NCBI GenBank assembly: GCA_017889635.1
Contig: JAGGAC010000005.1
Location: 1 to 64,000, forward strand
Direction of reading: 5' to 3'
Origin: Bacillota bacterium
GTDB taxonomy: Bacteria; Bacillota; Negativicutes; Sporomusales; CTSoil-080
DNA: 64,000 nucleotides
The notes under the pieces: model-generated
What the model saw: the letters and a program-made list of their open reading frames with translations, nothing else
What the model was told of the DNA's origin: nothing
Database searches by the model: none
Program-made: the position numbers and the translations under genes
Shown: positions 1 to 64,000 of the stretch, one piece after another
Layout: each line of letters opens with the position of its first letter
Position numbering within the stretch: the first letter of the stretch is position 1

Positions 1-228
1 GTAAGATACCATCAAGCTCAACATCCAGGGACCGAAAACTACCATCGCCACAAAAACGGCAACAATCTTAGGAATAAAGCTTAGAGTCTGTTCCTGGATT
101 TGGGTGGTGGCCTGAAATATGCTGACCACAATCCCCACTAAGAGACCTAAACCCAGCATTGGAGCCGATATCAGCATGACCATCAATAGCGCATCGCGCC
201 CAATTTGTAACGCTAGGTCACTAGACAT
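1..228 (-). CDS. fliQ: Flagellar export protein FliQ (partial, 3' end off window)
   Basis: The 76 visible residues start MSSDLALQIGRDALLMVML and form two hydrophobic helices around the motif FQATTQIQEQTLSFIPKI, which is characteristic of FliQ. FliQ is a small inner-membrane part of the flagellar type III export gate, together with FliP and FliR. The family is about 89 residues long, so roughly a dozen C-terminal residues are missing beyond base 1. The ATG at 226-228 has a GGAGGG-type ribosome site just upstream, and the gene follows fliP by about 12 bases, as in most flagellar operons. Confidence 0.93.
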   Translation of the reverse strand, partial: MSSDLALQIGRDALLMVMLISAPMLGLGLLVGIVVSIFQATTQIQEQTLSFIPKIVAVFVAMVVFGPWMLSLMVSY

Positions 229-240
229 CGTTACCCTCCT

Positions 241-1005
241 CTAATTAAAACTGGCGACCAATGAACGAATTACTAAATGCCAGCCGTCAACAAGGATAAA
301 TAGCAATATTTTGAACGGCAGTGAAATCATTACCGGCGGCAGCATCATCATCCCCATTGACATCAATGTACTGGCCACCACCATATCAATGACAATAAAA
401 GGGATGTAAATTAAAAAGCCAATTTGAAAAGCTGTTTTAAGTTCGCTGATGACAAATGCCGGTATTAAAGTAGTTGAAGGTATATCATCCTGTGAATTAG
501 GACGCGGCATTTCGGAAAGATTAACAAATAGCGCTAAATCATTTTCACGGGTTTGTTTAAACATAAATTCACGCATAGGTTTCATGGCTTCGGTCATTGC
601 TGTTTCCTGGGTTATGCTTCCCGCTAAATAAGGCTGCATAGCGTTATTATTGACCTGCGTGATATACGGTGACATAGTAAAAAAGGTCAAAAATAAGGAC
701 AAGCCAATAAGCACTTGGTTAGGCGGCATTTGTTGGGTAGCCAAGGCGCTGCGTAAAAATGAAAGCACTACAATAATTCTAGTAAATGAAGTCATCATTA
801 TTAGAATTGACGGCGCCAGCGTCAGCACTGTCAACATAAATAATATCTGTAGACTCAAGGCAACATCTTTTGGATTATTAGCAGCTTCGACTCCAATATT
901 AATACTTGGTATAGGAATTATCGGCGCAGCATATGCAGTTGCATCTGAAAGCAAGAGGCCAATAATTAAGCCAAAGCACAGTAATCCTTTATAGCGCTTA
1001 AGCAC
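241..1005 (-). CDS. fliP: Flagellar biosynthesis protein FliP
   Basis: FliP (254 residues) forms the core channel of the flagellar type III export gate in the cytoplasmic membrane. It has an N-terminal signal-like hydrophobic segment (about residues 8-27). The family signature LTLAPSILIMMTSFTRIIVV follows, then SFLRSALATQQMPPNQVLIG, a soluble loop with MKPMREFMFKQTRENDL, and two C-terminal membrane helices (FQIGFLIYIPFIVIDMVVAS onward). Length fits the family. The start is a GTG with AGAGGT about 6 bases upstream. It sits between fliO and fliQ in the usual export-gate order. Confidence 0.97.
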   Translation of the reverse strand: MLKRYKGLLCFGLIIGLLLSDATAYAAPIIPIPSINIGVEAANNPKDVALSLQILFMLTVLTLAPSILIMMTSFTRIIVVLSFLRSALATQQMPPNQVLIGLSLFLTFFTMSPYITQVNNNAMQPYLAGSITQETAMTEAMKPMREFMFKQTRENDLALFVNLSEMPRPNSQDDIPSTTLIPAFVISELKTAFQIGFLIYIPFIVIDMVVASTLMSMGMMMLPPVMISLPFKILLFILVDGWHLVIRSLVASFN

Positions 1006-1023
1006 TGCTTTACCTCTTCTCGT

Positions 1024-1560
1024 TTATTTGTCTTTACGACCATAGTTGCCAAATACCCCCGGAAACTTCTCCGACATATGCTGGAGCGACGTCAAGTGTT
1101 TCTGAAATACCATTTCAAATGGGGCAGCGGTCTCTACCGTTTGCAACACTTTTAGCTTCTCAATTTGCTGTAGATCAACTATCTCTTGTAACAAATTGAT
1201 GTTATGGTCAGTTACGCCTAGAACCAAAAACCTTCCCGCAACTTCAACCACATGGACAGCACGGTTTTGCCCTAAAGAAATAGTAACGCAAATCTTGTTA
1301 TCACCGCCTAAAGTAGTACTGCCCATCCGTTTACCTAAAAAGCGAGATGTACCATAAGCCAGAGCAAGTACAACAATGAATGTAACAAGAAGTGTAAAAA
1401 GATAGGCAATGGTCGAAAGCCATGAGGACCCAGCAGGCTCAGGTTCCTTGTAATTAAGATAGTTAGCTGATTGCTCTGCAGCCAAAGCCGGATGAGCCAA
1501 CGCCACTCCAACTAACAGTACGATAACGAGGATTAGAGGCCAACACTGAGTTTTTTTCAT
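1024..1560 (-). CDS. fliO: Flagellar biosynthetic protein FliO/FliZ family
   Basis: This 178-residue protein has a signal-like N-terminus (residues 7-27, ending ALAHPALAAEQ), a second membrane helix (about 49-70, YLFTLLVTFIVVLALAYG) and a basic cytoplasmic part. RFLGKRMG and GQNRAVHVVEVAGRFLVLGV are typical of FliO/FliZ. FliO helps assemble the FliP ring of the export gate. Its position between cheY and fliP is the standard one in Firmicutes. The extra N-terminal hydrophobic segment makes it longer than enterobacterial FliO, as is common for FliZ of Gram-positive bacteria. Confidence 0.88.
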   Translation of the reverse strand: MKKTQCWPLILVIVLLVGVALAHPALAAEQSANYLNYKEPEPAGSSWLSTIAYLFTLLVTFIVVLALAYGTSRFLGKRMGSTTLGGDNKICVTISLGQNRAVHVVEVAGRFLVLGVTDHNINLLQEIVDLQQIEKLKVLQTVETAAPFEMVFQKHLTSLQHMSEKFPGVFGNYGRKDK

Positions 1561-1563
1561 AAT

Positions 1564-1926
1564 TTATCCGACAACTTTACGTATTGCTTCCAAAACCCGA
1601 TCAGGCTGGAAGGGCTTTACAATAAAATCTTTCGCTCCAGATTGAATAGCCTCAATAACCATCGCCTGTTGTCCCATAGCACTACACATTATAACTTTGG
1701 CATTCGGATCAATACCCTTAATTTGTTTCACAGCCGTAATACCATCCATCTCCGGCATAGTAATATCCATTGTCGTCAGGTCTGGTTTGAGTTCCTGATA
1801 TTTTTCAACCGCCTTTGCTCCGTTTTCCGCCTCTCCCACTACTTCAAAACCATTCTTAGACAGAATATCCTTAATCATCATCCTCATGAAAGCCGCATCG
1901 TCAACAATCAATACTTTAGTTGCCAT
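1564..1926 (-). CDS. cheY: Chemotaxis response regulator CheY
   Basis: A 120-residue stand-alone receiver domain. The acidic pair is in VLIVDDAAFMR (residues 5-15), the phosphoacceptor Asp is residue 54 (TTMDITMPEMDG), the switch Ser/Thr lies in MCSAMGQQ, and the conserved Lys is in FIVKPF. Phosphorylated CheY binds FliM and FliY at the motor switch and changes rotation. It lies directly after fliY and before fliO, as in the B. subtilis fla/che operon. Confidence 0.96.
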   Translation of the reverse strand: MATKVLIVDDAAFMRMMIKDILSKNGFEVVGEAENGAKAVEKYQELKPDLTTMDITMPEMDGITAVKQIKGIDPNAKVIMCSAMGQQAMVIEAIQSGAKDFIVKPFQPDRVLEAIRKVVG

Positions 1927-1958
1927 TTTAATACCTCTCCTATCAATTAATTTTTATA

Positions 1959-3077
1959 TTATTGCAGTGCGGTGCGGTCGAGTTGACCAATAATTTCGGT
2001 TATTCTTACCCCGAAGTTCTCGTCAATTACTACAACCTCGCCTTTGGCGATAAGTTTGCCATTTGCCAGTATATCCACAGGTTCACCGGCAAGTTTGTCA
2101 AGTTCAACAACAGAACCAGGGCTAAGTTCTAGAATATCCCGAATGAGTTTTTTCGTCCGCCCCAGTTCAACAGTCACCTGAAGTGGTACATCCATAATCA
2201 AACTTATATTTGCATCAATAGCCGGCATATTTGCCGGAGTAAACGAAGTGAATTGTGCAGGTTGTACAGTAACATTGCCCTGATGTTGAACATAACCAGA
2301 TGGCTGCGCCACCATTGGTTGAGGCATAGATTGCGTAGCCGGAGGAGTCGGAGGAAGAGTCGTGATTGGAGGTTGAGTCGCCTGAGGCGCTGGTTTAACT
2401 TGAGGAGCAGCCGTTTCCACAGACTTCAAGAGATTCCCTACTAATTCTTGGGCTACAGGAATAGAAACAATCTGCATGATTTCGCTGTCAATAAGGTCTT
2501 CCACCTCCATTCGGAATGACACTTCAACAACAGTTTCGTCCTTTACAGGCATACCTTCCAAATCCATATCAGTACCAAAATCCACAATATTACAGTTCGG
2601 TGGGGCTATATCAATTTTTTTCTTAAAAATAGTGGACATTGAGGTCGCCACAGCCCCCATCATCTGGTTCATGGCCTCAGAAACTGCGCTCATGTAAAGT
2701 TCATTTAACTCGGTAGGTGGATTGGATCCATCGCCGCCCATCATCAAATCAGCAATAATAAGCGCATCCTCCTGGCGCATAGCCAAAAGGTTAGAGCCAG
2801 TAATTCCAACAGTATAACCAACTTCAATTATGAGATAAGGCATTGGATACTTGTGTTTAAATTCATTTAAATTAGTGACGTTCACCTTGGGAGTGGTAAT
2901 TGACACACGTCGTGAGAGCAAAATTGACAAGGTAGTTGCCGCACTACCCATTGAAATGTTGCCAATCTCACCCATAGCATCCTTTTCAATATCACTAAGG
3001 GCATCGCCCTGCACTGCTGCGGGTTCTCCGCGCAGCAACGCGTCTATTTCTTCTTGAGATAAAAAACCGCTATTCAT
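1959..3077 (-). CDS. fliY: Flagellar motor switch phosphatase FliY
   Basis: About 372 residues from the ATG preceded by GGAGAGG; an upstream in-frame TTG overlapping fliM further is less likely. The N-terminus MNSGFLSQEEIDALLRG resembles the CheY-P-binding peptide of FliM. A CheC-like phosphatase domain follows with two E-x-x-N type motifs (GEIGNISMG and SEAMNQMMG). Next comes a Pro/Gln-rich linker (about 225-290) and a C-terminal FliN/SpoA domain (VPLQVTVELGRTKKLIRDIL). It forms part of the C-ring and dephosphorylates CheY-P. The gene overlaps the end of fliM by a few bases, implying translational coupling. Confidence 0.95.
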   Translation of the reverse strand: MNSGFLSQEEIDALLRGEPAAVQGDALSDIEKDAMGEIGNISMGSAATTLSILLSRRVSITTPKVNVTNLNEFKHKYPMPYLIIEVGYTVGITGSNLLAMRQEDALIIADLMMGGDGSNPPTELNELYMSAVSEAMNQMMGAVATSMSTIFKKKIDIAPPNCNIVDFGTDMDLEGMPVKDETVVEVSFRMEVEDLIDSEIMQIVSIPVAQELVGNLLKSVETAAPQVKPAPQATQPPITTLPPTPPATQSMPQPMVAQPSGYVQHQGNVTVQPAQFTSFTPANMPAIDANISLIMDVPLQVTVELGRTKKLIRDILELSPGSVVELDKLAGEPVDILANGKLIAKGEVVVIDENFGVRITEIIGQLDRTALQ

Positions 3078-4077
3078 CGCCATCCTCTCCTTTCGCAATA
3101 ATTTGACTTATCTGCACCGCTAGTTTTTTTCCGGCTACGCCTGGTTTGCATTTGAACTTCGCATTTGTTCCAATAATAACACTAAGATCATCATTAGTTC
3201 TTGTTTCAAGTTGCATTACGTCTCCTACAGCCAAATTCAAAAGTTCATGAACATTTATATTGATGCTGCCAAGTTCAACAATCATCGGAATCAAAGATCT
3301 TTCAAGCTTGCGCTGTAAAGCGCTGATAGTATCATCCGACGTCTGTTTTGACACAGACGAAGCTACCCAAAAGGTTGTCGACAATTTAGACATAATCGGT
3401 TCCAACACCAAATAAGGAATGCAAATATTTATCAGCCCCTCGGCTTGGCCAATTTTGGTCTGAAGAGTGACAATAACAACCATGTCATTGGGTGGCACTA
3501 TCTGGGTAAATTGCGGATTAGTCTCTATTACCTCCATTTTGGGTTCAATGAGGATAAACTGTTTCCACGCTTCTTGAAAACTTTCGAGAGCCTTTGTTAT
3601 AACCTTCCTAATAATGGCTTCTTCAATATCGGTTAATGATCGTGTTTTAGTCGGAGCACTCCCCATTCCACCAAACAGTCGGTCAATTATTGCAAATACA
3701 ATATTAGGATTAACTTCAAGAAGTACTGTTCCTTTTAATGGCCGCATTTGAAAAATACTGATAACACTTGGGTTAGGCAACGACCGAATAAATTCTTCAT
3801 AAGTCAACTGATCAACCGAAACCACATTAATATGGACAAAGGTTCTTAAAAGCGCAGCCAAATAAGTATTAAGTAATCGAGCAAAATTTTCATGTAACAT
3901 ATATAAAGTGCGAATTTGGTCCTTGGAAAATTTATCAGGACGTTTAAAGTCATATAGCTTGATTTTTTTCTGATTTTGCTCAACTTTCATATCCTCGGCT
4001 GATACAATGCCAGTCGATAAGGCGGATAAAAGTTCATCTATTTCTGATTGGGATAAAACATCAGGGCCCGCCACCAA
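3070..4077 (-). CDS. fliM: Flagellar motor switch protein FliM
   Basis: FliM (335 residues) is the middle C-ring protein that receives CheY-P and contacts FliG. Residues 8-18 (LSQSEIDELLSA) form the CheY-P-binding peptide. KLYDFKRPDKFSKDQIRTL marks the start of the central CheC-like domain, and the C-terminal SpoA domain includes VGDVMQLETRTNDDLSV. The start is most likely TTG at 4075-4077 (or the next codon, GTG), six bases after a run of seven G. It lies between fliL and fliY. Confidence 0.96.
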   Translation of the reverse strand: MVAGPDVLSQSEIDELLSALSTGIVSAEDMKVEQNQKKIKLYDFKRPDKFSKDQIRTLYMLHENFARLLNTYLAALLRTFVHINVVSVDQLTYEEFIRSLPNPSVISIFQMRPLKGTVLLEVNPNIVFAIIDRLFGGMGSAPTKTRSLTDIEEAIIRKVITKALESFQEAWKQFILIEPKMEVIETNPQFTQIVPPNDMVVIVTLQTKIGQAEGLINICIPYLVLEPIMSKLSTTFWVASSVSKQTSDDTISALQRKLERSLIPMIVELGSININVHELLNLAVGDVMQLETRTNDDLSVIIGTNAKFKCKPGVAGKKLAVQISQIIAKGEDGDE

Positions 4078-4106
4078 AAAGTACCCCCCCTTCGCACTGG
4101 CCTATC

Positions 4107-4580
4107 CTACTGCAAAACAAAGCTTGTGATATAAACATCCATAACCACATCTTTTCCCAAGGCCTTATTTACTTCATTTTTTATAAGTTCTTTTAACTGC
4201 TCTTGTTTTGACGGTTCAAAGTCTTCTAGCTTTTGTGACCTGAGAACATAAACGACTGAATCCTGTATCTTAATTTCCTCAGGAGATTGCGTTTTTCCTC
4301 CCGATTCTTGTGTTTTCGTGTCAGTTTTTAGCTCCAGCGCCAAGCCAATTTTTAGATACCGTCCACTATTAAAGCCCCCAATATTAATAATAAGTCCGTC
4401 TTTAGCGTCACCAACCTTCATAAGTACACCGGGTTCGCGGACTGCCGCCTTGTCATGGCTTTTTTCACTCGAAAATTTAGTTACGACATAATAAGAAATC
4501 CCACCCGCAAAAATACAACATATAACTAGTATCATAACAATCATCATCATGGGAAATCCTTTTTTTTCTTTTTCAGCCAT
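4107..4580 (-). CDS. fliL: Flagellar basal body-associated protein FliL
   Basis: A 157-residue single-pass membrane protein. It has a short basic cytoplasmic N-terminus, a membrane helix at about residues 9-31 (MMMIVMILVICCIFAGGIS), and a periplasm-side FliL domain that ends ELIKNEVNKALG...VMDVYITSFVLQ. FliL surrounds the stator units at the basal body and modulates torque. A GGAGG site precedes the ATG. Here it directly follows motA, whereas motB often separates the two in related operons. Confidence 0.94.
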   Translation of the reverse strand: MAEKEKKGFPMMMIVMILVICCIFAGGISYYVVTKFSSEKSHDKAAVREPGVLMKVGDAKDGLIINIGGFNSGRYLKIGLALELKTDTKTQESGGKTQSPEEIKIQDSVVYVLRSQKLEDFEPSKQEQLKELIKNEVNKALGKDVVMDVYITSFVLQ

Positions 4581-4628
4581 GTACAGTACCTCCTCTTTTT
4601 ACCACTAAAAAACCCGTTGCTAAAAATC

Positions 4629-5405
4629 CTATTTTTCTTTATTACTTTGCTTTATACGGTCTCGCGGCGGAAGAAAAGCTTCAAGTTTTTCTTCAACAAT
4701 ACGCGGATTATCACCAGCTTGTACCGAAAGGATGCCTTCCAAAGCTACCTCATAAACAACAATTTGGTTTGCACTACGATTTTTTAATTTGGCGGCAATC
4801 GGCAAGAAAAAAACATTGGCGCTTCCAATACCGTAAAGTGTTGCTAAAAACGCGGTAGCAATTGCCGGTCCTAGTGCATCGGCGTCTTTTAGACTACCCA
4901 AGACATGAACCAGTCCCATTACAGTACCAATAATACCCATAGTAGGAGCATAGCCTCCCGCTGCATCAAAAATGCTGGCGCCTTTATGGTGACGTTCTTG
5001 AATAAATGCCAATTCGGTTTCCATTATACTACGCACCAGTTCGGCATCAGTACCATCAATGACAAGTTGCATTCCTTTACGCAAAAACTTATTATCAATT
5101 GTAGCGAGATCATCCTCCAAAGCAAGCAGCCCTTCCTTGCGCGCTTTTTCGGCAAACTTAACCACCAAGGCGATTAGTTGCATAACATCGTAGTCTTCCT
5201 CGAAAAAGGCGATACGGAGCAACGTTGGTACGTTTTTTAAATCTTTGACTGAAAAACCGATAGCCGTAGCGCCAACAGTACCACCAAAGATAATGATAAA
5301 AGCAGGCAAACTTATCATACTGGCGAGATGGCCGCCTTCGACTACAACTCCTACCAACAATCCGCCTATGCCTATAATTAAGCCTAGCGTTGTTGTTAAA
5401 TCCAT
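4629..5405 (-). CDS. motA: Flagellar motor stator protein MotA/MotP family
   Basis: About 258 residues from the ATG with GAGGTG six bases upstream. Four membrane helices are visible: two at the N-terminus (LGLIIGIGGLLVGVV; LPAFIIIFGGTVGATAIG) and two after the large cytoplasmic loop (YAPTMGIIGTVMGLVHVLG; IATAFLATLYGIGSANVFFLPIA). The loop contains a charged segment that would contact FliG. MotA pairs with MotB to form the ion-conducting stator. No motB follows; the next gene is fliL. Whether it is proton (MotA) or sodium (MotP) coupled cannot be told here. Confidence 0.93.
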   Translation of the reverse strand: MDLTTTLGLIIGIGGLLVGVVVEGGHLASMISLPAFIIIFGGTVGATAIGFSVKDLKNVPTLLRIAFFEEDYDVMQLIALVVKFAEKARKEGLLALEDDLATIDNKFLRKGMQLVIDGTDAELVRSIMETELAFIQERHHKGASIFDAAGGYAPTMGIIGTVMGLVHVLGSLKDADALGPAIATAFLATLYGIGSANVFFLPIAAKLKNRSANQIVVYEVALEGILSVQAGDNPRIVEEKLEAFLPPRDRIKQSNKEK

Positions 5406-5419
5406 ATCGCGCACCTCAC

Positions 5420-5617
5420 TTATCGTGAATTACGATAAAGGGCTCTACGATACTCCATTACTCGGCGAACCACTTCATCCATGGACTCGTTTACAATTAG
5501 TTTTTTGCCGCTAGTAAGTGTAATAACAGTATCCGGAGTTTCTTCTATCGTCTCAATCAAATCAGCATTAATAACAAATTCATGATCGCGAGTTTTAAAC
5601 TTTGTAAGTTTAATCAT
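5420..5617 (-). CDS. flbD: Flagellar FlbD family protein
   Basis: A 65-residue protein of the small FlbD family of Firmicutes and spirochetes (not the Caulobacter transcription factor). MIKLTKFKTRDHEFVINADLIETIEETPDTVITL matches the family pattern of short beta strands followed by a C-terminal helix (SMDEVVRRVMEYRR). Its role is poorly defined, but it regularly sits between flgE and motA, as here. Confidence 0.9.
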   Translation of the reverse strand: MIKLTKFKTRDHEFVINADLIETIEETPDTVITLTSGKKLIVNESMDEVVRRVMEYRRALYRNSR

Positions 5618-5645
5618 TTTATTCCTCCATAAAACGAGGGATTAA

Positions 5646-5661
5646 GGGGGGAAATCCCCCC
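5646..5661 (-). other. G6/C6 hairpin between flgE and flbD
   Basis: Six G and six C flank a four-base loop (aaat), giving a very stable short hairpin in the gap between flgE and flbD. There is no U run next to it on the minus strand, so it is not a canonical intrinsic terminator. It could partly terminate transcription, or stabilise the 3' end of a highly expressed flgE transcript. Role inferred. Confidence 0.4.
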
Positions 5662-5679
5662 ACGCCCTACATGTTGCTA

Positions 5680-6912
5680 TTAGCGTTTCAGATTGGCAAG
5701 ATCCTGCAGCATCTCATCAGTTACAGTAATGATTTTAGAATTAGCCTGAAAACCACGTTGAGTAATAATCATGCTGCTAAATTCATTCGCCAAATCAACG
5801 TTTGACATTTCCAGTGTACCAGGACTAAAAGTCCCTCGTCCTCCGACTCCGCCCTGGTCGATAGCAGCTGTCCCTGAGTTGCTCGACTCTATAAACATGT
5901 TACTGCCTACTTTAGTCAGACCAGCAGGGTTTTCGAATATTGCCAGTGCTACTTTTCCCATTACCTGGCTTTGCCCATTATCAAACCGTCCCATCAAACT
6001 GCCGTTAGGATCAATAGAAACATTCTGCAGTGTTCCAGATTTGTACCCATCAGAATCTCCCACCAACGTAGCATCTCCAGCATACTGGGTAATTCCGGAG
6101 AAATCAGGAGTAATAGTTACTGCAGCAGCAGGGTTTCCTGGAGCGGCCGGAGTTACAACAAAGCCAGCTGCAGCAGCTCCGCCAGCAGTCAATGTACCAT
6201 CAGCATTAAAGGTAATTGTGTACGGACCGCCAGTCACAGTTGAAGTTGCATCACCAGCGGCAACAGCCATACTCCAGGTACCAATACCAGTCTTGGTAAA
6301 AGTGCATGATACATTATGAGCACTGCCATTGGTATCATACGCAGTAACTGTTTTTGACAAAGATTTTCCGATATCTGCAGCAGCATCAAGATTTTTAGAA
6401 AACATTGCCTTAGAAGAAGCTTTAGGGGCCATAGCAGTCCCCACCGGCACCTGTAGTGGACCTAGTGAAGTACCAACCGTGCCGTTGGTGCCTTGATAAC
6501 CCATAACCTTAAATCCAGTACCCGGCACAAGGAAATTACCCTGCTTGTCAAAATCAAAATTTCCAGCACGAGTATAAATATTATTCCCGGAGGAATCATG
6601 AAGAACAAAGAAGCCTTGTCCCTGTATCGAAAGATCGGTCAGCTTGCCGGTTGGCTGAAAGCTGCCGTCAGTAAAAATAGTGTCAATACTGGCGATACCC
6701 ACACCGAGTCCAACCTGCATTGGGTTGGTCCCCCCCCTATTACCCTGAGCGGAAGCTGCTCCTTGCAGGGTTTGGCTGAGAACATCCTGAAAGTTAGTGC
6801 GGCTGGACTTAAACCCCACGGTATTAACATTAGCAATATTATTGCCGATTACATCCATACGAGTTTGGTGGTTCTTTAGTCCGGAAACCCCGGAAAACAA
6901 CGAACGCATCAT
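5680..6912 (-). CDS. flgE: Flagellar hook protein FlgE
   Basis: A 410-residue rod/hook family protein. The N-terminal signature is MRSLFSGVSGLKNHQTRMDVIGNNIANVNT (residues 2-31), and the hook-specific LSIQGQGFFVL lies near residue 85. A variable Ala/Gly-rich centre (about 210-270) is surface exposed in known hooks. The C-terminus holds the conserved coiled part (SNVDLANEFSSMIITQRGFQANSKIITVTDEMLQDLANLKR). FlgE polymerises into the hook outside the cell. A GGGAGG site lies about 10 bases before tandem ATGs. It follows flgD and the TIGR02530-like gene, as usual. Confidence 0.96.
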   Translation of the reverse strand: MMRSLFSGVSGLKNHQTRMDVIGNNIANVNTVGFKSSRTNFQDVLSQTLQGAASAQGNRGGTNPMQVGLGVGIASIDTIFTDGSFQPTGKLTDLSIQGQGFFVLHDSSGNNIYTRAGNFDFDKQGNFLVPGTGFKVMGYQGTNGTVGTSLGPLQVPVGTAMAPKASSKAMFSKNLDAAADIGKSLSKTVTAYDTNGSAHNVSCTFTKTGIGTWSMAVAAGDATSTVTGGPYTITFNADGTLTAGGAAAAGFVVTPAAPGNPAAAVTITPDFSGITQYAGDATLVGDSDGYKSGTLQNVSIDPNGSLMGRFDNGQSQVMGKVALAIFENPAGLTKVGSNMFIESSNSGTAAIDQGGVGGRGTFSPGTLEMSNVDLANEFSSMIITQRGFQANSKIITVTDEMLQDLANLKR

Positions 6913-6979
6913 AATTATTCGACCTCCCTAAATTATAGGCTTTTAGCGGGTAGTGGCTGTGTCAATCATTCAACAGCCT

Positions 6980-7003
6980 GGGCTTCCTCAAGAGGTCCAG
7001 CCC
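6980..7003 (-). other. Hairpin between the TIGR02530-like gene and flgE
   Basis: An inverted repeat (gggct ... agccc with an inner cctc/gagg stem) begins at the stop codon of the upstream gene. No U run follows, so it is more likely an mRNA-processing or stabilising hairpin than a terminator. Confidence 0.35.
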
Positions 7004-7398
7004 TATACAATTACCGCACTATCAATATTAGTAAACACATTGTCTTTAACACTAGCCCCATCCATTGCCGTAATAACAGTTCGGTTTTTCACGCTGACAA
7101 CTAAAGCTATGTTATCCATCAGTATAAGCGAGTCCTTGGAGCCTTTTTGCGCAGCTTTTTCCACCGCACCGCTGATTTTTGCCAGCTCGGCGTTACCTAA
7201 CTTAATATTGCGAGTCGCCAGCCGCTCTATAGCATGCTGAGAAAATTTTAAGCCAGTAAGCTCTTGTTCCAGTATTTGCCCAAAGAGCTGTTCGTTTCCA
7301 GCGGCAGGTTTTGAACTATTAGGAGTTTTGGGCGCATATGCTGGCTTGCCCAAGGGAATAACCGGCTGTTGGGGATAATAAATACGGTTGTCGGCCAT
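7003..7398 (-). CDS. Flagellar operon protein, TIGR02530-like
   Basis: A 131-residue protein. The C-terminal two thirds match the small 'flagellar operon protein' family found between flgD and flgE in Firmicutes: LTGLKFSQHAIERLATRNI, then ALVVSVKNRTVITAMDG and NVFTNIDSAVIV. The N-terminal 40 residues are Pro/Ser-rich and probably disordered. No enzymatic motif is visible. The FSxHAxxRLxxRxI pattern and operon position support the family call; the function is not established. Confidence 0.85.
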   Translation of the reverse strand: MADNRIYYPQQPVIPLGKPAYAPKTPNSSKPAAGNEQLFGQILEQELTGLKFSQHAIERLATRNIKLGNAELAKISGAVEKAAQKGSKDSLILMDNIALVVSVKNRTVITAMDGASVKDNVFTNIDSAVIV

Positions 7399-7409
7399 AA
7401 CCTACCCTC

Positions 7410-8015
7410 CTATTTAGTTTTAGCTTCAACTACCTTGGCCTGCTCTATTTGTTGGTTAGAATTTTGTACGCCATGTACGTCAGCTAAATCTACAACTTGC
7501 CCTTCAACAATAAGTTTTTTAACCCCATTAACATCTTTAACATCAATCACATTTGCGGTTTGCGGTGTACCCATATTTCCGTTCCAGGTAACTTTTTGAC
7601 CAATCAACTCCAACGGATTATCAGGCACCTGGCCAGAAATGCTCTTAAGATCTATCTCGACGTTATCCATCGCAAGTTTTGGTTGACCATCAACAATTTT
7701 AACGGACTTTACTATTCCATTACGAATATCACCATCACTTATTGCCCAGGTTACAGCTTTACCGATTAAGCCAGTAGCTTGATTTAAAAGTGAGGTAGTA
7801 TTCAAATTATGCATTTGCTCAAGACTTGAAAATTGAGCCATTTGCGAAACGAATTGCGTATCATCCATTGGCTTAAGCGGATCCTGATATCTTAGTTGCG
7901 TCACCAATAGTTTTAGGAAATCGTCTTTACCCATTTCCTCATTTTTCTTAGAACGAGAAGATTGTTCAGCAGTTTGGGCTGCATTTGCTGCTATTGGTCT
8001 GGTAACTGTTGTCAA
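7410..8015 (-). CDS. flgD: Flagellar hook assembly scaffold FlgD
   Basis: FlgD caps the growing hook and is needed for FlgE assembly. I place the start at a TTG (8013-8015) with GGAGGTG five bases upstream, giving 201 residues. An earlier ATG inside fliK lacks a good site. The signature MGKDDFLKLLVTQLRYQDPLKPMDDTQFVSQMAQFSSLEQM (near residues 30-70) is diagnostic. A Tudor/FnIII-like middle part follows, and the C-terminus is charged. Confidence 0.95.
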   Translation of the reverse strand: MTTVTRPIAANAAQTAEQSSRSKKNEEMGKDDFLKLLVTQLRYQDPLKPMDDTQFVSQMAQFSSLEQMHNLNTTSLLNQATGLIGKAVTWAISDGDIRNGIVKSVKIVDGQPKLAMDNVEIDLKSISGQVPDNPLELIGQKVTWNGNMGTPQTANVIDVKDVNGVKKLIVEGQVVDLADVHGVQNSNQQIEQAKVVEAKTK

Positions 8016-8031
8016 GTCATCACCTCCAATT

Positions 8032-9498
8032 TTAAATTCTGTAATCAATGCCTGATGATGCGATATGATTTTTAGAAGCAGACGCCGCTACCATTTCAAC
8101 AGTATTCAAAAACTCTTTACTATCCCGCGACTCTGCAGTAATTGTAGCTGGCTGTTCTTGATATTGGGACTGGCGCTGATGGCTATTGCCAAAAGATTGA
8201 TTCATGGAGGCATATACACCAACTTGATCAACTTTTAGTCCCTGATTAGAAAGCTCTTGTCTTAGTTGCGGCAATGAAGACTCAATGGCGCTACGAACCT
8301 CTGAATTGTTGGATAAGAATGTGGCACTAACAGCACCATTTTCAACCACAATTTTCAGCGTCAGTTCTCCAAGATGTTCAGGCTTTAATTTAATTACCAT
8401 TTCCGAATTGTTTGGACGGTTTATTACTTTAGCCTGCTCAACGATCTGCCCAAGGACATTATAGCGATCAGCAGGTGCTTGAGGCAAAGCATCTGCTCGT
8501 GCTACATTAATAGCTTCAGCCTTAATTCCTTGATGCTGATCAAGGATACTGGAAAAAGGAGTCGTTTCACCCACATTTTCTTTAGGCTTGCGAATAAGTT
8601 CAGTCTTATCAGTTAAAGTATCCGCAGTCAAACCAGATTCAGCGTTTCCATTACTACCAGAACTAGCAGCTGTATTGAGTTGCATAGCTGTTACTGGTGT
8701 TTCCAGATCACCAGGACTAAAATCGCTTATCGGACTTTCCTGATTTTGCCCCAGAACAAGGGAAGCATCCAGGACTTGAGACGTTGACTGTTCCATTGGA
8801 TTTATTTTTTTGGTCAGACCTAAATCATCTTGATTGACTAGCGAATTAAGCGTCGGCCTACTAGCAGCATCCGCTATTTTTGAAACCGAATTCAACTGTA
8901 ACTCCTTATCTTGGGGTATATTACTAACCAATAACTCATCGCCCAAAATAGGCTTTTCAACCACTTCTGGAATTACCTTATTCAATGCACCTTGCGGCTT
9001 AATAAGATTCTCGCTATTAACAGGGCTCTGAGCTATAACCATACTTAACCTTGGCGCATTTTGTACTAAGGTAGGCGGCTCTTCAGGTTTTAACTGAACA
9101 CTCACCATCGGCGGTTTTGGGCTTTCAATCATACTAACTGTCCTAGCCACCATAACCGGAGCTATATTTTGCTCCTGCTTAGAAACAATTGCTGAAACTG
9201 ACGGATTAGGTTGGTCTTCAGCCTGCTTGGCAACCAACACTGGTTTAACCAGTGAGACAACGCCTCCTAGTCCGGCCACCAGAGCATTATCGACTTGATC
9301 TGTTGTTTTCTTATCTAAACTACCTTTTTCAGCCTCAACAAGATCTGGTGAAGCTTTTACGCTCTCTGCCAACACACTGTCAAACTTTTTCCCGTTTTGT
9401 TGTCCTTTAGCAGCAATATGCGACTTATTGACGGAAGAACGCACTGGTGCATTAGTCAACGGAATATCGTTAGCCACCGGCAATACAATTGCCTTCAT
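8032..9498 (-). CDS. fliK: Flagellar hook-length control protein FliK
   Basis: A 488-residue protein with a long, low-conservation Pro/Gln/Ser-rich N-terminal region (about residues 1-340) that acts as the molecular ruler. The C-terminal Flg_hook domain contains MVIKLKPEHLGELTLKIVVENG and SSLPQLRQELSNQGLKVDQVGVY. FliK measures hook length and switches export specificity through FlhB. GGAGGTG lies six bases before the ATG. The 3' end is followed within 16 bases by the flgD start. Confidence 0.93.
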   Translation of the reverse strand: MKAIVLPVANDIPLTNAPVRSSVNKSHIAAKGQQNGKKFDSVLAESVKASPDLVEAEKGSLDKKTTDQVDNALVAGLGGVVSLVKPVLVAKQAEDQPNPSVSAIVSKQEQNIAPVMVARTVSMIESPKPPMVSVQLKPEEPPTLVQNAPRLSMVIAQSPVNSENLIKPQGALNKVIPEVVEKPILGDELLVSNIPQDKELQLNSVSKIADAASRPTLNSLVNQDDLGLTKKINPMEQSTSQVLDASLVLGQNQESPISDFSPGDLETPVTAMQLNTAASSGSNGNAESGLTADTLTDKTELIRKPKENVGETTPFSSILDQHQGIKAEAINVARADALPQAPADRYNVLGQIVEQAKVINRPNNSEMVIKLKPEHLGELTLKIVVENGAVSATFLSNNSEVRSAIESSLPQLRQELSNQGLKVDQVGVYASMNQSFGNSHQRQSQYQEQPATITAESRDSKEFLNTVEMVAASASKNHIASSGIDYRI

Positions 9499-9541
9499 CT
9501 ATTCACCTCCTTTCAAGGAAATATTTATACTAAAAGGCCAA

Positions 9542-10150
9542 TTAATTGCCTTTAAGCATCATTTTCGTCAAACTGGCAGCCTTTTCTGGACCAAGCTGAG
9601 CCATTATTTTTGCCACTTGCTCCTCGTCCATTTTATTAAAAATTGCCACTATAGTTGAATTATCCAGTTGGTTTATGATGACTGCAGCCTCATCCGATTT
9701 CATTGTTCCCAGCAGGCGGGCTGTTTTTGATAGACGTTTTGCCTCATCCTGCTTTGCTTTTTCCATAATTTTAGCCATTTCTTCAGCATTTGTCGGTTGA
9801 TTCAATGGCTGTGCTGCAACAAGTGTCTCAGGTGCAGACGTTTGTCCCGCATTAGGAGTAGTTACCGACTGTTGCTGTTCATCTTTAGAAGTAGGACTAT
9901 CCAAATCCACAAGATCAAAATTAGTTGACTTTCTGGGAAAATATTTGCCAACTACAGGATAATCATACATCTTATGCTTTTGAGCCAAATCAGCTATATC
10001 AATAAATTTCAAGTATATACCGGCAGCAACACCGCAGCCAAGTAGAATAATAAGTACAAGTACCACCAGAAAAATCTTCATTACACTTATTTTTTTAGTT
10101 CTATTTTTTACTTGTGGTTCAGTTGCTTGGGGTTTCTTTATATCAGCCAT
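9542..10150 (-). CDS. MotE-like / MgtE N-domain flagellar protein (YlxF type)
   Basis: A 202-residue membrane protein with a basic cytoplasmic N-terminus, one membrane helix (about residues 24-46, IFLVVLVLIILLGCGVAAGIY) and a polar linker. A C-terminal MgtE-N/FliG-like helical repeat follows (LLGTMKSDEAAVIINQLDNSTI...VAKIMAQLGPEKAASL). It occupies the slot of B. subtilis ylxF between fliJ and fliK. MotE of alphaproteobacteria, which is alike in design, chaperones periplasmic MotC. Here the role is inferred only from shape and operon. A perfect 14-base palindrome (10167-10180) lies just upstream. Confidence 0.75.
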   Translation of the reverse strand: MADIKKPQATEPQVKNRTKKISVMKIFLVVLVLIILLGCGVAAGIYLKFIDIADLAQKHKMYDYPVVGKYFPRKSTNFDLVDLDSPTSKDEQQQSVTTPNAGQTSAPETLVAAQPLNQPTNAEEMAKIMEKAKQDEAKRLSKTARLLGTMKSDEAAVIINQLDNSTIVAIFNKMDEEQVAKIMAQLGPEKAASLTKMMLKGN

Positions 10151-10192
10151 ACATTAATGCCTACCTTCACTTATAAGTGACATAAAATAAAA

Positions 10193-10720
10193 TTAGGCTT
10201 TATTTGCCAAAACCTTATTTACGTAGTTTTGAGTTTCAGCATAAGGAGGAACGCCGCCATACCGTTTTACCGCTTCAGGACCAGCATTATATGCGGCTAC
10301 AGCTTTTCTGGGATCACCATTAAATGTAGCAAGCAGTTGTTTAAGATAGCGAACCCCACCATCAATATTTTCCTTGGGATCACGAATATTGTTAACCCCT
10401 AAACCCGCGGCAGTTTCCGGCATCAGCTGCATAACGCCTGTCGCACCAACCGAAGAAACAGCATTCGGGTTAAAGTTGGACTCAGCTTCAGCTACTGCCA
10501 AAGCCAACTTAGGATCAACATTGTATTTAGCCGCAGCTTTTCGGACAAGTCCAGGAATATCTGAGCCATAATCATTTTGTCTGGCAGGTCCTCCTACAGC
10601 TTCTTGCATCTGGACTTTTCCTAATACTTCGCCAAAATTACCTGCCGGAACACTATTAAATTGTTGAAATCGATTTTGTATTTCATTTATACGACTAATG
10701 ACTTTCTGTACATTTTGCAT
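10193..10720 (-). CDS. Lytic transglycosylase (SLT domain) of the flagellar operon
   Basis: About 175 residues, starting at an ATG with GAGG upstream. The C-terminal two thirds form a Slt70-like lysozyme fold. The catalytic Glu is in AVAEAESNFNPNAVS, with the supporting motifs GATGVMQLMPETA, NIDGGVRYLKQLL and AVAAYNAGPEAVKRYGG. Such enzymes cleave peptidoglycan, here probably to let the rod pass the wall. No N-terminal signal peptide is visible (MQNVQKVISRINEIQNRF), so it may be exported through the flagellar apparatus. It lies between fliJ and the MotE-like gene. Confidence 0.9.
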   Translation of the reverse strand: MQNVQKVISRINEIQNRFQQFNSVPAGNFGEVLGKVQMQEAVGGPARQNDYGSDIPGLVRKAAAKYNVDPKLALAVAEAESNFNPNAVSSVGATGVMQLMPETAAGLGVNNIRDPKENIDGGVRYLKQLLATFNGDPRKAVAAYNAGPEAVKRYGGVPPYAETQNYVNKVLANKA

Positions 10721-10731
10721 ATAAAACAACC

Positions 10732-11175
10732 TCACTTATTGCGGGAAAAAACCTGTAATCCCTGTTCATCAATAAATTTTTGTTCTTCTTTTAAACATTC
10801 GGTCTGATACTCTAACATGCGCTTTTCCCGTAATTTTTCCACCAGTTTACGAGCTTTTACAGCTTGCTCCAGAGAAGCAAGACATTGCTGAAAGGCGCTT
10901 TGGGCAAGCTCCACTCGCTCTTGTTGAATAGAAATATCTCCTTTTAGTTTATCGTGATAATTATGAAAAACATTAAAGGTTGAAATACCTACCCTTTCAT
11001 TTTGGCAGTTGCGAAACTTATTAATATGCTCAGCAAGTCTTGTTTTTAGTAATTCCAGTTGTTCCTTTTCAGCCATAAATTGAGCTGTCGCTTCAGCCAA
11101 CTTTACCTGAAGCTGCTCTTCTTCCATTTTGCGAACTTTAAGCAGCGTTTCAAGGCTAAAGTGAAATGCCTGCAT
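10732..11175 (-). CDS. fliJ: Flagellar export protein FliJ
   Basis: A 147-residue, almost wholly alpha-helical coiled-coil protein beginning MQAFHFSLETLLKVRKMEEEQ, the typical FliJ N-terminus. It is rich in Glu, Lys and Leu heptads. FliJ acts as the stalk of the FliI ATPase ring and links it to the export gate protein FlhA. It directly follows fliI, as in most flagellar operons. Confidence 0.92.
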   Translation of the reverse strand: MQAFHFSLETLLKVRKMEEEQLQVKLAEATAQFMAEKEQLELLKTRLAEHINKFRNCQNERVGISTFNVFHNYHDKLKGDISIQQERVELAQSAFQQCLASLEQAVKARKLVEKLREKRMLEYQTECLKEEQKFIDEQGLQVFSRNK

Positions 11176-11195
11176 AACGCCCTCCTGCTAACAAA

Positions 11196-12509
11196 TTAGC
11201 TTGTAAAAGATAACAACTGAGCATAGGTTTCATCAAATTGAGTTTGCTCGAAAACACTTTGTTGAAGAAATTCCCGTATTTGAGTAATCATTGCTATAGC
11301 CTTGTCAATACGAGCATTACTTCCTGGCGCGTAAGCACCAATATTAATCAAATCTTCCGCCTCGCGATATACGGCCATAAGCGACCGAAGTTTCTGAGCT
11401 GCAGTCCAATGATCTTTTTCTACCACTTCAAGCATCAGTCGGCTTACACTACTCAAAACGTCAATAGCCGGATAGTGGTTTTGATCAGCCAGTTTACGCG
11501 CCAATACAATATGACCGTCGAGAATGCTTCGCGCAGCATCGGCAATCGGTTCATTCATGTCGTCACCATCCACCAGAACAGTATAAATGCCAGTAATTGA
11601 CCCTTTATCAGACGGTCCGGTGCGTTCCAGCAGTTTGGGAAGTAAAGCAAAAACCGATGGAGTATACCCTCTGGTAGCCGGTGGTTCGCCTACAGTCAAA
11701 CCAATTTCACGTTGAGCAGCGGCAAACCTGGTTACCGAATCCATCATCAACATAACACAATGGCCTTGATCTCGAAAGTACTCGGCAATAGCCGTAGCAG
11801 TCATAGCACCTTTTAAGCGAAGAAGAGCTGGTTGATCTGATGTAGCAACCACCACAACTGATCGCTGTAAACCCTGTTCGCCTAAATCGCGTTCTATAAA
11901 CTCTCGTACCTCTCGGCCACGTTCACCGATAAGAGCAATAACACTTATGTCAGCTTCAGTATTACGGGCAATCATACCCAAAAGCGTACTTTTTCCCACT
12001 CCGCTGCCAGCCATTATTCCAACGCGCTGACCACGCCCCATTGTTAAAAGACCGTCAATTGCCCGAACCCCAACAAATAACTTGTCAGAAATTCGCTGCC
12101 TGGCAAGCGGCGACGGCGGCACATTATACAGCGGATATTCATCATCACAGCTAAGAGGCCCCTTACCATCAATAGGATTCCCAAGCCCATCAAGTACGCG
12201 TCCCAAAAGAGACTTGCCTACTCCAACTTTTAGTGTGCCTTGGGCGGAAATAACCTTTGACCCTGGCCCTATACCCTGCATTTCTCCTAAAGGCATAAGA
12301 AGAACGTGGTTCTGACGGAATCCAACAACTTCAGCTGGTAAGACTATTTCCTTTGAAGAAGTCTGGATGAAACAGAGATCGCCCAGACTAACACGAGGCC
12401 CAACAGACTCAATTAAGAGTCCGACAACTTGGGTAACCTTTCCAACCTGCTGTAAAGAGTCAGTCGCTGTAATAACGCCGAAATACTTTTCAAAATTAAA
12501 TCCACTCAT
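11196..12509 (-). CDS. fliI: Flagellum-specific ATPase FliI
   Basis: FliI (437 residues) is the hexameric ATPase of the flagellar export apparatus, related to the F1 beta subunit. Walker A is GSGVGKST (168-175), Walker B lies in HCVMLMMDSVTRFA, and GERGREVREFIE and GYTPSVFALLPKLLERTG are family signatures. The ATG overlaps the fliH stop by four bases (ATGA), indicating coupling. Length is normal. Confidence 0.97.
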   Translation of the reverse strand: MSGFNFEKYFGVITATDSLQQVGKVTQVVGLLIESVGPRVSLGDLCFIQTSSKEIVLPAEVVGFRQNHVLLMPLGEMQGIGPGSKVISAQGTLKVGVGKSLLGRVLDGLGNPIDGKGPLSCDDEYPLYNVPPSPLARQRISDKLFVGVRAIDGLLTMGRGQRVGIMAGSGVGKSTLLGMIARNTEADISVIALIGERGREVREFIERDLGEQGLQRSVVVVATSDQPALLRLKGAMTATAIAEYFRDQGHCVMLMMDSVTRFAAAQREIGLTVGEPPATRGYTPSVFALLPKLLERTGPSDKGSITGIYTVLVDGDDMNEPIADAARSILDGHIVLARKLADQNHYPAIDVLSSVSRLMLEVVEKDHWTAAQKLRSLMAVYREAEDLINIGAYAPGSNARIDKAIAMITQIREFLQQSVFEQTQFDETYAQLLSFTS

Positions 12510-13279
12510 GGCATCGCATCCCTGAGTGCGGCCGTTAATACCTCAAGTTGACTATCAATTCTGGCGTCGACATTTCCATAAGGGGTCTCCACAATACAAT
12601 CGCCAACTTTCAAACTGTCATCAGCTATAATGGAAATTGCGGCACAAACTTTAAGCGCAGTAGACAATTCCGGCTTTGCTTCAAGTACCAGGCTATACTC
12701 CTCCGGATTAACCCGAACAGTAATTTTTTCCTGATCACATACTTTATCAAGCGCAGCTTTAACTATTGGCAGTAGGACCATAGGGTTTTCATCTATTTCC
12801 CGGAACAAGATTTTGCCAGCTATTGTAATTGCAATCTCAACAATTTGACGTTCAGCTTGTACCAAATTTCGCTTCGCTTCATTCTCAGCTGCTTCAATAA
12901 TCAACTGCGCACGCTGAATCGCATCATCAATAGCTTCTGTCATCTGACTAAGGCCGGCCTCGTGTCCCTGAGCAAGACCTTCGTCATAACCTTGCCGCAC
13001 CCCATCATCAATAGCTTCCTGCCTTAATTGTTCGACCTGCACCGATGCCTGCGCAATAATGCTTGCAGCTTCTTCGTGGGCCAACTGAGTTATCACACTC
13101 GCATCTTGGCGAGCCTGCTCAATACACTTTTTAACCCCCAATTCAGCTTCCAATTTAGCCACATCAGATTCAGTGGAAACAAGGTTATCTGCCTTTTTCT
13201 CGGCCCACTTGTTACTTCTTGGCGCTGTAATAACAAATGGAGTCTCATGCACTGCCGCAAACTTGATGATTCTAGACAA
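12506..13279 (-). CDS. fliH: Flagellar assembly protein FliH
   Basis: A 257-residue protein with a long helical, Ala/Gln-rich middle containing GxxxG-like repeats (YDEGLAQGHEAGLSQ) and a C-terminal V-ATPase E-like domain (IAGKILFREIDENP...LKVGDCIVETPYGNVDARIDSQLEVL). FliH binds and restrains FliI and tethers it to the C-ring. The start is a TTG inside the fliG end (8-base overlap) preceded by GACGAGG. Confidence 0.92.
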   Translation of the reverse strand: MSRIIKFAAVHETPFVITAPRSNKWAEKKADNLVSTESDVAKLEAELGVKKCIEQARQDASVITQLAHEEAASIIAQASVQVEQLRQEAIDDGVRQGYDEGLAQGHEAGLSQMTEAIDDAIQRAQLIIEAAENEAKRNLVQAERQIVEIAITIAGKILFREIDENPMVLLPIVKAALDKVCDQEKITVRVNPEEYSLVLEAKPELSTALKVCAAISIIADDSLKVGDCIVETPYGNVDARIDSQLEVLTAALRDAMP

Positions 13280-14282
13280 TTACCTCGTCTCCTTTACCGC
13301 GGGAAACTATAATTTCGCCCGAGTCCTCAAGTCGACGGATAACATTGACCACTTTTTGCTGAGACTCTTCGACATCGCGAATTCGTACAGGCCCCATATA
13401 TTGCAATTCCTCACGCAGCATTTCAGCCGCACGCTTGGACATATTTTTGTAAATTTTCTCAGCCACTTCATTCGAGGAAGCTTTGAGTGCCAAAGCAAGA
13501 TCCTTCGACTCAATTTCTCTAAGCACAGTTTGCAACGACCGGTCATCAAGAAGCACAATATCTTCGAAGACAAACATTCTCTTCTTAATTTCTTCAGCCA
13601 ACTCAGGATTTTGAACCTCAAGATTTTCAATAATCGTACGTTCTGTCGTCCTGTCAACCCGGTTAAGCACTTCAACAATTGAATCTACACCGCCTGCGGC
13701 GGTGAAATCCTGCGTTACTAAAGACGACAGCTTGCGTTCTAAGATTCGTTCAACATCTTTGATAATATCAGGAGAAGTCCTATCCATCGAAGCAATTCGA
13801 TTAGCTACATCAGCCTGGCGGTCAGGCGGTAAAGCCGAAATAATCGCAGCTGACTGTTCCGGCTGAAGATAAGCCATAATTAAAGCAATTGTCTGCGGAT
13901 GCTCGTTCTGAATAAAATTCAACAATTGTGCTGGATCAGTTTTACGAGCAAAATCAAACGGCCGAATTTGCAGGCTAGAAGTTAAGCGGTTAATTATCAT
14001 TACCGCCCTTTCTGCCCCCAGTGCCTTTTCAATAATCTCACGAGCATAATCAATGCCCCCAGTGGAGATATATTCCTTCGCTAGACACATTTGGTGAAAT
14101 TCAGCCAGTACCTTATCTTTCTGCTCTTGGGTAACCTTGCGCTGGTTGGCAATTTCCAAAGTCAGCTTCTCAATTTCGTCTTCCCTAAGATGTTTAAATA
14201 TCTGGGCGGCAATATCCGGTCCAAGCGCAATAAGCAAAATAGCCGCTTTTTGCTTTCCATTTATCTCGCTAGTATGAAGCAT
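13272..14282 (-). CDS. fliG: Flagellar motor switch protein FliG
   Basis: About 336 residues from the ATG preceded by GAGGGTGAGG; a further upstream ATG overlapping fliF is less likely. The N-terminal domain that binds FliF contains GKQKAAILLIALGPDIAAQIFKHL. The middle domain has the EHPQTIALIMAYL motif. The C-terminal torque helix region (FEDIVLLDDRSLQTVLREI, then LKASSNEVAEKIYKNMSKRAAEMLREEL) carries the charged residues that meet MotA. Confidence 0.96.
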   Translation of the reverse strand: MLHTSEINGKQKAAILLIALGPDIAAQIFKHLREDEIEKLTLEIANQRKVTQEQKDKVLAEFHQMCLAKEYISTGGIDYAREIIEKALGAERAVMIINRLTSSLQIRPFDFARKTDPAQLLNFIQNEHPQTIALIMAYLQPEQSAAIISALPPDRQADVANRIASMDRTSPDIIKDVERILERKLSSLVTQDFTAAGGVDSIVEVLNRVDRTTERTIIENLEVQNPELAEEIKKRMFVFEDIVLLDDRSLQTVLREIESKDLALALKASSNEVAEKIYKNMSKRAAEMLREELQYMGPVRIRDVEESQQKVVNVIRRLEDSGEIIVSRGKGDEVIV

Positions 14283-14298
14283 GTCCTCACCCTCTTCG

Positions 14299-15843
14299 CT
14301 AATCCTCATTTACCCATGTTTTTATAAGTTGAGCAACTTCATCAGGTTTGGCTTTGGCAAATTTAGCAATAGCTTCACGTTGGATCAGACGTTCCCTTTC
14401 TTCCGACGTTGCTTCGTCAGTAGCAACCGTTTCTTCTTGAGCAAGTGATTGCGAGTTTAATTCTTCAATTAAGGCTGCTTCCTCCTCAGCCTGACGTCGC
14501 CGATTTAGATAAGATCGTAGAATATATAAAATAGCAAATATAGCAATTACAGCAGCGCCTATCTTAAACCATGTCTCACGTGTCTTCTGTCCTTCTAAAG
14601 CCTGCTCTTCCTGACGCAATTTATCAGCGAGTTCGGTGCTGAAAGCAAGACTTTCCACAGATACCACGTCGCCGCGAGCGGGATTTGCACCAACTGCAGA
14701 AGAAATTGCTTTCGTTATACTATCTTGCTGAGCTTTATCCAAGTTACCATCAACCAGTACCGAAACAGTTAACCGTTTAATTGCCCCTGGGGCCACTACA
14801 GTCTTTTCTTTTAATTCATTTATCTCATAATTGCGGGTTACTTCTTTCTTTTCGTAAGTCGATTGACTATTACCACTTGTAGCATATCCGGGAATGTTGG
14901 AAGTAGTTCCTGGTACGCCGCCAGGCTGAGCATTTGTTCCCTTATAATTCTCATTAACTTCCTGAGAACTTCGAATTATGCCCTTATCATCAACAACAGG
15001 CTCAAAAACCTGCCTGTCAACAGTTTTTTGATCAAAACTCAGCTCCACACTAACCCGTACGGCAGCTTTTCCCTGACCCAAAACCTGTTCTAATAAAGAT
15101 TGAGTGTTTTTTTGCAGATTATCTTGGATCTTTTTCGTTAACTCAATCTGAGTCAGAGTTCCAGCTCCAGCCATCTGCATTTCGCTGTCCTGGTCATTAA
15201 GAACTCTGGCAAAATTATCGACTACGGTTACGTTTTCTGGTTTTAGTCCTTGAATACTATGAGCCACTAAATTTACTATCCCTTTAACCTGGGCTCGAGA
15301 CAGCTCAGTTGACGGACGGAGCTTAAGCATTATCGACGCGGTTGCCGGTTTTTCATTCTTTTTGTATAAACTGTCCTCAGGTAAAACAATATGCACCCGA
15401 GCCTTTTCTACTTCAGCCATTTGCTCAATAGTTCGAGTCAATTCTCCCTGAAGAGCCTGTAAATAGTAAACCTTGTTCTGAAACTCGGTTGCCCCAAATT
15501 TATTCTGGTCAAATATTTCAAAACCCTTACTGCCTTTAGGCAACCCCTGGCTAGCCAAATCTAGCCTTGCTTGGTAAACGTTCTTAGATGAAACCATAAT
15601 AGACGTACCGTTATTACCTAATTGATAGGGTACTTTCATTTCTTTAAGTTTTGCTGCGACTTCCCCCGCATCCTTCGCATCTAGTTCGGTAAACAACGGC
15701 ACATATTCGGTCCGAGTTCCCCACCAAAAACTCCAGCCAATAATCGCCAAAAACACCATCGCGGCAGAAGCGAAGATTATATAGCGTTGTTTTTTATTGA
15801 GGTTTTTCCATAGGCGCAGCATCTGTTTGTGCCATTCGTCCAT
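14299..15843 (-). CDS. fliF: Flagellar MS-ring protein FliF
   Basis: About 514 residues. There is an N-terminal membrane helix (about residues 20-42) and two periplasmic ring-building (YscJ-like) domains with ELDAKDAGEVAAKLKEMKVPYQL and GKAAVRVSVELSFD. A second membrane helix lies near 440-460, and the cytoplasmic tail (ERERLIQREAIAKFAKAKPDEVAQLIKTWVNED) binds FliG. FliF forms the membrane MS-ring on which the basal body is built. The ATG with AGAGGTG upstream is preferred over a GTG two codons earlier. Confidence 0.96.
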   Translation of the reverse strand: MDEWHKQMLRLWKNLNKKQRYIIFASAAMVFLAIIGWSFWWGTRTEYVPLFTELDAKDAGEVAAKLKEMKVPYQLGNNGTSIMVSSKNVYQARLDLASQGLPKGSKGFEIFDQNKFGATEFQNKVYYLQALQGELTRTIEQMAEVEKARVHIVLPEDSLYKKNEKPATASIMLKLRPSTELSRAQVKGIVNLVAHSIQGLKPENVTVVDNFARVLNDQDSEMQMAGAGTLTQIELTKKIQDNLQKNTQSLLEQVLGQGKAAVRVSVELSFDQKTVDRQVFEPVVDDKGIIRSSQEVNENYKGTNAQPGGVPGTTSNIPGYATSGNSQSTYEKKEVTRNYEINELKEKTVVAPGAIKRLTVSVLVDGNLDKAQQDSITKAISSAVGANPARGDVVSVESLAFSTELADKLRQEEQALEGQKTRETWFKIGAAVIAIFAILYILRSYLNRRRQAEEEAALIEELNSQSLAQEETVATDEATSEERERLIQREAIAKFAKAKPDEVAQLIKTWVNED

Positions 15844-15890
15844 TATCACACCTCTTTAAGCCACAAATGATACACAATCCAACGCTGCCA

Positions 15891-16193
15891 TTAAACCTGC
15901 ATGCGCATAATTTCCTGATAGGCATCAACAATCTTATTTCGTACCTGCATTGTAAGCTGTAGGGCGATTGTCGCTTTTTCTGTGGCGATGACTACTTCGG
16001 AGATATCTTGGATTTTACCGGTGGCAAGATTATTTGAAGCTTGTTTTGCTTCTTGTTGAAGTTTATTTACGTCACTCAGCGCCTCGGCCAACACTTCACC
16101 AAAATTTTTATTAGCCCCGGCATGCGGTGACGCCTCAGATTCGATTGTTCGGAGCGGATTCACCGGCAAAAGTTTCAAAGATCCTACTTCCAC
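15891..16193 (-). CDS. fliE: Flagellar hook-basal body protein FliE
   Basis: A 100-residue protein with the FliE pattern: a variable N-terminus, NFGEVLAEALSDVNKLQQEA in the middle, and a C-terminal ATIALQLTMQVRNKIVDAYQEIMRMQV. FliE joins the MS-ring to the rod. The start is GTG with GGAGGGCGGAG upstream. It is placed between flgC and fliF, as standard. Confidence 0.95.
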   Translation of the reverse strand: MEVGSLKLLPVNPLRTIESEASPHAGANKNFGEVLAEALSDVNKLQQEAKQASNNLATGKIQDISEVVIATEKATIALQLTMQVRNKIVDAYQEIMRMQV

Positions 16194-16207
16194 TACTCCG
16201 CCCTCCT

Positions 16208-16642
16208 TTAGCCGCCAATTTCAAGAGCTTTTAAAGCCATGCTTTTCGCGGCATTCACCGCAGTAACATTAGCTTCATAAGCCCTTGTGGCAGTTATCAT
16301 ATCTACCATCTCAGCAACAATGTTCACATTCGGCATATCTACATACCCCTCGACATTAGCATCAGGATGATTGGGATCATACACCTTTCGAAGCGGGGAC
16401 TCATCTTTGACTATTCCGACCACCTTTACGCCATCTCCAGGTTCAAGATTACGTGCCAAGACTTGGCCAAACGGCGAATTCTCAGTTCTGGCTTGAAATA
16501 CAACCAGTTGCCGACGATACGGTCCACCCGCCGCTGTACGTGTTGTATTGACATTAGCAATGTTGTTTGAGATGACATCCATCCGCAAACGCTCAGCAGT
16601 CATGCCAGAAGCAGCTGCATCAATCGCACCAAACATACCCAC
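16208..16642 (-). CDS. flgC: Flagellar basal-body rod protein FlgC
   Basis: A 144-residue rod protein with the signatures FGAIDAAASGMTAERLRMDVISNNIANVNT at the N-terminus, YVDMPNVNIVAEMVDMITATRAYEANV near the C-terminus, and AAKSMALKALEIGG at the end. It builds the proximal rod with FlgB. The start may be GTG (16640-16642) or the ATG two codons later; both give a normal-length protein. Confidence 0.95.
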   Translation of the reverse strand: MGMFGAIDAAASGMTAERLRMDVISNNIANVNTTRTAAGGPYRRQLVVFQARTENSPFGQVLARNLEPGDGVKVVGIVKDESPLRKVYDPNHPDANVEGYVDMPNVNIVAEMVDMITATRAYEANVTAVNAAKSMALKALEIGG

Positions 16643-16644
16643 GG

Positions 16645-17058
16645 TTATCGTCTCCCTTCATTAATCGCCGCTTTTAGATTTGAAAAATACCTGCTTAGCT
16701 CCTTGGCCACAGCATTGTAATATATGTTGTTTTTTGCCAAGCTTGCCATTTCAGCATCAATGTCGACATTGTTACCGTCGGCCCTGATACTGGTAGTAGT
16801 TTCGGTAACAATAACCGGATTAAAATCACCACCGCCATTATGTCCTGCTAAATGACGCGGATTGGTTCTTGCCGGTGTCGCTTTGGTTTCATTTAGCGCC
16901 TCAGCCAACCGCTCTTCAAACAATACACTGCTACGCTTAAATTCCGGAGTATTAACATTGGCAATATTATTGCTAATTATTTTGTGACGTAGAGCGGAAG
17001 CCCCCAATGCTTTTTCCAGAACGTTTTCTGTGGATGATGATAAAATAGATCTGACCAC
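16645..17058 (-). CDS. flgB: Flagellar basal-body rod protein FlgB
   Basis: A 137-residue proximal rod protein, the first gene of the flagellar operon. NIANVNTPEFKRSSVLFEERLAEAL and the C-terminal NNVDIDAEMASLAKNNIYYNAVAKELSRYFSNLKAAI are diagnostic. The start is GTG after GGGGGG. Upstream lies a 258-base gap with the codY terminator and, presumably, the operon promoter. Confidence 0.95.
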   Translation of the reverse strand: MVRSILSSSTENVLEKALGASALRHKIISNNIANVNTPEFKRSSVLFEERLAEALNETKATPARTNPRHLAGHNGGGDFNPVIVTETTTSIRADGNNVDIDAEMASLAKNNIYYNAVAKELSRYFSNLKAAINEGRR

Positions 17059-17222
17059 AAGCTACCCCCCAATACTATTTACTCAAGGGTTCTGCTATTA
17101 CATCTTTTTCATGATTCTACATAGTTCACGGAAATCCTTTATATATCGCGGTAATTATACGTTTTAGCACAGCCATTTTATGTAAATTAATTGATCATTT
17201 TGTTATTTTATTATATAAAATG
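17059..17222 (-). promoter_or_regulatory. Presumed promoter region of the flagellar operon
   Basis: An AT-rich interval between the codY terminator and flgB. On the minus strand a TATAAT hexamer occurs near 17151-17156, but the best upstream TTTACA is 21 bases away, too far for a normal sigma-A pair. A weak sigma-D-like arrangement (TAAA followed about 13 bases later by GCGATAT) overlaps it. No site is convincing; only the general location is supported. Confidence 0.35.
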
Positions 17223-17251
17223 AAAAATCACCCGCGGTTAACGGGTGATTT
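17223..17251 (-). terminator. Intrinsic terminator after codY
   Basis: A 10-base-pair perfect stem (AAATCACCCG / CGGGTGATTT) with a 7-base loop is followed on the minus strand by a run of T. It lies about 65 bases beyond the codY stop and separates codY from the flagellar operon. Confidence 0.85.
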
Positions 17252-17316
17252 CTAGGACTTACGACTCAATTTTACAAACTTTTAACGCCATTATATCCCA
17301 TCATGGGACTTATGGC

Positions 17317-18096
17317 CTATTTTTTTATTTTCTTCAATTCGTCTAATAATCGCTCATTCAGAACTTTGATGTAAGTACCTTTCATACCCAGTGATTTGGA
17401 CTCAATTACCCCGGCACTTTCAAATTTACGCAAGGCGTTTACAATAACCGAACGTGTAATTCCCACCCGGTCAGCAATTTTACTTGCTACCAAAAGTCCT
17501 TCATCACCATCAAGTTCACTTAAAATATGCATTACGGCTTCTAATTCAGAATACGAAAGAGTCCCGAGAGCCACTTGTACGGTAGCTTTCTTGCGAGCTT
17601 CCTCTTCAATTTTATCACTGCGATCCCGCAAAATTTCCATACCGACAACCGTAGCACCGTATTCGCCCATAATTAAATCGTCGTCAGTAAACTCGGTTTC
17701 AAATTTAGCAATAATCAATGTACCTATACGTTCGCCACCGCCATGAATCGGAACAATTGTAGTAAATTTATCGCGAAAAATACATTCTGTACCTTCACTG
17801 AAAGCACATAAACCACTTTTCAGCTTTAAGTTAGGCGAAGTATCGTGTATCCTTAGCAGCCACTCCACATAATGTTCGGGAAACTGCTTCTCCTTAAGCA
17901 CGCATTCGCGCATAATATCACACTCAAAATCATGCAGCAAAGCATAACCCAAGACAGTACCATTTTTACCAACAATATAGACATTAGCAATCAATACCTT
18001 TGACAATACATCTGATATTTCGTAGTATTCTACTTTATCGGATTTCTGAAGCAACTTATTAATTTTACGGGTGCGTTCTAACAATGACGAAAACAC
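17317..18096 (-). CDS. codY: GTP-sensing pleiotropic repressor CodY
   Basis: CodY (259 residues) represses amino-acid, nitrogen and often motility genes when branched-chain amino acids and GTP are abundant. An N-terminal GAF domain (from [15 protein letters not shown] to about residue 155, with [23 protein letters not shown]) is followed by a winged helix-turn-helix ([37 protein letters not shown]). The start is GTG. It follows hslU, as in B. subtilis. CodY may act on nearby nitrogen genes, but no strong CodY box was found at them. Confidence 0.96.
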
Positions 18097-18131
18097 TTAA
18101 ATCATCCTGCCTTTCAGTAAACAATTTGTCT

Positions 18132-19514
18132 TTATAATATAAAATGACTGAGATCTTGGTTAACAATAATCGGGTCAAGAATCTCTTTTACATACTCGCG
18201 GCTTATGCGTATAGATTTTTCGGTAAGTTCAGGCGCGTTAAAAGCAATATCTTCCAAAAGCTTTTCCATTATCGTATGGAGACGCCTAGCTCCGATATTT
18301 TCTGTTTGAGCATTTACTGCACACGCAACTTCCGCGAGTTCATCAATAGCATCTTCGCTAAATTCGATCTTAATTCCTTCTGTCGCTAAAAGATGAGTAT
18401 ACTGTTTAAGCAACGCGTTTGCCGGTTCAGTAAGAATTTGCCGGAAATCATCTTTGGTTAAACTAGTAAGTTCAACCCGTATTGGAAAGCGGCCTTGGAG
18501 TTCAGGAATAAGATCAGATGGCTTAGAAATATGAAAAGCCCCGGCAGCAATAAAAAGAACATGATCAGTTTTAATTGAACCGTATTTTGTAACAATAGTC
18601 GAACCTTCGACAATTGGCAGAATGTCTCGCTGCACACCTTCACGCGATACATCCGGGCCGGATGCATGCCCCCTTCCAGCGACCTTATCAATTTCATCAA
18701 GGAAAATTATTCCTGATGTTTCCGCCAAGTTTATTGCTGCAGCCATCACTTCATCCATATCGATAAGCTTTTGGGCTTCCTCCTGAGTAAATATCTTTCT
18801 GGCATTGGCAACAGTTACTTTTCGTTTTTTCTGGCGTTTCGGCAAAAAGTTGCCCAACATGTCGTTAATGTTTAAACCCATTTCTTCCATACCAGATCCG
18901 GCAAACATTCCAACCATTGGTTGATTGTTATCTTCAACCGAAATTTCGATTAATTCCTCTTCTAGCTCCCCCTTTTCTAAGCGGCTGCGCCAAACTTCGC
19001 GTTCAGTATTAGAAGTATTTACATCTGGAACTGGTGGCGTAGTACTTTTCGAGCCCGAAAATAACATTTCAAAGGGATTTCGCATATCTGCTTTTTGGGG
19101 CGACATACTAAAATAATCCACTATTCGTTCATTCGCAAGTTCCTTAGCTTTATCAGTAACTTCCAACATTTTATCCTGTTTAACCATTCTAATAGCTGTT
19201 TCCACCAAATCCCTGACCATCGACTCTACATCACGGCCAACATAACCAATCTCAGTAAACTTTGTTGCTTCGACCTTGACGAAAGGAGCGTTAACAAGCT
19301 TCGCCAACCTCCGGGCAATTTCGGTTTTACCAACACCAGTCGGGCCGATCATTAATATATTCTTAGGAACTATTTCTTCCTTAAGTTCTTCTGGTAGCTG
19401 TCTGCTACGCCATCTGTTACGCAATGCAATAGCCACCGATTTTTTTGCTGGCTGCTGCCCGACAATATACTTGTTCAATTCATGAACAATTTGACTGGGC
19501 GTTAATTCGGTCAA
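18132..19514 (-). CDS. hslU: ATP-dependent protease ATPase subunit HslU (ClpY)
   Basis: A 460-residue AAA+ unfoldase that feeds HslV. Walker A is [17 protein letters not shown] (near 52-68), the substrate-gripping pore loop is GYVGRDVES, and Walker B is [11 protein letters not shown]. The I-domain insertion lies at about 110-240, and the C-terminus, which inserts into HslV, ends LSHFIL. The start is TTG with GGAGGG seven bases upstream. It follows hslV by 14 bases. Confidence 0.97.
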
Positions 19515-19528
19515 AAACCGTCCCTCCT

Positions 19529-20059
19529 TTATAGTTCTTCAACCGTTATATTAGTATTAGTGTAAATGCAAATTGAAGCCGCAATCTCAAGAGCCTGGCG
19601 CGCAATCTCAGGTGCAGTCAGGGATGAGTGCATCGTTAATGCCCGGGCGGCAGCCAAAGCATATGCTCCTCCAGATCCAATGGCAGTAACTCCGTCATCA
19701 GGCTCGATTACCTCTCCATTACCAGAAATAATAAGCATATGTTCAGCGTCAGTAACAATTAGCAGCGCTTCTAGTCGTCTAAGTACACGGTCTGTTCGCC
19801 AATCCTTGGCAAGTTCAACAGCTGAGCGCATCATATTGCCATTATATTCTTCGAGTTTTTGTTCAAACTTTGTAAATAAAGTAAAGGCATCTGCTACAGA
19901 ACCGGCGAACCCAGCTAAAATTTTACCATGGTATAAACGTCTGACTTTTTTTGCGTTATGCTTCATAACGGTGTTGCCACCAAAAGTAACCTGACCGTCA
20001 CCAGCGATGGCTGTCTTACCTTTATGAGTTATTGCAACAATTGTTGTCGCATGAAACAT
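19529..20059 (-). CDS. hslV: ATP-dependent protease proteolytic subunit HslV (ClpQ)
   Basis: A 176-residue proteasome-like peptidase. The sequence [27 protein letters not shown] implies removal of a short propeptide to expose the catalytic N-terminal Thr of the TT pair (residue 5 of the precursor), as in Thermotoga HslV. Other family blocks are [44 protein letters not shown] and [16 protein letters not shown]. It forms the complex with HslU encoded next door. Confidence 0.96.
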
Positions 20060-20070
20060 TGGTTCACCTC

Positions 20071-20979
20071 CTAAGCGCGCGGATGCGCATCTTTGTATAC
20101 TGATTTTATTCGTTCTTTCGTTACATGAGTATACAGTTGGGTTGTTGACAAGTTAACATGCCCTAGCAGTTCTTGGACGGATCTGAGGTCAGCTCCGTTA
20201 TTCAAAAGATGAGTAGCAAAAGTATGTCTTATTGTATGTGGACTGACATTTTTCGTAATTGCTAATGCGTTAACATACTTTTCAACAATTCTCCGCACAC
20301 TGCGGTCAGTCAAGGGCCCACCATTTTTATTGACAAATAAAATATCATGTGGCGGAGTCACCCCCATAGCCCGTAGTCTTGGCCGACTGCTGTCAAGATA
20401 ACCGGCAATAGCACCCACAGCCTTCCGCCCCACAGGCACAACCCGCTCCTTTGCCCCCTTGCCGTAAACCAAAACATAGCCGGTAGTTAAATCAACATCC
20501 TGGACGGTCAACCCAGCCAGTTCACTAACTCGAATCCCTGTAGCATAGAGTAATTCCAAAATAGCTGCGTCTCGCCTCCCAAGAGCAGATTTATCAGGCA
20601 AGGCCAGCAACGCGTCAACTTCCTCTAAATCTAGAAACACTGGCAACCTTTTATCCAACTTAGGAGTATGTACGCTGCTAAACGGATTTTCTCCGACAAT
20701 TTCTTCACGACACATAAAACGAAAAAAGGATCTAAGCGCGGCCACTCTGCGCGCAATGGTGCGCCGTGCGTAATCCTCTTCCTTGAGTATAGCCAGATAA
20801 GCTCTGATTAAAATTGGTGATATTTGCGCAAAATCCGCCTCAGTCACACCTTTTTCCTTGGCAAATTCGAAAAAACGTTCGATATCAGCCCGGTAACTAT
20901 TGATCGTATGCTGTGAGGCATTCTTTTCCACTCTTAAATATCGAATAAAATCCTCAAGTGGGGTTATTAAAGTTCCCAT
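20071..20979 (-). CDS. xerC: Tyrosine recombinase XerC (CodV)
   Basis: A 302-residue Xer recombinase that resolves chromosome dimers at dif. The SAM-like N-terminal core-binding domain ([29 protein letters not shown]) precedes the catalytic domain. The catalytic residues are Arg in [13 protein letters not shown], Lys in [11 protein letters not shown], the HxxR of [14 protein letters not shown], His in [17 protein letters not shown], and the Tyr nucleophile in LYTHV. It is first in the xerC-hslV-hslU-codY operon, the B. subtilis order. Confidence 0.95.
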
Positions 20980-21023
20980 AAAATCACGCTTTTTGTCGAA
21001 ATTAGTTTGGAAATTACTAATTT

Positions 21024-21052
21024 ATACTAACATACCTGCCTCGATTATGCAA
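21024..21052 (-). promoter_or_regulatory. Sigma-A-type promoter for xerC-hslVU-codY
   Basis: On the minus strand TTGCAT is followed after exactly 17 bases by TAGTAT. The -35 overlaps the last codons of trmFO. Transcription would start about 50 bases before the xerC ATG. Confidence 0.55.
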
Positions 21053-22376
21053 GAATTATACATTTATTATTATCTAATTTTTCAATAAATTCATCCAATT
21101 TACTCAAAGAACGCTCGGCAATATAACGGTTCTTTTGCTTTTTATCTCTTATCCTGTGCTCTAGAGGCGGTAACAAGCCGAAATTAACATTCATCGGCTG
21201 GAAATTTCCGGGAGCAGCATGAGTAATATAATGACACAAGGCGCCATGAGCAGTCGCACTTGGAAATATAACTGCGGCTTTGCCAAGAGCTCGCCTGGCG
21301 GCATTTACTCCAGCAATCAGTCCAGTAGCTGCTGACTCGACATAGCCTTCAACACCAGTAATCTGTCCGGCAAAAAATATGCCATCATTTTCCTTCATTT
21401 CAAGAGTATCATTAAGTAAGAGTGGTGAATTTATAAAAGTGTTGCGGTGCATAACACCCAGACGTACAAATTCAGCCTTCTCCAAACCCGGTATTAGTCT
21501 GAAAACCCGTTCTTGCTCAGGCCACTTGAGATGGGTCTGAAAGCCGACAATATTATATAAAGTTGCTGCACTGTTATCCTGGCGAAGCTGAACTACAGCA
21601 TAAGGAATTTCACCTGTCGCAGGATCTTCAAGACCTACAGGCTTGAGCGGGCCAAACCTTAGGGTATCAATACCGCGACCTGCCATTTCTTCAACCGGCA
21701 TACAGCCCTCGAAAAAGACGGCCTTTTCAAAATCCTTTACCGGGGCAGTTTCAGCATTAGTAAGTTCATGCCAAAAATTATCATATTCTTCCTTAGTCAT
21801 AGGACAGTTGAGATAGTCATCATCACCTTTACCATAGCGAGAAGCACGATAAATCTTTTTCATATTCAGTGATTCACTGGTAACTATAGGTGCTGCCGCA
21901 TCGTAAAAATATAAATAACCATGTCCAGCGATAGTCTCAATTGCTGTTGCAAGGGATGGTGAAGATAGGGGGCCACTGGCAATTATTAATGGCGTTTCAT
22001 CTGGAATCGACAAAATCTCCTGTCTAATAATTGTTACTTTGGGATGCGCTTCAAGACACTTAGTAATATACGAACTAAACTCTTGCCGATCTACGGCAAG
22101 AGCTCCACCAGCGGGAACACGACAGGCATCCGCAGCCTTGACTATCAAGGATTCTAGACGACGCATTTCTTCTTTGAGAAGTCCCACAGCATTTTCCACA
22201 GCTGCTGCCCTTAAAGAGTTACTACAAACGAGTTCAGCAAATAGTCCAGTATGATGCGCAGGAGTCATTACCTCAGGACGCATCTCATATAATTCCACAT
22301 TGACTCCGGCCTGAGCGGCTTGCCATGCGGCCTCACTTCCAGCTAGTCCAGCACCAATAATAACTACTTTAGCCAC
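21045..22376 (-). CDS. trmFO: tRNA m5U54 methyltransferase TrmFO (folate/FAD-dependent)
   Basis: TrmFO makes ribothymidine at tRNA position 54 using methylenetetrahydrofolate and FADH2. About 443 residues from a GTG (22374-22376) with GGAGG five bases upstream; this overlaps the topA stop by 8 bases. The Rossmann FAD motif is [22 protein letters not shown]. The family block [26 protein letters not shown] follows, including the conserved Cys. [23 protein letters not shown] is near the C-terminus. It lies between topA and xerC as in other Firmicutes. Confidence 0.96.
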
Positions 22377-24504
22377 GTTTTCCTCCACTTTTCTTTTTTG
22401 CCGTTTTAGGTGCAGGCTTTTCGGAGACAGCTTCCTTTTCCCTTGTTGAGCAGGCCTCATTGCCACATATCACACTAAAGCGTCCTTGCCGTAAATTGTG
22501 CCGTATCTTAAAACTACCGCAAACAGGGCATGTTTCCTTTAACGGCATATCCCAAGTAGTATACTGACACTCAGGGTAATTAGCACAACCATAGAAGGTC
22601 CTTCCACGCTTAGTACGTCTTTCAACAATCGCCCCCTGACACTTTGGACAGTTAACGCCTATTTCCTTTACGATAGGTTTTGCATTGCGACAGGCCGGAA
22701 ATCCAGGACAGGCCAAAAAGTTGCCGTAACGGCCGTGTTTTACCACCATCATCTGTCCACAGTTTTCACATGGAACATCCGATACCTCCACAGGTAGCTC
22801 CACATGTCCAATTTCTTCTTCAGCATGTGCTAACGTAGAAGCAAAGGGACTATAAAAGTCCTTCAGTACTGCAGTACGCGATCTTTCGCCCTCAGCTATG
22901 TCATCCAAACGATCTTCTAACCCAGCAGTAAAATCGACATCAACAATATCTGGAAAGTATTCCTGAAGTAAATCAACAACAACAAAGCCAAGCTCAGTCG
23001 GATGAAACTTCTTCTCTACTCTTTCAACATAGCCGCGTCCCACTATTGTTTCAACAATAGGCGCATACGTACTTGGTCGGCCAATCCCCTTCTCCTCCAG
23101 CATTTTTACCAATGAAGCTTCAGTATAACGCGGTGGAGGTTCAGTAAAATGCTGTTGAGGCAAGGCCTTGTAAAGTTTTAATGCTGTACCGACAGTAAGT
23201 TCAGGAATCGTAATATCCTTTTCAGTTTCATCTTTTGTGTCGCCATACACAGCCAAAAACCCTGGAAATTTCAAACGAGATCCATTAGCACGAAGGTCCA
23301 TGCGACCGGCTTTTATATCTATCGTCAGCGTATCATAAACCGCAGCTACCATCTGACTAGCGATAAACCGTTCCCAAATAAGCGTATATAACCGTAATTG
23401 ATCGCGCGAAAGGCTATTTAGAAGTATGTCAGGTGTCAGTTCTAGACTAGTCGGCCTGATAGCTTCATGAGCATCCTGAGCCTGCTTGCTGCTAGTATAA
23501 ACTGGGGGTTTAGCAGGTAAATATGCATCGCCAAACTTTCCGATCACATATTGGCGAGCCTCTTCTTGTGCGGACTGGGCAATCCTAGGAGAGTCAGTAC
23601 GAATATAAGTAACCAGCCCTACAGGTCCGACCTTGGCCACATCAACGCCCTCATACAATTGCTGCGCCAACATCATCGTCTTACGGGTAGTAAAGCCTAG
23701 CCTGCGGGCTGCCTCTTGTTGAAGACTGCTAGTAATAAATGGCGGCAACGGATTTCGCCGCCGTTCACGACGCTTAACCCCCGCAACAGTAAACTCAGCC
23801 TGTTCCAATTCCTTAACTAAAGCTTCAGCTTGTTCTTCGCTGCTTATCGTAGTCTTTTTGCCATCAATAAGCACCAGCTCAGAGTCAAACAGTGGAGCTT
23901 TTACTTTCTCCCGTAATTTAGCACCGATTGTCCAGTATTCTTCCGATACAAACGCCTGAATTTCCTTTTCCCGGTCACAAATTAACTTTACTGCAACTGA
24001 TTGCACACGTCCTGCACTCAGACCTTTTCGAACTTTTCGCCATAATAGTGGACTGAGCTTATAACCAACAATTCTATCCAGTATCCTTCTGGCTTGTTGG
24101 GCGTCAACCCGTGGAATATCAATCGCTCGCGGCTTTTTTACCGCACTTTGAATAGCAGTTTTGGTAATCTCATTAAACTCAATGCGACAAGCTTTCTCAG
24201 GCTTAAGGTTCAATATATGAGCAAGGTGCCAAGCAATAGCTTCACCCTCGCGATCCGGGTCAGTCGCCAGATAAACAGAGTCAGCCTTTTTGGCTTCATC
24301 TCGCAATTTCTTTATTAAATCGCCTTTGCCACGAATATTAATATATTTCGGGGTAAACTCTTGGTCAACGTCCACCCCGAACTGACTTTTAGGCAAATCA
24401 CGTAAATGCCCCATTGACGCTCGAACAACATAGTTTTTCCCCAAAAATTTTTCAATTGTCTTGGCCTTGGCCGGTGATTCAACCACAACAAGTGATTTAC
24501 TCAA
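22369..24504 (-). CDS. topA: DNA topoisomerase I TopA
   Basis: A type IA topoisomerase that relaxes negative supercoils. I choose the TTG at 24502-24504, six bases after GGAGGG and inside the dprA end, giving 711 residues. The Toprim motif [19 protein letters not shown] is at the very N-terminus, with [13 protein letters not shown] further on. The catalytic Tyr is in [14 protein letters not shown]. Three C-terminal zinc ribbons carry CxxC pairs (CENCG...CPGFPAC; CPKCQ...CANYPEC; CPVCG...CGNEAC), followed by a Lys-rich tail. Confidence 0.96.
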
Positions 24505-25591
24505 AGAGTTCCCTCCCCGCGCAGCGTACAAATCGTTGTCCGCCATATTGCACTATCAGGCCCTTCAGTTCAAGTTGCAATAATATATAATTAATAGCCT
24601 GATTTTCGCAATGTACTTTTTCCATAATTTCTTCTATTCCTAACGGATTATCATAAGATAAAACCCTAAATACCATAGCCTCGTCTTCATCAAGTGCCGC
24701 TGGTAAACTATTTACACCCGTGTTCTTATAAACGACATACTCCTCAAGTATGTCGGACGTGGTTTCAACTAATTTTGCACCTTGCTTAATCAGTCTGTTA
24801 ACGCCTTTACTACCCGCTGAAAATATATTGCCAGGTACAGCAAAAACGTCCCGACCTTCTTCAAGAGCAAAATCTGCAGTAATAAGCGAACCGCTTTTCT
24901 CGGCAGCTTCTACCACCACTACACCTTTGGCTAGCCCGCTGATAATTCTGTTTCTAGCCGGAAAAAACTTAGCTAGTGGCGGTGTACCTGGAGCATATTC
25001 GGATACAATTAACCCTTGTTCAGAAATTGCAGCAAGCAGTTTGGCATTTTCGGGTGGATAAACGACATCCACGCCACAGCCTAACACAGCCACCGTATAA
25101 CCGTCACTTTTTAACGCTCCCTGATGGGCGGCAGTATCAACTCCTCTAGCTGCTCCGCTGACTACACCGATTCCAGCTTGCGCCAATTCGCCAGACAAAT
25201 ACGAAGCCGCGTTTCGACCGTAGGCTGAAGCCCGCCTAGCACCGACAATAGCTATCAACGTTTTTTCAGCAATTAGCCGACCCCTGTAATATAAAACTAG
25301 TGGAGGATTAAACGTTTTGGCCAGAAGCTCAGGGTATTCGTAATCCGCTAGTATACAAACGCTAATTTGTTTCTTTTCCCACTCAGCAGCAATTGCAGTT
25401 ACATCTATCTTTTCCCGTTGGCTGATAATATTATTACATACTTGTTTTGAAATAAGGCCGGAAAAAAATAATTCGCGGCCATTGGCTTGCCAAACCTGAT
25501 GGGCGCTGCCAAAAAAAGTGATAAGAGCTTTCAGTCTTGAATTACCCAAGCCTGGTATCATCTGCAATGAAGCCCAATAATACCGTTCCAT
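24497..25591 (-). CDS. dprA: DNA processing protein DprA
   Basis: DprA loads RecA on incoming single-stranded DNA during transformation. About 364 residues from the ATG with GGAGG six bases upstream. The extended Rossmann fold is visible as IVGARRASAYGRNAASYLSGEL, VVSGAARGVDTAAHQGAL, VAVLGCGVDVVYPPEN and LIVSEYAPGTPP. A C-terminal winged-helix-like part (MVFRVLSYDNPLGIEEIMEKV) follows. Presence of dprA here and comM at 39.3 kb hints at competence genes, but is not proof of natural competence. Confidence 0.95.
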   Translation of the reverse strand: MERYYWASLQMIPGLGNSRLKALITFFGSAHQVWQANGRELFFSGLISKQVCNNIISQREKIDVTAIAAEWEKKQISVCILADYEYPELLAKTFNPPLVLYYRGRLIAEKTLIAIVGARRASAYGRNAASYLSGELAQAGIGVVSGAARGVDTAAHQGALKSDGYTVAVLGCGVDVVYPPENAKLLAAISEQGLIVSEYAPGTPPLAKFFPARNRIISGLAKGVVVVEAAEKSGSLITADFALEEGRDVFAVPGNIFSAGSKGVNRLIKQGAKLVETTSDILEEYVVYKNTGVNSLPAALDEDEAMVFRVLSYDNPLGIEEIMEKVHCENQAINYILLQLELKGLIVQYGGQRFVRCAGRELFE

Positions 25592-25658
25592 CACTGACCT
25601 CCGTCGCGCAGCCATTTTGCTAATTATAACCAGGAAAGGCAGTTCCGTCAAGCCTTCT

Positions 25659-26789
25659 TTACTTCAATGTTTCCAAGATATTACGTGCAATATCCTCTGC
25701 CGCTTTAGGACGTCCCTCACTAAGAGCACACTCACCAATATGCACAAGTTCCGAAGAATCAGATACAAGCAGTTGAGTCAACTTTGTCTGAATTTCCTCG
25801 ATTGATCCGGCACGCACCGCAGCCTTCTTTTCAACAAGATACCGAGTATTAGCCTCTTCCTGCCCAGGAATCGGACGATAGATAAGCATCGGCAAACCCA
25901 TGCACAAAGCTTCGGCTGATGTCATCCCGCCTGGTTTAGAAATCAAAAGATCTGATACCGACATCAGTTCATGAACATTGTTCACGTAACCAAAGATCTT
26001 TAACTGACAATACTCTAGCCCTGACTTTAGATTACACAATCGGCTATACAGTGACTTATTATTTCCGGCAACTGCTATAACCTGAAGTGGAATACCGACC
26101 CTATCACAAGCCTTGATTATTTCCGGCATTGGTAGTACCCCGGCTCCTCCTCCCATTACCAACAGGGTTTTAATGTCCTGTCGCAGATCAAAGGAAGCGC
26201 ATATCTTCTCTTTCATGTAAATGGCACTAAACTTACTATCAACAGGAATTCCCAGTGCCTGGCTTTGGTTATACCTGACGTTATACTCAGCTAAAACATC
26301 GCGCATTTTTTCATTAGCAACAAAGTACCTGGTCATTTCCGGATATACCCATAAACGATGCACCGTAAAATCGGTAACAACCGCAAAAACCGGGATCGAC
26401 AGTCCAGCCTTTTTTACCAGATATGCCGTAAGCCCTGCTGGAGTAGCATGAGTACATACAATTGCCGCCGGCTTAGTGTTCTTGATATAGCGGTGAATTC
26501 GTTCTGCCAGGTAACCACTAACAAGCTCCTGTCCCTTAAGAGCCAATGGGCTGGTATTACCCCAACCGTACATTTTACCATATAGCTCTGGAAAAAAATC
26601 TAGAATTGTAAAATATGATTTCAAAATTGTCCGACCTAAGCACGGACTGAAGAAATTAAAAAAATCAGCATAGTCAACAATAACCTCAGGAGCCATATGG
26701 CCGATAGCCGCTCCTACCGCACGGGCAGCTCGAACATGTCCTGATCCAATAGGGGCACTTATATAAAGAATTTTGCATGGTTCAGTCAT
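25659..26789 (-). CDS. MGDG-synthase-like glycosyltransferase (GT28 family)
   Basis: About 376 residues, from an ATG preceded by GGAAGAAG that overlaps the folK stop by four bases. ILYISAPIGSGHVRAARAVGAAI is the MGDG-synthase N-terminal block, and the C-terminal GT28 donor site shows TLLVMGGGAGVLPM and SKPGGMTSAEALCMGLPMLIYRPIPGQEEANTRYL. Relatives add sugars to diacylglycerol (UgtP type) or act on other lipid acceptors. The exact acceptor cannot be told. It is coupled to the folate genes upstream and leads into dprA. Confidence 0.82.
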   Translation of the reverse strand: MTEPCKILYISAPIGSGHVRAARAVGAAIGHMAPEVIVDYADFFNFFSPCLGRTILKSYFTILDFFPELYGKMYGWGNTSPLALKGQELVSGYLAERIHRYIKNTKPAAIVCTHATPAGLTAYLVKKAGLSIPVFAVVTDFTVHRLWVYPEMTRYFVANEKMRDVLAEYNVRYNQSQALGIPVDSKFSAIYMKEKICASFDLRQDIKTLLVMGGGAGVLPMPEIIKACDRVGIPLQVIAVAGNNKSLYSRLCNLKSGLEYCQLKIFGYVNNVHELMSVSDLLISKPGGMTSAEALCMGLPMLIYRPIPGQEEANTRYLVEKKAAVRAGSIEEIQTKLTQLLVSDSSELVHIGECALSEGRPKAAEDIARNILETLK

Positions 26790-27283
26790 ACTTCTTCCTC
26801 TCCAGGCAAACATTTGTATAACCTTACCGTTTCGATATTTACGCCTTCAATAAGTTCTGTTGGTGTAAGCATGTTGTAAATCGGCTCATTAGGAGCAATC
26901 TCCTTAAGTGGAACCAAGACAAATCCCCGCTCCGACAAACGGGGATGTGGTAAAATTAGCCTTTCGGATTGGCACTCATAATTATTGAAACTCAGAAGAT
27001 CAATGTCAATTATGCGCGGACCCCACTTTTCACCTCTAATCCGACCAAGTTTACATTCCACATCCAAGCATGTCTTAAGTAATTCTTGCGGAGAAAGAGT
27101 AGTGTCAACAGCAATAACAGCATTCAGAAAATCTGGTTGATCAGTATAACCTACCGGAGCCGTTTCATAAAATGACGAAATCTTAGTTACAGTAATTTTA
27201 GGGTGATGACTTAAATCATTTATTGCGGCATTTATATTTTGTTCACGCTTTCCTATATTAGACCCAAGACCTAAAAAAATCAT
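26786..27283 (-). CDS. folK: 6-hydroxymethyl-7,8-dihydropterin pyrophosphokinase FolK
   Basis: A 165-residue HPPK that transfers pyrophosphate from ATP to hydroxymethyl-dihydropterin in folate synthesis. The N-terminus MIFLGLGSNIGKREQNINAAI, the middle SSFYETAPVGYTDQPDFLNAV, GPRIIDIDLLSF and HPRLSERGFVLVPLKEIAP are family signatures. The start overlaps the folB stop (ATGA), with AGGAG upstream. It forms a folP-folB-folK operon. Confidence 0.96.
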   Translation of the reverse strand: MIFLGLGSNIGKREQNINAAINDLSHHPKITVTKISSFYETAPVGYTDQPDFLNAVIAVDTTLSPQELLKTCLDVECKLGRIRGEKWGPRIIDIDLLSFNNYECQSERLILPHPRLSERGFVLVPLKEIAPNEPIYNMLTPTELIEGVNIETVRLYKCLPGEEEV

Positions 27284-27642
27284 TTTTTACTCCTGGTTAC
27301 TTCAATTTGGATAAAGTCAAGTTGTCCCGGCAATGGCACCGCAGGTTTACGCACCCTGACAGTAACCTGGACAACATTTCCGCTTAAAAGTGTCTGCGCT
27401 ATATTTTCGGCCAAAGCTTCCAGTAACTTAAACCGTCGCGTCTCCATAATACTTTTAACCTGTTGATAAACCGAAACATAGTCTAAAGTATCCTCTAAAT
27501 CATCTGACGTGACAGCCTTGCCAAAATTAAGAGATAATTCAACATCAACATAAAACCGCTGACCTTGTTCACGTTCATATTCATAAACACCGTGATAGCC
27601 GTAAAACATCATGTTTTGAAGTAAAATATTATCACTCACCAT
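27280..27642 (-). CDS. folB: Dihydroneopterin aldolase FolB
   Basis: A 120-residue tunnelling-fold enzyme that converts dihydroneopterin to hydroxymethyl-dihydropterin. ILLQNMMFYGYHGVYEYEREQGQRFYVDVEL contains the conserved Tyr/Glu segment, and FKLLEALAENIAQTLL supplies the catalytic Glu. VRVRKPAVPLPGQLDFIQIEVTR closes the domain. Several in-frame starts exist within the folP 3' end; the ATG five bases after GAGGTGG is preferred. Confidence 0.94.
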   Translation of the reverse strand: MVSDNILLQNMMFYGYHGVYEYEREQGQRFYVDVELSLNFGKAVTSDDLEDTLDYVSVYQQVKSIMETRRFKLLEALAENIAQTLLSGNVVQVTVRVRKPAVPLPGQLDFIQIEVTRSKK

Positions 27643-28846
27643 CATATCCACCTCTCAGGATTTCGTCAGTCATTCGCGCCACTCTAACTATAGATTTTAC
27701 ATCATGGACCCTTACAATGTTCACTCCGTTAACAATTCCCAAGGCAACTGTGGCTGCTGTTCCTTCCACCCGATCACCAGCATCAAGTCCACCAAGTATC
27801 TCCCCAATAAATCGCTTGCGTGAAGATCCTAAGAGTATCGGACAGCCAATAGCCTTTAGCTCCCCCAATCTGGCTATTACAGCTAAATTATGGCCAATTG
27901 TTTTGCCGAAACCAATACCTGGATCGACAATTATATTGTCAAAATCAATACCGGCCTGACTGCCAATTTTCACACTCCGCTGTAAAAACGCTGTAATATG
28001 AGCTAAAACATCTCCATCATAGTCTGTACCCCTCTGGTTATGCATCACAACAACTGGAACACCATATTTCGCTATCACACCAGCCATTGCAGAATCATAC
28101 TGTAGACCCCAGACATCGTTTATTATATGAGCCCCCAAATTAAGAGCCGCTTCAGCCACAACCGCTTTATATGTATCAACAGATACCGGCAATGGCGAAG
28201 AAGAAAGTAGCTTTTCCAAAATCGGTAATAACCGATACAGTTCCTCGTCAGCAGAAACCTTTTCAGCACCATAAGGTCTGGTCGATTCGGCACCGATATC
28301 AATAATATCAGCACCGTCCTGCGCCATCTTTTCAGCGTGGCGCAAAGCGGAGTCAAGCAAATTATGCTTTCCACCATCCGAAAAAGAATCAGGAGTAACA
28401 TTCAGGATACCCATAACCAAAGTCCGTCCAGACTTTATTGTTAAACGACGGTCAGACCATTTATATTCACGCTTAAGAATTTTCTCTTCAGATTCTAATG
28501 CCTTCTCAATTGCCATTGAGACGTCTGGTAATCCCCAAGGCTGCTGTTTTAGCTGGGTAATCGCTAGGCGATATTGTTTCAACGTAGCGCAAATTAAAAC
28601 ATCACTACAGTCAACACTGAGGTCAGCCGTTCCCCTGGCAACCGCAACTTCGCCGCCCTTTGATAAAAACGTTTGCTTTAGAAGATTTGCCGCCTTGGCC
28701 GAAATAGCTTCCAACTTTACTGTTTTAAACATTGTCTTAGCTGTCATAATATTAATACCAGCCGGATCACAATTAATCTTGTTTAATTCGGCTCGGGCCT
28801 GACAACTATCCATGATATGCAAAACACGCGGATTGTATCTCAACAA
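27632..28846 (-). CDS. folP: Dihydropteroate synthase FolP with N-terminal extension
   Basis: The C-terminal 270 residues form the DHPS barrel that joins pterin and p-aminobenzoate. GRTLVMGILNVTPDSFSDGG, DIIDIGAESTRP, SVDTYKAVVAEAAL, NDVWGLQ and ILLGSSRKRFIG are all present. The first 130 residues (up to LKREYKWSDRRL) are an extra domain without a recognised catalytic motif, also seen in DHPS of some clostridial lineages. Start is TTG (28844-28846, or the next TTG) after GGAGGG, giving up to 404 residues. It heads the folate operon. Confidence 0.94.
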   Translation of the reverse strand: MLRYNPRVLHIMDSCQARAELNKINCDPAGINIMTAKTMFKTVKLEAISAKAANLLKQTFLSKGGEVAVARGTADLSVDCSDVLICATLKQYRLAITQLKQQPWGLPDVSMAIEKALESEEKILKREYKWSDRRLTIKSGRTLVMGILNVTPDSFSDGGKHNLLDSALRHAEKMAQDGADIIDIGAESTRPYGAEKVSADEELYRLLPILEKLLSSSPLPVSVDTYKAVVAEAALNLGAHIINDVWGLQYDSAMAGVIAKYGVPVVVMHNQRGTDYDGDVLAHITAFLQRSVKIGSQAGIDFDNIIVDPGIGFGKTIGHNLAVIARLGELKAIGCPILLGSSRKRFIGEILGGLDAGDRVEGTAATVALGIVNGVNIVRVHDVKSIVRVARMTDEILRGGYDGE

Positions 28847-28909
28847 TGGCCCTCCTATACTGCAAAATACACTTTTATTGTAACATGTTTATATGTAAAT
28901 AAACTAGTA

Positions 28910-29983
28910 TTAATGAAAAGTATGGAAATAACTAGCCGGATCATTAACAAAATCTTCGAACGCTAGATCAGTGTATTCTACCAATCGGCCTAAAAATCTA
29001 GTATATCGCCGTTTTTCACTAATACGGGCATGCTCATTTTTTCCATGATGATTATTGATTACATAAATATGTAATGATGATGGCTCAACCCGATTAGTCT
29101 GAATCCTTTTCATCAAGTACTTAATATGCATGTCGGCATCCGAAAAAGAATAGCCGCAAAAGATGATCCGATTTACCTCTAGCAGTGCCTGCTCAGCTTT
29201 ATTCCATACTAAACTCAAGAAAACGTTAGACATATCTTTGAAAAAAGTTGGAGGTACAATCACTGGCAACATAACCGACTGACACCTTTTGCAATCAGAA
29301 TTTTTCATATCCTCTAAAAGGCGAATAATGCCTTTTTCTTTTGTAGTCAGGCTAATAGTATTGCAAGTCGGACAGTACAACCAATTTAGCGAGCCATGAA
29401 TTTTATAAAGTTTTACCGATCCAGCTGAAGAAGAAGCATAATTGGGGTTTAAATTAATAAAATCAATACCATAATCAATTTGGTAAAATGGAACTCTTGC
29501 TAACGCATCATCAATTAACGTATCGTAATTAGTAGTAATGAAGGTTGTATCCATAAGTAAACCTGCTCTCTCTAGCCCTTGAATCATACTGCAGTGCAAA
29601 TCACGCGGATCACTACTTTTATAATCCAGCACCGCAGCCATCAATAACACTAAATATTGCCTTAAAAAGCCAATACGATTACTGTTTTTACTAATGTTTT
29701 CTAAATCAAAATCCTTTAGAGCCTCCCGACGCCTAACAGCTAAATCCAATATGCCAAGAGCCTCTTCAAACGTAGGAAATAGAAGATTTTCAACATCATT
29801 CTTGGTAATATCTATGTCAAACAAGGTAGCAAAATACGCAGTAACCTCTCGATACATTTCTGAATTTATTACACTATCGCTGTCCCTTACCAATCGGAAG
29901 TATTCGCGAAACAAATCGGCTTGAACTGGGGCCATAGCTGCTGCTGATGCCCCACCACCTAAGAAAATTGCTGTTTTCACCAC
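28910..29983 (-). CDS. Stand-alone SIR2-like domain protein
   Basis: A 357-residue protein of the SIR2_2 type. The NAD-binding loop is AIFLGGGASA (5-14), and DTTFITTNYDTLID (145-158) carries the Asn/Asp motif. YKIHGSLNW holds the catalytic-type His (about residue 196). Zinc-binding Cys pairs are at about 204/207 and 231/234 (CPTC ... CKRC), and IIFCGYSFSDADMHIKYL closes the fold. The family includes NAD-consuming anti-phage effectors and deacylase relatives. No partner gene (Argonaute, HerA, TIR or similar) is adjacent, so the role is open. The start is GTG with AGGAG upstream. Confidence 0.85.
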   Translation of the reverse strand: MVKTAIFLGGGASAAAMAPVQADLFREYFRLVRDSDSVINSEMYREVTAYFATLFDIDITKNDVENLLFPTFEEALGILDLAVRRREALKDFDLENISKNSNRIGFLRQYLVLLMAAVLDYKSSDPRDLHCSMIQGLERAGLLMDTTFITTNYDTLIDDALARVPFYQIDYGIDFINLNPNYASSSAGSVKLYKIHGSLNWLYCPTCNTISLTTKEKGIIRLLEDMKNSDCKRCQSVMLPVIVPPTFFKDMSNVFLSLVWNKAEQALLEVNRIIFCGYSFSDADMHIKYLMKRIQTNRVEPSSLHIYVINNHHGKNEHARISEKRRYTRFLGRLVEYTDLAFEDFVNDPASYFHTFH

Positions 29984-30133
29984 TACGCACTCCTATTGTT
30001 TTGATTTTTTTAGTTATTACCATTACTCATGCCTTTTTAAACAACTTTCCTATGATTACTATATATTATTACCTGGAAATATTTTACTTTCAAGTTGTAT
30101 TCTCTCCACCTTAAAATCAAACACTCGCCAACT

Positions 30134-30159
30134 AAAAAGACGCCTACTGGCGTCCTTTT
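30134..30159 (-). terminator. Intrinsic terminator after amt
   Basis: A GACGCC/GGCGTC stem with a TACT loop, extended by A and T runs, lies about 25 bases beyond the amt stop and ends in TTTTT on the minus strand. It separates amt from the SIR2-like gene. Confidence 0.8.
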
Positions 30160-30184
30160 AAGCTATAACCTTAGTTATATTATT

Positions 30185-31495
30185 CTACTCAGCAGCCTGC
30201 CACCCTGATGCAACTGCGATACCGCCAACAGGAGTATGGCTTATCGTCTTCAGAGGATTACATTCCAAATCGTTATAAGCTGTAATACCATGCTCAGCAA
30301 CATCAAGCCCCTCAATTTCATCCTCAACCGACACCCGGATACCAACAGTAGCTTTTAACAAACTAAAAAGACCGAAAGTGGCTGCAAAGCCCCAAGCCGA
30401 TACTACTAATACACCAAGCACCTGTATGCCAAGTAACTTCAAGCTTCCGCTATAGAAAAGTCCACCATTTTCGGCAAAAAATCCTAGCGCTATGGTACCA
30501 AAAGTACCGCAAACACCATGTACAGCAATAGCACCAACCGGATCATCAGCGCCAATTGAATCAAAGAAGGTAACTGCCAATACGATAAGTACACCGCAAA
30601 TACCGCCGATAAGTACAGCACTAATCGGTTCAACGTATGCACAGCTGGCAGTAATAGCTACTAACCCGCCCAAAGCCCCGTTTATAGCCATACTGGGATC
30701 AGCCTTACCGTATTTGATCATTGTATAGATGGCCGCTACTGTACCGCCAGCAGCAGCAGCTAAGTTGGTATTAACAGCAATTCTGGCGATATTCAAATCC
30801 AACCCTGACAAAGTGCTGCCTGGATTAAACCCGAACCAGCCAAACCAGAGGATAAATGCGCCTAAAGCAGCAAGCGGCAAATTGTGACCAGGTAGTACAT
30901 TAACAGAACCATCTTTGGCAAATTTTCCAGTCCTTGGTCCAAGCACAAAAACGGCTGCCAAAGATGCCCAACCGCCGAGAGAGTGAACAACGGCAGAACC
31001 TGCAAAATCCATCATTCCAAGTTTATTAAGCCAGCCATTGCTACTCCACACCCAGTGTCCAGCTATTGGATAAATTAAAACAGTAGCAATAAATGAAAAT
31101 ACAATATACGGTGCAAATTTCATTCTCTCGGCCACAGCTCCGGAAACAATGGTCGCCATTGCAATAGCAAAAGCAGCCTGGAATAACCAATACGCAGTTA
31201 GCGGTATCCTAAGTCCTAGATGGCTCATATCTCCTTTTAGAAAAAAGCCTGACGCGCCAATAATACCAGCATGATCTAGACCATACATTATAGCAAAACC
31301 GGCAGCAAAATATCCTAGCATTCCCACGGTACAATCCATAATAACTTTCATAATAATGTTAAGCGCGTTCTTGCTTCGGATAAATCCGGCCTCCAGAGCA
31401 GCAAAACCAGCTTCCATCAAAAATACCATTGCAGCACAAAGCAATACCCATACGGTATCAATCCCCGTAGCCAATGAGCTAATCGAAATTTCCAT
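30185..31495 (-). CDS. amt: Ammonium transporter Amt
   Basis: About 436 residues from the ATG preceded by GAGAGGGG. Eleven membrane segments are visible, and the conserved pore His residues occur in AVVHSLGGWASLA and IAVHGVCGTFGTIALG. GFAALEAGFIRSKNALNIIMK near the N-terminus and GPRTGKF are family signatures. A cytoplasmic C-terminal tail (VEDEIEGLDVAEHGITAYNDL) probably contacts the PII protein encoded upstream. Its 5' leader has its own promoter and a terminator-like hairpin. Confidence 0.96.
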   Translation of the reverse strand: MEISISSLATGIDTVWVLLCAAMVFLMEAGFAALEAGFIRSKNALNIIMKVIMDCTVGMLGYFAAGFAIMYGLDHAGIIGASGFFLKGDMSHLGLRIPLTAYWLFQAAFAIAMATIVSGAVAERMKFAPYIVFSFIATVLIYPIAGHWVWSSNGWLNKLGMMDFAGSAVVHSLGGWASLAAVFVLGPRTGKFAKDGSVNVLPGHNLPLAALGAFILWFGWFGFNPGSTLSGLDLNIARIAVNTNLAAAAGGTVAAIYTMIKYGKADPSMAINGALGGLVAITASCAYVEPISAVLIGGICGVLIVLAVTFFDSIGADDPVGAIAVHGVCGTFGTIALGFFAENGGLFYSGSLKLLGIQVLGVLVVSAWGFAATFGLFSLLKATVGIRVSVEDEIEGLDVAEHGITAYNDLECNPLKTISHTPVGGIAVASGWQAAE

Positions 31496-31533
31496 TATTA
31501 AATTCCCCTCTCTCATAATAAAACAATTAAAAC

Positions 31534-31589
31534 AAAAAAAACATAGCCAAAGAAATACATGCGTTTTAACGCACTATTCCTCGGCTACG
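31534..31589 (-). terminator. Terminator-like hairpin in the amt leader (possible attenuator)
   Basis: On the minus strand CGTAGCCGAGGAATA pairs with TATTTCTTTGGCTATG using several G-U pairs. An inner GUGCG/CGCAU hairpin has the hexaloop UUAAAA. Eight U residues follow directly. It lies downstream of a good promoter (31621-31649) and about 40 bases before the amt ATG, so transcription must pass it to reach amt. Confidence 0.7.
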
Positions 31590-31620
31590 CTGCCTAATGT
31601 TCTATATACTTTATATTAAT

Positions 31621-31649
31621 ATTATAGCGATAAGCAACACTTCATTCAA
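31621..31649 (-). promoter_or_regulatory. Sigma-A-type promoter of amt
   Basis: TTGAAT and TATAAT are separated by exactly 17 bases on the minus strand. The site is in the glnK-amt gap, so amt can be transcribed on its own, starting about 120 bases before its ATG. Confidence 0.75.
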
Positions 31650-31679
31650 GTATATTTCATATATTATCTTTTTATCTAC

Positions 31680-32033
<354 letters not shown>

Positions 32034-32041
32034 TCACCATT

Positions 32042-32073
32042 AAAAACTAGCGTCTTAATAGCCGCTAGTTTTT
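32042..32073 (-). terminator. Terminator-like hairpin just upstream of the PII gene
   Basis: An 11-base-pair perfect stem (AAAAACTAGCG / CGCTAGTTTTT) with a 10-base loop ends in five U. The U run finishes about 24 bases before the PII start codon. It could end an upstream transcript or act as an attenuator for the PII gene. Confidence 0.65.
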
Positions 32074-32100
32074 AATAAAATCGAACTTTTATCGGTACTT

Positions 32101-32145
32101 TAGATTGCACGCTCTTTAACATTATTACCAGAAGATCTTCACTAG
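32101..32145 (-). pseudogene. Decayed fragment resembling the comM 3' end
   Basis: On the minus strand this stretch shares a 16-base exact run and most flanking bases with the last codons of the intact comM gene (39329-39365). It would encode NNVKERAI-stop against NNVKDSAI-stop. The reading frame upstream is broken. It may be a relic of a lost comM copy; chance similarity is less likely but not excluded. Confidence 0.5.
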
Positions 32146-32252
32146 ATTGATTCTATACTGACTCACTATTCTCCTTCCATATATAGCCTCAGCCGCATCA
32201 AGAACAAATATTCCTTTCAAAGATGGTCCACATGCCTTATCAAATTAGATTT

Positions 32253-32345
32253 CTCTTTCTACTGTAACTATAGCAGCTTTATGGGGAAACCTCCAAATCA
32301 TAGGTAAACGCTATAATATTACTGCAGATTTAAACTCATTCTAAC
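32253..32345 (-). pseudogene. Decayed fragment resembling the malic enzyme 3' part
   Basis: On the minus strand a translation like NIIAFTYDLEVSP followed by a stop matches YIIPFAYDLEVAP of the intact malic enzyme (about 32626-32735). Similarity continues past the stop with AAAGCTGC...TAGAAAGAG, with small deletions. This looks like a rotted partial duplicate 280 bases downstream of the intact gene. Confidence 0.6.
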
Positions 32346-32502
32346 TTAAGACTAAAACTCACCTTGTTATAGCCAGTTATATATGGTTATGCTCCCAACC
32401 AGCTTGCTGCTACAAACCTTTATCCGCTTCGAACTTATCCTTGTAGTAGAGACCCATACTATTCAACTGCTTAAATTATAGAGATACTTTCTTAGCATAC
32501 AC

Positions 32503-32551
32503 AAAAAGGACTCATCAGATTAGACTAAACCATCCTGATGAGTCCCTTTTG
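32503..32551 (-). terminator. Intrinsic terminator after malic enzyme
   Basis: An 11-base-pair perfect stem (GGACTCATCAG / CTGATGAGTCC) lies about 17 bases beyond the malic enzyme stop. Its T run on the minus strand is TTTTTGTG. The opposite strand also shows CTTTTGTTTTT, so it could work both ways. Confidence 0.88.
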
Positions 32552-32561
32552 TTTTTACGTG

Positions 32562-33797
32562 TTAAGCTTTAAGATTTTGAGTGAGTTTTCTCGCGTTTTC
32601 TTCCACCCATTCAGGCGTTACACCGCTCTTTCTAGCAACTCCAGTGGCAATTGCAGCTTTAGCCACTGCAGCGGCTACTTTAGGAGCTACTTCTAAATCA
32701 TAGGCAAACGGTATAATATACTGCTCATTTAGCTCCGCCTCAGGAATATACTCGGCAATTGCCTTAGCTGCCGCGATCTTCATTTCTTCATTTATACAAC
32801 TAGCCCGAACATCAAGTGCTCCGCGGAAAATACCTGGAAAAGCCAGGACGTTGTTAACTTGATTTGGAAAGTCCGAACGACCTGTTCCAATTATCCGCGC
32901 GCCGCCTTTCTTGGCTTCATCCGGGTAAATTTCTGGTACAGGGTTTGCCATAGCAAATAATATGGCATCTTTATTCATGCTTTTAACCATTTCACAATTA
33001 ACAGAACCTGGAGCCGAAACTCCGATAAATATATCAGCGCCTTTGAGTGCATCTGCCAAATTACCTGTTAATTGTTCCGGATTAGTAATCTCAGCTAAAT
33101 TGTGTTTTTCCGGAGTTAGGTCAGAATTTTTTAATGAAACAATGCCCTTTCGGTCACACATAATAATATTTTTAGTTCCTATCGAAAGAAGTAATTTTGC
33201 AATAGCAACCCCGGCAGCCCCGGCACCGTTTATCACTACTTTAAGTCCAGAAAATTGTTTATTAACAAGTTTCAGTGCATTAATAAGTCCAGCTACTGTA
33301 ACAACAGCCGTACCATGTTGATCATCATGAAAGATAGGAATATTGGAAACTTTTTTTAACTCCTCCTCAATCTTGAAACATTCCGGAGCTTTTATATCCT
33401 CCAGATTAATACCACCAAAGGTGGGTTCCATTAGTTTTACAGCTTCAACAATCTTATTCGGGTCTTTTGTATCAAGACAAATAGGAAATGCGTCTACTCC
33501 GCCAAAAGCTTTAAAAAGTACTGCTTTCCCCTCCATTACCGGCATTCCGGCACCAGCTCCAATATCACCCAAGCCCAGCACCGCAGTCCCATTAGTCACA
33601 ACAGCAACCAAATTACCTTTTGCAGTATAATCGTATATTTTTTCAAAATCGGCTTTAATTTCAAGACACGGTTCAGCAACGCCAGGTGTATAAGCTAAAG
33701 CCAAATCATCCTTAGTTTTTACTGCCACTTTACTGCACAAACTAATCTTACCTTGATTTTCCTTATGCAGCTTTAATGCTCTTGCCTTTACATCCAA
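32562..33797 (-). CDS. NAD(P)-dependent malic enzyme (short type)
   Basis: A 411-residue oxidative decarboxylase converting malate to pyruvate. The Tyr of DDLALAYTPGVAEPC, Lys in VMEGKAVLFKAFGGVDAFP, NLEDIKAPECF and FHDDQHGTAVVT are the catalytic and metal-binding blocks. The Rossmann loop is KVVINGAGAAGVAIAKLLL. Lack of a C-terminal phosphotransacetylase domain matches the short bacterial class. It follows the CitS-type transporter by 75 bases and probably shares its transcript. Confidence 0.95.
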   Translation of the reverse strand: MDVKARALKLHKENQGKISLCSKVAVKTKDDLALAYTPGVAEPCLEIKADFEKIYDYTAKGNLVAVVTNGTAVLGLGDIGAGAGMPVMEGKAVLFKAFGGVDAFPICLDTKDPNKIVEAVKLMEPTFGGINLEDIKAPECFKIEEELKKVSNIPIFHDDQHGTAVVTVAGLINALKLVNKQFSGLKVVINGAGAAGVAIAKLLLSIGTKNIIMCDRKGIVSLKNSDLTPEKHNLAEITNPEQLTGNLADALKGADIFIGVSAPGSVNCEMVKSMNKDAILFAMANPVPEIYPDEAKKGGARIIGTGRSDFPNQVNNVLAFPGIFRGALDVRASCINEEMKIAAAKAIAEYIPEAELNEQYIIPFAYDLEVAPKVAAAVAKAAIATGVARKSGVTPEWVEENARKLTQNLKA

Positions 33798-33872
33798 AAT
33801 CTATCATCTCCTAATTTATAATCGACCGTAGCAACAAAAAAATTCCAAATTTGAAGCTAACTTAGTCGACAC

Positions 33873-35207
33873 TTAACTACACAGCCTCATCAGCAGTATA
33901 GCTATTACTACCATAATCGCCCCGCCAATTCGGGTTGAAATCTGAGCAAACGGCATCAAATTCATCCGGTTTGAAGCTGATAAAATAGCTACGTCACCGG
34001 TGCCACCCAAACCACTGTGACAACCTGTTACAATAGCAGCCTCCACCGGATACATATTCATAAACTTACCGACAAAAAAACCTGCCGTAATCATCGACAC
34101 AACAACCGCCGCACAAACTGCCACATACCCCAACGTAATAGTCGCCACAACATCTTTCAGCGGCAAATACAACACTCCCAGCCCTACCATTAATGGCCAG
34201 GTAAGACTACCGGAAATAAACCTATACATATGATAAGCCCCTTGTTCCATTTTTTTCGGCATAATTTTTAATGACTTGATTATTGCTGCAGAAATAATCA
34301 TAACAATAGCACCAGGGATATCGATAAACTTATTCATCAGTCCGCCAAAAATAAAGAAACTGCAGGCCAGAAGCAGCCCTGCTCCCATTAATGGGAATTC
34401 GATAGGCTTCTCCTTGTTCATTTCCTCCAACAATTCTTTATCATCACCCGATCGAACTAAAAGTCCGTTTCCATTGTACTTAGGGTGCTTTTCACCGAAC
34501 CTCATCAAAAAGCCCGAACAAATTATAGCTACAATATTTCCCAGTACAGCAGCCGGAATTAACTGAGGAATAAATACTTCCTGCGGCTGGTGCATTATTT
34601 CCGAATACCCCAAAGACAGCGGCAAAATACCTTCGCCAATACCGCCGCCAATAATTGGAACGATAATATAAAAAAAGGTATACTTAAAATTATATCCAAA
34701 TAATGCCCCTACTACAAGCCCAACCCCAACGCAAACTATAGTTCCTACTAATAAGGGAATAAACATGCGCAAGAATCCCTGTACCAGAACTTTTCGATTC
34801 ATTCCAAAGATACTTCCTACCACTAGACATGAGATGTACAAATAAAGGAAATTGTCAGTTTTCATTACTGCCGTAATCGCTTTTAATGTCGCCGGATTAA
34901 ACAAATTATAGAATACCATGAATGACGGCACAATCATCGCCATAATTGCCGGTCCGCCAATATTTTTTAATATTGGAACCCTCATTCCAATGTCACCAAG
35001 CAGTACTCCTAAAATAATAATAACAGCAAAACCACCAATCATATCTGCTGGCAATTTTTCGTAAATTGATGCACAAAAAATAATTGACGCCAGTACCACA
35101 TACAACGGCAACGGAACAACACCTATTTTCAGACTACCAACCTTAGCAAAGATACTGCGAGATTTTAAAATATCAGCTTGCAAACATTCAACTTTTACAT
35201 TGCTCAT
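33873..35207 (-). CDS. 2-hydroxycarboxylate transporter (CitS/CimH/MaeP family)
   Basis: About 444 residues from the ATG with AGGAGGT upstream. It has eleven or so membrane helices and the two family re-entrant loop motifs: IIGGGIGEGILPLSLGYSEI and CHSGLGGTGDVAILSASNRMNLMPFAQISTRIGG (the conserved Arg binds the substrate carboxylate). Such carriers import malate or citrate with Na+ or H+. Malic enzyme downstream and the CitA/CitB pair upstream point to malate as substrate, by inference. Confidence 0.92.
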   Translation of the reverse strand: MSNVKVECLQADILKSRSIFAKVGSLKIGVVPLPLYVVLASIIFCASIYEKLPADMIGGFAVIIILGVLLGDIGMRVPILKNIGGPAIMAMIVPSFMVFYNLFNPATLKAITAVMKTDNFLYLYISCLVVGSIFGMNRKVLVQGFLRMFIPLLVGTIVCVGVGLVVGALFGYNFKYTFFYIIVPIIGGGIGEGILPLSLGYSEIMHQPQEVFIPQLIPAAVLGNIVAIICSGFLMRFGEKHPKYNGNGLLVRSGDDKELLEEMNKEKPIEFPLMGAGLLLACSFFIFGGLMNKFIDIPGAIVMIISAAIIKSLKIMPKKMEQGAYHMYRFISGSLTWPLMVGLGVLYLPLKDVVATITLGYVAVCAAVVVSMITAGFFVGKFMNMYPVEAAIVTGCHSGLGGTGDVAILSASNRMNLMPFAQISTRIGGAIMVVIAILLMRLCS

Positions 35208-35249
35208 TGCCTTACCTCCTTTTTTCTTATGGTAAGGCATTCTAGTAAC

Positions 35250-35304
35250 AATTCATAGTTTAATGAATTATTGCAATAGTTTAGTAATTAAAGTAATCAA
35301 ACTA
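35250..35304 (-). promoter_or_regulatory. Paired inverted repeats before the malate transporter
   Basis: Two AT-rich inverted repeats lie in the 100-base gap before the transporter: AATTCAT/ATGAATT with a 6-base spacer (35250-35269), and TAGTTT/AAACTA (35277-35304). A weak -10 (TAGAAT) follows. They are plausible operators for the response regulator encoded directly upstream. Confidence 0.45.
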
Positions 35305-35308
35305 AATT

Positions 35309-36010
35309 TCATAACCGATTTATTAAATCACTATTCATGTTAATACAATGATATTTGAAGACCGGTCTCCCCACCGAACCATAGGTTACTTCCATATCTA
35401 ATACTTTTATCTGCTCTAAAAAATCAAGATATTTCCGCATCGATACCCGTGAAATCCCCATACTGTCTGCCAAATATTTTGTTGTAAAAGAAGTACCATT
35501 TAAGCTTTGAATATACTCACATACCTTCTTTAAAGTATTACGATCTAAACCTTTAGGCAATTTATCCTGCTCTGGGTATTCTCGCCATAAAATCCGCTCA
35601 TCTAGTTCTGCCTGAGTCATAGCAGATTGATCTTTTATACAAACAGAACGTTTGCGATATGCCGCCAAGGCTGCATTAAAGCGCTCAAATTCAAAAGGCT
35701 TAATTAAATAATCCACTGCTCCATACCGCAAAGCTTCATTAATATTGTGCCGGTCACAGGCAGCTGTCACCAATATCGCATCAATACCTTTACCTGCTTT
35801 CCTAATATAAGCTAACAATTCCAAACCATTCATACCAGGCATAAATATATCCAGCAATATTAAATCAATATGGTGCCCATCCATAATTTTTAGGGCCTCA
35901 TCGACCGAACGAACAACAGCAACTAAAATAAATCCTTCAACCTGCTCCAAGTAACGCCTATTTAATTCCGCTACCATCGGATCATCTTCCACAATGAGAA
36001 CCTTAATCAT
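35309..36010 (-). CDS. CitB/DcuR/MalR-type response regulator
   Basis: About 233 residues from the ATG that overlaps the kinase stop by 8 bases. The receiver domain has VLIVEDDP, phosphoacceptor Asp54 (LILLDIFMPGMNG), and a conserved Lys in YLIKPFEFERF. The C-terminal helix-turn-helix reads TTKYLADSMGISRVSMRKYLDFLEQI. These regulators answer dicarboxylate or citrate sensing and activate transporter genes. The malate transporter lies directly downstream. Confidence 0.93.
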   Translation of the reverse strand: MIKVLIVEDDPMVAELNRRYLEQVEGFILVAVVRSVDEALKIMDGHHIDLILLDIFMPGMNGLELLAYIRKAGKGIDAILVTAACDRHNINEALRYGAVDYLIKPFEFERFNAALAAYRKRSVCIKDQSAMTQAELDERILWREYPEQDKLPKGLDRNTLKKVCEYIQSLNGTSFTTKYLADSMGISRVSMRKYLDFLEQIKVLDMEVTYGSVGRPVFKYHCINMNSDLINRL

Positions 36011-37613
36011 TCGCCTCACCCTTGCTCAGATAAGGTAAAGTAACCATAAACTTAGTCCCGACGCCAACCTCTGAGACCACGCTAATTCGCCCCTTTAATT
36101 TTTCCACATTTTGTTGCACCAAAAATAGCCCCCACCCTCGATTATCAGCCTTTGTTGAGTAGCCTTTAAGAAAAATCCGACTTATCTCCTCCACTGGTAT
36201 TCCTATCCCAGTATCGCTTACCTCAATGAACAAAACTTCGTTATTATAAACAAAACTTACATCAATCCGTTTTAAACTGCTACCTGCAATTGCCTCAAAT
36301 GCATTATCTATCAGATTACCTACTATTGTAACCAGCGCATGAACAATTTCCGATTCGACCGAATCCGGCAAAAATGAATCTTCCGAAATAACCAAATCAG
36401 TCCCAGCTTCCCTAGCGCGACTAAGCTTACCTAACAGAAATCCCGCAAATATTGGATTTTTAATGCGCCGAATTACATAACCAACCTCATCCTGGTATTG
36501 CTGCGCAATCTGCGAAACATAATTAGCCAATTGATCATAACTTTCTAATCGAACCAGCCCTAATATAACATGAAGCTTATTCATAAATTCATGTGTTTTA
36601 GCCCTAAGCGCCTCAGCATAACTTCGGACACCAGTCAACTCTTCGGCCAACTGCTGCATCTCAGTCTTATCACGAAAAGTTGCAATCGCCCCTACAATCT
36701 CGCCACTTACGCTTACCGGAACCCGATTGGTCAATAAAGTTATCCCGTTCATATCCTGTTCCTGGTCCACTTCTGCAATTCCTGTCACCAATATATTGTG
36801 AAGTCGGCTGTTAGGTACATACAACTCAACATTTTGTCCAAGCGGATTACCCTTAATACCAGCCTGATTCAAAAGCCTCCGGGCCTCACCATTAACTAAC
36901 GTAATCTGTGCTTTTTTGTCAACAGCAATAATACCTTCCCGTACCGCCTGCAGCATAGCGCTGCGCTCCTCCAGCAATTTTGCAATAGCAAACGGCTCTA
37001 ATCCAAATAGCGTCTTTTTTATATTTCTTGCTAGTACTATTGCCCCGACAGCCCCCACTAGAAAGCCAAGACCGACAGCTAAATAGATTGTCGTTCGACT
37101 AATGTCAACTGCTTGCTTAATACTATCCAATAAAATTCCTACTGCAACAGCGCCAATTTGCTTTCCCTCCGGTGAATAAATAGGCGTAAACGACCGCAAA
37201 GACTGTCCCAATGTTCCCTCAGCATAAGAAACATATTCCTTTCCATTAAATACATCATCTTCGTCCCCGCCGACAAAATGATGTCCTATCTTAGTAACAT
37301 CAGAATGGGATTTTCGGATCCCATTCACATCCATCACCACAATATACTCGACATGAGTAACATTACGAATTTTTTCGGTAAACAATTGTATTTCACTTTC
37401 ACTACGCTGTCCATTCAAGGCTTCAATTACCACCGTTGAATTAGCTACCACCCGGGAAATATCAGTAGCTTTTTGGGCCAGATTCTTTTGCGTATTTTCA
37501 GCAATCTGTTTACTGATTAATACATAAGTGACTAATAGCGCTAAGGCAACCACGCAGAATACTAACACTGTAATTTTGCTCCGTAAACTAAAGTAAGTCT
37601 TTCTGCCTTCCAC
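36003..37613 (-). CDS. CitA/DcuS/MalK-type sensor histidine kinase
   Basis: A 536-residue membrane kinase. Membrane helix 1 is at about 14-34, the external PAS-like sensor (ligand pocket near KSHSDVTKIGHHFVGGDE) at 35-175, and helix 2 at 177-197. A cytoplasmic PAS follows (about 215-320). The phosphorylated His is near 341 (RAKTHEFMNKLH). The N-box (VGNLIDNAFEAI), G1 (EVSDTGIGIP) and G2 (GWGLFLVQQ) are intact. This design senses C4-dicarboxylates or citrate. The start is GTG. Confidence 0.94.
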   Translation of the reverse strand: MEGRKTYFSLRSKITVLVFCVVALALLVTYVLISKQIAENTQKNLAQKATDISRVVANSTVVIEALNGQRSESEIQLFTEKIRNVTHVEYIVVMDVNGIRKSHSDVTKIGHHFVGGDEDDVFNGKEYVSYAEGTLGQSLRSFTPIYSPEGKQIGAVAVGILLDSIKQAVDISRTTIYLAVGLGFLVGAVGAIVLARNIKKTLFGLEPFAIAKLLEERSAMLQAVREGIIAVDKKAQITLVNGEARRLLNQAGIKGNPLGQNVELYVPNSRLHNILVTGIAEVDQEQDMNGITLLTNRVPVSVSGEIVGAIATFRDKTEMQQLAEELTGVRSYAEALRAKTHEFMNKLHVILGLVRLESYDQLANYVSQIAQQYQDEVGYVIRRIKNPIFAGFLLGKLSRAREAGTDLVISEDSFLPDSVESEIVHALVTIVGNLIDNAFEAIAGSSLKRIDVSFVYNNEVLFIEVSDTGIGIPVEEISRIFLKGYSTKADNRGWGLFLVQQNVEKLKGRISVVSEVGVGTKFMVTLPYLSKGEAND

Positions 37614-37704
37614 TAACCCTCACTCCACCGCTCCTAAAATAAAGCCCCTACTCCATTTTCCAATTCTGCCCGCTATCAACCAGGCATATTCAGCAGTCTT
37701 TTCG

Positions 37705-39033
37705 TCAAAATACCTCGCCAGCTATCTCTCTTTTATTGTAACCGCTCCAATAATCGAAACTGTACCCTTTATTGCCACCCGCTCTGGGCAAATCCTCATC
37801 TGAACTATAAAAAGCCACATAAGTAAGTGTTTTTGCCCTACCAAAGGTACTATTATCACAACATCTGCTAATTTGTCGCCGCCAAGTTCCGGTATCAAAA
37901 AAGAACTCTTCCTTGCCATCATCGCGTCGGCGTAGATATTCTATCGCAGGATTATGAGTATGGCCGGAAACCAGATACTGATATTGAGCATTCTGCAAAA
38001 TAGGCTCCCTCTGAATATAGCTCCTCTGCGGTAAATACCACGAATCTTGCCCAGTTGATTGATTTCTCATTAAATAATTAATTAATAATTGTGGCGAAAT
38101 AACTGCAAAAACTCTTAACAAATAAAATTTCACCATCCCGAGTTTCTTGCATACAAATTCGCTTTCCAAAGCTCTTGGAAGAGCCATTGTAAATATAAAA
38201 TATAATAAAAACTTCCATGCCATATATTTATCTGCCATTTCTGATTCCAGAAACTTTTTTATTGCTGTCAAAGGTCTTAAATCATCAAACTCAAGAAACT
38301 TGCGGTAAATAAGTCTATATTCGTCTTGGTCTGGACCACATTTCATGTCTTTTTCATAACGCTTTCGGTATTCGAAAGCAACCCGAGCAGCAAAATCAAT
38401 TGTTACATAATCGCCAAGAGGAGCCAAATCATATTCTTCGTTTTTAACAACAAATGGACCCTTCCTAGGAATTTCTCCGGCAAAATTAATGGGATCATAC
38501 TCATGCCCGTGCCTAATGTGCACGCCATACTTCTCCATAACTATTTCATGTTCAAAGCATCCTTCGCCGTTAAGCCCTAATAGAGCTCTTACCCTTTTTT
38601 GCAGGGGCTCGTACAAATTAACTATTCGGTCGTGATTCCCCGGAATATATCTAAAATCTATTTTTACATCATTTGAACTAATTTCAAGTAGCTTATTAAA
38701 ACAATCAAAAGTCTGACGATTACTTTCAACAATGTCATCAAAAATCTTTACCGCAATGGGTCCCCATTTATCTGATGAATATTCGTCATATGGCCTGACA
38801 TCATAGTTAAACCACTGCCTACTCCGGTTAAAATCAAAGATATCTCCTGCCAAAACGATTATTAGTTCCTGGGCGTTATTGAGTCTAGCTAATGATCGAA
38901 GTTCCTCGAAAGTTGTCTCAAATACTTCATAAAATATATTTCGTTGTACATCGACAAGAATATTACCTTGCTCGTCTTTAATTACGTCATTGATAGTGTC
39001 TTGAAAATGAAGATCGCTAATCACCACCAACAT
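37705..39033 (-). CDS. Calcineurin-like metallophosphoesterase
   Basis: A 442-residue protein with metal-binding motifs of the family: ISDLHF (Asp7, His9), AGDIFDF (Asp64), PGNHDR (Asn133, His134), HIRHGHEYD and SGHTHNP. The long insertion (about 180-345) with aromatic and charged residues is unusual and may form a lid or membrane-contact part (KFLLYFIFTMALPRAL). The substrate is unknown. It is a single gene between the two-component system and comM, with AGAGGTG before the ATG and no clear terminator after it. Confidence 0.88.
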   Translation of the reverse strand: MLVVISDLHFQDTINDVIKDEQGNILVDVQRNIFYEVFETTFEELRSLARLNNAQELIIVLAGDIFDFNRSRQWFNYDVRPYDEYSSDKWGPIAVKIFDDIVESNRQTFDCFNKLLEISSNDVKIDFRYIPGNHDRIVNLYEPLQKRVRALLGLNGEGCFEHEIVMEKYGVHIRHGHEYDPINFAGEIPRKGPFVVKNEEYDLAPLGDYVTIDFAARVAFEYRKRYEKDMKCGPDQDEYRLIYRKFLEFDDLRPLTAIKKFLESEMADKYMAWKFLLYFIFTMALPRALESEFVCKKLGMVKFYLLRVFAVISPQLLINYLMRNQSTGQDSWYLPQRSYIQREPILQNAQYQYLVSGHTHNPAIEYLRRRDDGKEEFFFDTGTWRRQISRCCDNSTFGRAKTLTYVAFYSSDEDLPRAGGNKGYSFDYWSGYNKREIAGEVF

Positions 39034-39271
39034 GCATAGACACCTCTTGTATAATAGGTTACGCTGCTAATCTACATTTATCATACTTACGCGTCTCCTA
39101 TATGATATTTACTTGTATTTCATATTATCATACGTTTAAAATATCCCAAAGTCCTCTTGATACAAAATTGTTACATTTATTATTAAGGCTTATAAAAATG
39201 AATTAATTTATACGACTATCTTTGTTATTCATATTTCCAATGAGAGACCGTAAAAGAACCATCACTTACAA
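39034..39271. other. AT-rich intergenic stretch
   Basis: Apart from the comM terminator at its right edge and a TATTAT-type -10 near the phosphoesterase gene, no gene or structured RNA was recognised in this gap. Confidence 0.5.
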
Positions 39272-39300
39272 TAAAAATTGCGGCTTTGAGTTAAGCCGCA
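39272..39300 (-). terminator. Intrinsic terminator after comM
   Basis: A TGCGGCTT/AAGCCGCA stem with a 6-base loop is followed on the minus strand by AATTTTTAT. It lies about 30 bases after the comM stop. Confidence 0.85.
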
Positions 39301-39328
39301 CACCATAATAAGGTACTGTTATGTTCTT

Positions 39329-40855
39329 CTAGATCGCACTATCTTTAACATTATTACGTAGATGAATAGCTTCGGCAATGGCCGAAGCGCTTATTCTATC
39401 TTCTCCTGCCAAATCCGCTATAGAGCGAGCAACTTTCAGCACCCGGTCGTAACCGCGAGCACTTAAATTCATCTTCTCAAAAGCTTGCTCAAGCAACAGC
39501 TGCGCCTCATCAGTCATCAGGCATGTATTTTTTACATGGCGATGACTCATTTGGGAGTTAGCAAACAACCCGTATTTTCTAAGCCGCTCGCGCTGTCGTT
39601 CCCGGGCAGCTTCAACCCTTTGCCGAACTACCGCCGAAGTTTCGCCAACTTTATTAGCAGTAAATTCAGAGTATTCAAGACGAGGAACATTAATGTTAAT
39701 GTCAATACGGTCAAGCAGAGGACCGGAAATCTTCTTAATATAACGTCGAATATCGACCACTGTACAAGTGCACTCCCTATTAGAATCACCCAGGAATCCA
39801 CAAAAACACGGATTCATTGCCGCCACCAACATGAAATTAGCCGGATAAGACAGTGACGCATTTACCCTGGAAATAGTAACCTCACCATCTTCTACCGGCT
39901 GGCGAAGAACTTCTAACACTTGACGTGGAAACTCAGGCAGTTCATCTAAAAACAGCACTCCGTGGTGGCTTAAAGTTACTTCACCAGGTCGCGGAATCCT
40001 TCCGCCACCAATCATACCGGAATCAGAAATCGTATGATGCGGACTACGGAAAGGTCTTACAGCCACCAAGCCGGTATTATTCTTGAGTAGTCCAGCAATG
40101 CTGTAAATCTTCGTCACTTCCAGCGCTTCTTGTTCGGTCATCGTTGGTAAAATCGATGGCAGTCGTTTAGCCAGCATAGTTTTCCCCGAACCAGGCGGAC
40201 CGACTAAAAGAATATTATGTCCGCCGGTAGCAGCTATTTCAAGGGCGCGTTTAGCTACAACCTGCCCCTGTACCTCTGATAAATCATCGGTAGATGCGCA
40301 GTATGAAAACGGCGCACATTCTTTTGAGACTTGTTCTAGTAGCTTTTCCCCTCTTAAATGAAGGACAACTTCTTCAAGTGTCTTTGGAGCATAAACAATT
40401 AGATTCCCCGCAAAAACTGCTTCCTGAGCGTTTTCTGGCGCTACAATCACTTCACATTTTTCCTGCTCAGCAATTGAGGCAGCCATTGGTAATATTCCGG
40501 AAATTTCCCGCAACTTGCCTTCCAGCGATAATTCGCTGATAAAAACATAGCGACAACAACGTTCAGGGTCAATCTGTCCACTAGCCGCCAAAATTCCTAC
40601 TGCAATTGGCAAATCCAAACCTGAACCGTCTTTTCGCATATCAGCCGGAGCAAGATTTACAGTTATCCGCCGCACGGGAAATTCAAACCCTGTATTTTTA
40701 ATTGCGGCCCGTACCCGCTCCCGCGATTCTTTTACCGCCGTGTCAGGAAGTCCAACAATATCAAGACCCGGCAAACCGTTAGAAATATCGACTTCAACAA
40801 TTATTAATGCACCGTTAATGCCTAACGTCGCCGCCCCAAAGGTTTGTGCAAACAA
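39329..40855 (-). CDS. comM: ComM/YifB Mg-chelatase-like AAA+ ATPase
   Basis: ComM is a hexameric helicase that helps branch migration during integration of transformed DNA. About 508 residues from a TTG (40853-40855) with GGAGGAG upstream, so that the protein starts FAQTFGAATLGING like other YifB proteins; a GTG six codons earlier is the alternative. The Lon-like N-domain includes VDISNGLPGLDIVGLPDTAVKESRERVRAA. Walker A is GPPGSGKTMLAKRLPSILP, and the sensor region has RQPVEDGEVTISR. A C-terminal Mg-chelatase helical domain follows. Confidence 0.94.
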   Translation of the reverse strand: MFAQTFGAATLGINGALIIVEVDISNGLPGLDIVGLPDTAVKESRERVRAAIKNTGFEFPVRRITVNLAPADMRKDGSGLDLPIAVGILAASGQIDPERCCRYVFISELSLEGKLREISGILPMAASIAEQEKCEVIVAPENAQEAVFAGNLIVYAPKTLEEVVLHLRGEKLLEQVSKECAPFSYCASTDDLSEVQGQVVAKRALEIAATGGHNILLVGPPGSGKTMLAKRLPSILPTMTEQEALEVTKIYSIAGLLKNNTGLVAVRPFRSPHHTISDSGMIGGGRIPRPGEVTLSHHGVLFLDELPEFPRQVLEVLRQPVEDGEVTISRVNASLSYPANFMLVAAMNPCFCGFLGDSNRECTCTVVDIRRYIKKISGPLLDRIDININVPRLEYSEFTANKVGETSAVVRQRVEAARERQRERLRKYGLFANSQMSHRHVKNTCLMTDEAQLLLEQAFEKMNLSARGYDRVLKVARSIADLAGEDRISASAIAEAIHLRNNVKDSAI

Positions 40856-40896
40856 CCCAACTCCTCCATTCACTGACGCAGAAGCGCCAACTGAAT

Positions 40897-41262
40897 TTAT
40901 CTCTCACCAAACGCATTTATAATGTGATTTAGACGGACTCTACCACCATTTAAATCCATCCATACCTCCACTACATCAAAACGAACCGGCGCATCGACCT
41001 GGGCTGTTTGCTTCAGATAACTAAGTGCAGTTTGAATTATTTTCCTTTGTTTGCTAAAAGTTACTGCCTCAGCGGGACTGCCATACTGATTGCTACTCCT
41101 AGTTTTAACTTCAATAAATACAATTGTGCCTTTTACCTTAGCGATGATGTCCACTTCACCGGTTACAGTTCGATATTTTGTTGCCAGCACTTTATATCCA
41201 TTCAAAATTAAATAATCCTTAACAGCTTTCTCACCAGCATCGCCAAGCGCAATATTAGTCAT
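40897..41262 (-). CDS. YraN/UPF0102 family endonuclease-like protein
   Basis: A 121-residue protein of the UPF0102 family. The restriction-like motif GEVDIIAKVKGTIVFIEVKTR has the D...ExK residues of a nuclease core, preceded by GEKAVKDYLILNGYKVL. Members are often linked to rnhB and comM. The activity is not established for most. It overlaps nothing, starts three bases after the HD-GYP stop and precedes comM. Confidence 0.9.
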   Translation of the reverse strand: MTNIALGDAGEKAVKDYLILNGYKVLATKYRTVTGEVDIIAKVKGTIVFIEVKTRSSNQYGSPAEAVTFSKQRKIIQTALSYLKQTAQVDAPVRFDVVEVWMDLNGGRVRLNHIINAFGER

Positions 41263-41265
41263 TAA

Positions 41266-42330
41266 TTAACGCTCCACAACATCTGCAATATACAGCCGCG
41301 AATTTTTTGACAAGTCGATTTCCACAATCCTGTCAATCCGCTGTTGGTATTCATCTGCAATAATCCGTACCACTGGTTTATGTTTGACTTCTTTAGAAAT
41401 ATCGACCACCACGCCTATCTCATTATTACTTAGCCTCACTACAGTTCCTATTGGATAAATCGCAATATTGCTGGTAAAGTTATCCACAACTGTGGGATTA
41501 AAATTGCTTCCCGACTCATTAGCAATAATGGCTAGAGCTTCATATACCGGCACTGCAGCACGATAAGAAACATCAGAAGTAAGTGCATCATAAGAATCAG
41601 CCAGCGCGACAACTTGGGCAAACTCATGGATTTCGCAGCCACTCAGGCCACGCGGATACCCACTGCCATCATATCGTTCATGGTGTTGAAAAGCGCAGTG
41701 AGCAGATAGAAGACTAATATCAGGATTCTTGCGTAAAATATCGAACCCTAATTGAGAATGCTGTCGTGTTTCTTCCAATTCCTTGGCGGTAAGACGGTCA
41801 CTTTTATTCAATAACTCTTGATCAAGCATAATTTTTCCTATATCGTGGAGCAACGCGCCAACACCTAAATCCCTGAGACGTAATTCATCATACCCCATGC
41901 TAATACCAGTCATAATTGATAAAATACATACACTTACCGAATGATTAAACAAATAGTCGCTCCGTGTCCTTAGGTCAATAAAATTAACAAGCGTACCTTT
42001 ATTGCGGCACAATTCATCCACCAAATTGTTGGCGGTTTTTTTTGCCTGACCGGCATCTACCATTTTTCCGACCTTAACTTTATCCATTATGTTTTTAGCG
42101 GTGTTAACCGCTTCAATACGGGCCTTTTCACTTACTACGTCAGGTACTTCAATATCAGCGGTTAATTCGTCTTCTACATAGATATAAGACAAATCAAGCT
42201 CCCTAAGGCGCCGTACATAGCTATCTTTGACTTCCAGCCCGGCATTCAAGAGTATCTTACCATCAGCACTATACAGCGGCTTAGCTATTTTCATGCCAGC
42301 TGCTATATTATCCAAAAGAATCCGGCGCAT
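41266..42330 (-). CDS. HD-GYP domain cyclic-di-GMP phosphodiesterase
   Basis: About 354 residues from the ATG with GGGAGG six bases upstream. The first 130 residues are a helical/beta sensor-like part (AAGMKIAKPLYSADGKILLNAG). The HD-GYP domain has HSVSVCILSIM, the metal dyad in ALLHDIGKIML, and the second signature HHERYDGSGYPRGLSG, so all key residues are present. It likely degrades cyclic-di-GMP and so favours motility, in keeping with flagellar genes nearby. No receiver domain is attached. Confidence 0.93.
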   Translation of the reverse strand: MRRILLDNIAAGMKIAKPLYSADGKILLNAGLEVKDSYVRRLRELDLSYIYVEDELTADIEVPDVVSEKARIEAVNTAKNIMDKVKVGKMVDAGQAKKTANNLVDELCRNKGTLVNFIDLRTRSDYLFNHSVSVCILSIMTGISMGYDELRLRDLGVGALLHDIGKIMLDQELLNKSDRLTAKELEETRQHSQLGFDILRKNPDISLLSAHCAFQHHERYDGSGYPRGLSGCEIHEFAQVVALADSYDALTSDVSYRAAVPVYEALAIIANESGSNFNPTVVDNFTSNIAIYPIGTVVRLSNNEIGVVVDISKEVKHKPVVRIIADEYQQRIDRIVEIDLSKNSRLYIADVVER

Positions 42331-42355
42331 GTTTGCCCTCCCTAGAAAACCTTTG

Positions 42356-42634
42356 TCACTCGCCTTGATCAATTCGGTAAATATACGCCAAAACTTCAGC
42401 TACCGCATGATAAAGTTCAGCGGGAATTTCCCTGTCTAGTTCTACTGCCATCAGCATACTGACCAAGGTTTTATTCTGATAAACCGGAATGCTATGCTGC
42501 TTAGCTGCAGCTAAAATGGTTTCCGCTACATACCCGGTGCCTTTCGCCACAACCCGGGGTGCTTTGTCAAATTCCTCCTCTTTATAACGAATAGCTACTG
42601 CTTGAGGAGAAGTCCCTTTTTCCAACTCAGTCAT
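42356..42634 (-). CDS. FlhB cytoplasmic-domain paralogue (YlqH/FhlB type)
   Basis: A 92-residue protein equal to the C-terminal half of FlhB after the autocleavage site: QAVAIRYKEEEFDKAPRVVAKGTGYVAETILAAAKQHSIPVYQNK, then LDREIPAELYHAVAEVLAYIYRID. The cleavage tetrapeptide NPTH is replaced by TSPQ, so it does not self-cleave. Such FhlB proteins can replace the FlhB tail in export switching. The gene is the counterpart of B. subtilis ylqH and follows a FliK-like gene. Confidence 0.9.
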   Translation of the reverse strand: MTELEKGTSPQAVAIRYKEEEFDKAPRVVAKGTGYVAETILAAAKQHSIPVYQNKTLVSMLMAVELDREIPAELYHAVAEVLAYIYRIDQGE

Positions 42635-42654
42635 AATACCACCTTAAATGAGTA

Positions 42655-44196
42655 TTAAATTCTATCCTCCGGTAATAGAGACACTACATTAATACCAATA
42701 AGCGAAAGCTTTGATTTACAAATATTTTTCTGAATACCGGGAATAATGTTCTTAAATTTCTCAGCAGTATTTATATCACTAAAACCAATCTTAATATTAA
42801 GTTTGTTATTGCCAAATATATGAAATACGCTATCAACTACACCAATATTCTCAGTTACAAAACACAACCTGAGCCACACCTCAGGAAAAACTCCGCCATT
42901 TTCATGCTGCTTAGCATCTTTAAATATATGAATATAAACCGGATATGGCTTAGTATCAGAACCAAAATACAGCGGAATAACCATGGTCATTCCATTTTGG
43001 TGGACCTCCGACTCACCAGTCTTTTCAGTAAATCGCTGGACAGCTACCGCAAGTTCACGCAAGCTGCGTCCAGCATGATTAAGCGAATCCGGAACCATTT
43101 GAAGCCACTCACTAGCAGCCTTCAATTTAGATAACGTCCATAAGTCCACTAGTTCAGGAAACTCATTTAGAATTACTGCTTGCTGAATATTGATCGGCAT
43201 TATATCTTTAAAAAGGCGTACTAAGTTTTGAAATACAACCTTTTCCTTCGGAGGCATATCATTTGTCAATTGTAGCGCCATTTGCCGTAAATTTGCCACC
43301 AAAACGGCTTTTTCTTGCACAGGCTCTTTACTGCTAAGCAGACTTTCGAAACGTTCGAAAATGTCATCCATAATAGCCGGTAACCCGCTTGCCAACACAG
43401 GATACTTTTCGCCGCCAAGAGCACCTTCAGCCTGGGCAGTACTCTCGGTTGCTAACTCCTGAATAAATTGTTCAACTGTCTGGCGTAAGCTAAAAACCAG
43501 ACTTTCATTGCCTAACCCTCCTTTAATGACAAGCTGGCCCGAGAACTCAGTAATAACCTTCTCCAGAACTTTTGACAAATTGTCTAAAGAATCACAACTG
43601 AAACTCCCAAGTTCTTTAGTATCAATCTTACTAAGAAGTTGGCGGCCTACTTCGTGCAAGATGAACGGAGCATCTGATACAGGGACTTGGCATTCAGCAA
43701 GTTGGCCTGCCAATTCTAGGATATATTTCTCCGAAAAATTAGGTAATCTAGCACTTTGATTGGCAAACTTAGTCATTATACTTTGCCATACCTCAGGCAA
43801 GCCCTCTGGAAAATATTGCTTTAGCATCACAGCATCATCAATCGCATTAGCCATACTAGACAAGTTTTGCACAGCAATTTTCTTGCCCTTTAGTATTGCC
43901 GTCATTCCACCTGGTATAACCTCACTTGCAAACAACGGCTGCTCTATAAGTGCTTTAGCTCGAGAGGCAACTTGACATGGCATTTTTTTCAATTCGGCAG
44001 TTTGCTCGGTTAAGAGTTTTGTTAGCTCGCTCAATAACATTTTTATTTGGCTGTCTAAAAAAAGTTGAACCTGCTCCTGTATAAGCGTAGGACGTACCTC
44101 CGCCTTTTCCGTCTGAAAGGCACCAGTCATTTGCGATGTTTCGTTCAGCCTAACAGCATTAATCGGCGCATCGCCAGTAAGTGGATTAATCCTCAT
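42655..44196 (-). CDS. FliK-like hypothetical protein (YlqG position)
   Basis: A 513-residue protein without a clear characterised domain. It is largely helical and acidic. The C-terminal 120 residues (MVIPLYFGSDTKPYPVYIHIFKD...VWLRLCFVTENIGVVDSVFHI) are mainly beta strands and recall the C-terminal folded part of FliK-type proteins. It holds the slot of ylqG in B. subtilis and is followed by the FlhB-tail gene, so a joint role in export control is likely but not shown. The start overlaps the rnhB stop by 11 bases. Confidence 0.7.
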   Translation of the reverse strand: MRINPLTGDAPINAVRLNETSQMTGAFQTEKAEVRPTLIQEQVQLFLDSQIKMLLSELTKLLTEQTAELKKMPCQVASRAKALIEQPLFASEVIPGGMTAILKGKKIAVQNLSSMANAIDDAVMLKQYFPEGLPEVWQSIMTKFANQSARLPNFSEKYILELAGQLAECQVPVSDAPFILHEVGRQLLSKIDTKELGSFSCDSLDNLSKVLEKVITEFSGQLVIKGGLGNESLVFSLRQTVEQFIQELATESTAQAEGALGGEKYPVLASGLPAIMDDIFERFESLLSSKEPVQEKAVLVANLRQMALQLTNDMPPKEKVVFQNLVRLFKDIMPINIQQAVILNEFPELVDLWTLSKLKAASEWLQMVPDSLNHAGRSLRELAVAVQRFTEKTGESEVHQNGMTMVIPLYFGSDTKPYPVYIHIFKDAKQHENGGVFPEVWLRLCFVTENIGVVDSVFHIFGNNKLNIKIGFSDINTAEKFKNIIPGIQKNICKSKLSLIGINVVSLLPEDRI

Positions 44197-44977
44197 CGAA
44201 CAAGGTCCCCCATGTTTTTATAGGAGCAAAACTCCGCCGATGTACAGGGCATGGTCCGTATTTTTTCAAAGCATCAATATGTTCCTTAGTGCCATATCCC
44301 TTGTGCCTAGAAAAACCATACTGTGGATACTCTTTATCCAGTTCATCCATCAGCCGATCTCTTTTTACTTTGGCTACTATGGAAGCAGCAGCAATGGATG
44401 CACTAAGCGCGTCACCCTTAATTATTGACAAATTGGGTATCGCCAACTTGCGTAATGGCACGGCATCAATTAAAACAGCATCAGGTTCAACTTGAAGATC
44501 CCTCAAACTCTGGTACATACCCAAAATAGTCGCCTGATATATATTAAATTTATCAATTGTTTCAACATCAACTTCAGTATAGCATACTGCCAACGCGGTA
44601 TCGCTAATGGCGCGGAATAAATTTTCCCGTTGCTTGGCTGATAGCTTCTTCGAGTCATTGATACCATTTAACTTACAGTCAAGCGGCAAGATTACAGCAG
44701 CAGTCACTACAGGTCCTGCCAATGGACCTCGTCCAGCTTCATCCACTCCAGCAATCAAATGGTAGCCTTTCTGTTGAAAGCCGCGTTCATATTCAAAAAG
44801 CAACTTCAGGCGCTCATTTTCTTTATCCAGGTCCTTTCGCCGCCTTTGCCAACTTTCAATAAGTCGCGCTACCGTGCTCCGTTTATCAGCTTTAATTTCT
44901 TCTATTATTTCAGGTGTGACATTGCCGGATGCAAGAAATGCAGCAATCCGATCAACGCTCATCCGGGTTATTTCCAA
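44186..44977 (-). CDS. rnhB: Ribonuclease HII
   Basis: A 263-residue enzyme that removes ribonucleotides from RNA-DNA hybrids. The N-terminal 70-residue extension (IKADKRSTVARLIESWQRRRKDLD) is as in B. subtilis RnhB. The catalytic acidic residues are in YHLIAGVDEAGRGPLAGPVV (Asp-Glu), DAVLIDAVPL (Asp), and near AASIVAKVKRDRLMDELDKEYPQYGFSRHKGYGTKEH. The start is TTG after GGAGG; a possible promoter TTGTTC/TATAGA lies upstream. Confidence 0.95.
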   Translation of the reverse strand: MEITRMSVDRIAAFLASGNVTPEIIEEIKADKRSTVARLIESWQRRRKDLDKENERLKLLFEYERGFQQKGYHLIAGVDEAGRGPLAGPVVTAAVILPLDCKLNGINDSKKLSAKQRENLFRAISDTALAVCYTEVDVETIDKFNIYQATILGMYQSLRDLQVEPDAVLIDAVPLRKLAIPNLSIIKGDALSASIAAASIVAKVKRDRLMDELDKEYPQYGFSRHKGYGTKEHIDALKKYGPCPVHRRSFAPIKTWGTLFDED

Positions 44978-45081
44978 ATAACAATTCCTCCGATTTTAGC
45001 GGTCTAATATAATGTCTATATTTTACTAATTCTTGCTGAACAAAAAAATCCCTGCCTGACACCCTTAATATGTAAGATGGC

Positions 45082-45113
45082 AAAAAATAAATCGGCTGTT
45101 TAGCCGATTTATT
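45082..45113 (-). terminator. Intrinsic terminator after rbgA
   Basis: A 12-base-pair stem (AATAAATCGGCT / AGCCGATTTATT) with a GTTT loop is followed by TTTTTT on the minus strand. It lies directly after the rbgA stop and splits rbgA from rnhB transcription. Confidence 0.9.
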
Positions 45114-45123
45114 CTTTTGATAG

Positions 45124-45996
45124 CTAATTATCTTGTTCAAGTTTAGTTTCTGGGGGAATATCAAGTGTAAACCGCCCCAGTTTACCATCACGAAATTCGC
45201 TTAATACAATACGTCCAGCCTTTTCCAGGTCAATGACTCCTCCGCTTCTTTTGCAACCACGCCGCTCGCCAATTAAGGACAAAAGCTCTTCCATTTCATC
45301 TGCGAGTGGTTCGGTCAGTCGATACCGTTCATTTAAACGAGCACTATAGTGCTGCGCCAGCAGTGCCAATAGCTTCATGATTACCTTTTCAAGTTCAACA
45401 GCTTCATCACTGATAGCGCCTGTAACCGCAAGCTTAAAGGCAGCCTCTTGGTCCTCCAGCTTAGGCCATAAAACACCTGGCGTATCCAACAGTTCCAAGT
45501 TCTTTCCAATCTTAATCCACTGTTGGCCGCGCGTAACACCCGGCTTATCTCCGGTTCGCACCGTTGCCGTCCCTAAAAGGCGATTAATTAACGAAGACTT
45601 TCCTACATTAGGAATACCTAGAATCATCGCCCTCACCGGGCGAGCTTTTATACCTTTAGCAGCAAGTCTGGCTATTTTTTCACTAGCAGCGTCATATGCT
45701 TTTGCGGCAAGTTCTTTCGAGCCTTTACCACTTATTGTTTCCAGCACCACAACCGGCCGCCCTTTAGCACGAAAAGCAGCTAACCAAGAAGCTGTAGCCG
45801 CCGCCTCAGCTAAATCGGCTTTATTTAGAGCAACAACGTGCGGCTTGTCACCAATAATTTCTTCAATAACCGGATTAGCGCTACTAATGGGAATTCTGGC
45901 ATCCAATAGTTCGATTACAACATCGACTAATTTCAACTGCTCACGAATCATCCGGTGGGCTTTCGCCATATGACCGGGAAACCAATGAATGGTCAT
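45124..45996 (-). CDS. rbgA: Ribosome biogenesis GTPase RbgA (YlqF)
   Basis: A 290-residue circularly permuted GTPase needed for late 50S assembly. The G4 motif NKADL (about residues 58-62) precedes G1 GIPNVGKSSLINRL, G2 region RTGDKPGVTRG and G3 LLDTPGVLWPK. The N-terminus IHWFPGHMAKAHRMIREQL is a family hallmark. It sits between rplS/lepB and rnhB, as in B. subtilis. Confidence 0.96.
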   Translation of the reverse strand: MTIHWFPGHMAKAHRMIREQLKLVDVVIELLDARIPISSANPVIEEIIGDKPHVVALNKADLAEAAATASWLAAFRAKGRPVVVLETISGKGSKELAAKAYDAASEKIARLAAKGIKARPVRAMILGIPNVGKSSLINRLLGTATVRTGDKPGVTRGQQWIKIGKNLELLDTPGVLWPKLEDQEAAFKLAVTGAISDEAVELEKVIMKLLALLAQHYSARLNERYRLTEPLADEMEELLSLIGERRGCKRSGGVIDLEKAGRIVLSEFRDGKLGRFTLDIPPETKLEQDN

Positions 45997-46023
45997 AATC
46001 CCACTTCCTAGTTATGTGGTTTT

Positions 46024-46629
46024 CTAAGGGAGAGCTTTAAAATGATCAAACGGCCAGAAAACAACTATGGCTTTACCTTTGATTAATTCATAAGGCACGA
46101 ATCCAACATCATTAAACCGACTGTCTTCTGAATTGTTTCGATTATCACCCATAACAAATATGTGTCCGTTCGGTACTGTTGAAAGCGGGTAAGATCCCCT
46201 AGTTCGCTCTAAAATATATGGTTCGTTTTGTAGTTCACCATTAACAAATACCCGACCGTCTTTAATTTCAATGGTATCACCCGGTATGGCAATAACCCGC
46301 TTGATAAAGTCCCGACTTGTATCACTAGGATATTTAAACACCAGAACATCACCGCGCTGTGGAGACTTAAAGCGATAAATAAACTTGTTGACCACTAGAC
46401 GTTCAGCCGTTCGTAATGTTGGCTGCATAGAAGGCCCCTCAACCATATACAGTTCAACAATAAAATAGCGAATAAAGAGTGCCAATGCAACAGCAATAAC
46501 AATCGACACTATCCAATCCTTAGCAATCTCGCCATAACTCGGAGTCTTTTTGTCATCATCGTCAGACGAGTTGTTTCTGTTATTATTTTGAGGCAATTTA
46601 TTTTCGCTTTCGCTATTTAACTTACTCAA
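46024..46629 (-). CDS. lepB: Signal peptidase I LepB/SipS
   Basis: A 201-residue type I signal peptidase that cuts leader peptides outside the membrane. One membrane helix (about 39-58, WIVSIVIAVALALFIRYFIV) precedes the catalytic Ser in YMVEGPSMQPTLR and Lys in DTSRDFIKRVIAIPGD. VMGDNRNNSEDSR is the last box. The single-helix form is typical of Gram-positive relatives. The start is TTG after GGGGGT. It is inserted between rplS and rbgA. Confidence 0.95.
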   Translation of the reverse strand: MSKLNSESENKLPQNNNRNNSSDDDDKKTPSYGEIAKDWIVSIVIAVALALFIRYFIVELYMVEGPSMQPTLRTAERLVVNKFIYRFKSPQRGDVLVFKYPSDTSRDFIKRVIAIPGDTIEIKDGRVFVNGELQNEPYILERTRGSYPLSTVPNGHIFVMGDNRNNSEDSRFNDVGFVPYELIKGKAIVVFWPFDHFKALP

Positions 46630-46650
46630 GATATTACCCCCTGACTAAAT

Positions 46651-46677
46651 GAAGAAAAGGGACTGACTACAGTCCCT
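46651..46677 (-). terminator. Terminator-like hairpin between rplS and lepB
   Basis: An 8-base-pair perfect stem (AGGGACTG / CAGTCCCT) with a 4-base loop is followed on the minus strand by TTTTCTTC. Termination may be partial, letting some transcription reach lepB. Confidence 0.7.
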
Positions 46678-46684
46678 CTCTCTA

Positions 46685-47026
46685 CTAGCGTTTTTCTTTG
46701 ATTCGGGCCGCTTTGCCGGTAAGATTACGCAAGTAATAGAGTTTGGCCCGACGCACTACGCCTTTACGTACTACCTCAATCTTTTCGATGCGTCTTGAAT
46801 GAACTGGGAAGGTTCTTTCTACGCCAACACGGTAAGAAACTCTCCGAACAGTGAAAGTTTCTCTAACACTAGTTCCTTGGCGTTTAATTACCACACCTTC
46901 GAAAACCTGAATACGTTCACGTGTTCCTTCAACAACTTTTACATGAACCTTTACGGTATCTCCCGGTTTAAAATCAGGAATATCGTCCCGCAATTGTTCT
47001 TGTTCTAATACTCTTAATATATCCAT
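46685..47026 (-). CDS. rplS: 50S ribosomal protein L19
   Basis: A 113-residue L19. [37 protein letters not shown] and [33 protein letters not shown] are conserved. The ATG follows GGAGG by 7 bases, and that site can pair with an upstream leader sequence. Confidence 0.98.
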
Positions 47027-47096
47027 TTAAAGTCCTCCTCATACTAGACGTTCGTACCGAGATAAGGCAGAGGACCGTCCGTTTTACACATAGTGG
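47027..47096 (-). promoter_or_regulatory. Candidate L19 autoregulatory leader
   Basis: The rplS leader of about 65 bases contains GGUCCUC (near 47070-47076), which can pair with the GAGGACU overlapping the ribosome site (47031-47038). This makes a hairpin that would hide the site. Firmicutes rplS genes have a known L19 leader class; membership here is an inference from position and pairing. Confidence 0.5.
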
Positions 47097-47125
47097 ATTA
47101 TACCATATGTATTTATAAAACACAA
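47097..47125 (-). promoter_or_regulatory. Promoter of rplS
   Basis: On the minus strand TTGTGT and TATAAT are 17 bases apart, with an extended TGG before the -10. The start would be about 65 bases before the L19 ATG. Confidence 0.75.
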
Positions 47126-47145
47126 CTTGAAATGCATTATTCGGC

Positions 47146-47718
47146 CTAGTTCCACCATTTTTCACCTAATAGGCGGTCTAAAATAATAGCTACTGCAGAA
47201 CGAACCGGCAGATGATTATAATCACCAGGACCATATATCGGCTCAAGGATAAAATCAAAGCCAGCCATAAGCTCTTGCTCCATGCCATATCCTGTACCAA
47301 ACAATACTAGACATGGCCGATTTCCGGTTTCAAGAAGATTTCTCAAACACTGATATGAAACAGTATTTGCATACTTTCTGGCATCAGTAGTAACTATAAT
47401 TGGCGCTATTCCTTCCTCAGCCGTGATTGAAGCGACAACGCTCGCAATATCAGGTGCAATATCAAGGATGGATAGAGCTTCTTTTCGATCAGGATTATAC
47501 TCGCCGCCAAACCCCTCCCGCCAATAACCTATCATTTCCCTTACAAGGTTAGCCTGGCTATCCAGCGGATGAATAATATAATAGCGTTTAAGCGAGTAGG
47601 TACGAGCCGTCCGTGAAATATCATGCACATCAAAATTAGTGATGGCTGTAGCAATAATGTCATTGTTTTTATTGTATATGGGGTAATGCACTAGGCCAAG
47701 ATAAACATTGACGGCCAT
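47146..47718 (-). CDS. SAM-dependent RNA methyltransferase (SPOUT-like, Methyltrn_RNA_4)
   Basis: About 190 residues from an ATG one base after the trmD stop, with GAGGGGGG upstream. NVYLGLVHYPIYNKNNDIIATAITNFDVHDISRTARTY is the family N-terminus, and LVLFGTGYGMEQEL plus GPGDYNHLPVRSAVAIILDRL are the SPOUT knot parts. The target RNA base is not known. Genes of this family follow trmD in many clostridia. Confidence 0.88.
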   Translation of the reverse strand: MAVNVYLGLVHYPIYNKNNDIIATAITNFDVHDISRTARTYSLKRYYIIHPLDSQANLVREMIGYWREGFGGEYNPDRKEALSILDIAPDIASVVASITAEEGIAPIIVTTDARKYANTVSYQCLRNLLETGNRPCLVLFGTGYGMEQELMAGFDFILEPIYGPGDYNHLPVRSAVAIILDRLLGEKWWN

Positions 47719-47719
47719 G

Positions 47720-48463
47720 TCAGTTCCCCCCTCGCTCATCCAGTATTTCTCGCAAAAGCTTAGCATCTTCGGCAGTTAAATTCGCTGCCACCAATAAATC
47801 TGGGCGACGCTCCAGGGTATTTCTTAGAGACTCTTTGCGGCGCCATTTGGCGATTTTTGCATGGTCGCCGGAAATAAGCACCTCTGGAACCTCCCAACCG
47901 CGAAACTCCCGTGGTCTGGTATACTGAGGATATTCCAATAGGCTGGAATAAAATGAATCCTGCTGTGCCGCATCACTTGCGCCAAGAACACCTGGCAACA
48001 TTCTGGCTACAGTATCTACAACCACCATCGCTGGAAGTTCACCCCCAGTAAGAACATAATCACCGATAGACAACGCTTCATCAGCCAGATGTTCTCTTAC
48101 TCGCTCATCAATGCCTTCATAGTGTCCTGAAATAAGAATAAGCTGATCATAGGCCGCCAGTTCTCGAGCCTTAGCCTGATCAAGCCGTTGTCCGCCGGGA
48201 CACAAGAGAATTATTCTCTTGTTTAGGTTTAAATCGCCAATTACACTCTCTACTGCCCGAACCACTGGATCAACCTTCATCACCATACCTGATCCGCCTC
48301 CAAACGGAGTATCATCAACTATATGGTGTTTATCAAAAGCAAAATTTCGAGGATTGACAATGCCGATATTCAAAATACCAGCATCAATCGCACGCTTGAT
48401 AATACTATGTCCGAACGGTCCGACAAACATATCAGGGAATAAAGACACTACATCTATACGCAT
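47720..48463 (-). CDS. trmD: tRNA (guanine-37-N1)-methyltransferase TrmD
   Basis: A 247-residue SPOUT enzyme that methylates G37 in tRNAs with G36, preventing frameshifts. [21 protein letters not shown] is the N-terminus. [34 protein letters not shown] and [30 protein letters not shown] form the SAM knot. It starts one base after the rimM stop. Confidence 0.97.
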
Positions 48464-48464
48464 A

Positions 48465-48968
48465 TTATTCCCATTCTTCCTGTAGTTTTACGGTCATTCG
48501 CTTACTTTGAAGATCAATAATTTTTACGACATCCTTTAACGCAGGAATCATTATCGAGTGCTGATTTTCGGCTTCGACTATATAAACATCATTACTGCCT
48601 GTTGGCATTACTTCTTTTACAATGCCAAGAAAAGTGCCGGTTTCATCATAAACAGCTAAGCCAATGATGTCGAAAGTGTAATAATGTCCTTCAGGCAACG
48701 CGACCAGTTCTTCTCGGGTAACCTTAATAATTTTTCCTTTGAGCTCTTCAACAGCATTTCGGTCAGATAAGCCGATAAAGCTCAAAAGCACAAACTGTTT
48801 ATGATATTTTACTTCTTTAATGCCTAATTTTCGTCCATCATCCAATAGCACGTATTTCATTGTCTGGAAACGCTCAGGAAAATCAGTTAGCGGAATAACA
48901 CGAACGTCACCCCGCACGCCGTGCGGGGCAACAATTTTTCCAATGGTTATTAAACTATTGTCAACCAT
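48465..48968 (-). CDS. rimM: 16S rRNA processing protein RimM
   Basis: A 167-residue ribosome maturation factor that binds S19 in the 30S head. [28 protein letters not shown] is the N-terminal RimM domain and [34 protein letters not shown] the PRC-barrel. The standard order rpsP-khpA-ylqD-rimM-trmD is kept. Confidence 0.96.
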
Positions 48969-48970
48969 AA

Positions 48971-49378
48971 CTAAGACCTAAAAGCGATTACTTTGCCATC
49001 TTCCAGCAAAATTTCCGCCGCTAAAACTTTGTGTAAGTCATCACCGATATTGATGGTAACCATCCTATCAATAGTTCCCTGAGTTATTTCCGCACCAATC
49101 TCTAGTTCAGCCGTTTCTTTCAGCTTCTCTGTAGCATGATTTTTAAAATCAATGCGTTTTTGTTTTTCGGTATCGATCTGCTGTCTGAGTGCCGTCAACC
49201 CCTGGGCATCAAGCTTAGCTTGCTCAGTCATGGCACGTTTGGCATGAAACTCAATCTGCGTGAGTTCCATATCAGCATTCTTTATCGCTTCCTGAATCTC
49301 AGCCGCTAATTGCTTTTTCAGTCGCTCAGTTACTTTGGCCTTAATGGCCACCGGGCATTTTAAAGTCATACTATCCAT
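48971..49378 (-). CDS. ylqD: YlqD family protein
   Basis: A 135-residue protein with a long central coiled coil (LKKQLAAEIQEAIKNADMELTQIEFHAKRAM ... QIDTEKQKRIDFKNHATEKLKETAEL) and a small C-terminal beta part. It is the family found between khpA and rimM in Firmicutes. No function has been fixed; ribosome or RNA-related roles are guessed from context. Confidence 0.88.
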   Translation of the reverse strand: MDSMTLKCPVAIKAKVTERLKKQLAAEIQEAIKNADMELTQIEFHAKRAMTEQAKLDAQGLTALRQQIDTEKQKRIDFKNHATEKLKETAELEIGAEITQGTIDRMVTINIGDDLHKVLAAEILLEDGKVIAFRS

Positions 49379-49392
49379 TTTATTACACCCTC

Positions 49393-49620
49393 TTAAAGGA
49401 TTTCAACCATGACTTTCTTGTTTTCCCTAGTGGCGGCCGCTTTAACCACCATACGCAGCGCCTTGGCAATCCGGCCTTGTCGGCCGATTATCTTACCCAT
49501 ATCCTCAGGAGCAACACGAATTTCATAGGTAGTAACATTATTATTAACCGTAGCTGTGACATTGACCTGATCTGGTTTTTTCACTAACGACTTGGCGATA
49601 ACTTCAATCAGCTCTTTCAC
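49393..49620 (-). CDS. khpA: KH-domain RNA-binding protein KhpA (YlqC)
   Basis: A 75-residue single type-II KH domain with GKIIGRQGRIAKALR as the GxxG loop and VAPEDMG before it. KhpA, with KhpB, binds many RNAs and affects cell division in other Firmicutes. The start is GTG, six bases after the rpsP stop. Confidence 0.95.
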   Translation of the reverse strand: MKELIEVIAKSLVKKPDQVNVTATVNNNVTTYEIRVAPEDMGKIIGRQGRIAKALRMVVKAAATRENKKVMVEIL

Positions 49621-49625
49621 TCTTA

Positions 49626-49907
49626 CTACGCCTCTTTCTTGGTGCGCTTAGCTTCATCCCACTTTTTCAGGATGCCGACCTTACTAAAAATATCCTTTAC
49701 GGTATCAGTAGGTTGAGCGCCTTTTTTCAGCCATTCGATGGCCTTTTCTTCGTCGATCTGAATAGTCGCCGGAAGAGTAGTGGAATCATAATGTCCAAGA
49801 TTTTCAATAAACCGGCCGTCGCGCGGCGAACGTGAGTCAGCCACAACAATACGGTAAAATGGGCTTTTCTTTGCTCCCATACGTTTCAAACGGATTTTAA
49901 CTGCCAT
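49626..49907 (-). CDS. rpsP: 30S ribosomal protein S16
   Basis: About 93 residues from the ATG with AGGAGGTG upstream. [40 protein letters not shown] and [28 protein letters not shown] are conserved S16 blocks. It stands between ffh and khpA. Confidence 0.98.
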
Positions 49908-49951
49908 GTAATTCACCTCCTTTGTAGAATAACCATAATACCCAAAACTAA

Positions 49952-51295
49952 TTATTGCAAGAAGGGCATTTTAAAGCCGCCCTTCTTCTTACTGTTTTTC
50001 ATTCCCTGAAAACGTTTCATCATTTTTTTTGCATCATCAAACTGTTTTAGCAGTCGGTTAACATCTTGCACCTTAGTACCACTGCCTAACGCAATGCGTT
50101 TACGACGACCACCATTAATAATAGCCGGCTCACGTCGCTCTTTAGGAGTCATGGACTGAATTATGGCCTCAACACGTTTAATTTGCTTTTCATCTATTTC
50201 AACATCTTTGAGCTTTTTCAGATTACCCATGCCGGGCAACATCCCCAGTATCTGATCCAGCGGACCCAACTTACGAACTTGCTGAAGCTGGTCAAGAAAA
50301 TCGTCCAGCGTAAAATCTTCCTTGCGCAACTTCTTTTCCAAAGCCTGCGCCTTTTCGAAATCAAGTGTAGTTTCCGCTTTTTCGATTAAGCTTAAAACAT
50401 CCCCCATTCCCAAAATACGGGAAGCCATCCTATCCGGATAAAATGGCTCAAGAGCATCAAGCTTTTCACCCATACCAGTAAATTTAACTGGGCAACCTGT
50501 CACTGCCTTAATTGAAAGCGCCGCTCCGCCTCTAGCATCACCGTCAAGCTTTGTGAGAATAATGCCGTCCAATCCGAGGTCTTTGTTAAAAGCTTCAGCT
50601 ACCGTAACTGCATCCTGACCAGTCATAGCATCCACAACCAACAGTATTTCATGCGGTTTGACTACTTGTTTAACCGACTTCAGTTCGTCCATCAAAGCTT
50701 CATTTATATGCAGGCGTCCAGCGGTATCGATGATAACAACATCCCTAGCGTAGGACTGAGCATATTCCAAAGCCTTTTGGGCAATAACAACAGGCTTTTC
50801 CTTGTCTCCCAATGTAAATACCGGTAAGTCGAGTTGTTCGCCAAGCACTTCAAGTTGTTTAATAGCTGCCGGACGGTAAATGTCCGCCGCAACCAAAAGC
50901 GGCCGCTTATTTTGTTTTATTAAGTAGCTAGCCAATTTGCCTGCAGTAGTTGTTTTACCAGCCCCCTGGAGTCCTACCAGCATAACTACAGTCGGCGGGC
51001 GAGATGAAATTGTAATCCGGCTTTGGGTGCCTCCCATTAACGTGGTTAACTCATCATTGACAATTTTTATAACATGCTGCGCCGGAGTAAGGCTTTCCAA
51101 CACTTCCTGTCCGACAGAGCGTTCTTTTACTTTAGCAATAAAATCCTTAGCAACCTTGAAATTGACATCAGCCTCAAGAAGCGCCACACGGACTTCTCGC
51201 ATTGCCTCATTGACGTCACTCTCAGATAATTTTCCCCTGCCGCGCAGTTTTTTGAAAGTCTGCTGCAGTCTATCGGCTAAGCCTTCAAAAACCAT
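49952..51295 (-). CDS. ffh: Signal recognition particle protein Ffh
   Basis: A 447-residue SRP54 GTPase that delivers nascent membrane proteins to FtsY. The N/G domains have [18 protein letters not shown] (G1), [16 protein letters not shown] (G3) and [10 protein letters not shown] (G4). The C-terminal M-domain (from [30 protein letters not shown]) binds SRP RNA and signal peptides. It forms a pair with ylxM. Confidence 0.97.
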
Positions 51296-51296
51296 C

Positions 51297-51656
51297 TTAG
51301 GTCTCCTCTTCCCGGTTAATCAGCCCCTGCAATATTTCAAGTGCAAGTTTGATTTGTGGTATTTTACGCTCTTCATCAGATAAGCTGTCAATGCAACCAT
51401 ATATGCTATGAATAGCAGCTTGTTCCTCTTTAAAGCGCTCCACCAATCCCAGCTTTAGCTCATAATCTTCCAGTATTTGCTCAGCTCGGCGCAAAATATC
51501 ATACACCGCCTGCCGTGATACTGCATTAGCCCGTGCAATTTCTCCAAGCGAATCGTCATTCAGGTAGTGCATTTCTAGACAACGCTGTTGCTTATCTGTT
51601 AACAGCGCACCATAAAAATCATACAATAACCCAATGCGCAGCACTTTATCTAGCAT
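51297..51656 (-). CDS. ylxM: YlxM helix-turn-helix protein (SRP operon)
   Basis: About 119 residues from the ATG with AAGGTGG upstream. A sigma-70 region 4-like helix-turn-helix is visible (LTDKQQRCLEMHYLNDDSLGEIARANAVSRQAVYDILRRAEQILEDYE). YlxM stimulates Ffh-related targeting in some bacteria. It is the first gene after the strong promoter and ends one base before ffh. Confidence 0.93.
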   Translation of the reverse strand: MLDKVLRIGLLYDFYGALLTDKQQRCLEMHYLNDDSLGEIARANAVSRQAVYDILRRAEQILEDYELKLGLVERFKEEQAAIHSIYGCIDSLSDEERKIPQIKLALEILQGLINREEET

Positions 51657-51701
51657 GCCTACCACCTTCTCACTGACAAGGGAAAACCCTTTACACTTGA
51701 G

Positions 51702-51730
51702 ATTATAACGGAAACATCTTTACCTGTCAA
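51702..51730 (-). promoter_or_regulatory. Near-perfect sigma-A promoter for ylxM-ffh-rpsP
   Basis: TTGACA and TATAAT, both matching consensus exactly, are separated by 17 bases on the minus strand. Transcription would begin about 40 bases before the ylxM ATG, ensuring high expression of ffh and ribosomal protein genes. Confidence 0.92.
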
Positions 51731-51743
51731 GTATTTTAACTTG

Positions 51744-52661
51744 TCAGTTTCGGATAAACAAAGCGTCTGCAAACTCCTTAGGATCAAACGGCCGTAAATC
51801 ATCGGTTGCTTCCCCTATACCGATCCATTTTACCGGTAGCTCTAGTTCGGCTTTAATTGCGACAACAACTCCCCCCTTGGCTGTTCCGTCAAGTTTAGTC
51901 AAAACAACGCCTGAAACCTTGACTGCTTCTTTAAATAACTTAGCCTGAACTATCGCGTTTTGCCCAGTAGTAGCATCCAGCACCAACAAAACTTCATGCG
52001 GCGCGTCCGGTATTTCGCGGGCAATAACCCGGTAAATCTTCTTTAGTTCTTCCATCAAATTAGATTTTGTGTGCAGCCTTCCAGCGGTATCAACAATCAA
52101 AATATCAGCCCTTCGCGCCTTTGCTGCCTGTACAGCATCAAAAGCAACGGCCGCCGGATCGGAACCCTCACTGTGACAGATTACATCAGCATTTATACGC
52201 TGACCCCAGATTTCCAATTGGTCTATGGCCGCGGCCCGAAAAGTATCCCCGGCTGCTAAAAGCACCTTCAAACCCTGCTTATGATAATAGTTGCCAAGTT
52301 TACCAATAGTAGTAGTTTTACCAACACCGTTAACTCCCACCACCATGATTACAGTAGGCCCTTCACTAGCTTGTCCGAGCGGTGCCAATCCTTCATCCAG
52401 AATAGCGCTAATTCTATCTGCTAAGAAAGGCCTTAATTCTTCAGGAGACTGAATTTTATTCATTTTAATCGCGGTTTTGATATCAGTAATAAGCCGTGTT
52501 GTAGTATGAATCCCAACATCGGCCATTAACATTACTGCTTCCAAATCCGCGAGAAATTCTTCATCAATCTTGGTATAACCAGAAATTAGTTGTTCAATTT
52601 TCTCAGTAAAGCCATTGCGTGTTTTTGTCAATCCATCCTTTAGACGATCAAAAAATCCCAT
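51744..52661 (-). CDS. ftsY: SRP receptor FtsY
   Basis: A 305-residue SRP receptor GTPase. The N-domain is short, with no long acidic A-domain, as usual in Firmicutes. G1 is GVNGVGKTTTIGKLGNYY, the insertion box has AAGDTFRAAAIDQLEIW, G3 is DTAGRLHTKSNLMEEL, and G4 TKLDGTAKGG. It follows smc by about 18 bases. Confidence 0.97.
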   Translation of the reverse strand: MGFFDRLKDGLTKTRNGFTEKIEQLISGYTKIDEEFLADLEAVMLMADVGIHTTTRLITDIKTAIKMNKIQSPEELRPFLADRISAILDEGLAPLGQASEGPTVIMVVGVNGVGKTTTIGKLGNYYHKQGLKVLLAAGDTFRAAAIDQLEIWGQRINADVICHSEGSDPAAVAFDAVQAAKARRADILIVDTAGRLHTKSNLMEELKKIYRVIAREIPDAPHEVLLVLDATTGQNAIVQAKLFKEAVKVSGVVLTKLDGTAKGGVVVAIKAELELPVKWIGIGEATDDLRPFDPKEFADALFIRN

Positions 52662-52679
52662 TGTTTACCCTCCGTATTG

Positions 52680-55600
52680 TTAGCCAGCCCGATCAACAAA
52701 TTTGACGGACACCAATTTTGAAATACCTGACTCTTCCATAGTCACACCGTGCATGACATCAGCTGCTTCCATAGTACCTCTGCGATGGGTGACAATAATA
52801 AATTGTGTCCCCTTAGAATAATCGCGAAGAAAATCACTGAAACGCTGCACATTGGCTTCGTCCAGGGCGGCATCAATTTCATCCAGAACACAAAATGGCG
52901 TTGGCCGATGAGTAAGAAAAGCAAATAAAAGAGCAATAACAGTTAGAGCCCTTTCGCCACCAGAAAGCAGTGCCAAGTTCTGCTGTTTCTTACCAGGCGG
53001 CTGGACACTTATTTCAATGCCGCTGTTCAAAAGATCATCCGGATCAACAAGCTCAAGCTCTGCTTTACCGCCACCAAACAATTTGACATATAATTCTCCA
53101 AAATAAGTGTTTATCTTCTGAAATGCCTCACTAAATTGCCTGGACATTGTGCTGTCAATCTCTTTTATGATTGTTATTAGATAATCCTTAGCCGCCGCTA
53201 AATCTTGGTATTGGGTACGCAAAAATTCATAACGATCTTTGAGTTTGGCAAATTCCTCAATAGCTGCTGGATTTACCGGCCCCAGCATAGCGATTTCATC
53301 TTCAAGCTCGGCGATCTTAGCCGGAAGCGCAGTATGATCATCTTGCCGATATAAGCTTTTGGCCTCATCTATGCTCAGGGCATGGGTTTCGCGTAATTGT
53401 TCCAGACAATACTCGATCTCATAGCCAACTTTAGCTTCCAAAAGCTCCATTTCATGGCGGCGACTTTGTAAGGCATTGTTTTTTCGCCGCAATTCTTTTA
53501 TCTCACGTTCGAACTTCTGTTGTCCGGCTAGCACCTCAAGCTTAGCAGCTGATGCAATATTACGCTGTTCTTGCTGCTCTTTATTCCTAGCAGCCGCTAA
53601 TTCTCGCTTCTCTGCGATCACCATTAATTCAGCCTTGGCTTTGGCTATTTCCGATCTTACCCGCTGTTCTTCAGCAACAGCTGCCTCTAACAGGCCCTTT
53701 AAACGTCCTGATATTTGCAGGTAATGTTCGCAATTTTCCTTAATAGCATTAATCTCTTGATTTAAAGCTGATAGCCTGATTTTACTATCAGTCAGTGTAG
53801 CGCTAATTCTTTCCCGAGACACCTGCAAACCTTTTAGTTCTTCTTGCCAATCGGTCAATTGACGCTTATGCTCGACATCACGGCTTTCCAAAAACGCTAT
53901 CTGATTAGCGGCTGCAGTAATTTGGGTGGCATATGCATCGCTGCTGGTCATAGACGAAGCGACTTCTCTGGCAACAGTATCAATGGACAACGTTAAACGC
54001 TTAATGTCAAGGCCAATTTTCTCGGCATGCACCGACAGTTCAGCCTGCCTAAGTTCCTGCGTCCGGCGCATGTTGAACGCTGCACTGAGTTCATTATTGT
54101 GGGCAGCAATTTTTGCCCGAATGTTTTCCGCCTGATGGCGTACCTCGCCGCGTTTAGTTTCCATTTCTGTCACAGTAGCTTTAAGGACTTCTATTTCATT
54201 GCTGCGACTGATAAAACTCGCCTCGCGCCGTCCGACGCTCCCTCCAGTAATGCTGCCGCCTGGACTAACAAGTTCACCGTCTAACGTTACAATCCTCACA
54301 CCAAAAGCCTGCTGTCTGGCAATCCCAAGCGCCGCATCTATATCTTTCGCAACAACAGTTCGAGCCAAAAGATATTCCACTACTGGCCGATAACGTTCTT
54401 CACACTCAACCAGATCGGAAGCAAAACCAATCGCCCCTGAAGAAAGAGCTGCAGCTCTTTCTGCCTCTCTGGGTCGATTAACTTTTATTGTATTAAGCGG
54501 CAAAAAGGTTGCCCGACCAAGATTTTGGTGTTTTAAAAGACCGATTGCCGCCTTGGCTGTAGCATCGCTTTCAACAATAATATGCTGAAGCGCACCGCCC
54601 AAAGACGTTTCTATAGCCACAACATATTCGCTCGGAACGGTAAGAATTTGAGCTACCGCACCGCATACTTCATGCCGCCAGGGGGCGGTACTCTTGAGTA
54701 CGCTCTTTACGCCCCGGCCAAAGCCCTCGTATTCATCCTGCATATTGACCAGTACTTTTAATCGGGACGCTGTTTCGCCGATTTTCCCAGTCTGATGCGC
54801 TTCTTCCGCCACAACTTTAGTTAGCGTCTTTTCTTGCTGTTGTATTTGATCAGTTAGCTCACCAATAAGATAATTAGTTCTCAATTGCTCTTGTTTCAGC
54901 GCTGCTTGTTCGGCACTAGCATTATCTAATAAGCCTTTGCTTTCCGCTAATTGATTACTAAAATTCTGTCGCTCTTTGTCCAGTTGCCCCTGCCTTTGTC
55001 TCAGAATCTCAAGATCGCGTTCTAATGTACGCAAAGTATTCTTATTAGTAACAAGCTCCTGCATGTGGTCAAAATTCTTGTCCTTAGCGGTCTCAATCTG
55101 GCGTTCCACAACGCCGATAGCGTCCTCTACCTCCTGGAACTTCTCCTCACAAGAGGCTTGAGTCGTCTCAAGCTCTTTCTCCTGCCCCTCTTTCTCCCGA
55201 AGTACCTCGCGCCGCGACTCAAGCATTCGCTGGTTTTCTTCAGTTTCCATGCCAAGTCGCTTCTTTTCCTGCTCCAGTCGTTCACAACTCTTGTGTTCTT
55301 GCTCAGTACGCTCAGTAAGAACAGCAGCTTTACCATCCATCCGTTCAATTTCAGTAGTCGTACTGTTAATAACATTCTCAATGCTTTTAATGGTTTCATC
55401 CAAATCAATAAGCTTGTCGGTGAGGCGTTCTTTGTCAGTTTCGGTAATCGCCAATCTGGCAGTCACATCTGTTTCCTCGTCAGTTAAAGCGGCCTTTTCT
55501 AGATTTACCGACTCCTGATTCTTTTCAGCGTGGCTAAGCTTATCCAAAAGCAAAGTAACTTGGCAACCAGTTAATTCCTGTGCAAGTTCATTATACCGGG

Positions 55601-56237
55601 TCGTTTTTCTGGCACTTTCGCCTAACGGTTCCAGTTGCGTCTCTATTTCCGAAGTAATATCAAAAACGCGGTTAAGGTTATTCTCTGTATCATCTAATTT
55701 TCGGAGTGCATCCTTTTTACGATTTTTATATTTTATGATACCAGCCGCTTCTTCAAATAACAGTCGACGCTCATCGGCCTTGCTATTCAGCACCTCATCA
55801 ACCTTGTTCTGGCTGATAACAGTCATCGAATCCCGTCCTAATCCGGCATCAACTAACAGGTCATGGATGTCTTTCAGGCGGCAAGATGATTTATTAATAT
55901 AGTATTCACTATCCCCAGACCGAAAAACCCGTCGCGTAATAGTCACTTCATTAAAATCCAGCGCTAAAAGACCGTCACTGTTATCAAACACCAGCGTAAC
56001 TTCAGCTACCCCAAGCGGTCGCCGCTTAACACTGCCAGCAAAGATAACATCTTCCATTTTAGCGCCGCGCAAATTGCGAATATTCTGCTCGCCAAGCACC
56101 CATCGCACCGCATCAGAAATATTACTTTTGCCACTCCCGTTCGGCCCAACTATCGCTGTAATACCAGGTTTAAATTCTAATTCAGTCTTTTCGGCAAATG
56201 ATTTAAAACCATAGGCTTCCAGCTTCTTTAAAAGCAA
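52680..56237 (-). CDS. smc: Chromosome segregation protein SMC
   Basis: About 1185 residues from a TTG (56235-56237) giving LLKKLEAYGFKSFAEKT, as in B. subtilis Smc; an ATG five codons earlier is the alternative. Walker A is GPNGSGKSNISDAVRWVLGEQ. Long coiled coils flank a hinge (about 510-660, YEGFGRGVKSVLKS to GGSITGGSVGRREASFISR). The signature LLSGGERALTVIALLFAFL and Walker B PFCVLDEIDAALDEANV close the head. It compacts chromosomes with ScpA/B. A fork-like order smc-ftsY-ylxM-ffh is kept. Confidence 0.97.
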   Translation of the reverse strand: MLLKKLEAYGFKSFAEKTELEFKPGITAIVGPNGSGKSNISDAVRWVLGEQNIRNLRGAKMEDVIFAGSVKRRPLGVAEVTLVFDNSDGLLALDFNEVTITRRVFRSGDSEYYINKSSCRLKDIHDLLVDAGLGRDSMTVISQNKVDEVLNSKADERRLLFEEAAGIIKYKNRKKDALRKLDDTENNLNRVFDITSEIETQLEPLGESARKTTRYNELAQELTGCQVTLLLDKLSHAEKNQESVNLEKAALTDEETDVTARLAITETDKERLTDKLIDLDETIKSIENVINSTTTEIERMDGKAAVLTERTEQEHKSCERLEQEKKRLGMETEENQRMLESRREVLREKEGQEKELETTQASCEEKFQEVEDAIGVVERQIETAKDKNFDHMQELVTNKNTLRTLERDLEILRQRQGQLDKERQNFSNQLAESKGLLDNASAEQAALKQEQLRTNYLIGELTDQIQQQEKTLTKVVAEEAHQTGKIGETASRLKVLVNMQDEYEGFGRGVKSVLKSTAPWRHEVCGAVAQILTVPSEYVVAIETSLGGALQHIIVESDATAKAAIGLLKHQNLGRATFLPLNTIKVNRPREAERAAALSSGAIGFASDLVECEERYRPVVEYLLARTVVAKDIDAALGIARQQAFGVRIVTLDGELVSPGGSITGGSVGRREASFISRSNEIEVLKATVTEMETKRGEVRHQAENIRAKIAAHNNELSAAFNMRRTQELRQAELSVHAEKIGLDIKRLTLSIDTVAREVASSMTSSDAYATQITAAANQIAFLESRDVEHKRQLTDWQEELKGLQVSRERISATLTDSKIRLSALNQEINAIKENCEHYLQISGRLKGLLEAAVAEEQRVRSEIAKAKAELMVIAEKRELAAARNKEQQEQRNIASAAKLEVLAGQQKFEREIKELRRKNNALQSRRHEMELLEAKVGYEIEYCLEQLRETHALSIDEAKSLYRQDDHTALPAKIAELEDEIAMLGPVNPAAIEEFAKLKDRYEFLRTQYQDLAAAKDYLITIIKEIDSTMSRQFSEAFQKINTYFGELYVKLFGGGKAELELVDPDDLLNSGIEISVQPPGKKQQNLALLSGGERALTVIALLFAFLTHRPTPFCVLDEIDAALDEANVQRFSDFLRDYSKGTQFIIVTHRRGTMEAADVMHGVTMEESGISKLVSVKFVDRAG

Positions 56238-56275
56238 ATAACCACCCCGCATTTATATGGTTTCCAGTCACCAAG

Positions 56276-56305
56276 ATTTTACCACATAGCCTGAACTGTA
56301 TACAA
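56276..56305 (-). promoter_or_regulatory. Probable extended -10 promoter of smc
   Basis: On the minus strand TAAAAT preceded by TGG (extended -10) lies 18 bases after TTGTAT. Transcription would start about 30 bases before the SMC start codon, leaving a very short leader. Confidence 0.55.
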
Positions 56306-56461
56306 CAATAAAAACTAGTGGTAAAAATAAACTGCCCCCCCTAAAATAATTTCACTTTACAAAATTATCCTAGAAGGCGCAGTTTACCTAGCAGGATATT
56401 AAGTTTTTCACGCCAGTGCAACAAAATCTTGGTAAATTATTGGTAAAAAATGCTTACTTAA

Positions 56462-57043
56462 TTAATTCGAAAATATTGTACAAACATCACCGGTTTTAAC
56501 AAGAGCAGCATTAGCCTCGTCAGTATCCAGGTGGCATTCCAGGCTGGACGCATTCGTTACCCGAACATGCACTTTATCAAAAATCAGGCTCCTGTTTTCG
56601 TCGCCAACGCGAATTTTGACAAAATCATGATCCTTTAGCCCATACTGTTCAGCATCGACTGGAGTCATGTGAATATGACGGCGGGCAGCAATAACCCCAC
56701 TATGTAGTTCTACTTTTCCCTTGGGGCCAATAATTGTAATAGCGGCAGAACCATCTAGGTCTCCCGAATCTCTTACTGGTGGCTTAACACCTAATTTTGC
56801 GGCATCTGTAAGCGAAATCTCAACCTGAGTCTGCCCACGAACCGGTCCAAGAATTCGTACCTTTGGAAAAGTACTTTTCTCTCCCTGTAAATCAACAAAC
56901 TCCTGAGAAGCAAATTGACCGGGTTGGCTCAGCGCTTTAAAATTAGTTAACTCATACCCAGTACCAAAGAGTAACTCCAGATGCTCCTGGCTTAAATGAA
57001 TATGCCGGGCGGAAATTCCTACCGGAATCGGCGGTTTAGACAT
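56462..57043 (-). CDS. pduL: Phosphate propanoyl/acetyltransferase PduL
   Basis: A 193-residue phosphotransacylase of the PduL type, which swaps CoA and phosphate on acetyl or propionyl groups. Two similar halves each have a zinc-binding His motif (SARHIHLSQ; ARRHIHMTPVDAEQYG), plus VRILGPVRGQTQVEIS and VRDSGDLDGSAAI. No shell-targeting N-terminal peptide is visible, and no microcompartment genes are nearby. So it is probably a soluble acetate-pathway enzyme in place of Pta. Confidence 0.93.
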   Translation of the reverse strand: MSKPPIPVGISARHIHLSQEHLELLFGTGYELTNFKALSQPGQFASQEFVDLQGEKSTFPKVRILGPVRGQTQVEISLTDAAKLGVKPPVRDSGDLDGSAAITIIGPKGKVELHSGVIAARRHIHMTPVDAEQYGLKDHDFVKIRVGDENRSLIFDKVHVRVTNASSLECHLDTDEANAALVKTGDVCTIFSN

Positions 57044-57084
57044 AGTACAAATCCACTCCCTTTAGTGTGATTACTTCATGTTGG

Positions 57085-57108
57085 AAAAAAATACACTGGC
57101 GTGTGTAT
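57085..57108 (-). terminator. Possible terminator between the aminotransferase and pduL
   Basis: A short ATACAC/GTGTAT stem with a 6-base loop is followed by seven T on the minus strand. The stem is AT-rich, so strength is uncertain. Confidence 0.55.
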
Positions 57109-57171
57109 CCATCGCAACCTCTATATAAGGATGGCGGGAGCCATTGGAACACTTGGGACTAATATGCTGGA

Positions 57172-58335
57172 TTACCCCAGCCACTTGGTTATTCTCTCTA
57201 CCGCCAAGCGCAGTCTTTCTTCCGGCTGCACCAGCGCAAATCTTACATAACCTTCACCACAGGCCCCAAAGCCCACGCCTGGGATAACAGCAACCCCAGC
57301 CTCGTTGACAAGATCAACAACAAAATCAAAAGATAGCTGTTTTGTTGGAACCGGCGCCCAAATATACATCGAAGCCTTAGGCCGTGGCACTTTCCAACCA
57401 GCGGCCATAAGTCCGTCGACAATAATATCCCGTCGTCTTTGATATAATGCAGCCGTCTGGCGAACACAGTCATCAGGACCTCTTAATGCGGCTATAGCCG
57501 CCATTTGTACCGGGTAAAAAATCCCATAATCAAAGTTTGACTTGATTCGGCCCAATAATTCAATAGCCTTAGCATTGCCAACAACAAACCCAGCCCGACA
57601 TCCAGCCATACTGTAAGTCTTCGAAAGCGAATGAAACTCAATTGCCACATCTTTTGCTCCCGGAAAACTCAGAATACTGTCTGGTCGATAATCGTCAAAC
57701 ACCAATTCACTATATGCGAAATCATGGCACACTAAAATATGATGGCGTTTGGCAAAATCAATCACCTTTTGGAAAAACTCGCTAGGAGCTATTGCCGCCA
57801 GCGGATTATTGGGGTAGTTTAATATCATTATTTTTGCTCGCCTTAGCACGTCCAAGGGTATAGCATCAAGGTCAGGCAAATAATTATTAGCAGCAATTAA
57901 CGGCATCCGGTACAGCTCGGCATTAGCCGCTAGCGGCCCGGCGCTGAAAATAGGATAGCCGGGATCAGGTACCAGCACAACATCGCCTGGATTGACCAGG
58001 CAAAGCGCGATATGAGCTAACCCGTCTTGTGACCCCATAAGAGAGTGAACTTCAGTCTCCGGATCTAGTATAACGCCAAATTTTCGGTCATACCACGCTG
58101 CAACAGCTTCAAGAAAAGCCGACACACCTTTAGATAACGTATAACCATAATTGTTGGTATTTTCGATGCCTTCTTTTAAAGCCGCGATAATATGCGGCGC
58201 AGGCGCAAGATCAGGACTGCCAATACTAAGAGTTATAACATCCTTACCAATAGCATCCGCCTGTTTACGTAGTTCGTCAACCTGGCTGAAAATCGCGGAT
58301 GTCATTCCCTTCATCCTTATTGCCTCTTCCAGCAT
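57172..58335 (-). CDS. PLP-dependent class I/II aminotransferase (LL-DAP aminotransferase-like)
   Basis: About 387 residues from the ATG with AGAGGTG upstream. LSIGSPDLAPAPHIIAAL, the PLP pocket GSQDGLAHIALCLVNPGDVVLVPDPGYPIF, NYPNNPLAA, the Schiff-base Lys in HSLSKTYSMAGCRAGFVVG, and the carboxylate-binding Arg in YVRFALV are present. It looks like the LL-diaminopimelate/alanine aminotransferase group; the exact substrate cannot be told. It is preceded by a good promoter and is a single gene. Confidence 0.88.
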   Translation of the reverse strand: MLEEAIRMKGMTSAIFSQVDELRKQADAIGKDVITLSIGSPDLAPAPHIIAALKEGIENTNNYGYTLSKGVSAFLEAVAAWYDRKFGVILDPETEVHSLMGSQDGLAHIALCLVNPGDVVLVPDPGYPIFSAGPLAANAELYRMPLIAANNYLPDLDAIPLDVLRRAKIMILNYPNNPLAAIAPSEFFQKVIDFAKRHHILVCHDFAYSELVFDDYRPDSILSFPGAKDVAIEFHSLSKTYSMAGCRAGFVVGNAKAIELLGRIKSNFDYGIFYPVQMAAIAALRGPDDCVRQTAALYQRRRDIIVDGLMAAGWKVPRPKASMYIWAPVPTKQLSFDFVVDLVNEAGVAVIPGVGFGACGEGYVRFALVQPEERLRLAVERITKWLG

Positions 58336-58391
58336 TCTTTCACCTCTATGTTTACATAACATAATGCGCTACAATAGCCTGACACGTGTTC

Positions 58392-58420
58392 ATTATAACA
58401 CCATCTGCTGTATATTTCAC
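58392..58420 (-). promoter_or_regulatory. Promoter of the aminotransferase gene
   Basis: On the minus strand GTGAAA and TATAAT are separated by 17 bases; the start would be about 50 bases before the ATG. Confidence 0.6.
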
Positions 58421-58647
58421 CTGTTATAATGTTCTGACTTTAAACTGGTTTATTCTTCTATAGCACTTTAATTGCAATAAACTACGTGGTTTCCATTAGA
58501 TATCATGCTATTTTTAGTCAAAAGTTTATATTTTCAGATATTTTTAAAACCGGTCTAACGCCAGTTTAGGATAACCTTAATCGTTAATTGTTTAATTCAT
58601 AACACTTTGTGCTAACAAATAGATACGGTTATGCTTTTAACGAAAGT
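58421..58647. other. AT-rich intergenic stretch upstream of the aminotransferase
   Basis: No gene was seen here. A sequence at 58529-58543 (centre ttttcagat) differs at three positions from the CodY box consensus AATTTTCWGAAAATT and lies about 110 bases upstream of the aminotransferase promoter. The assignment is weak. Confidence 0.35.
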
Positions 58648-58694
58648 AAAAAAAGCCCAAGCTGTCGCTCTTAGTACGCGGACAGCTTGGGCTT
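58648..58694 (-). terminator. Intrinsic terminator after the aconitase-family gene
   Basis: A 14-base-pair perfect stem (AAGCCCAAGCTGTC / GACAGCTTGGGCTT) with a 14-base loop is followed by seven T on the minus strand. Confidence 0.93.
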
Positions 58695-58697
58695 AAC

Positions 58698-58801
58698 AAA
58701 AAGTTTTTCCTTCGCCAACTCTTCAGCTTCTTCATTTTCACAATCATGCTCAAGATAACCTTAGAAAGAAGCCTTCATGCTGAAACCGTTATGCTTCGTG
58801 T
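58698..58801 (-). other. Broken short reading frame between the hydratase and its terminator
   Basis: On the minus strand the stretch reads MKASF, a stop, then GYLEHDCENEEAEELAKEKLF and on into the terminator arm. No ribosome site precedes it and there is an in-frame stop, so it is probably not expressed. It may be the remains of a small acidic protein gene. Confidence 0.25.
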
Positions 58802-61132
58802 TTATTGAGCATAATAATTCATTAAACAGCCAGCCAAAATAATATCCCGGTCATCTTTAGATAAATTCTCAAGCTTTAATTCAATAGACGTCTTTCCTGT
58901 GTCATTAATGATAACTGCTGGTATCCTATCCAAATCATCAATGACCGCCTGACGAATTCCAGGAATAAAAACATAGTCGTTTACCTTAAGCTTAGCCTGA
59001 ACGCCCTCCTCAATAGTAAACGGCAGCATACCCCAGTTGATAAGATTGCTGCGATAACGTTTAGTAGCATATTCAATAGCAATATTAGCCTGCCCTCCCA
59101 GCACCTTCTGAGAAGAAGCAGCTTGTTCCCTAGCTGAACCGTCGCCAGGTTTGACAGCGAAGATTACACTGCCCAAACCGGTATCTTCAAAAAGCTGCAA
59201 GGGTTCCTGACCAGCTTCACCAATCAACTTGTAAATTTCTTGTAAGTCGTCAGACAACTTGCCTCCCAACGCCGCTTTTCGCCGTTCAAACTCAAGCTGT
59301 TGAATAGCTTTAGCCTTTCCGACATAAGCGGGATCCTTCCTGGACAACGCAAATTCCGCAAGCTTAAGTGGATTGGAACGATATGACGAAGTCTCGCCTG
59401 ACGGCATCAGCTCATCAGTAGTAGTAACCGGATCATGAATCACCGTTACCAGCTTAAGCAGTAAATTCTTCGGTAAAGCTATCATCTTCGGCCAATCGGC
59501 AATATTAGGTCCGAATTTCAGTTCCGCCTCTGGCTTAGCTAGGCCGAACCCTTGGTATACCCGTTTATTATATATATCAGTGTTAAAAGAGTAATCAGAC
59601 CTTACTGGCGTCACTTCAACCTCGGCTGCCGAAGTTAATATCCCGCCATTCAAAGCTGTCGCCGCTATTGACCGAGCATCCATAAGCGCTACCGATGCCA
59701 ACTGACCGCTAGCAGGCTTCGAACCTTCACGATTAGGGAAATTTCTTGTAACATGGCGAACACTCAAGCCATTATTGGCCGGAGTATCACCGGCACCAAA
59801 ACACGGTCCGCAGAAAGCACTCTTAATATTAGCGCCAGCCAGCACTAATTTTTCTATTGCCTTATTGGCAATCAGCCCCATGTATACCGGCTGACTGGCC
59901 GGATAAACATTCAGAGAAAACTCCCCATTGCCGACCGACTTATTATTTAATATCTCGGCCACTGCCGCAATATTTTCAAAGGTACCACCAGCGCAACCAG
60001 CAACTACCCCTTGATCAATCTTCAACTTCCCATTGACAACTTTATCAGCCAAGCTAAGCTTCAAATTAGGGCTCTCCAATTGTTTTTGCCCTTCGACTTC
60101 AACCGCATGGAGAATTTCTGCTGCATTTTTGTTAATCTCAGCAATAGTCCAAACATTGCTTGGATGAAATGGCAGAGCAATCATCGGTTCAACCTTGCTT
60201 AAATCAACCTTCACCAAGCCATCATAATAACTTACTTCACCCGGTTCCAGTTTTTTATATTCATCCGTTCGGCCATGCACCCGGTAAAAATCGGCTACTT
60301 TTTCATCAGTAACCCAAATTGACGACAAACAAGTAGTCTCCGTAGTCATCACGTCAATCCCGTTGCGATAATCAACTGAAAGCTTAGCAATCCCAGGACC
60401 AACAAACTCCAGCACTTTATTTTTTACAAACGAATTATTAAACACTGCCTTGATTATCGCCAGCGCCACATCCTGAGGCCCGACGCTAACCGCCGGTTCA
60501 CCTTCCAAGTAAACAGCTATCACTTCCGGCTTCGCCAAATCATAAGTCTTCTCCAAAATCTGTTTTACAAGTTCCGGTCCACCTTCACCAACCCCCATAG
60601 TCCCAAGAGCGCCATAACGGGTATGGCTGTCCGACCCAAGGATCATTTTGCCGCAGCCGGTCATCATCTCCCTCACATACTGGTGAATAACCGCCTGGTG
60701 CGCAGGAACATATATTCCCCCGTATTTGTGCGCCGCCGATAATCCAAACACATGATCATCTTCATTAATAGTGCCGCCAACCGCGCATAAGCTGTTGTGG
60801 CAATTAGTCAAAACATAGGGAACAGGAAATTTTTTTAGCCCGCTTGCTCGCGCGGTCTGGACTATCCCTACATAAGTAATATCGTGCGATGCCAACGCGT
60901 CAAACCGCAGTTTTAAATTATTCTCATCGCCCGACTTGTTATGGCAGCTTAAAATCTGATGGGCGATAGTTCCTTTACGTGCTTTATCCCTGCAGATAGC
61001 GTCGCTAGTCAAAGGAGCAATCCCCGCCTTATTCAAGCAACTATTAATTTCGTCAGCACCTAGTTTATCGGCATCCGCCATAAGTAAACTACCCTTTAAT
61101 AAAAAAACTCCCTTGTTCAATAGTTCAACCAT
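58802..61132 (-). CDS. Aconitase-family hydratase (YbhJ-like)
   Basis: A 776-residue member of the aconitase superfamily, with AAAGGAG before the ATG. Three Cys expected to hold a 4Fe-4S cluster are at about 380 ([13 protein letters not shown]), 441 and 444 ([12 protein letters not shown]). [23 protein letters not shown] and the C-terminal swivel block with [13 protein letters not shown] are typical. It resembles E. coli YbhJ more than AcnA/AcnB. The substrate is unproven: citrate/isocitrate or another hydroxyacid. It precedes no other TCA gene here. Confidence 0.85.
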
Positions 61133-61343
61133 ATAATTACTCCTTTAACTTAATCTACCCTTAACTTATCTCCTGATTTATATTATTTTAACAAATTATT
61201 TTGTTTATAGGTAGTACTGCTTTCGAATTAAGTTTAAAAACATGAAAAATCGTAAAAAACTTTGTAAAAAAAAACGCCAGGCAAATGCTAAAGCATTCAC
61301 CCGGCAGGCATGGTATCAAAATCACTTATTCAATTTACCATAA

Positions 61344-64000
61344 TTATCCTCTAGGACTATTTTTCACAAACCAATGCTCAACTGTATCCGCAAAATCTGC
61401 GGCCGCACAAGGTAAGCCAGACTCACAAGTTTCTTCCGCTGCTGCACTGCTCTTCTCTCCGACTACTCGAAGAATTTCAGCGATAATTTCAGCATTGGTT
61501 TTGCCAATACGGCTTGGTATAGCAGCATTAAGCTTCTGCGTACGCTTTTCGCTATTAGTATATGTGCCATCAGTCTCAGCAAACGTAGCCAGCGGCAACA
61601 CAACATCAGCCAATTTTGCAGTTTCAGTAAGAAATACATCCGCTACCATCGTAAATTCGCTTTCTTTTATGCTTAGCGCAGCATTGTTCACGCCGCAGCC
61701 CACTGGATCTTCGCCGAAAATTACGAAAGCGTCTTTAGCCTTACTGCAAGCTGCTTCAAAGCCCAAATCAATTGCACCTTGAGTATTAGCTTTACCGTGC
61801 ATTACCAGAAGCGACTTATCGGCCTTACCAGCAGCAAGAGCTAGGCCTGCAACAGCTTCAGCTTCATGGGCGCTGATATCTCCGCCAATAACGAAGACAG
61901 GTTTTTTAGCTCCGGCCAGCAGTTCTACCAACCGGGCCCTTTGCGCATGCTTTTCATTGTCGCCACATTCACAAGCTTTGGCCTCTTTACCACGGATAGC
62001 ATCAACGCAGCTATTTATAAAGCAGGTGATATTTTCTTGTTTTATAGCCATAACCTCGGTTGCATAACGAGTCATTTTGCTTGGCTGGTCATAAACCAGT
62101 ACAAGTTCAGCTCCCCTTTCGGCGGCTTCTTTGACCATTAATGCAGCCACTGGATTGACTTCTTTAATATCAAAGCCGATACAAGCAATAAAGTCAGCAG
62201 CTTTAAGTTCCTCATAAGTTGCAGTTTTTGCTTTATTACCAAGTGCTTTGGCAACACCAAAGGCGGCGGTCCGTAGACCAAAACTAGCCGGTTTAATATT
62301 AAAGGACTTTTGAGCCAGTTGTTTAACCAAAGACAACTCTTCGTTAGTAAGACGCTGGGATGCGTAAATCCCGGTTTTGCTGGATTTCTTCGTCAGCTTT
62401 TCACCAATCACCTGATAAGCTTCCTCCCAGGAAGCTGATACTAACTTACCGTTTTTGTTTATAAACGGCTGAGTCAACCGATCGGCAGCATTGATAAAGT
62501 CATTGCCAAATCTACCGCGGGTACAAAGATTACCATTATTTACACCTTGTCCTACTTGGGCAGTAGTCCTAACATACTGTCCAGCAGTAATATTTATTTC
62601 TAACGAACAGCCTGTACCACAGTAGTTACAAATAGTTGAAATTGTTTTTTCCACAAATGGACCTGGTTTGGGCAAATGTACCTTTTCAACAAGCGCGCCT
62701 ACCGGACAGCTTGACACGCACTGACCGCAAGACTCACAACGGGATTCTTCGGCAAAAGCCTTACCGAAGGACGGCGCAACAACAGTATTGTAGCCGCGTG
62801 AAATAAACCCAATAGCGCCAGCCCCCTGTAGTTCATGACATATTCTTACACAGCGACCACACATAATGCATTTGTTCTGGTCACGAGTAATAAACGGATG
62901 AGAATCATCTATTGGATGTTTGCTGATAGCTCCAGCTAAACGGTTTTGCTCAGCCTTATAGGTTGTAGCAAACTCCCTGAGCTTACATTCATGCACATCT
63001 TTACAGCCGCAAGACAGGCACCTTTCAGCCTCACGCCGCGCCTGTTCTTCGACAAAGCCGAGTTCAACTTCTTTAAAGTTGTGTTCGCGGGCTTTTTTAT
63101 CAAGCATCGGCATTTTTTCTTTAACAACTTTGGGTAGTTGCTCAAATTCTTCTTTATTCAGTTCCTTCAGTTTACCTTTTACATGGTTATATGCCGAAGC
63201 TAGTTTTTCCAGCTTCTGACCACGTACGAATTGATCAATTGCTAGCGCAGCCTGGCGGCCAGCTGCAATCGCAGCTATAGCGGTCTTGGGTCCGGTAACA
63301 ACATCACCGCCAGCAAAAACACCCTCAATATTAGTTGTCATGAGATCTTGATCAACTTGAATACGATTTCTAACAGCATTAAGCGCAAAATCAGAACTGA
63401 TAAATGAAAGATCCTGATCCTGGCCAATAGCCGCAATAACATAGTCACATTCTTCCACAAATTCTGAACCTGCAACCCGAACTGGACTGCGACGTCCTGA
63501 AGCATCCATTTCGCCAAGTTCCATCCGATACAATGTTAAGGCAACCCGGCCATTAATTTCAGCAACTTTATCTGTTGCGACAAGTTCTACAATATGAACG
63601 CCTTCAAATTCGGCTTCTTCTATTTCCATTTCATGCGCTGGCATTTCGGCTTTAGTACGACGATAAGCCATTTTCACTTCACTCGCACCAAGCCTGATTG
63701 CAGTTCTAGCAGCATCGACAGCAGTATTGCCGCCGCCAACAACAATTACTTTCTTGCCAGTCATATCCGCTGGTTGACCTAACCCAACCGTACCCAAAAA
63801 TTCAACACCGGCGAGAATGTTAGCAATGCCTTCTTCCCCGTCACACCCCAACTTTGTACCTACCTGCGATCCAACACCAAGAAAAATTGCAGCGTAGCCG
63901 TCTTTCTTCAGACTAGCGGTAGTCACGTCTTTACCAAAAGTAGTATTGTAACGAATCTCAACGCCTAGCGCTTTAATAAGATCAATTTCTTTATCCAAGA
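61344..64000 (-). CDS. NfnB/GltD-like and NuoG-like fused oxidoreductase (partial, 5' end off window)
   Basis: At least 884 residues are visible; the N-terminus lies beyond base 64000. The first 260 form an FAD/NAD(P)-binding GltD/NfnB-like module (KKVIVVGGGNTAVDAARTA, near 82-100; GVFAGGDVVTGPKTAIAAIAAGRQAA). Then come CLSCGCKDVHEC (327-338), two ferredoxin-like clusters CIMCGRCVRIC (377-387) and CESCGQCVSSCP (421-432), and a molybdopterin-oxidoreductase Fe-S domain (ICNYCGTGC...LCTRGRFG). A shortened NuoG-like tail ends in NSPRG. It resembles the large subunit of Sporomusa-type transhydrogenases; this is an inference. Confidence 0.85.
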   Translation of the reverse strand, partial: LDKEIDLIKALGVEIRYNTTFGKDVTTASLKKDGYAAIFLGVGSQVGTKLGCDGEEGIANILAGVEFLGTVGLGQPADMTGKKVIVVGGGNTAVDAARTAIRLGASEVKMAYRRTKAEMPAHEMEIEEAEFEGVHIVELVATDKVAEINGRVALTLYRMELGEMDASGRRSPVRVAGSEFVEECDYVIAAIGQDQDLSFISSDFALNAVRNRIQVDQDLMTTNIEGVFAGGDVVTGPKTAIAAIAAGRQAALAIDQFVRGQKLEKLASAYNHVKGKLKELNKEEFEQLPKVVKEKMPMLDKKAREHNFKEVELGFVEEQARREAERCLSCGCKDVHECKLREFATTYKAEQNRLAGAISKHPIDDSHPFITRDQNKCIMCGRCVRICHELQGAGAIGFISRGYNTVVAPSFGKAFAEESRCESCGQCVSSCPVGALVEKVHLPKPGPFVEKTISTICNYCGTGCSLEINITAGQYVRTTAQVGQGVNNGNLCTRGRFGNDFINAADRLTQPFINKNGKLVSASWEEAYQVIGEKLTKKSSKTGIYASQRLTNEELSLVKQLAQKSFNIKPASFGLRTAAFGVAKALGNKAKTATYEELKAADFIACIGFDIKEVNPVAALMVKEAAERGAELVLVYDQPSKMTRYATEVMAIKQENITCFINSCVDAIRGKEAKACECGDNEKHAQRARLVELLAGAKKPVFVIGGDISAHEAEAVAGLALAAGKADKSLLVMHGKANTQGAIDLGFEAACSKAKDAFVIFGEDPVGCGVNNAALSIKESEFTMVADVFLTETAKLADVVLPLATFAETDGTYTNSEKRTQKLNAAIPSRIGKTNAEIIAEILRVVGEKSSAAAEETCESGLPCAAADFADTVEHWFVKNSPRG

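Follow-up and report, generated by a model that had tools for sequence, protein, structure and literature searches.

The gap between the PII and malic enzyme genes raises the question of what the gene-like segments inside it are, and how they came to lie there. In the 64,000-nucleotide stretch of bacterial DNA analysed as a whole (the window), a sequence-only reading had placed a malic enzyme-like segment at 32253-32345 and a comM-like one at 32101-32145, both on the minus strand, and had taken both for decayed 3' ends. We found two shorter pieces in a gap that otherwise consists of spacers and hairpins. The features, in the direction of transcription, are the following:

39329-40873, minus strand: intact comM, source of one scrap, an open frame of 514 amino acids
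32562-33797, minus strand: intact gene for malic enzyme (Pfam malic and Malic_M above cut-off), from which the other scrap derives
32501-32552, minus strand: strong terminator-like hairpin at the end of the malic operon (about -32 kcal/mol, T run, inverted repeat)
32333-32500, minus strand: spacer upstream of the malic scrap, with no malic or comM similarity above shuffles and own-genome matches at E >= 0.57 at best
32277-32332, minus strand: decayed malic enzyme copy, codons ~356-374, from source 32678-32731 (minus)
32129-32276, minus strand: spacer between the two scraps, with no malic or comM similarity above shuffles
32085-32128, minus strand: decayed comM 3' end and about 16 nt beyond its stop, from source 39315-39357 (minus)
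32033-32085, minus strand: hairpin of the PII gene leader, next to the comM scrap (fold -18.5 kcal/mol)

Two decayed gene pieces in the gap

When the minus strand of 32060-32560 was aligned locally with the intact gene, the malic scrap scored 53, while none of 500 dinucleotide shuffles got beyond 33; it was also the best blastn match against the whole window (E 6.6e-7). Identity was 80.4% over 56 alignment columns with two single-base gaps. The resemblance proposed earlier therefore stands for 32277-32332 but not for the outer parts of 32253-32345, where no malic similarity exceeded shuffles under strict scoring. A continuation past 32277 (KAAI... vs KAAIATG...) was convincing by eye, but the flank alone did not rise above shuffles and was rejected. 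The scrap translates as NIIAFTYDLEVSP-stop, its counterpart in the intact enzyme being YIIPFAYDLEVAP, and the stop is created by a 1-nt insertion. The frame-breaking lesions already suspected were found again: two 1-nt indels and the stop disable the copy, of which ~18 of 411 codons are left. Since the match covers codons ~356-374 of 411, this is an internal fragment and not, as had been thought, the last codons of the gene; the final 37 codons are absent from it. Two residues, L368 and E369, are common to the scrap and the intact gene and are rare (almost none) in the 83 orthologous segments aligned, which places the copying within this lineage. The malic enzyme gene is single-copy in this genome. 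When genome contigs were scanned with the malic protein, only relatives at 58-66% came up, none of them in the same gene neighbourhood.

The core of the comM scrap (32101-32128) matches comM at 25 of 28 nt up to the stop codon, including a 16-base exact run, and scored 41 against a shuffle maximum of 32 (500 dinucleotide shuffles). The match continues weakly beyond the stop to 32085, and with this extension the score rose to 47 (shuffle maximum 33). Its E-value was 2.6e-5 within the window and 0.0019 across the whole 4.5-Mb genome. Here too the earlier claim was narrowed: the 16-base run and the peptide NNVKERAI-stop held up, whereas similarity at 32129-32145 was not above chance in shuffles. 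The match upstream of 32128 likewise looked convincing by eye and was discarded, the flank alone not exceeding shuffles. About 9 of 514 codons are retained. The scrap ends in -NNVKERAI, the intact gene in -NNVKDSAI and comM of the same-family genome G001 in -NNIKENAL; thus V and AI are as in the intact gene, and E is as in G001 and several other relatives. The intact gene was matched in all 40 relatives searched, and the scrap stops where the PII leader hairpin starts.

Each scrap exceeded every shuffle, the check set at the outset. Together with the stop and indels and the lineage-specific residues shared with the intact malic enzyme, this significance supports the view that they are decayed duplicated pieces. 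Uptake of related foreign DNA, also entertained earlier, is not needed, because the malic scrap has the rare L368 and E369 and the comM scrap shares '-AI-stop' with the intact gene. These residues thus place the source of the scraps in this lineage or one very closely related to it.

The gap compared with other intergenic regions

The two scraps were the top matches in the window, the next one having an E-value of 0.13. We then surveyed 479 kb of this genome, using 400 kb of stretches. Of the 198 intergenic regions covered, 60 kb in total, this spacer alone held two long-diverged matches, separate from each other, to intact genes nearby. The other strong matches of the survey arose in tandemly repeated or duplicated regions, in a family of non-coding repeats and in terminator-like hairpins on one contig, and two further matches to coding sequence scored just 38-40. 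Relaxed 5/-4 scoring gave global-like noise only and was abandoned. Similarity by chance, or a conserved non-coding element, is hardly credible: the matches are short, but shuffle tests, E-values and the intergenic survey all speak against it, as does the lack of conservation in 60 relatives.

The gap held no open frame of note and nothing near an Rfam gathering score. The spacer had no match in the 60 relatives, of which the closest belong to the same family, save one of 34 nt (88%) in G019; this lies inside an unrelated ABC phosphate-permease-like gene and was taken as chance. We propose no function for the gap, and the scraps are read as real but ordinary.

Gene blocks on either side

The malate block between comM and the gap comprises a calcineurin-like gene, a kinase, a regulator, a 2HCT transporter and the malic enzyme. 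The comparison of the locus with related genomes, as suggested earlier, was made with same-family genomes at closest. The order PII-Amt-SIR2-folP-folK-MGDG synthase-dprA-topA is kept in the same-family G001, and the window's PII leader aligns in part with that of G001, where a rubredoxin/flavoprotein-like gene, and no malic gene, stands before PII. No 2HCT transporter was found in either of the same-family genomes G001 and G002, and kinase, regulator, transporter and malic enzyme form one unit in four other relatives (G013, G021, G022 and G027). In relatives of other families folP lies 1-5 kb after comM, and the comM-folP interval is therefore variable. These flank comparisons indicate that the spacer is the junction of a variable block and a conserved block.

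Origin of the scraps

Both scraps are real, broken, on the same strand and similarly diverged (~20%). The gap probably holds the eroded, non-functional scars of a rearrangement junction, left when the malate block came to lie between comM and the PII block. Such a rearrangement would have placed the malate block between comM and the PII-Amt-SIR2-folP block. Just upstream of the PII leader it would have left a comM end, displaced or duplicated, and next to this a stray malic fragment; later mutation and deletion would then have eroded both. A comM scrap adjoining the PII leader is what one would expect if comM had once ended at that point and the malate block had later come between. Against an insertion, however, comM-PII adjacency predating it was seen in none of the relatives compared, and ~315 nt of the gap without any match count against a block insertion as well. 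A plain insertion also leaves the malic fragment, lying between the intact malic gene and the comM scrap, unexplained. This fragment could have been added by eroded tandem amplification, by template switching or by an unrelated second event, and the boundaries of the scraps may come from deletion instead of the original breakpoints.

The malic piece does lie upstream of the comM piece, both on the minus strand, as first described, while the source genes run comM then malic. A simple tandem duplication in two copies is thus excluded, as had been argued, because the resulting order would be wrong. A tandem amplification could get round this: a unit reaching from the end of comM to malic enzyme would have existed in at least three copies, all but one since deleted, with the remnants stemming from successive units. 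It accounts for a malic remnant before a comM remnant on the same strand and for their similar divergence, and the removal of bacterial pseudogenes is known to be fast (PMC2916853). It nevertheless presupposes three or more copies that were then lost almost entirely, and the gap yielded no trace of the kinase, regulator, transporter or calcineurin-like gene. We regard this amplification as unlikely.

We give little credence to template switching in replication or repair, by which short stretches lying 0.4 and 7.2 kb upstream would have been copied serially into a single breakpoint. Two short same-strand fragments with abrupt ends, side by side and with sources within 7.3 kb, would fit such copying; yet deletion leaves abrupt ends too, 148 nt of filler separate the pieces, no original junction survives for a microhomology test, and no clear bacterial precedent was found in the literature searched.

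The malate block is flanked on both sides by direct repeats (39330-39357 and 32101-32128) that agree at 25/28 nt and end at the stop codon of comM. This arrangement could recall an integrative element that entered at the 3' end of comM, with the 7.2-kb block as its domesticated remainder and the comM scrap as its second attachment site, and in relatives comM is interrupted by serine-recombinase-like elements. But a site-specific element is unlikely because no recombinase lies between the repeats, just the five genes of the malate block. Moreover, the recombinase elements of relatives enter comM at codons ~356-391 and not at the 3' end, and the malic scrap would go unexplained, which makes this origin decidedly improbable.

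Likeness to known remnants

Pseudogene fragments of bacteria have been surveyed across 64 prokaryote genomes (PMC522871). Like them, the scraps are truncated, carry a stop and indels, have no open frame and lie near intact source genes. Unlike them, they are very short (56 and 28-44 nt), and two sources are represented side by side in reversed order. Scars at rearrangement or insertion junctions can include displaced 3' ends of genes at insertion sites. Our locus resembles these in having a copy of a gene 3' end across an extra block, in direct orientation, but differs in that the block is without recombinase or transposase and an inner gene has contributed a second scrap alongside. The value of the finding is modest: a compact bacterial spacer bordering a lineage-specific metabolic block keeps recognisable rearrangement scars, and such gene scraps can be distinguished from chance by shuffles and an intergenic survey.

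Other observations on comM and on repeats

In G027, G030 and G018, insertions of 54-88 kb split comM at about codons 356-391 (L205 1-2629; L207 4679-7310; L210 33-1956), and comM is therefore an integration hotspot in the group. Right at the breakpoint in all three lies a large gene that, by eye and from its N-terminus, was judged serine-recombinase-like. In G001, two contigs (C109 end, L133 2571; C52 end, L136 13407) terminate inside comM at codon 356, the insertion point of other relatives, which suggests an element there. The calcineurin-like phosphoesterase gene beside comM (window 37708-39033) was without a match in 40 relatives at E 1e-10. Elsewhere, on contig C68 of G000, a non-coding stretch of 200-320 nt recurs at 40427-40629, 52525-52836 and 62113-62431 (L153-L154), with 83% identity between copies and at least three copies within 22 kb. 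Positions 1-6257 of the same contig (L151) contain diverged direct repeats (81-90%) resembling local duplications.

Follow-up and report, generated by a model that had tools for sequence, protein, structure and literature searches.

The window analysed here (the whole stretch of 64,000 nucleotides, bases 1-64000 of contig 14, which runs to 78,634 in a genome of 4.5 Mb) ends inside a gene that almost certainly encodes StnC, the large chain of StnABC (NfnABC, Sporomusa-type Nfn), a predicted electron-bifurcating ferredoxin-dependent transhydrogenase. The open frame at 61344..63998 (- strand) is genuine: its 884 codons within the window are the 3' part of a 1129-codon gene, stnC, which is complete on the contig (64733..61344, -; 1129 aa) and whose 5' part is truncated by the window edge. 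A preliminary description of this DNA had likened the chain to the large subunit of the Sporomusa-type transhydrogenase, and the end-to-end alignment with Sporomusa ovata StnC agrees with this. The fusion of GltD-like and NuoG-like parts that characterises StnABC/NfnABC is present at full length, and the protein is an ordinary though somewhat distant member of the known family of three-subunit enzymes through which anaerobes move electrons among NADPH, NADH and ferredoxin.

Domain layout and family of the StnC chain

All six Pfam matches in StnC exceeded the curated cut-offs and were found in the order Fer2_4 (residues 3-78), Fer4_20 (100-179), Pyr_redox_2 (194-492), Fer4_Nqo3 (613-681), Molybdop_Fe4S4 (695-748) and Molybdopterin (752-1087), bearing out the earlier reading of an NAD(P)-FAD module, several Fe-S clusters and a shortened molybdopterin-type domain in one chain. 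The part of stnC within the window (aa 246-1129; 61344..64000, -) belongs to an ORF with full-length phmmer matches to 9bov_A and 8oh5_C. It begins in the GltD/NfnB-like module (aa 102-570; the GltD/DPD-type Fe-S domain Fer4_20 and the FAD/NAD(P) oxidoreductase domain Pyr_redox_2), which occupies 63024..64000 (-) in the window and whose first part extends to 64430 beyond it; the module has the FAD motif GxGxxG at aa 200 and an NADP-type GxGxxA at aa 333. The CLSCGCKDVHEC cysteine motif follows (aa 572-583; 62985..63020, -), recognised by its conserved cysteines, typical of StnC/NsoC and named in the text available from PMC7483475. Next come two Nqo3-like 4Fe-4S clusters (Fer4_Nqo3, aa 613-681; 62691..62897, -) with 8 conserved cysteines, a Molybdop_Fe4S4 4Fe-4S cluster (aa 695-748; 62490..62651, -) with 4 conserved cysteines and an FdhF-like domain without Mo ligands (PF00384, aa 752-1087; 61473..62480, -). 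The ferredoxin part proposed earlier corresponds to the 4Fe-4S dicluster region, within the window; the [2Fe-2S] domain, at the N-terminus of StnC, is outside it, beyond the edge.

The best PDB matches of StnC by phmmer, both over the full length, were 9bov_A (851.7 bits) and 8oh5_C (815.4 bits). Compared with S. ovata StnC, the query showed 40% identity along the whole chain; by region, identity fell from 49% ([2Fe-2S] domain) through 48% (GltD-like module) and 44% (dicluster region) to 30% (FdhF-like domain). The S. ovata reference was the StnC of a related genome (L058), which aligns to 8oh5_C across all 1172 residues and is identical where printed. The StnC candidates in the available tables of PMC7483475, from which Lutispora is absent, cover 31 to 100% identity and 891 to 1241 residues, and the query therefore falls inside the known range.

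With StnABC of S. ovata (8oh5, 8oh9) the query complex shares the three subunits, all domains, the 26 motif cysteines, K170 and R239, as well as an FdhF-like domain without Mo ligands; it differs in having V at the position of C114 and a shorter C-terminal tail that cannot be aligned. Nfn-ABC of Caldicellulosiruptor saccharolyticus (9bov, 9bp5) is the top match for StnC both in sequence and in Foldseek, with a chain of 1178 residues versus 1129 in the query. The subunit plan is also shared with NfnABC of Thermococcus sibiricus (9n5u) and NsoABC of T. litoralis. In these two the C-terminal domain is described as partial, without the C2 cysteines (PMC10482914), while the query keeps the four Molybdop_Fe4S4 cysteines and the dicluster cysteines. 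Foldseek was run on a predicted model that covers the window part of StnC and, at a low mean pLDDT of 61, gives weak support only; its two leading hits were 9bov_A (E 5.6e-47) and 8oh5_C (E 8.6e-47), yet the overall superposition was poor (TM 0.33-0.35). VIA-align gave formylmethanofuran dehydrogenase, formate dehydrogenase and complex I chains scores similar to those of StnC (Z 18-24), and the model therefore does not separate these families.

Partner genes and gene neighbourhood

The preliminary description had proposed looking past position 64000 for NuoE/NuoF-like genes, and homologues of StnB and StnA are indeed located directly upstream of stnC. The stnB gene (66538..64760, -) encodes a NuoF/HydB-like protein of 592 aa (phmmer to 8oh5_B, 884.6 bits), and stnA (67044..66541, -) a NuoE/HydC-like protein of 167 aa (phmmer to 9bov_C, 191.5 bits). 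StnB matched the solved 8oh5/8oh9 and 9bov/9bp5 complexes over its full length and StnA over residues 16-163.

These partners bear on one other identity for the chain, a glutamate synthase small subunit carrying additional domains, which had been named beforehand as the kind of family whose close match would speak against the Stn reading. Residues ~99-506 do match GltD chains, but the match is limited to these residues and NuoE/NuoF-like partners adjoin the gene; the large subunit GltB was not found among the neighbouring ORFs examined at the locus. We consider a glutamate synthase subunit extremely improbable and rejected it on coverage and gene context.

In StnB the N-terminal cysteines are retained along with the FMN and NADH_4Fe-4S domains and the paired C-terminal cysteine motifs CVGCTACSRVC / CTKCGACKEKC, and StnA retains the 2Fe-2S domain. 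According to the text available from PMC10482914, bifurcation in S. ovata resides in the StnA 2Fe-2S domain, the StnB N-terminal cysteines and the C-terminal 4Fe-4S pair, and everything that the S. ovata model requires of these two subunits is present in the predicted StnA and StnB. Their retention, together with the title of the closest solved homologue (Caldicellulosiruptor), where the complex is called electron bifurcating, argues against an NADPH dehydrogenase of similar architecture that does not bifurcate and passes electrons from NADPH to NAD+, ferredoxin or sulfur, the kind of activity originally suggested for Thermococcus Nso. Such an activity is quite improbable here; in its favour are the absence of C114 from the query and the shared subunit plan of NsoABC, named NADPH-dependent sulfur oxidoreductase (PMC7483475).

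The three genes of the predicted bifurcating complex are contiguous on the same strand, with gaps of 2 bases (stnA/stnB) and 26 bases (stnB/stnC), and look like a single transcription unit. There is a promoter-like site (TTGACA-16-TATGAT; 67175..67148, -) 5' of stnA and a terminator-like hairpin of 14 pairs plus a T run (61275..61306, -) 3' of stnC, each a consensus match only. Terminator-like sites numbered 6 in the region versus 6.1 in shuffles, the stnC hairpin having the longest stem, and the promoter-like and terminator-like totals were no higher than in shuffles. The aconitase-like gene that comes after stnC (58802..61132) is missing at the same place in a sister-genus locus (L035) and is therefore outside the stn unit; its link with stnABC was rejected, as the neighbour gene is not kept in that locus. 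Upstream of stnA, beyond the window (L002:7279-12408), is a cluster that resembles methylthioadenosine/adenosylhomocysteine salvage (a deaminase, a class II aldolase, an adenosylhomocysteinase-like protein, an MtnA-like protein and a phosphorylase). A link with these genes was also rejected; the nearest ones are kept in two sister genomes (L035, L036) and not in the Lutispora loci listed.

The FdhF-like tail

The tail after CTRGRFG, estimated earlier at about 390 residues, is 386 residues long (the motif Cys is residue 737 of 1129). It had been regarded as a shortened molybdopterin-type domain, short for a catalytic Mo/W enzyme, and the alignment and Pfam results are in line with this. The CxxxCH motif of the two formate dehydrogenase alpha subunits from the same genome (CARTCH / CARICH) is deleted in both the query and S. 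ovata StnC. The second pterin-binding domain, PF01568, was detected by Pfam in the one formate dehydrogenase of the genome scanned, and neither in the query nor in the three other StnC scanned. Because the motif is deleted and PF01568 is missing, a working Mo/W site in the StnC tail is, judged from the sequence, very unlikely, and a catalytic Mo/W tail was rejected.

The same two absences make it very unlikely that the chain is a formate-dehydrogenase-linked flavoprotein, the clostridial alternative offered in the preliminary description, in which the tail would be a working Mo/W site. The tail does belong to PF00384 and matches FdhF chains, but the CxxxCH motif is intact in the two formate dehydrogenases of the genome, whose alpha genes lie on contigs other than that of stnC; we give this alternative next to no probability. 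The second of these alpha genes is apparently split into overlapping frames, 1817-2278 and 2113-4464 (L068:1817-4464).

The FdhF-like domain of S. ovata StnC is reported to be catalytically inactive, with clusters C1 and C2 off the electron path, and deleting the domain or exchanging the C1/C2 cysteines blocks correct assembly (PMC10482914). By analogy, the FdhF-like domain of the query most likely has no Mo/W cofactor and serves assembly. A purely electron-carrying role, as suggested earlier, thus fits the chain as a whole but not the shortened tail, which is more likely structural because the S. ovata C1/C2 clusters lie off the path and the domain is needed to assemble the complex.

Cluster ligands, relatives and proposed role

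A match at E <= 1e-150 was present in 77/398 genomes drawn from the phylum, a count that includes shorter proteins, and in 10/60 relatives, where the own genome, shorter proteins and two hydrogenase fusions are included. Only those of the 77 matching phylum genomes with a fetched locus entered the tree and the residue counts, and L059 (complete), three truncated sequences (L042, L043, L048) and four weak or partial ones (L051-L054) were left out; the residue counts therefore favour the best-scoring relatives. The resulting alignment had 49 rows. All 26 StnC motif cysteine columns are Cys in the query and in 47/47 StnC-type rows; the remaining 2/49 rows are hydrogenase fusions without the last four motif cysteines. 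In S. ovata numbering, K170 and R239 are conserved in 49/49 rows, K170 being reportedly strictly conserved in StnC (PMC10482914), and H96, with which the printed stretch begins, is likewise His in 49/49 rows. The 26 cysteines with H96 and K170 make 28, which is the ligand number for six [4Fe-4S] clusters and one [2Fe-2S] cluster, the set that StnC is described as carrying (PMC10482914), and we infer the allotment of single ligands to individual StnC clusters.

C114 of S. ovata has density to cluster C7 and its alanine variant halves activity; the same source, in the text available, calls this residue not strictly conserved and mentions two cases in which V or I takes its place (PMC10482914). 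The query has V at this position, and Cys was found in 20/49 rows. Cys143 was found in 19/49 rows, never together with C114, and 10/49 rows have neither; since the 49 rows are related, this pattern counts few events. Cys143 may be the older state because the stand-alone GltD-like protein of the own genome, which by eye has E at the K170 position, also has the CGRVC form with Cys143.

In the tree of the 49 N-terminal parts, the query groups with two sister-genus genomes and Lutispora (support 100/99; 100/100 with L044 added). This clade stands apart from the S. ovata clade, though the S. ovata-type genomes are of the same order, a pattern that lineage-to-lineage transfer or old paralogy would explain. 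It is possible, but unlikely, that Stn of the Lutispora-type clade differs in function, relying at the FAD-proximal C7 on a different accessory cysteine, Cys143 (the conserved C147 lies four residues further on), or on none. Two Lutispora loci (L038:4181-5974 and L050:4181-5974) have a StnB N-terminal domain of another type (ICRGTGCSSS), different from that of the query and the other Lutispora loci, which suggests that the domain was exchanged there.

Related Fe-S/flavin fusions were observed alongside. In two related genomes, one from the same order and one from the same class, the N-terminal half of a StnC-like chain is joined to an [FeFe]-hydrogenase domain, at L105:5763-8954 (-; the same protein as L062, in which PF02906 and PF02256 were detected) and L106:6038-9211 (+; the same protein as L063). 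The fusion gene is located amid apparent allantoin/ureidoglycolate catabolism genes (names by ORF reading), and no StnA or StnB adjoins it at these two loci. The fusion may be an NADPH-linked H2-evolving enzyme. A literature search for allantoin and FeFe hydrogenase found no paper, and no GltD-hydrogenase fusion was named among the matches listed in the searches able to show one. In the own genome, contig 76 (L064:6415-10789) encodes a 707-aa Fer2/4Fe-4S/GltD-like chain with K at the K170 position, which adjoins a 213-aa NuoF C-terminal-like protein and a 505-aa fumarate-reductase-like flavoprotein. Contig 41 (L069:2806-10871) has NuoE-like (152 aa), NuoF-like (674 aa) and Fer2/4Fe-4S (210 aa) genes adjoining those of a 748-aa molybdopterin-type enzyme and a sigma-54-type regulator (names by ORF reading).

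NfnAB shares its GltD-like FAD/NADPH module with the query, which has K where NfnB reportedly has Glu. No NfnA was found in the genome, and NfnAB was rejected there, the sole PF10418 match being PyrK-like and adjoining a PyrD-like gene; the stretch examined beside the stand-alone GltD-like gene (contig 68) contained no NfnA-like gene either. Stn and Nfn are described as almost mutually exclusive in acetogens (PMC7483475). The genome also encodes one RnfC above the cut-off and, on contig 36, a HydB-like protein with 60% identity to StnB.

The mechanistic model of S. ovata StnABC (PMC10482914, in the text available) would apply to this organism by analogy. NADPH would hand a hydride to the non-bifurcating FAD in the GltD-like module of StnC, electrons would run through C7-C6-C5-C4-C3 to the FMN in StnB, and the StnA-StnB module would split them between NAD+ and, via StnA movement, ferredoxin; the overall reaction would be reversible. 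We infer that the complex in this organism mainly makes NADPH from NADH and reduced ferredoxin, and that its main task is to keep NADPH in balance with NADH and ferredoxin to supply biosynthesis. Because the acetyl-CoA synthase domain PF03598 was not found in the genome (the search controls included no acetogen), its role may not be the acetogenic one known from S. ovata.

These results add a Stn complex to a Sporomusa-order anaerobe in whose genome neither an acetyl-CoA synthase domain nor NfnA was found; same-order relatives carry StnC of a different clade. If the Lutispora-type clade were functionally distinct, the K170/C114 state-dependent switching proposed for S. ovata would not be general, and redox tuning or the preferred direction would differ among clades. 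The natural variation at positions 114 and 143 offers a simple mutational test of the proposed C7 switching.
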